20,393 bases of DNA from a virus: IMG/VR virus record IMGVR_UViG_3300007609_000115, positions 1-20,393 of that record; one strand, written 5' to 3'. The first letter of the stretch is position 1, and each line of letters begins with the position of its first letter. The notes beneath the pieces are model-generated. The model did not search any database. It saw nothing but the letters and a program-made list of their open reading frames with translations, and had not been told where the DNA came from. Below are positions 1 through 20,393 of the stretch, piece by piece. The translations under genes were made by a program, and so were the position numbers.

Positions 1-18
1 ATTGATATTAAATTATGA
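1..18 (+). CDS. Possible 3' end of an upstream gene (partial)
   Basis: Frame 1 reads five sense codons (I-D-I-K-L) and then a TGA at 16-18 that overlaps the ATG at 15-17 in an ATGA junction. The same junction type recurs at 4204 and 19042, so an upstream gene of the same operon probably ends here. Only five codons are visible, so nothing can be said about its product. Confidence 0.3.
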   Translation: MDIKL

Positions 19-1424
19 GTATAGCTAATCATGATGTTGTAAGAAAAGAATTAGATTCTGTTGGCTGCGGATTTTGTTTAGCTAAATGGACCCAAGTTAC
101 TATTCATCTTGGAACAGGAATGACACACTCTTGTCACCACCCGTCTCCTCATAAAATACCGATAAAGGAACTAAAACGTAACCCTTCAGCACTCCACAAC
201 ACTTCTTTTAAGAAACAGAAAAGAAGAGAAATGCTGGAAGGCAAGAGACCTGAAGAGTGTAACTACTGTTGGAATGTAGAAGATAACTCAGACTCTTTTT
301 CTGACAGAGTATTTAAATCAGCAGAACCTTGGTCACTAGATCAACTAGAAACTATTAAACAGACTCATTGGAGAAGAAACTTTAATCCTAGATATGTAGA
401 GGTTTCATTTTCCAACACGTGTAACTTTAAATGTGCATATTGCGGTCCTCAATATTCATCTAAGTGGGTAGAAGAGATAGAAAAACACGGAGGATATCCT
501 ACATCTTATAACTTCAATGATACAACAAATATGAAGGCATCTGGAACGATGCCATATAAACAAACTGAATATAATCCATACGTAGAAGCATTTTGGGAAT
601 GGTGGCCGGACCTATTTAAGGACCTTCACACATTTAGAATAACAGGAGGAGAACCTTTACTATCCAAAGATACATTCAGGGTATTAGAGTATATTCAACA
701 CAAATACGAAGATAATAGTAACTTATCTCTTTCTATCAACACTAATTTAGGAGTTCCTGATAAACTTATTGACAACTTTATTGAAATCGCTAAAGATTTA
801 TGTGAGAATGATAAAGTAAGGGAGTTAACATTATTTACCTCGATAGAAGCTCAAGGAAAGCAGGCCGAGTATACACGTTACGGTTTAGATGCAGATAAAT
901 TCTGGTTTAATATTGATAAAATACTAACTGCACTACCTAAGGTAACTATTAATATTATGGCTACTTTTAATGCTCTTTCGGTATTTACATATGACGATGT
1001 AATTGAAAAGACATTTGAATTAAAAAAGAAACACGCTAATGGACAAAGGTACTGGACTTCAGCTTTACAGCTAGATACATCGTACCTTAGGTGGCCTTCT
1101 CATCTATCTATTAAAATATTAGAACCAGAACACTTTAATTTAATTTTAGAACACGCTAAAAAAGCACTATATTACGGTATAAAAGAGTTTACTCACGGTA
1201 ACTACGGATTTTCAAATATCGAGATTCAAAAGATCAAAAGAATCTATGATTATGCAATTTCTGATTCACTGTTTGATGTAGATAAAAATAGAAAAGATTT
1301 TATTAAGTTTGTTGATGAATTAGATAAAAGGAGGGACACTAACTTTGTAGAGACTTTTCCTGAATTAAAAGATTTTTATGTTAAGTATAAAAAAAGGGTA
1401 TCCGTGGATCTTTTGGCCGAGTAG
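15..1424 (+). CDS. Radical SAM protein with N-terminal Cys/His-rich (twitch-type) region, copy 1
   Basis: A radical-SAM enzyme of 469 residues. The CxxxCxxC motif that binds the [4Fe-4S] cluster is C136, C140 and C143, followed by the SAM-binding GGEP at 211-214 and a later INTN strand near 241. Before the core lies a second cysteine/histidine set: C18, C21, C40-H41-H42 and C82-x2-C85-W86. This resembles proteins named twitch-domain-containing radical SAM and probably binds another metal cluster. It is clearly paralogous to the protein at 1962-3587, sharing the SCHHP...HKIP, HNT, RPxECxYCW and SDRVxKS blocks. The reaction and substrate are unknown. The family includes enzymes acting on peptides and on small molecules. 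The ATG at 15 overlaps the probable upstream stop. No Shine-Dalgarno sequence is visible, and translation is probably coupled. The 3' end overlaps the next gene by 47 bases. Confidence 0.9.
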   Translation: MSIANHDVVRKELDSVGCGFCLAKWTQVTIHLGTGMTHSCHHPSPHKIPIKELKRNPSALHNTSFKKQKRREMLEGKRPEECNYCWNVEDNSDSFSDRVFKSAEPWSLDQLETIKQTHWRRNFNPRYVEVSFSNTCNFKCAYCGPQYSSKWVEEIEKHGGYPTSYNFNDTTNMKASGTMPYKQTEYNPYVEAFWEWWPDLFKDLHTFRITGGEPLLSKDTFRVLEYIQHKYEDNSNLSLSINTNLGVPDKLIDNFIEIAKDLCENDKVRELTLFTSIEAQGKQAEYTRYGLDADKFWFNIDKILTALPKVTINIMATFNALSVFTYDDVIEKTFELKKKHANGQRYWTSALQLDTSYLRWPSHLSIKILEPEHFNLILEHAKKALYYGIKEFTHGNYGFSNIEIQKIKRIYDYAISDSLFDVDKNRKDFIKFVDELDKRRDTNFVETFPELKDFYVKYKKRVSVDLLAE

Positions 1425-1962
1425 TATTTGTGACACTCTCCCAGTTAATCCAGGTAATAAATTACTGTCAGGAGATAAATACTTTAAACTAACGTTAGAG
1501 TATATATTGAGAGATAGTAGTGATGAACAGAAGACTTTATTTACTATAGTTCCAAGATTTACCGGCTTAGATCTATATAAGAACAAATCAGTTCTTACTG
1601 TAACTTGTGAGGATAAAGCCGATTATATAGATATAAATTATATCGGTATAGAAAATGAAAAAACAAAATTAGTTATAGAACATTCACCGGAAGTGTTTTT
1701 TAACTTATTTATTAATGATAATCTAATTCATAGTTTAGATTTAAAAGGAAGATCATTTGGTAAATCAGATAGTCCTCACTTAATATTAGGGGCTGGTAAT
1801 TTTCCTAAAAATGAATTTAATTTAAACTATTTAGATGTAGATTTTTTAGAGTTCAAATTAGAAGACGAAACCCAAGTAGTTTCTCATCATAAATTTGAAG
1901 AGTTTATTTTTGATAAATCAGTTGATTTAACTGATAACTGTAATTTTATACATAAGTTATAA
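1378..1962 (+). CDS. Hypothetical protein, possibly LamG/concanavalin-like beta-sandwich
   Basis: A protein of 194 residues that begins inside the 3' end of the preceding radical-SAM gene. The ATG at 1378 is the only methionine in the protein, so the start is the best available one. It has an N-terminal PWIFWPSS segment and then many alternating hydrophobic/polar strands. Phrases such as LVIEHSPEVFFNLFINDNLIHSLDL, seen in shorter pieces, plus DVDFLEFKL look like the strands of a LamG/concanavalin-type jelly roll, which would bind carbohydrate. The end reads VDLTDNCNFIHKL. No catalytic motif is visible, so the fold is inferred from pattern only. It sits between two paralogous radical-SAM genes and could be their substrate, partner or a sugar-binding virion component. 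An alternative is production as a fusion with the upstream protein by slippage on the A-run at 1389-1395. Confidence 0.7.
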   Translation: MLSIKKGYPWIFWPSSICDTLPVNPGNKLLSGDKYFKLTLEYILRDSSDEQKTLFTIVPRFTGLDLYKNKSVLTVTCEDKADYIDINYIGIENEKTKLVIEHSPEVFFNLFINDNLIHSLDLKGRSFGKSDSPHLILGAGNFPKNEFNLNYLDVDFLEFKLEDETQVVSHHKFEEFIFDKSVDLTDNCNFIHKL

Positions 1963-3587
1963 TGGGAGTTTACGCTAAAAGGGACGACGAATCATTTCAG
2001 GAATATAGAGATAGGGTTATAAATACGTTATCAAAATCGTTTTGCGGTGCTAAATGGTACAACGCTACTATTTGGCTAGGAAACGGAACAACGGCATCAT
2101 GCCACCACCCACCTGCACATAAAATACCATTAGAAGAAGTAGCTAAATCGTATAAAGCTATACATAATACTACGTACAAGAAAGCCGTACGTAAAGAAAT
2201 GATGGAAGGTATTCGTCCAAAAGAATGCGAATATTGTTGGAAGATAGAAGATTTAGGAGAAGATAAAGTATCTGATAGAGTATACAAATCAGTAATATAT
2301 ACAGATGAAGAACTAAGGGAGGCAAAAGAAGAATTAGGATATACTGAAGATGTAGATCTTAAAACATTAGAGATTGCTTTTGATCCTAACTGTAACTTTG
2401 GTTGTTCATACTGTAATGCTTCCTTTTCAACAACCTGGCAAAAAGATATTAAAAAGTTTGGAGCTTATCAAAACTTAGTATCTGATGGAGCAGGTGCTTT
2501 TCAACACGACGGTGCCCACGCTATGCCATATGGTCGTAAGAACGAAGGTAATCCATATGTAGAAGCATTCTGGAAATGGTGGGAGGCAGAATTGCAACAC
2601 TCATTACGAGAGTTAAGAGTGACAGGAGGAGAACCTTCTATGTCACCAGACTTCTGGAAGTTAATGGACTGGTGGAAAAGTCATCCGGAATGTGAAGTAG
2701 CTTTTGCTGTCAATTCAAATTTAGGACAAAAGAAGCAGCTCCTTGACGCATTAATAGAATCATCACATAGTTTTAAAGATTTCAGTATTTATACTTCCTG
2801 TGAGGCAACCGGACTACAAGCCGAATATATTCGATATGGATTAGACTGGGATCTATGGTTAAAAAACATGTACAGAGTCAATAGAGAAGGTAATCTAAAG
2901 TCTGTAAATGTAATGTTAACCATTAATGCCCTATGTCTATTTTCAATCACAGAGTTTATGGATGAGATGTTAAAGCTCAAAGCAGAGTTTGGACATCATG
3001 CAGCCGTTATGTCATTTAATATTTTACGCTTTCCTTCTTTTCAGTCTATAGTAACATTACCTCCAGAAATCAGATTAGAAAGAGCTGCCCATATTCAAGA
3101 ATGGTTAGATAATAACTACAACGGAGGAGTTAACGGATTAATGGACTTTGAACGAGACGGGATTGTTAGAATGATAGAGTATATAAAACAAGTTGACACT
3201 GGACATGCTCATACATCATCATTAGAATCTAGAGTAAGAGATTTTAAATCATTCTACTCTCAATACGACGTTAGACGTAATCTAGATTTTCATAAAGCTT
3301 TCCCAATGTTAAAAGAATGGTGGGAAAGTATTCCTGAAACTAATCTTGGTAAATTACAAGAACTTGTAGATGGAGATGATGCTAAATCAAACAGATATGT
3401 TCATGAGGTTCTTAAAAAAGCCAAAGAAGAAGGATGGGTTCTTAACCCTCAATGGGCTAACCCAGGATCTCAGGAGTATATAGAACCTGATGATCAGCAG
3501 CAAGACGATATGATTGACCTTATTGATCAATTAAAAAAAGAACAAGACACTAAGTTTGTGGGTGGATTAGCTAAAAAGAAGAAATAG
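1962..3587 (+). CDS. Radical SAM protein with N-terminal Cys/His-rich (twitch-type) region, copy 2
   Basis: A radical-SAM enzyme of 541 residues, paralogous to the protein at 15-1424. The cluster-binding CxxxCxxC is C144, C148 and C151 (DPNCNFGCSYC), with GGEP at 222-225. The N-terminal Cys/His set is C28, C47-H48-H49 and C89-x2-C92-W93. It lacks the counterpart of C21 in copy 1, where the order is FCGAKW rather than CGFCLAKW. It extends about 70 residues beyond copy 1 at the C terminus with an acidic/Gln-rich linker and a Lys-rich end (GGLAKKKK), which could contact nucleic acid or a partner. The start ATG overlaps the upstream stop (TAATG) and its stop TAG overlaps the next GTG start, so translation is likely coupled on both sides. 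The substrate is unknown. Confidence 0.9.
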   Translation: MGVYAKRDDESFQEYRDRVINTLSKSFCGAKWYNATIWLGNGTTASCHHPPAHKIPLEEVAKSYKAIHNTTYKKAVRKEMMEGIRPKECEYCWKIEDLGEDKVSDRVYKSVIYTDEELREAKEELGYTEDVDLKTLEIAFDPNCNFGCSYCNASFSTTWQKDIKKFGAYQNLVSDGAGAFQHDGAHAMPYGRKNEGNPYVEAFWKWWEAELQHSLRELRVTGGEPSMSPDFWKLMDWWKSHPECEVAFAVNSNLGQKKQLLDALIESSHSFKDFSIYTSCEATGLQAEYIRYGLDWDLWLKNMYRVNREGNLKSVNVMLTINALCLFSITEFMDEMLKLKAEFGHHAAVMSFNILRFPSFQSIVTLPPEIRLERAAHIQEWLDNNYNGGVNGLMDFERDGIVRMIEYIKQVDTGHAHTSSLESRVRDFKSFYSQYDVRRNLDFHKAFPMLKEWWESIPETNLGKLQELVDGDDAKSNRYVHEVLKKAKEEGWVLNPQWANPGSQEYIEPDDQQQDDMIDLIDQLKKEQDTKFVGGLAKKKK

Positions 3588-4207
3588 TGAATATATTAGT
3601 TACAGGCGGTAATGGTAGGTTAGCTCAAAAGCTTAGATCCACTCCGGATTTTAACTTTTTAACCCCTAGCAGAGAGGAATTAAATTTATCCTCATACAGT
3701 TCTATTGATAAATTTTTAGAAGAAAAAACTGTAGATGGACTCATTTTAAATGCTTTTCACTATCTTCCTAGTGATATTGATTTGAATAATATTAAATCTT
3801 TTAATGAAGGATTTATAGAATCTACTAAAGTTAATCTTTTATCAACTTTATACCTTTATTTAAAATTAAACCATAACCTTAAGTTTATTGTATTTCTTTC
3901 CACAGGACTAGACCCTATACATGAAAGTAACCATATCTTTTATCGCAACAGTAAAGCTGCCGTAAGTGACTTATTAGAACGGCTATGGTATAGAGACCAA
4001 AAAATTAAAACTATATTCGTTCACCCAGGGCATATGCACGATGATTATACGTTTAGTATGAGTGCACTTCAACTTGTTAATCTTGTAAGTAAAATTGACG
4101 AGTTAAAAAATCTTACAACTTACGGAATATTTGATAAAGATAAAATGCAAGCTCAAGAACTCGAAAGTATTAAATCTTACCATACTGTAAATGTAGTAGA
4201 TCTATGA
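3587..4207 (+). CDS. Short-chain dehydrogenase/epimerase-like (SDR) protein
   Basis: A short NAD(P)-dependent SDR-type protein of 206 residues. The N terminus NILVTGGNGRLA is the Rossmann dinucleotide-binding turn (TGxxGxx, with Ala where the third Gly usually is). A Ser-Tyr-Lys catalytic set is visible as S105 (FLSTG), Y119 and K123 (FYRNSK, the YxxxK motif), followed by a HPGH segment like the usual PG turn. It is shorter than most SDRs (about 250 residues or more), so the substrate-binding C-terminal part is reduced. It could oxidise, reduce or epimerise a sugar or a radical-SAM product. The start is GTG at 3587, sharing its first base with the upstream TAG stop, and the end overlaps the next ATG (ATGA). 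Its place between radical-SAM genes suggests it acts in the same pathway. Confidence 0.85.
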   Translation: MNILVTGGNGRLAQKLRSTPDFNFLTPSREELNLSSYSSIDKFLEEKTVDGLILNAFHYLPSDIDLNNIKSFNEGFIESTKVNLLSTLYLYLKLNHNLKFIVFLSTGLDPIHESNHIFYRNSKAAVSDLLERLWYRDQKIKTIFVHPGHMHDDYTFSMSALQLVNLVSKIDELKNLTTYGIFDKDKMQAQELESIKSYHTVNVVDL

Positions 4208-5550
4208 AAATAAAACCAAAAGATGGAAATAAGACATTTTGTATGGCTCCTTGGTCACACACCTACGTATCACCGCAAGGTGAAAGAAGGCTATGCTGTG
4301 CATCAAGAGAAAAATCTACATGGATAAAACAGTACATAGATGTAGAGAATGACGATAAAAACGACGAGTTTGTACCAACTACTCTAGAAGAACACTGGAA
4401 TAGTGAGTATATGAAAGATATACGAAAACGACTAATGGCCGGTGAAGAAATAGAACAATGTCAGGTATGTAACTATAAGCTACTAAATATCTACACATAT
4501 AGAGGGTACTTTAACGACCAGCTCTTTCCCGATAAAATAGACGAGGCATTTGAAAAGACTAGAGATGATGGATATACTGAAATGAAACCTATTTCGTATG
4601 ATTACCGTATATCTAATTTATGTAATTTTAAATGTAGAATGTGCGGTGATCAACTATCATCTTCATGGGAAGCAGAAAGACGCAAGATGAATAACTGGTC
4701 TCCAGAAGGTGACCCTTGGATGACCCCAGAAAATAGGAGTAAATTACATAGTTTTACTAGAGATGTACTAGAAAAGGAACTTTGGGATGCAGTATACGAA
4801 GAAAGGATTGAAGAGATCTACTGGGTCGGAGGAGAACCGTTAATGTTCCAAATACATTGGGATATTATGGAATATCTTGTTAAGACAGGTCAATCTAAGA
4901 ATGTAGTAGTTAGATATAATACTAATTTGTCTAGAGTCGAATGGAAAGGAATTAAACTATACGACTTACTTAAACACTTTAAACATGTTAACATCTCAGC
5001 ATCCATTGATGGTACTGGTAACATAGTTGAGTATGTTAGAGACGGTATTAAGTGGGACAGATGGTTACAGAATTTTAAGGACGGATTATTCTTAAAGGAT
5101 CTGTATGGAGATGCCGGTATAGTTCTGGACGTAACAATTACATCCCCAGGTTTATTTGCAATGAAAGATTTATTTGATTTAGCATTAGAATTAGATGTAA
5201 TTTCGTATATTAAAAAGACATTTGAATTTGATCCTACCATTGTAATGTCACCTTCTATGATACCTAGAGGTATATTAGAACCATTAGTAGATGATATTAT
5301 TGCTTATATGGAACCTAAAGTTACTGATAAAACTAAAATTTACATAGAAGCTTTAGAGGATGTAAAAAATGTAAAAACCTTCCAAGAAAAATATTCTGAT
5401 TGGAAAGAAGGACTAGAGAAAGGAAAGACTAACCTAATGAGGATAGATAAGTTTAGAAGATGTGAATATAACATAGATCAAATATTTAAAGAAAACAACC
5501 AACACCTTTATGAATGGTGGCAAACAATCCCATATGAAACTAATATTTAG
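4204..5550 (+). CDS. Twitch-domain radical SAM protein, second type, copy 1
   Basis: A radical-SAM enzyme of 448 residues of a second subtype. The N terminus is TFCMAPWSHTYVSPQG and then RRLCC, with C13, C31-C32 and a C86-x2-C89 pair (QCQVC) forming a probable auxiliary cluster site. The radical-SAM core follows with C140, C144 and C147 (NLCNFKCRMC), GGEP at 209-212 and SIDG near 277. These features fit the family usually named twitch-domain-containing radical SAM protein, which is frequent in marine phage genomes. It pairs with the protein at 7221-8579, which has the same FCxAPW...CC layout. It lacks the CHHP motif of the two upstream copies. The reaction is unknown. The start overlaps the SDR stop (ATGA) and the stop overlaps the next gene by 17 bases. 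Confidence 0.92.
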   Translation: MKIKPKDGNKTFCMAPWSHTYVSPQGERRLCCASREKSTWIKQYIDVENDDKNDEFVPTTLEEHWNSEYMKDIRKRLMAGEEIEQCQVCNYKLLNIYTYRGYFNDQLFPDKIDEAFEKTRDDGYTEMKPISYDYRISNLCNFKCRMCGDQLSSSWEAERRKMNNWSPEGDPWMTPENRSKLHSFTRDVLEKELWDAVYEERIEEIYWVGGEPLMFQIHWDIMEYLVKTGQSKNVVVRYNTNLSRVEWKGIKLYDLLKHFKHVNISASIDGTGNIVEYVRDGIKWDRWLQNFKDGLFLKDLYGDAGIVLDVTITSPGLFAMKDLFDLALELDVISYIKKTFEFDPTIVMSPSMIPRGILEPLVDDIIAYMEPKVTDKTKIYIEALEDVKNVKTFQEKYSDWKEGLEKGKTNLMRIDKFRRCEYNIDQIFKENNQHLYEWWQTIPYETNI

Positions 5551-6550
5551 AAACATTAACAATGAGACGATAGACGTCGACTGCACAATTTATGAAAGCC
5601 CTCTAACAGCTAAATGGGGCAACTTATTAACAGGAGTTATACAAAACGATTTTATAGCATATGTAAAAACGTTTTCGTTAGTGGGTAATTTATCTCAAAA
5701 TAGACCGCCTGAACAAATTATAAGGGAGTTAGTAGAGGGCGTTAGATTACTAAAAAAAGCATCTTGGTATCCGGAGTACAATAAGATAAACGAAGATTTT
5801 GAATCTCTACTTACTACATATGATCAGGATATGCTTAATAGCTTACACCACCACTTTGATCAATTACAAGGACAGATTTGGAACCCTACACATTTTTTAG
5901 CTAAAGCAACCGGTGAAGAAAGATTTGCAATTTCTAAGTTAAATTTGTGTTGTCATGAATTAGAGGCATACCACGACTCTAAAGAGAAAAAAGAAAACGG
6001 ATATCCACATAGTACGTACTTCTACTATTCAATCTCAGGAACACCCGTTTTTGAGGAAATCACTTTAGAAGAAAAAATGCTATTTAGTAGGAATGTAGGA
6101 AACGGTATGATTTATTTACATTATGCTCAAACCGGTAAAACTTGGTATGAAGCTTACTGTGATGGAGATGAAATAGTACCTACAGAGAATATTACTGAAC
6201 ATAGAACAATCACTGGTGAATTCTCTTGCCACATTGGTAAACCTTTTGACTTTATTGTAGATGAGGGATTTGAAAATTATATTAAAGCCAGAGGAAGAGA
6301 CCCAGAAGATCCCTCTTTAGCTATTGGCTACTGTCCTATTGGTCAAATTAATAGCGTTAATGGGATACCTATTGAAGACTACGAAGCTTGTCAAAAAGTA
6401 CTAGAAGAGTACGACGACTTTTATGCCATAGAGTATAACGGATTACGTAAAGAGTACGATTATAGAGCTAATGACAAAACTTATTACGATAAGATTGTAG
6501 GCGTTATGGATACCTGGGCTGTAAATGATGATTTAAAAAACTTTGCATAA
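5534..6550 (+). CDS. Conserved-looking phage protein of unknown function in radical-SAM cassette
   Basis: I do not recognise a defined family. From the ATG at 5534 the protein has 338 residues and begins MKLIFRN, a typical first strand. An in-frame ATG at 5510 would add eight residues (MNGGKQSH) deeper in the upstream gene and looks less likely. Notable blocks are LHHHFDQL at about 104-111, KLNLCCHELEAYHD at about 135-148, a YLHYAQTGKTWYEAY segment and a cysteine-containing LAIGYCPIGQI near 263-273. The histidine/cysteine/acidic clusters could bind metal, but this is inference. It looks like a soluble protein with no signal peptide or membrane segment. Tight overlap with the upstream radical-SAM gene and a one-base overlap with the oxygenase gene downstream put it in the same pathway or complex. 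Confidence 0.8.
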   Translation: MKLIFRNINNETIDVDCTIYESPLTAKWGNLLTGVIQNDFIAYVKTFSLVGNLSQNRPPEQIIRELVEGVRLLKKASWYPEYNKINEDFESLLTTYDQDMLNSLHHHFDQLQGQIWNPTHFLAKATGEERFAISKLNLCCHELEAYHDSKEKKENGYPHSTYFYYSISGTPVFEEITLEEKMLFSRNVGNGMIYLHYAQTGKTWYEAYCDGDEIVPTENITEHRTITGEFSCHIGKPFDFIVDEGFENYIKARGRDPEDPSLAIGYCPIGQINSVNGIPIEDYEACQKVLEEYDDFYAIEYNGLRKEYDYRANDKTYYDKIVGVMDTWAVNDDLKNFA

Positions 6551-7221
6551 TGTCTAAATTAACTATTAACCCTAAATGTATTGACTACTGGTTTCCAATA
6601 TGGGAGGTAGAATCTTCAGATACACCATATTCAAGAGAATTTTTTGAATTAGAAGGACTTTGGATAGATAATTCACTGGTAGACGGAAAGCATACCTTTT
6701 ACGGAAAAGAGAGAAAAGAATTTAATACGAGCTTTAGTCAAGATTTTAATGAATGGTTAGATAATTTTAAAAGGGAAAATAATATTCTTGAATTTATCGG
6801 TAATACACTGGAGCTTCCTGAAAACGAACACCATTTTTACAGGCTATTTCCAATTGAAAACTCCGGTGTTAGGCCTCTAGATTTTATTAAGAATAAGTGT
6901 AGTACGCACTATAGAATTATGAGAGACGACCCCGGGTATAAAATGGCTAACCATTTTGACAATAGAGCTGTACTCGGTAACTTTTTTATCAATCTAACAG
7001 ATAACTCTGGGGTATCTACTCACTTTATAAATACATTTACTACCGGGAATCAAAACGTAATAGATCCAGCTACTAACATACATTATATAGGCCCAACAGA
7101 TAAAAACAAAGGTATTTTCTTTCTAAACACCTCAGATACATATCACGGTATTTCTAATCCTACAGAAAACTCACGGTTCATAATGAATATTTTAGTTTTC
7201 TTTCCTGAATTAACATATTAA
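6550..7221 (+). CDS. 2-oxoglutarate/Fe(II)-dependent oxygenase-like protein
   Basis: A protein of 223 residues with the signature of the cupin-fold 2OG-Fe(II) oxygenases. The iron-binding triad is visible as H135-F-D137 (NHFDN) and H199 (TYHGI), and R209 (SRFIMNI), ten residues after the distal histidine, is well placed to bind the 2-oxoglutarate carboxylate. Strands between these (VLGNFFINL, GIFFLN, MNILVFF) fit the double-stranded beta-helix. Enzymes of this class hydroxylate or desaturate peptides, nucleobases, lipids or small molecules using O2. The substrate is not evident. The start ATG overlaps the upstream TAA by one base (TAATG) and the stop overlaps the next start the same way. Having an O2-dependent oxygenase next to oxygen-sensitive radical-SAM enzymes in one transcription unit is notable and suggests a multi-step modification pathway. 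Confidence 0.75.
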   Translation: MSKLTINPKCIDYWFPIWEVESSDTPYSREFFELEGLWIDNSLVDGKHTFYGKERKEFNTSFSQDFNEWLDNFKRENNILEFIGNTLELPENEHHFYRLFPIENSGVRPLDFIKNKCSTHYRIMRDDPGYKMANHFDNRAVLGNFFINLTDNSGVSTHFINTFTTGNQNVIDPATNIHYIGPTDKNKGIFFLNTSDTYHGISNPTENSRFIMNILVFFPELTY

Positions 7222-8579
7222 TGAAAAGTATTATAGATAAAGATAATAAGTCGTTTTGTTTAGCACCTTGGGTTTCAACACATGTATGGCCTAACGGGAA
7301 TACCTATCCATGCTGCATGTGGGATGTTCATGATCCGATCGGGAATGTTAATGATGTACCGTTAGGAGATATTTGGAACAACAGTAAAATGAAAGATGCT
7401 AGGGTAAAGATGATGAAAGGTGAAAAAATTTCATCTTGTAATCGCTGCTACGAATTAGAAAATTCAGGGTATACCTCATATAGAGACTACTTTGCTGAAC
7501 AGCATAGTGATAAGATGGACTATGTTGAAAAAACAGATCCTGATGGTAATTTAGATTTTATGAATCTACATTTATGGGATTTAAGGCTTTCCAATTACTG
7601 TAATTTTAAGTGTAGATCTTGCGGCTTCCTTTTAAGTTCATCGTGGCTTTCTGATCAAAATGCTCTATCAGATAACTTAGTTATGAAAGAGTTAGATACG
7701 GGTTACTATAATAGTCCTAAACATAAGAAAGCGGTTATGTCTGTAAATAGTAACGTAGATTTTCTTTCCATGATGGAAGAACATTATAACTGTGTAGATG
7801 AGATTTACTTTGCTGGTGGAGAACCTCTATTAATGCCGGAGCACTATACTATTCTAGATAAATTATTAGAAATAGGACGTACTGACGTATTAATCAGATA
7901 TTCAACTAATTTCTCTAAATTTAAATACGGCAAAAAGCATGTATTTGATTACTGGAGACACTTTAAAAATCTCAAAGTTTGGATCAGTGTTGACGGTGTG
8001 GGTAAGGTAGGTGAGTATATAAGACATGGGTATAATGATGAGAATTTTGAAAAACAAATTAGAGAATACGAAAACTCAGGTATAGAGGCCAAAGACTGCG
8101 GTTACAGTGTAACGTACAGTGCGTATAACTACTTACATTTATTTGACTTAGTAGTTGATTTTATTAAGAGAGGTTTTGTAGATTATAAAGAGCAGAAACG
8201 CAACGGCCGTCTTATATTTTTTAACCCAGTATCGTACCCAGTTTACTTAGATTCCAGATTTATTCCTAATCAAATGAAATTACAGTTTTATAATAGACTA
8301 ATTAATTTTGATCAAGAAATGAGAGATTTAGGAGCAGAAGAATTTTTCATTAACCATATGATGGAACATTTAACAACAGTTTACACTAGAAGCTTAGAAG
8401 AAGATTTTCATAAAATCAATATGATGAAACTTAAGGGTGTTACTGAGGAGTTAGATAAATTAAGAAAAGAGAAATTCGAAGATGTATTTCCATATGTCAA
8501 AACTGTAGATGAGTTTTTAATTAACAAAGAGACTATTAACGTACCGACGTATAACGGATATAATCCGAAAGTACTATAA
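7221..8579 (+). CDS. Twitch-domain radical SAM protein, second type, copy 2
   Basis: A radical-SAM enzyme of 452 residues and the best match in this window to the twitch-domain radical-SAM family. The N terminus SFCLAPWVSTHVWPNG...YPCCMWD gives C13 and C31-C32. It is followed by the familiar LGDIWN, MKGE and C73-x2-C76 (SSCNRC) segments. The core has C127, C131 and C134 (NYCNFKCRSC), GGEP at 199-202 and SVDG near 255. It shares its layout with the protein at 4204-5550 and is more distant from the two CHHP-type copies at the start of the window. The auxiliary cysteines probably hold a second iron-sulfur cluster used to bind or oxidise substrate. The start and stop both overlap neighbours (TAATG), which points to coupled translation. 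The substrate is unknown. Confidence 0.93.
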   Translation: MKSIIDKDNKSFCLAPWVSTHVWPNGNTYPCCMWDVHDPIGNVNDVPLGDIWNNSKMKDARVKMMKGEKISSCNRCYELENSGYTSYRDYFAEQHSDKMDYVEKTDPDGNLDFMNLHLWDLRLSNYCNFKCRSCGFLLSSSWLSDQNALSDNLVMKELDTGYYNSPKHKKAVMSVNSNVDFLSMMEEHYNCVDEIYFAGGEPLLMPEHYTILDKLLEIGRTDVLIRYSTNFSKFKYGKKHVFDYWRHFKNLKVWISVDGVGKVGEYIRHGYNDENFEKQIREYENSGIEAKDCGYSVTYSAYNYLHLFDLVVDFIKRGFVDYKEQKRNGRLIFFNPVSYPVYLDSRFIPNQMKLQFYNRLINFDQEMRDLGAEEFFINHMMEHLTTVYTRSLEEDFHKINMMKLKGVTEELDKLRKEKFEDVFPYVKTVDEFLINKETINVPTYNGYNPKVL

Positions 8580-9235
8580 TGGAAAAACGTAGGTGTGTTT
8601 TTATTTCCGGCCTATTAATTCATTTATCAGACAACATTCTACCGTTCCTCAATAGAGAAACAGACTTATACGTTCATACTTATAATTTACCGGAGAATAA
8701 AAGGTGGATAACTAAGTTAAACCGTTACAAGAAGTACGTTAAAAATTTATACTTAGTAGAAGAATACGTAAGATTTGAAAAAAAACTTCATTCGTATTTC
8801 TACTCTACTTATAAAGCTGTTAATTTAATTCAAAATATTAAACAGTACGATTCTATAGTCAAGTTTAAACCTAACGTAGAAGGAGATATAACTTACGTAG
8901 GAGATTTACCTTACTATTTTAAAAAAGGCTACCTGCAAAGTAGACCACTACTGAAAGGGGTAACTAAAGAAGACTGTATTTATGGTTCAATATACTATCA
9001 GACGATGGATGAAAGAATATTTTCTGGTTATCCGCTTGCCTTTTCTAAAATGTTTCATATATTAGAAGAAGAGTTTGTCCAAACAATGATAGACCTTGAT
9101 AAGAACTGTATGGGAAAATACGGTGAAGATTATGAAGGAAGTATTTTTTGGAAGCTTTGGACAGAGTTAAAAGAAGTTAAACAAATTCAAGATATAGATT
9201 TAAAAATCCCAAATAGTAAACCATGGCAACAGTAA
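8579..9235 (+). CDS. Hypothetical protein, distant glycosyltransferase-like candidate
   Basis: A protein of 218 residues without a clear family assignment. Its layout recalls a group of viral and bacterial surface-polysaccharide proteins. It has an N-terminal strand (CVFISGLLIHLSDN), then DLYVHTYN, then a helix plus YSTYKAVNLI, then YDSIVKFKPNV (where that group has YDxVIRxRxD), then a later IYGSIYYQTMDERIFSGY block. In this protein the usual aspartate of the RxD segment is replaced (KPNVE), so activity is uncertain. No signal peptide or membrane segment is seen. It begins at a TAATG overlap with the radical-SAM gene and its end overlaps the next gene by 13 bases. If the glycosyltransferase reading is right, the cassette may modify sugars. 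If not, it is simply unknown. Confidence 0.65.
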   Translation: MEKRRCVFISGLLIHLSDNILPFLNRETDLYVHTYNLPENKRWITKLNRYKKYVKNLYLVEEYVRFEKKLHSYFYSTYKAVNLIQNIKQYDSIVKFKPNVEGDITYVGDLPYYFKKGYLQSRPLLKGVTKEDCIYGSIYYQTMDERIFSGYPLAFSKMFHILEEEFVQTMIDLDKNCMGKYGEDYEGSIFWKLWTELKEVKQIQDIDLKIPNSKPWQQ

Positions 9236-9570
9236 AGGACTTAAAAGCTAAAAGTAAAGCAGAGCAAGAAAATTTTGTAGATACTGATCAATTTGAACAG
9301 TTAGAGCAAGAATTAAACCAACCTAAAGGAATTAAATTAACTGAAACTGAACTTCGTTTACTTACAGATTTAAATAGAAAAAAGGAACTGGTATCTAGAG
9401 AAGTTTCCTTTTTGGCACAACAACAACTTACTATAGATTACCGTCAAGAGGAGGCAGAAAAGTTGTATCGAGATAATCTTGAACTTGAAAAGCAACTAGG
9501 AAATCAGCTTACAGAGAAATACGGTAACGGAACTATAGACATCGAAAACGGAATATTCGTTCCTGCATAG
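9223..9570 (+). CDS. Small charged coiled-coil protein of unknown function
   Basis: A protein of 115 residues, very rich in Glu, Gln, Lys and Leu, with long heptad-like stretches (roughly residues 15-100) that predict a coiled coil. It ends in a short non-helical tail containing IDIENGIFVPA. It has no cysteine and no recognisable catalytic motif. The ATG lies 13 bases inside the preceding gene. It is the last gene before a 112-base gap and the tail sheath gene, so it sits on the border between the enzyme cassette and the tail module. It may be a small virion or assembly protein, or a partner or substrate of the cassette. Neither can be decided from the sequence. Confidence 0.75.
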   Translation: MATVKDLKAKSKAEQENFVDTDQFEQLEQELNQPKGIKLTETELRLLTDLNRKKELVSREVSFLAQQQLTIDYRQEEAEKLYRDNLELEKQLGNQLTEKYGNGTIDIENGIFVPA

Positions 9571-9590
9571 ATTTTAGGTTTATTTTTTAC

Positions 9591-9601
9591 TATTTATATA
9601 T
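9591..9601 (+). promoter_or_regulatory. TATTTATA motif, candidate promoter element (distal copy before sheath)
   Basis: TATTTATATAT lies 20 bases after the stop of the small coiled-coil gene and about 90 bases before the sheath start. It shares TATTTATA with motifs at 9648, 11445 and 13038. It is less similar after the first eight bases and farther from a start codon, so it is the weaker of the two copies in this gap. Confidence 0.3.
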
Positions 9602-9647
9602 GTAGGTTGGGCATACTCACATCTCAACTGTTTCGATTTTCGAACTA

Positions 9648-9658
9648 TATTTATAATA
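9648..9658 (+). promoter_or_regulatory. TATTTATAATA motif, candidate promoter of tail sheath gene
   Basis: The 11-mer TATTTATAATA ends 24 bases before the sheath ATG and is repeated identically before the tube gene at 11445. It contains TATAAT, a typical -10 hexamer. Read on the other strand it contains TATAAATA, the T4 late promoter core, but in the wrong direction for this gene. A small hairpin (TTCGA...TCGAA, 9632-9644) lies just upstream. The consistent placement before tail genes supports a regulatory role. The exact role is inferred. Confidence 0.5.
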
Positions 9659-9682
9659 GAAATAAAATAAACACTACCTAAC

Positions 9683-11431
9683 ATGGCAGAAACTATTATC
9701 TCCCCAGGTGTATTTGCACGAGAAAATGATATTTCATTTGTAGCACCGGCACCAGTAGCCGTAGGGGCAGCAATCATTGGACCTACAGTAAAAGGACCTG
9801 TAGAGATCCCAACAGTGGTTACCTCTTATAGTGACTATTCAAGAAAATTTGGAGTTACTTTTACTAGCGGTTCAACTACACAAGAGTTTTTAACATCACT
9901 TGCGGTAAAGAGCTATTTTGATCAAGGAGGAGAAAGTGTATTAGTTTCTCGAGTTGTATCAGGATCTGCCGGATGGACAAGAGCAACAAGCACCACTATT
10001 GCTTCTGTAACCGCTAGTATAGAAGACGCATTTACTATTAGCACTATTGGTAAAGGAGCTCTTTACAATAACAACTCAGGTTCAACTTATAACTCAGGCG
10101 GGTTAGAAGAGAATTCTGACGGTTCATTAAAATCAGGTTCAGCTGATAATATTCGTTGGGAAATTTCTAACGTAGATTCCGCTAACGGTACATTTACTTT
10201 AGCAGTAAGAGCTGGTGATGACAGTATATCAAACAAAGTAATACTTGAAACATTTAATAACCTTTCTTTAGATCCTAACTCACCTAACTACATTGCTGCA
10301 GTTATTGGTGATCAAAGATCAGAGTTATCAAGTGGACAAGTAATTATCACAGGAGACTATACAAACAAATCTAACTATATCTACGTTTCGGCTGTTTCTA
10401 AACCCACTCTTAACTACTTAGGTAATGATGGAGTAACTATTCAATCAGGATCTGACGGAGTAGGGTATGACAATTATCTTCCAGTAGCACAGTCTGGATC
10501 TTTCCATTCAGCAGCAGGGACTATTGCACCAGCAGGAGCTAAATACTTTGGAGATATCGACACTAACGTACAGGGTCTTATCGGATCTGATTATGATAAC
10601 GTAATTAGCTTATTAGGAAATAAAGACGAATTCCAATTTAATATTATTTCTGCGCCAGGTTTAACTAAACAACATACCAGTACTCAAGTAGATAATATTA
10701 TCTCTCTTGCAGAATTTAGAGGAGACTGTATTGCAGTAGTAGATTTAGTAGATTACGACGTAGTAACTATTAGTACAGTAACTGCACAAGCTGCTTTATT
10801 AAACAGCTCTTATGCAGCTTCTTACTGGCCATACTTACAGACTCAATCTGCCACAGGTAAACTTGCATGGGTACCAGCATCAGTTGTTATCCCAGGAGTA
10901 TATGCATTCACAGATGGAGCTTCAGCACCATGGTTTGCACCTGCAGGACTTGTAAGAGGAGGCTTAACAGGAGTAATTCAAGCTAAGAAAAAACTTTCTA
11001 GATCAGAAAGGGACACTCTCTACACAGGTAAGGTTAATCCAATTGCTACATTCCCTGGAACAGGTATTTCAGTATTTGGTCAGAAAACTTTACAAACTAA
11101 AGCTTCTGCATTAGATAGAGTAAATGTTAGACGTCTACTTATTGAACTTAAAAAGTTCTTAGGAGATCAAGCACAGAATTTAGTATTCGAACAAAATACT
11201 ATTGCAACTCGTAACCGTTTCTTAGCAGCTGTTAATCCTTACCTAGAGTCAGTAGTACAGCAGCAAGGTTTATATGCTTATAGAGTAGTAATGGACGATA
11301 CTAACAATACTGCAGATGTAGTTGATAGAAATCAATTAGTAGGTCAGATCTTTATCCAGCCAGCTAAAACTGCAGAGTTCATCGTATTAGACTTCGTAGT
11401 AGAACCTACTGGAGCAACTTTTACGGCATAA
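9683..11431 (+). CDS. Contractile tail sheath protein (gp18-like)
   Basis: A tail sheath protein of 582 residues that forms the outer contractile cylinder around the tail tube. The N terminus (SPGVFARENDISF...) and the GAAIIGPTVKGPVEIPTVV block are typical of phage sheath proteins, as is the following YFDQGG...VLVSRVVSG segment. The C-terminal domain, with VNVRRLLIELKK, FEQNTIATRNRF and a closing GQIFIQPAKTAEFIVLDF, is the conserved sheath core that makes the interlocking strands. The middle (roughly residues 100-300) is Gly/Ser-rich and variable, as expected for the exposed domains. The length is slightly below T4 gp18 (about 660). It has its own leader with a TATTTATAATA motif and no Shine-Dalgarno sequence. 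The start is the ATG of a Met-Ala beginning, shared with the other tail genes. Confidence 0.95.
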   Translation: MAETIISPGVFARENDISFVAPAPVAVGAAIIGPTVKGPVEIPTVVTSYSDYSRKFGVTFTSGSTTQEFLTSLAVKSYFDQGGESVLVSRVVSGSAGWTRATSTTIASVTASIEDAFTISTIGKGALYNNNSGSTYNSGGLEENSDGSLKSGSADNIRWEISNVDSANGTFTLAVRAGDDSISNKVILETFNNLSLDPNSPNYIAAVIGDQRSELSSGQVIITGDYTNKSNYIYVSAVSKPTLNYLGNDGVTIQSGSDGVGYDNYLPVAQSGSFHSAAGTIAPAGAKYFGDIDTNVQGLIGSDYDNVISLLGNKDEFQFNIISAPGLTKQHTSTQVDNIISLAEFRGDCIAVVDLVDYDVVTISTVTAQAALLNSSYAASYWPYLQTQSATGKLAWVPASVVIPGVYAFTDGASAPWFAPAGLVRGGLTGVIQAKKKLSRSERDTLYTGKVNPIATFPGTGISVFGQKTLQTKASALDRVNVRRLLIELKKFLGDQAQNLVFEQNTIATRNRFLAAVNPYLESVVQQQGLYAYRVVMDDTNNTADVVDRNQLVGQIFIQPAKTAEFIVLDFVVEPTGATFTA

Positions 11432-11444
11432 TTTAAAAATAGAA

Positions 11445-11455
11445 TATTTATAATA
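11445..11455 (+). promoter_or_regulatory. TATTTATAATA motif, candidate promoter of tail tube gene
   Basis: An identical copy of the 11-mer before the sheath gene, ending 16 bases upstream of the tube ATG in a 40-base intergenic gap. A separate promoter here would allow the abundant tube protein to be made independently of the sheath. The function is inferred from repetition and position. Confidence 0.5.
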
Positions 11456-11471
11456 AAGCAATCAATATAGC

Positions 11472-11957
11472 ATGGCAACATTAGACCCGAACGAAATAAT
11501 GTTTAGAGCTTTCGAGCCTAAAGTACAGAACAGATTTGTAATGTACGTTGACGGTATTCCATCATTCATGGTAAGAAACGTAACAGCTCCAAGCTTCACC
11601 GATGAGTCTATCAAGTTAGATCACATCAACTCTTATAGAAAAGTACGTGGAAAAAGAGAATGGCAGGATATGGATATGACACTTTACGATCCAGTTACTC
11701 CATCAGGTGCTCAAGCAGTAATGGAATGGGGTCGCCTTTCATACGAATCTGTAACCGGTAGAGCTGGATATTCAGATTACTATAAGAAAGACCTTACTCT
11801 TAACGTACTAGGGCCTATTGGTGATATCGTATCAGAATGGATTATCAAAGGAGCATTTATTACTAATATGTCTCAAGGATCATTTGATTGGTCAAGCTCA
11901 GAAACAGTAGAGCTTTCAATCACAGTTGCAATGGATTATTGTATTCTTAACTATTAG
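11472..11957 (+). CDS. Tail tube protein (gp19-like)
   Basis: A protein of 161 residues that fits the T4 gp19 / phage tail tube family in length (gp19 is 163), order and sequence style. Recognisable segments are NRFVMYVDGIPSFMVRNVTAPSF near residues 19-41 (given in outline), the EWQDMDMTLYDP strand, GAQAVMEWGR, and a C-terminal ELSITVAMDYCIL strand. Subunits stack as hexameric rings to form the inner tube through which DNA passes. The gene directly follows the sheath, as gene 19 follows 18 in T4. It is followed by a strong rho-independent terminator. No Shine-Dalgarno sequence is seen and the leader carries a TATTTATAATA motif. Confidence 0.93.
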   Translation: MATLDPNEIMFRAFEPKVQNRFVMYVDGIPSFMVRNVTAPSFTDESIKLDHINSYRKVRGKREWQDMDMTLYDPVTPSGAQAVMEWGRLSYESVTGRAGYSDYYKKDLTLNVLGPIGDIVSEWIIKGAFITNMSQGSFDWSSSETVELSITVAMDYCILNY

Positions 11958-11980
11958 ACATATATTTCACCCATTTCAAG

Positions 11981-12010
11981 ACCCGGTTTTTACCGGGTTT
12001 TGTTGTTTTA
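11981..12010 (+). terminator. Rho-independent terminator after tail tube gene
   Basis: A perfect 7-bp stem ACCCGGT / ACCGGGT with a four-T loop (11981-11998) is followed by a T-rich run broken only by two G. It can extend outward with A-T pairs. It lies 23 bases after the tube stop and before the leader of the gp26-like gene, so it likely ends the sheath-tube transcript. It is the clearest terminator in the window. Confidence 0.88.
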
Positions 12011-12027
12011 TAAATTTATTTCTCGTA

Positions 12028-12038
12028 TATTTATTACA
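12028..12038 (+). promoter_or_regulatory. TATTTATT motif, candidate promoter of gp26-like gene
   Basis: TATTTATTACA follows the terminator and ends 25 bases before the gp26-like ATG. It differs from the sheath and tube motif at position 8 and after. A promoter is expected here because transcription should stop at the terminator just upstream. Confidence 0.4.
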
Positions 12039-12063
12039 GAACTGGTTTTAACAAATAAAATTT

Positions 12064-12789
12064 ATGGCCGAATTTAAATTACCTACCGAAACGGTAGAAC
12101 TTCCATCAAAAGGACTTTTATATCCTGCAGATTCACCTCTAGCATCAGGTACTATCGAAATGAAGTATATGACTGCCAAAGAGGAGGATATTCTTACGAA
12201 TACAAACTACATTCAAAAAGGAACTGTTATAGACAAACTGCTTCAATCCCTCATTGTTACTCCTGGAGTTAATTACAATGATTTCCTTATAGGAGATAAA
12301 AATGCCATTATGATTGCTGCTAGAATTTTGTCATACGGTAAAGACTACTCTTTTAAGTATGGAAATGAAGAAATTACAGTAGATTTATCTAAGTTAGAAA
12401 ATAAACCTGTAGATTATAGTATATTTTCTGATAGAAAAAACAACTTTAGGTTTACCTTGCCTAAGTCGGGTAACGACATTACTTTTAAGTTGCTTACACA
12501 TAATGATGAAAATACTATTCAACGAGAAATTGAAGGGTTAAAAAAATTAGATAAAGAAAGTAGTACAGATGTTACTACAAGACTTAAACATATTATTACT
12601 TCTGTAAACGGTCTTCATGAGCAAAAAGACATTAGAAACTTTGTAGATAATTTTTTATTAGCTGCTGATGCAAAAGCTTTAAGAGATTATATTTCTTCAA
12701 TTTCACCTGATGTAGAGTTAAAGTATTTAGTCGATGGAGAGGAGGCCATCGATATTCCCATTACTGTCGGGTTTTTTTGGCCTGAGTGA
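12064..12789 (+). CDS. T4 gp26-like baseplate/tail assembly protein
   Basis: A protein of 241 residues resembling the T4 gp26 baseplate protein family. It has an N-terminal ETVELPSKGLLYP, then IEMKYMTAKEEDIL, then a segment like VIDKLLQSLI. That PSKG-LYP / TAKEEDIL pairing is diagnostic. T4 gp26 is about 208 residues and is needed for the baseplate hub. In this window the gene sits just before the tape measure, the place where many phages keep tail-assembly chaperones. It ends with PITVGFFWPE and a stop, and the run TTTTTTT at 12772-12778 falls exactly in the overlap with the next reading frame. This suggests that part of its product is extended by frameshifting. No Shine-Dalgarno sequence is seen. 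The ATG at 12064 follows an A-rich leader. Confidence 0.85.
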   Translation: MAEFKLPTETVELPSKGLLYPADSPLASGTIEMKYMTAKEEDILTNTNYIQKGTVIDKLLQSLIVTPGVNYNDFLIGDKNAIMIAARILSYGKDYSFKYGNEEITVDLSKLENKPVDYSIFSDRKNNFRFTLPKSGNDITFKLLTHNDENTIQREIEGLKKLDKESSTDVTTRLKHIITSVNGLHEQKDIRNFVDNFLLAADAKALRDYISSISPDVELKYLVDGEEAIDIPITVGFFWPE

Positions 12790-13027
12790 GTTATATAGGG
12801 TACAGCTATTTACTCAAATTCATGAAATTATTTTTCATGGGAATGGAGGATATACCTGGAACGAAGTTTATAATATGCCTATATGGTTAAGAAAATTTAC
12901 TTTTCAAAAATTAAATGAATATTTCGAAAAGCAAAATAGTGCGGTAGAAAAGTCTACTAAATCAACTTCTAAAGTAAAAGGTCCGGACATCGACCCAACA
13001 TATAAAACAAAGGCTTCTAAAATTTAG
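12734..13027 (+). CDS. Overlapping downstream frame, probable C-terminal extension of tail assembly chaperone
   Basis: An open frame of 97 codons overlapping the gp26-like gene by 56 bases in the +1/-2 frame. If started at its own ATG (12734), the first 15 or so residues (MERRPSIFPLLSGFF) would come from sequence that encodes the conserved end of the gp26-like protein. After the overlap the protein looks real: LYRVQLFTQIHEIIFHGNG, then YTWNEVYNMPIWLRKF, then a Lys/Ser-rich tail. The short helix, Trp and MP-W pattern recalls the extensions of gpG-T type tail chaperones. The next in-frame ATG is internal (within YNMPIW). It may therefore be made mainly as a fusion through the T-run at 12772-12778. 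The alternative is an independent small protein, perhaps the counterpart of T4 gp51, whose gene also follows gene 26. Confidence 0.75.
   Translation: MERRPSIFPLLSGFFGLSELYRVQLFTQIHEIIFHGNGGYTWNEVYNMPIWLRKFTFQKLNEYFEKQNSAVEKSTKSTSKVKGPDIDPTYKTKASKI
12772..12778 (+). other. Candidate programmed frameshift site (T7 run)
   Basis: Frame 0 reads GGG-TTT-TTT-TGG. A shift of +1 or -2 on the seven T keeps Phe-TTT pairing and enters the downstream frame, giving ...GFFGLSELYR (+1) or one extra Phe (-2). The frame-0 stop follows 9 bases after the run. Position before the tape measure matches known tail chaperone frameshifts; a -2 shift is described for Mu and -1 for lambda. Confidence 0.55.
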
Positions 13028-13037
13028 GGGCCTTTCC

Positions 13038-13048
13038 TATTTATACTA
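13038..13048 (+). promoter_or_regulatory. TATTTATACTA motif, candidate promoter of tape measure gene
   Basis: TATTTATACTA ends 11 bases before the tape measure ATG in a 32-base gap. It matches the sheath and tube motif at 10 of 11 positions and contains TATACT, a -10-like hexamer. Being so close to the start codon, it would give a very short leader. Confidence 0.4.
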
Positions 13049-13059
13049 TATAGATTACC

Positions 13060-15282
13060 ATGGCAATAGATCCTCAAAGTAGAAGAAATATAGACGATAC
13101 CTCTGCGTATATCAGGGACACTTTAGTAAGTGTTTCTGCCCAAATTGGTTCGGCTATTAGAGATGCTGTTGAGGATGCTTTTGTAGGACCTGACGCCTCT
13201 GTTATTAAGACTGTAGGAAACGATCTTACTAGATCTTTCAAATCCGCTGCTAAATTATCTGATGATCTTGCTAGTAATACCTATAAAATTAACCGAGGGT
13301 TAATTGGCAGTAGAGATATACAAAAACAGATTGAACAGTTAGTTGAAAAGCGTTCTAATTTAGAAAGAAGAATTGAAGATAGTATTAGAGCAGGAGTTGA
13401 GATAAATGAAAGAGACCGTCTAGCTGCTGAAAAAGCACTTAATGTTCAAGCACATCGCCTCAAGCGAGAACAACAAATCGCCACTATTATTGAAAAAAGA
13501 ATAGGAGGGTTAGGGGCAGTATTTGAACGTTTAAGTAAAAATAAATTTCTAGGATCTATAGTTAATGCTGATGAAGCGTTACAGGCAATGCGTGCCACAG
13601 CCGGGAAAACTAAAAATAGTTTTACTATACTTGGTAGCGGAATTTCTGCAGCATTTAAGGGGATAGAAAAAGCATCAGTTGTACTGTTTGCAATAAATTC
13701 AATTGTAAAAGCAGCAAGATTTTTAATTGATCTTTTTGTATCTGCAGATCAAACTACTACACAAATTGGAAAAAATCTAGGCGTATCTAAAGATAATGCT
13801 GAGATAATAAGAAAGGAGTTTATTGAAATATCTAAAAACTCCGATAATATTCTTGCTACATCTAAAGCACTAGCTGAGGCACAGGCTGATCTTGCAAAAT
13901 TTTCAGGTGCAACTACTCTACAGTCATTTAAACAAGCAGATGCACAAGTTCTTCTTACTAAAAACCTACAACTATCAGGCGAGAGTGCAGCTATGTTGTT
14001 AGCTACTTTAGAAGTTACCGGCGGTACGTTGACTGAGTTAACTAACAAAACTAAAGATATTACTGATGAAACGTTTAGAAATAACGGATATTTTATTTCT
14101 AACCAGGATGTAATAAAAGAGATAGCTAATACAAGTGCAGAAATTGCGGGCTACTATGCATTTAATGTAGATAATTTAGCAAAAGCTGTCTATCAGACGA
14201 GAAGATTTGGACTTACTTTACAGAATGCTAAAAATATATCTGAAGGGCTTCTTAATTTTGAGGAATCTATTTCTAGTGAATTAGAATTAGAACTTATTTC
14301 TGGGCGTCAGTTTAACTTAGAAAGAGCAAGGAGTTTAGCTTTAACAGGAGACTTAGCCGGCGCTACTCAAGAGGTTATGACGGAAATGTCCAAACTTACC
14401 GCAGAACAGCGTCAGAACCCTATCTTAATGAGATCTTTCGCTCAGCTTACTGGATTATCTGCTGAAGAACTAAACAAAGCTTATTTAATTCAAAATAATT
14501 TAAATGCATCTACAAGAGAGTATATAAGACAACTTAACGCCTCAGGTAGAGCAAAAGATGCTAACCTTGCAGCCGAGCTTGGACTTCAAGGTATGACAGA
14601 AGACCAAATCCGAAATAATATTAGTGCACAAGAAAAATTTAATGCTGCACTAGAAAGAGCAAAAGACCAGTTTACAGGATTTGTAGATTCTGGATTATTA
14701 GATGATTTAGCTACCCTACTTACTGATTTTGTTACCAGAGCAAGTAAGATAGGTATATTTAGAGCTATGATTAGTGGTCCAGGTAGTATTGTGGAGGTTC
14801 AACAAGAAGCTAAAGCCTCGCTAGGATCAAGTGCTCAATTTGAACAATTCTATAAAAACGATCAAACAGCAGCTATTTCAGCATTAGAGAAAGTTATAGA
14901 TAAAAGAAGAAGATTAGGAGATATAAATGAAGAAACAATTGCAAAACTATCTTCTCTTTATGGTCAACAAGCTATTGAAAAAGCTTTAACTGGACTGGAA
15001 ACTAGGTTAAGTAAATCGCAAAACGCATATGATGTAGCAGCCAGTAAAACTTACACAGAATTAAAAGATAGTACACTTAATGTTGAGGACTTTACTATTA
15101 AAACTCACCCTAAAGATACTTTAGTAATGGCTGGTGGAACACAGCTAGGTGAAAATAAAGAGACTAATAAGCTTCTTGAAACTTTAATATCTGCGGTAAG
15201 AGAAGGTAAAATAATTAACCTTGACGGAAGAAGAGTAAACGAAGGGTTATCTTTAGCTACTTCTAAATTCGATAGACGATAG
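13060..15282 (+). CDS. Tail tape measure protein
   Basis: A protein of 740 residues and the longest in the window, largely helical with repeated Ala, Lys, Glu and Gln and few Cys or Trp, as expected for a tail tape measure (the T4 gp29 role). Residues 75-150 form a charged, coiled-coil-like stretch. A hydrophobic segment at about 204-228 (VVLFAINSIVKAARFLIDLF) may be the membrane-active part that helps DNA entry. The C-terminal domain has HPKDTLVMAGGTQ near 685-697 and LDGRRVNEGL near 721-730, a closing pattern common in tape measure proteins. At about 0.15 nm per residue the length predicts a tail near 110 nm. It follows the gp26-like/chaperone pair and precedes the baseplate genes. It has no visible Shine-Dalgarno sequence. 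Confidence 0.8.
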   Translation: MAIDPQSRRNIDDTSAYIRDTLVSVSAQIGSAIRDAVEDAFVGPDASVIKTVGNDLTRSFKSAAKLSDDLASNTYKINRGLIGSRDIQKQIEQLVEKRSNLERRIEDSIRAGVEINERDRLAAEKALNVQAHRLKREQQIATIIEKRIGGLGAVFERLSKNKFLGSIVNADEALQAMRATAGKTKNSFTILGSGISAAFKGIEKASVVLFAINSIVKAARFLIDLFVSADQTTTQIGKNLGVSKDNAEIIRKEFIEISKNSDNILATSKALAEAQADLAKFSGATTLQSFKQADAQVLLTKNLQLSGESAAMLLATLEVTGGTLTELTNKTKDITDETFRNNGYFISNQDVIKEIANTSAEIAGYYAFNVDNLAKAVYQTRRFGLTLQNAKNISEGLLNFEESISSELELELISGRQFNLERARSLALTGDLAGATQEVMTEMSKLTAEQRQNPILMRSFAQLTGLSAEELNKAYLIQNNLNASTREYIRQLNASGRAKDANLAAELGLQGMTEDQIRNNISAQEKFNAALERAKDQFTGFVDSGLLDDLATLLTDFVTRASKIGIFRAMISGPGSIVEVQQEAKASLGSSAQFEQFYKNDQTAAISALEKVIDKRRRLGDINEETIAKLSSLYGQQAIEKALTGLETRLSKSQNAYDVAASKTYTELKDSTLNVEDFTIKTHPKDTLVMAGGTQLGENKETNKLLETLISAVREGKIINLDGRRVNEGLSLATSKFDRR

Positions 15283-15283
15283 T

Positions 15284-16642
15284 ATGTCAATTATAAAAGA
15301 TTATCAAGAGGGAAACACACAACTTAACAAGCTTAAGTACAAAGGGAATATGGGCGGTGGCCATCCCGGCAACCCTCCTCTTATACAAAAAAGAGTTCCT
15401 ACTGAAAATACAGAAGCCTCTCCTATAAGAGGAACAGAATTAGCTGCAAGACTTGATGATGTAGGAAGGATAGGACAATTATTTGCCCGAAGAGAAGGGT
15501 TAAGATTTTTAGCCAATAATACTGCTCTTAATAATACTATCGATCAGTCCTACCTCAATTCTACACTTCAGGAGAGAGTAACCCGTTTGAGGGAAAATTT
15601 ACCGTTTACCGCCAAAGATACTCTTCTAACTCTAGTATCTACACTTGCCTCTATTCCGGTAGCAGGCACCGGTACACATTTTATTAAGGGAGCTTTAGGT
15701 ACTAGAAAATACTTAAATGATGGTAATCAAGGTTTAAATCCTTCCTTAATCACCGGATTACCTGAAGGTCCTATTTCCCCTATACAGGAAAAAGAAACTA
15801 CCCTTCCAGACGAAGTTTTAAAACAGTACTACTACGGAGGGTCTAAAAAACCTAACGGACTAACCCAGGAAGATTTTACTAGTAAACCAGAGGAGTGGAA
15901 GAATTCTTACAATATTAAGAAGGATACGACTAATATCCCTAGTAATGACAGAACTAAAACTACTATAAACATTGGGGATCCAGGTGTACCTAAAATAAAG
16001 TACGACAAAGACGGTAATTTTCATAACACTGTATCTGACGAAACAGCTATCGATAAAATAAACGCTACATCAGGGTTTAATACAGATACTGACACTCAGG
16101 ATGATTACGTAAAATTTGTATTTGAAATACTTCCTGTAAGTTCAGAATCGTCAACGTTTATACAGTTTAGATCATATCTTGATAGTTTTGACGATTCTTT
16201 TAACGGAGATTGGTCAGAAACACAGTACATCGGTAGGGGTGAGTCTTTTTACACTTATAGAGGATTTAAAAGATCAGTAAACTTATCGTTTAAAGCTGCT
16301 GCAGGAACTAAGACAGAACTTAGACCGATATATGAAAAACTAAACTACCTAGCCTCTACAACAGCTCCTTCTTATTCAGGAAACAACCTTATGAGAGGAA
16401 CAGTTGTTAGAATGACAGTAGGAAGCTATATTAATAATGTACCGGGTATAATTACTAGTATAAATTACAGTTGGAGAAATGGATACCAATGGGAAATCGT
16501 AGATGATGTTCTACCTCAAGTTTTAGACTGTACGTTAAGTTTTACTCCAATTCATTCTTTTACACCAAAAGTAATAACCCAAGACAACTTTAATAATTCA
16601 CCTCTGCTTGGATTTCCAGTAGTACCCGTAGAAAATGAATAG
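15284..16642 (+). CDS. Baseplate tube cap/initiator-like protein (gp48/gp54-like)
   Basis: A protein of 452 residues that starts one base after the tape measure stop. The N-terminal 150 residues are Gly/Pro/Asn-rich and carry LRFLANNTALN and a TGTHFIKGALG segment. A linker rich in Pro/Thr/Lys follows. The C-terminal domain (about 275-445) is the recognisable part: FIQFRSYLDSF, FYTYRGFKRSVNLSFKAAA, ELRPIYEKLNYLAS, LMRGTVVRMTVGSYI and LDCTLSFTPIHSFTP. This domain type is seen in proteins that join the baseplate hub to the tail tube. In T4, genes 48 and 54 follow the tape measure gene 29, which supports the call. Which of the two it corresponds to cannot be decided. Confidence 0.65.
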   Translation: MSIIKDYQEGNTQLNKLKYKGNMGGGHPGNPPLIQKRVPTENTEASPIRGTELAARLDDVGRIGQLFARREGLRFLANNTALNNTIDQSYLNSTLQERVTRLRENLPFTAKDTLLTLVSTLASIPVAGTGTHFIKGALGTRKYLNDGNQGLNPSLITGLPEGPISPIQEKETTLPDEVLKQYYYGGSKKPNGLTQEDFTSKPEEWKNSYNIKKDTTNIPSNDRTKTTINIGDPGVPKIKYDKDGNFHNTVSDETAIDKINATSGFNTDTDTQDDYVKFVFEILPVSSESSTFIQFRSYLDSFDDSFNGDWSETQYIGRGESFYTYRGFKRSVNLSFKAAAGTKTELRPIYEKLNYLASTTAPSYSGNNLMRGTVVRMTVGSYINNVPGIITSINYSWRNGYQWEIVDDVLPQVLDCTLSFTPIHSFTPKVITQDNFNNSPLLGFPVVPVENE

Positions 16643-16937
16643 ATATATAAACATAGAAACAGGAACATCTGAAACAGGAAAAACCTTTAGGAGAAATCCT
16701 ATATATCCTTCTGTTCCTCCAACGGCCGAAGACCTTTATATTATAAGTTCAATAGGGGATAGATACGATACTCTCGCCCTTAGATTTTACGGTGACCCTA
16801 AACTATGGTGGATAATCGCTTCTTCTAATAATTTTAATAAAACCTCTTTGGTTTTAGAACCAGGAGTTCAAATAAGAATACCGGCTAGTAAACAGCAGGC
16901 AATCGAATTATTTAATAGTGTTAATAGTTCTAGATAA
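16635..16937 (+). CDS. Small LysM-type baseplate protein (gp53 / tail protein X-like)
   Basis: A protein of 100 residues containing DRYDTLALRFYGDPKLWW at about 42-59, then IASSNNF, then LEPGVQIRIPA. This is the LysM-like fold found in P2 gpX and in T4 gp53. The pattern of a Tyr/Trp-rich helix followed by a PGxxIRIP turn is the diagnostic part. T4 gp53 is about 196 residues, so this is nearer to tail protein X in size. It probably sits at the junction of the baseplate hub and the tail tube. The start overlaps the upstream gene by 8 bases and the stop overlaps the next ATG (TAATG). Confidence 0.8.
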   Translation: MNRYINIETGTSETGKTFRRNPIYPSVPPTAEDLYIISSIGDRYDTLALRFYGDPKLWWIIASSNNFNKTSLVLEPGVQIRIPASKQQAIELFNSVNSSR

Positions 16938-19045
16938 TGTCTTTAAGTTATAGTGGACAGAGTGTAATCGGCGGTAAATTTGATACCGGTGTTGAAACCC
17001 AGTTAAACCTTAGAAAAGAGATTATCAATAAGGTTAACACTAGTACTACAGATGATATTAAATACCTTACCTCTACTACAGGTTGGGTTAGAGCTATTTC
17101 TTCAGTAGATACATTTGATAGCACACAAAGAACATTTACCTCAGATCCGTCTAGGACTTCTATACTACAAGGAGGAACACCAGATTCATTTAACGGGTTT
17201 AACCCAAGTCAAAATAAATCTTCTTATACTCTACAGCAAGAATACGGATATATTCCTACGGCGGGTATAACCTCATTTCAAGTAATGGCTAAAGGTACGT
17301 TTGGTACTCTTAGGACTGCTTCTTTTACATTTACCGTTCACTCACCGGAAGATTTTAGTAAATTAGAACAGTTATATTTAAGGCCTGGATTTAGTATACT
17401 CCTTGAATGGGGACATTCATATCACTTATCTAACACAGAAAGAAAATTAATACCGACAACAGATATATATCCTCAGGAAGATTTTTTAAGACCAAGTTCG
17501 GATACGGTTATAGAATCTAAAATAGATTCGTTAAAGTCAACAGGAAATTCATATAATTACGATGCCTTATTTGGAATAATTAAAAATTTTATTTGGAACT
17601 ATAATGGATATTCTTACGAATGTCAGGTAGATGTTGTGTCTAAAGGTGAAGTTGTAGAGGCTGTGAGAGCTGTTATGGCCCCGTTGACTAGAATAAAAGA
17701 AAGTGTAGAATCAACTAATGTAAAATACGATCCTACGGAATACGGGTCTGAACTAATAGGTTATTTAAAACTTATTGAGTCTGTTCAAATAGAACCTAAG
17801 TCCACTAATATTTCAAGGTCGATTTTAGAAAAACTTAAAGAACAAAAACAAAGTGAAACTCTAACAAATAGAATTGAAGCTAAACACCAAGAAGTTAATA
17901 AACCTATAACTTTTGTAGAAGGTAACCTTACACAAAATTATCAGTCTAAGTATGGAAATACAAGGTATATTTCTCTTAGAACTCTTTTAATTCTTATAAA
18001 CGAGACAGCTCTCTTATATTTTAATAATGATCCATATGTTTCTTTTAATGTTGGAGAAAATAATACAGTAAATTCGTACACGACATTTAATAACCACTTT
18101 GCATTAGATCTTGGAATATGCATCTTACCTAAACCTCAACAGGCTATCATTGCATTCCAACCTGGAATCTCTCTTCCTGATATACTAGGGTCTAATGATA
18201 TATTAGATATCTTTATATCTGTTAGTTTTTTAACTAACCAACTTGAAGAATTACAAAAAAAATCTGATATAGAATCTAAAGTCTACGATTTAATTGCAGA
18301 TAAAGTTCTTGGGCCAATTCAAGACAACCTGGGCAATATAAATTATTTTGATATAGCTGAAGATAGAAGAGGCGGAAAGACATTTTTACATATAGTTGAC
18401 AGAAAAGTTATCCCATCTAAAAACGATATTAAAACTAAATTAGACCTAGTAGGGTTAGCAAGTGAGGTGAGTAATTTAAATATTACTTCAAAAATATCAA
18501 ATAACCTTACCTCCATGATAGCTATTGCAGCACAAACTACATACTCGCCGTCTTCTGCTGAAGATCTATATAATATGCAGAAATGGAATGTAGGATTGAG
18601 AGACAGGCATCTTAAAAAAGGTACAATAGGGAGGAATGCAATATCACAAGAAAATATAGACATAACAACAGAAGTTAGTCAAGATTTAAAACTACAGCTA
18701 AATAATTACACAAGTAGAGTAAACAGTGAAACTAAAAATCCTGAATTAATTATACCTTCCCCGGAAGGGTTATACCTTATTCATAGACAAGTAATGAATG
18801 AACGGGTTAGGGCAAATACCAACACCCCTCCGGCAACCAATCCACCCGGTCTAATTCCTTTCGAACTTTCCTTTACTTTGAAAGGAATATCAGGAATAAA
18901 AGTAGGACAGGCATTCACTGTAAATGATTTCTTTCTACCTGAAAGATATAAAGGAAGAGTAGGATTTATTGTTACAGGTATTGACCATAAGGTAAATGAT
19001 AATATTTGGACAACCGATATTAAATCTCAAATGATATTCATATGA
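16937..19045 (+). CDS. Large baseplate hub-like structural protein
   Basis: A protein of 702 residues that resembles baseplate hub proteins. The N-terminal third has YGYIPTAGITSFQVMAKGTFGTLRTASFTF-type strands (positions about 104-133), then FSKLEQLYLRPGFSILLEWGHS near 140-160, a pattern where the hub barrel binds its neighbour. The middle (about 290-420) is helical and strand-rich. The C-terminal domain contains PFELSFTLKGISGIKVGQAF and a final GFIVTGIDHKVNDNIWTTDI, typical of hub/late-control-type domains that end with a solved-frame strand. The position after the LysM protein is that of a hub gene. I call it hub-like rather than gp27, as the family match is by layout. The start overlaps the upstream stop by one base and the end overlaps the next ATG (ATGA). 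Confidence 0.6.
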   Translation: MSLSYSGQSVIGGKFDTGVETQLNLRKEIINKVNTSTTDDIKYLTSTTGWVRAISSVDTFDSTQRTFTSDPSRTSILQGGTPDSFNGFNPSQNKSSYTLQQEYGYIPTAGITSFQVMAKGTFGTLRTASFTFTVHSPEDFSKLEQLYLRPGFSILLEWGHSYHLSNTERKLIPTTDIYPQEDFLRPSSDTVIESKIDSLKSTGNSYNYDALFGIIKNFIWNYNGYSYECQVDVVSKGEVVEAVRAVMAPLTRIKESVESTNVKYDPTEYGSELIGYLKLIESVQIEPKSTNISRSILEKLKEQKQSETLTNRIEAKHQEVNKPITFVEGNLTQNYQSKYGNTRYISLRTLLILINETALLYFNNDPYVSFNVGENNTVNSYTTFNNHFALDLGICILPKPQQAIIAFQPGISLPDILGSNDILDIFISVSFLTNQLEELQKKSDIESKVYDLIADKVLGPIQDNLGNINYFDIAEDRRGGKTFLHIVDRKVIPSKNDIKTKLDLVGLASEVSNLNITSKISNNLTSMIAIAAQTTYSPSSAEDLYNMQKWNVGLRDRHLKKGTIGRNAISQENIDITTEVSQDLKLQLNNYTSRVNSETKNPELIIPSPEGLYLIHRQVMNERVRANTNTPPATNPPGLIPFELSFTLKGISGIKVGQAFTVNDFFLPERYKGRVGFIVTGIDHKVNDNIWTTDIKSQMIFI

Positions 19046-19551
19046 CAGATTTACCAAAATCCAAATACAGTGACCCCATTCACACCCCGGGTAAAGAATT
19101 TGAACTCAACGGCAGAGAGTATGTAGGATGGTATGTAGTAACTTATTTAGATAGATACTATACAGGTAAAACTTTGACTGAAAATTCAAAAGAGATATTC
19201 AAACTACAATCAGATAATCCATTTCAAAATAATGTTTTTGTACAGCAGGTAGTTTCTCCATCTACTTCTGAAAGACTCAAAGGAGTTTTTAAAAGATACT
19301 TAATCCAAAAGTTAAGTTCACAGAGTATTATTCAAGTCAATAAAGAAAGGTACGACAGTTTTAGTAATACCCCTGGAATAAAAAGGGTTACCGTAGACTG
19401 GATTATCAAAGGCCCGGCCCAAGATGTAGTTAAAGGACCGTACAGATATGTAGGAGCGGCAAATAAAAATAAAGAAACGGTATCCAAACTCGAAAAGTTT
19501 ATTCCCGGTATTACAAACTTTTTTAAAGACTACTCAGAGTTTGTAGAATAA
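19042..19551 (+). CDS. Small virion-associated protein of unknown function
   Basis: A protein of 169 residues without a named family. The start is typical of small structural proteins in marine T4-like phages: a short disordered stretch, HTPGKEFELNGREYVGWYVV, then YYTGKTLTENS. The rest has mixed helix/strand with a WIIKGPAQDVVKGPYRYVG segment and no cysteine. The start is an ATGA overlap with the hub-like gene, so it is made with the baseplate proteins and may be a baseplate component. The stop at 19549-19551 ends the tail module. Confidence 0.75.
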   Translation: MTDLPKSKYSDPIHTPGKEFELNGREYVGWYVVTYLDRYYTGKTLTENSKEIFKLQSDNPFQNNVFVQQVVSPSTSERLKGVFKRYLIQKLSSQSIIQVNKERYDSFSNTPGIKRVTVDWIIKGPAQDVVKGPYRYVGAANKNKETVSKLEKFIPGITNFFKDYSEFVE

Positions 19552-19588
19552 GAAATTTATCTTATTTTATTACAAAGGTTATTAATAA

Positions 19589-20393
19589 GTGTTTTATATA
19601 GTTGAACAGGAGAGTAAACTCTCTCAATTACAATCATTAGGAAAGTTAGGACTATACGTAGACGTTATATCGTCTAACAGTATGTATCATCCTAAACTTA
19701 CTTCTACGGTTGCGGTTTATATCCGCCCTGTAAAAGGAGACACTGGATATATTATTCCTATAAATCACGATGAAGGTATTAACGTTTTAAAAGAACGTGT
19801 ATATGAGGTTCTCTCATCAACCGATAAACTATATACATTAGATAAGAAAAACCTTCTCTACCACTTTAATTTACAGAAAGCCATAGACATATCTCTATTA
19901 TATTCTATGACTTATTACGATAAACTGGAATATTCAAGAGAAAATAACACTCTTAACTTCTTCTATAATAAATTTAACGGATTTAGTAATATTAACCAGT
20001 TAATTCCTATCAGTAAACTATATGAATCTTGTGAAAAAGTATACGAGAGTGTAAAAGATAAAATAGAGTTACAAATTCCTTATGGTTTTGACTTTTATAA
20101 TAATACCGCTACCAACGTTTCTTTCTTGATCGAACAGTCTGGACTTGGAATTCACTACGATGCGTTTAATAAAATGTTTAATCCTCGTAATTTAAGATTT
20201 AATACCGTCGATAACATAACATATTCATACTATAATTTATACAATGCTACTTCTAGACCTACTAATGCTTTCAACAGCATTAATTACGCTGCGATCCCTA
20301 AGACAGTCGAACATCGTAAATGCTTCAGACCACAGAACGACTATTTTGTTGAGCTTGACTTTGATGGCTACCACTTGCGTCTACTTTGTGATC
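19589..20393 (+). CDS. Divergent family A DNA polymerase, 5' part (runs off window)
   Basis: An open frame beginning with GTG at 19589. A TAA immediately upstream excludes an earlier start, and the next in-frame ATG is at 19682. It continues past the window, so 268 residues are visible. A weak AAAGG lies 11 bases before. Residues 53-60 (GYIIPINH) match the exonuclease-domain strand of DNA polymerase I proteins. FLIEQSGLGIHYD at 179-191 matches the start of the polymerase domain. NATSRPTNAFNSIN (219-232), then IPK, HRKCFRPQND and DFDGYHLRLL (257-266), line up with the TGRLSS...NLQNIP...R..F and motif A DYSQIELR blocks. D257 is the expected catalytic aspartate. Oddities: His262 replaces the usual steric-gate Glu, the exonuclease motif reads LYVDVIS instead of DxE, and only about 35 residues separate the thumb start from the TxR motif. 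The fingers, motifs B and C, are outside the window. Confidence 0.75.
   Translation, partial: MFYIVEQESKLSQLQSLGKLGLYVDVISSNSMYHPKLTSTVAVYIRPVKGDTGYIIPINHDEGINVLKERVYEVLSSTDKLYTLDKKNLLYHFNLQKAIDISLLYSMTYYDKLEYSRENNTLNFFYNKFNGFSNINQLIPISKLYESCEKVYESVKDKIELQIPYGFDFYNNTATNVSFLIEQSGLGIHYDAFNKMFNPRNLRFNTVDNITYSYYNLYNATSRPTNAFNSINYAAIPKTVEHRKCFRPQNDYFVELDFDGYHLRLLCD

Follow-up and report, generated by a model that had tools for sequence, protein, structure and literature searches.

The stretch analysed here, hereafter the window, is the whole of IMG/VR record IMGVR_UViG_3300007609_000115, a viral fragment of 20,393 bases. Nine plus-strand open reading frames (ORFs) span positions 15–9235 with each neighbouring pair sharing 1–47 bases (Table 1), and a tenth gene, w10, also overlaps the ninth. 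The block is followed by phage tail genes predicted to encode a sheath, tube, hub, and wedge. As the record begins only 14 bases ahead of rSAM1 and glycosyltransferase genes precede rSAM1 in relatives, the block as seen here is probably cut off on its upstream side. Sites resembling a late promoter (TATAAATA) were not above chance in number (78 found versus 91.5 expected), and we therefore make no claim of late promoters.

Table 1. Genes of the radical-SAM block and its right-hand border in the window.
Gene	Position	Strand	Description
rSAM1	15..1424	+	N-twitch radical-SAM protein, 469 aa; NF033640 341 bits
w2	1378..1962	+	Stand-alone ConA/LamG-like (putative lectin-type) domain protein, 194 aa
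rSAM2	1962..3587	+	N-twitch radical-SAM protein, 541 aa; NF033640 316 bits
Short SDR, RmlD-like	3587..4207	+	206 aa, GTG start; optional part
rSAM3	4204..5550	+	N-twitch radical-SAM protein, 448 aa; NF033640 333 bits; N-terminal SPASM/twitch match
w6	5510..6550	+	346 aa; partner of rSAM3; no PDB match to its predicted fold
Putative Fe(II)/2OG oxygenase	6550..7221	+	223 aa; motif-based
rSAM4	7221..8579	+	N-twitch radical-SAM protein, 452 aa; NF033640 340 bits
w9	8579..9235	+	Conserved 218-aa protein; not tied to radical-SAM genes
w10	9223..9570	+	Small conserved gene closing the locus before the sheath
Tail sheath	9683..11431	+	phrog_23 E=2e-73; fixed right-hand border

The original prediction had described this arrangement as nine overlapping genes on one strand next to phage tail genes, with four radical-SAM proteins, a short-chain dehydrogenase/reductase (SDR), and a 2OG oxygenase among them, and this description held. 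All four radical-SAM proteins match the NCBIfam family NF033640 (N_Twi_rSAM) at 316–341 bits, far above its curated cut-off of 170 bits, with the CxxxCxxC motif at residues 136, 144, 140, and 127 and GGEP at residues 211, 222, 209, and 199 of the four proteins. The three radical-SAM cysteines are kept in 201 of 201 aligned relatives and four N-terminal cysteines, predicted to hold one auxiliary cluster, in 198 or 199 of them. Around the first scans, 218 homologues of 330 aa or longer were collected, and every one of them keeps CxxxCxxC. The SPASM profile matches rSAM4 (E=2e-12) and the N-terminal part of rSAM3 (E=4e-6). In a phylogeny the four enzymes fall into four separate clades (support 0.99 for rSAM1, 1.0 for rSAM2, 1.0 for rSAM3, and 0.92 for rSAM4), each of which has phage and bacterial members and usually contributes one member per locus. 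The clades therefore point to old, distinct specificities, and rule out that the radical-SAM genes arose by tandem duplication in the recent past. We found no NF033640 member with a known reaction. Compared with the homologous block of another IMG/VR contig, L173, all genes are under purifying selection, with dN/dS values of 0.04–0.26 that are rough given that dS is near saturation; on these ratios selection is strongest on rSAM2, rSAM3, and w6, where it exceeds that on the sheath. The strength of this selection argues that the radical-SAM block did not arise by chance.

The partner proteins vary in how closely they resemble known families. The w2 profile aligns with the LamG domain, recognised by a Pfam match, that lies at the C-terminus of GT7 glycosyltransferases encoded upstream in relatives (hhalign 91%, E=9e-7); w2 is thus a free-standing relative of the domain in these fusions, with putative sugar binding. 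A second LamG-like family replaces w2 in other lineages. The SDR carries TGGNGxLA and an invariant YxxxK, and its profile finds dTDP-4-dehydrorhamnose reductases (RmlD) as its closest solved relatives (E=2e-4), a match confined to the N-terminal, NAD(P)-binding part, the phage protein having 206 aa where RmlD has about 290. Residues 1–57 alone match Pfam RmlD_sub_bind at E=5e-4, under the Pfam cut-off. For w6, an AlphaFold model built from 10 sequences reached a pLDDT of 67, and a rerun of AlphaFold2 with 49 homologues a pLDDT of 91 and a pTM of 0.90. A Foldseek search with the latter model returned no PDB match at E≤1e-3 and nine matches in BFVD, all of them uncharacterised phage proteins. 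Its invariant residues H113, C148, H149, and E152 could form a metal site.

The oxygenase was borne out in its motifs, as H135xD137...H199...R209 is invariant in eight homologues down to 25% identity, but not in the profile libraries, where no match above threshold was obtained and no PDB profile matched. Its best weak profile match is Asp_Arg_Hydrox (E=0.12, two of eight members), and we regard it as a putative Fe(II)/2OG oxygenase on its motifs. A first single-sequence scan for this family confirmed nothing; a profile scan yielded two loci, and further homologues were found through the w6 and sheath scans. The w9 gene occurs just before w10 and the sheath in stretches that have no radical-SAM genes (for example L259, L263, and L268), and shows weak profile similarity (90%) to a tandem family, f40. 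Most sheath-anchored contigs carry w10 just ahead of the sheath. No usable PDB profile match came from w2, w6, w9, the oxygenase, or the cargo families f1 and f3.

Next, we asked how the block recurs. Searching phage records at the DNA level for the block gave no match, nor did a tblastn search of 50,697 phage records with rSAM1, so our comparisons are nearly all with uncultivated contigs. An rSAM1 scan of viral contigs yielded 80 loci, with 123 relatives in all, and together with rSAM4 loci, those of phage K566, and the window this gave 65 non-redundant loci. At least two radical-SAM genes are present in 56 of the 65, with a maximum of eight. Neighbours of radical-SAM genes overlap them or sit no more than 5 bases away in 307 of 340 cases, and adjacent radical-SAM pairs lie on one strand without exception (96/96). 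In L173, eight of the nine genes are present and their order is unchanged: GT7-LamG, rSAM1, w2, rSAM2, SDR, rSAM3, w6, oxygenase, rSAM4, w10, sheath. In three further contigs (L172, L174, and L175) the order of oxygenase and rSAM4 is reversed and an additional radical-SAM gene is present, and in L007 and L176 the SDR is missing from its place and a different gene occupies the w9 position.

Scans anchored on the w2 and w6 families collected loci without selection on radical SAM. In the w2 scan (48 non-redundant cases), rSAM1 lies directly upstream in 45 of the 46 cases that have an upstream gene. On the downstream side, the adjoining gene encodes a radical-SAM protein in 46 of 48, and in 43 it is rSAM2. 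In the w6 scan, 56 of 65 non-redundant cases have radical-SAM genes in the stretch; a radical-SAM gene is directly upstream of w6 in 37, and a gene of an SGNH-esterase family in 14 more. These independently anchored scans confirm two units, rSAM1-w2-rSAM2 and rSAM3-w6. The nine genes are thus a modular series, with these two sub-units and the oxygenase beside rSAM4. The genes had been predicted to co-occur as one coupled cassette forming a dedicated modification pathway. The pathway gains support from the shared gene order in L173 and the retained cluster cysteines, and the sub-units do recur, but the nine-gene block as a single fixed unit is rejected, given the absence of the SDR from L007 and L176 and the occurrence of w9 at loci free of radical-SAM genes. 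Nor do the nine genes mark the extent of the locus, which is larger: in relatives, rSAM1 is preceded by genes for a tail fibre, a DUF6734 protein, a methyltransferase, a GT2 glycosyltransferase, and one or two GT7-LamG fusions. The glycosyltransferase genes are known from these relatives and are absent from the window itself.

Anchoring on the tail sheath, we compared 37 non-redundant contigs in which the upstream sequence runs to 3 kb or more. Radical-SAM genes are found in 17 of them, and the rest have different genes there; versions of the site that lack the array carry genes for a sulfotransferase, a CMP- or NDP-sugar transferase, and an aminotransferase. In the close relative L258, a single short and distant radical-SAM gene accompanies a sulfotransferase, transferases of the CMP-sugar and NDP-sugar types, and an aminotransferase. 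The nearest isolate, Flavobacterium phage immuto (Immutovirus), whose sheath is 69% identical, has tail fibre, lysozyme, and sheath genes and no cassette. With the cassette missing from immuto and other genes at the site elsewhere, the block is a piece of accessory cargo that occupies a swap site. Sets of radical-SAM genes like this one are widespread and exchangeable components of the sugar-decoration loci of phages.

Other cargo in relatives includes a UDP-sugar dehydrogenase, an epimerase, a DegT aminotransferase, a dTDP-sugar isomerase, a carbamoyltransferase, and an SGNH esterase. In the unrelated cultured Vibrio phage K566, distant N-twitch radical-SAM genes lie among GT8 and GT4-like genes. 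Most chromosomal homologues found are from Bdellovibrionota, where glycosyltransferases are the commonest Pfam families adjoining NF033640 genes and epimerases are also present; many of these homologues are solitary or in arrays without glycosyltransferases. A link to bacterial flagellin (two neighbours) was dropped, as it was not located by a sequence-pattern search. Radical SAM, RmlD, and glycosyltransferases have been reported as enriched together in Tasman Sea phages (virome study, PMC7150976). By a crude hydropathy count, a membrane segment is predicted in 19 of 804 locus proteins versus 53 of 154 control ORFs, the latter being mechanical ORFs from Bdellovibrionota chromosomes, and in none of the nine window proteins. 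Remodelling a surface polysaccharide requires membrane carriers, flippases, and ligases. Since membrane segments are so few, the better fit, on this indirect evidence, is a set of soluble enzymes that act on proteins or sugar nucleotides, and the scarcity speaks against a pathway of the O-antigen type.

The cassette most likely edits sugars placed on the virus particle or the host. Our main reading, to which we give a probability of about one half, takes the block as the variable, sugar-tailoring segment of a marine myovirus glycan locus that runs from the tail-fibre genes to the tail-sheath gene and acts on virion sugars. The substrate and the individual reactions are inferred, as are the functions of w2 and w6 and the choice of the virion as target. 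An unusual sugar would be made or altered by soluble enzymes whose genes stand in line with the structural ones: the RmlD-like SDR would act as a keto-sugar reductase, the four twitch radical-SAM enzymes would abstract hydrogen atoms and thereby oxidise, epimerise, deoxygenate, or join C–H positions, and the oxygenase would hydroxylate. The lectin-type w2 may present the glycan to rSAM1 and rSAM2, and w6 may act with rSAM3. Glycosyltransferases encoded upstream, as seen in relatives, would link the sugars to a protein that most likely belongs to the tail fibre or baseplate. Among the targets suggested earlier, namely a virion protein, a surface glycan, or a host metabolite, the genomic data lean towards a glycan pathway beside the tail fibre that serves either of the first two; the host metabolite is unsupported.

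If the locus instead edited the host surface, altering O-antigen or capsule sugars during infection and thereby blocking superinfection by other phages, the plentiful sugar-nucleotide genes at the site would be accounted for. Known seroconversion operons depend on membrane proteins, however, and the membrane-embedded flippase and transferase proteins of O-antigen seroconversion operons are absent here, as are polymerases and undecaprenyl-linked or other membrane enzymes; the scarcity of membrane segments and the placement of the genes in line with structural genes make this explanation doubtful. A report on pelagimyophages proposes this role for the glycosyltransferases of their host-recognition islands, where radical-SAM cassettes are found as well (PMC7029224).

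A sugar-free scheme in which the twitch radical-SAM enzymes alter residues of tail proteins (crosslinks or epimers) in the style of RiPP maturases would suit a block that adjoins tail genes, as SPASM/twitch enzymes often have peptides as their substrates and either w2 or w6 could serve as a recognition protein. We consider it unlikely: with all nine genes overlapping there is no room for a precursor-peptide gene, and a search of the block for a free short ORF of this type found none; moreover, the domain of w2 is one it has in common with a glycosyltransferase and the neighbours are sugar enzymes. A service to the host cell unlinked to glycans, in auxiliary metabolism or in the handling of iron and sulfur clusters, has a precedent of sorts in a marine T4-like genome with 12 radical-SAM genes and Fe-S assembly genes (PMC5332604). 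It seems very improbable for a cassette whose position next to tail fibre and sheath is fixed, whose partners include lectin-type and RmlD-like proteins, and for which other sugar genes substitute at the same site.

Set against known systems, the sugar-tailoring reading has several partial parallels. The family name of NF033640, which all four proteins share, gives no substrate, and four separate subfamilies stand side by side here. The T4-like genome just mentioned, TARA_ERS488813_N000010, has multiple radical-SAM genes in one phage, reported without function and treated as Fe-S metabolism rather than as a glycan locus (PMC5332604). In the available part of the pelagimyophage report, radical-SAM cassettes, also reported without function, and glycosyltransferases occur beside tail fibres in marine myoviruses, as here; that island lies between VrlC and gp14, whereas our block borders the tail sheath and has an Immutovirus as nearest isolate, and gene order, sub-units, and a lectin link are not described in that part (PMC7029224). 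In the relatives studied here, tail fibres and glycosyltransferases likewise form a variable island within the structural module of a myovirus, the upstream half of which lies outside the fragment. Within the literature searched, the following are new: the ordering of genes into units, the connection to a lectin-type domain, a swap site that adjoins the sheath, the pairing of rSAM3 with w6 and the unmatched fold of the latter, and the division into four subfamilies.

In studies of marine viromes, radical-SAM genes are often tallied as unexplained auxiliary metabolic genes. Fixed units inside glycan loci adjacent to tail fibres give such genes a testable role, and the placement predicts an unusual sugar on virions or infected cells. 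A more specific proposal, which we offer tentatively, is that a tail-fibre sugar is made by a new radical-SAM pathway with w2 as carrier between two of the enzymes and the new-fold w6 acting with a third, the modules being swapped among phages and having cellular relatives in Bdellovibrionota. If so, a lectin-like carrier would hand a glycan from one radical enzyme to another, phages would vary their decoration by module exchange, and predatory Bdellovibrionota would hold the cellular counterparts. Many radical-SAM subfamilies that are uncharacterised but have defined partners are now available, and the cultured Vibrio phages K566 and K567, which carry a related cluster, provide an experimental opening.

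The same radical-SAM arrays were also identified on contigs filed under bacterial MAGs (L094, L102, L103, L134, L138, L143, L161, L162 and L164), whose labels include SAR11, Marinimicrobia and Flavobacteriales, amongst others; these contigs look like phage fragments, that is, viral contigs that were binned into genomes. Arrays of 7 or 8 N-twitch (NF033640) radical-SAM genes each are found in Bdellovibrionota chromosomes, where they are flanked by housekeeping genes, such as those for ATP synthase in L152, and no glycosyltransferases were evident adjoining them.

At its right end the window holds an open ORF that is 66-78% conserved among relatives; its terminal sequence, ELDFDGYHLRLLCD, resembles the motif A of family A DNA polymerases.

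Positions of the terminal ORF and the Bdellovibrionota arrays
Feature	Location	Coordinates	Context
Open ORF	Window, right end	19589-20392	Directly after baseplate genes
N-twitch array	L130	3080-15076
N-twitch array	L152	9911-19693
N-twitch array	L100		

At four related loci (L040, L051, L056 and L076), there are no long radical-SAM arrays but runs of similar 230-290 aa proteins belonging to families f40, f20 and f180-f182, of which f40 is weakly related to w9, the 218-aa window protein. The family of w6, the partner of rSAM3, includes a double-length form (766-aa ORF, L240) and has members in L235, L241 and L247, where the stretches carry no radical-SAM genes.
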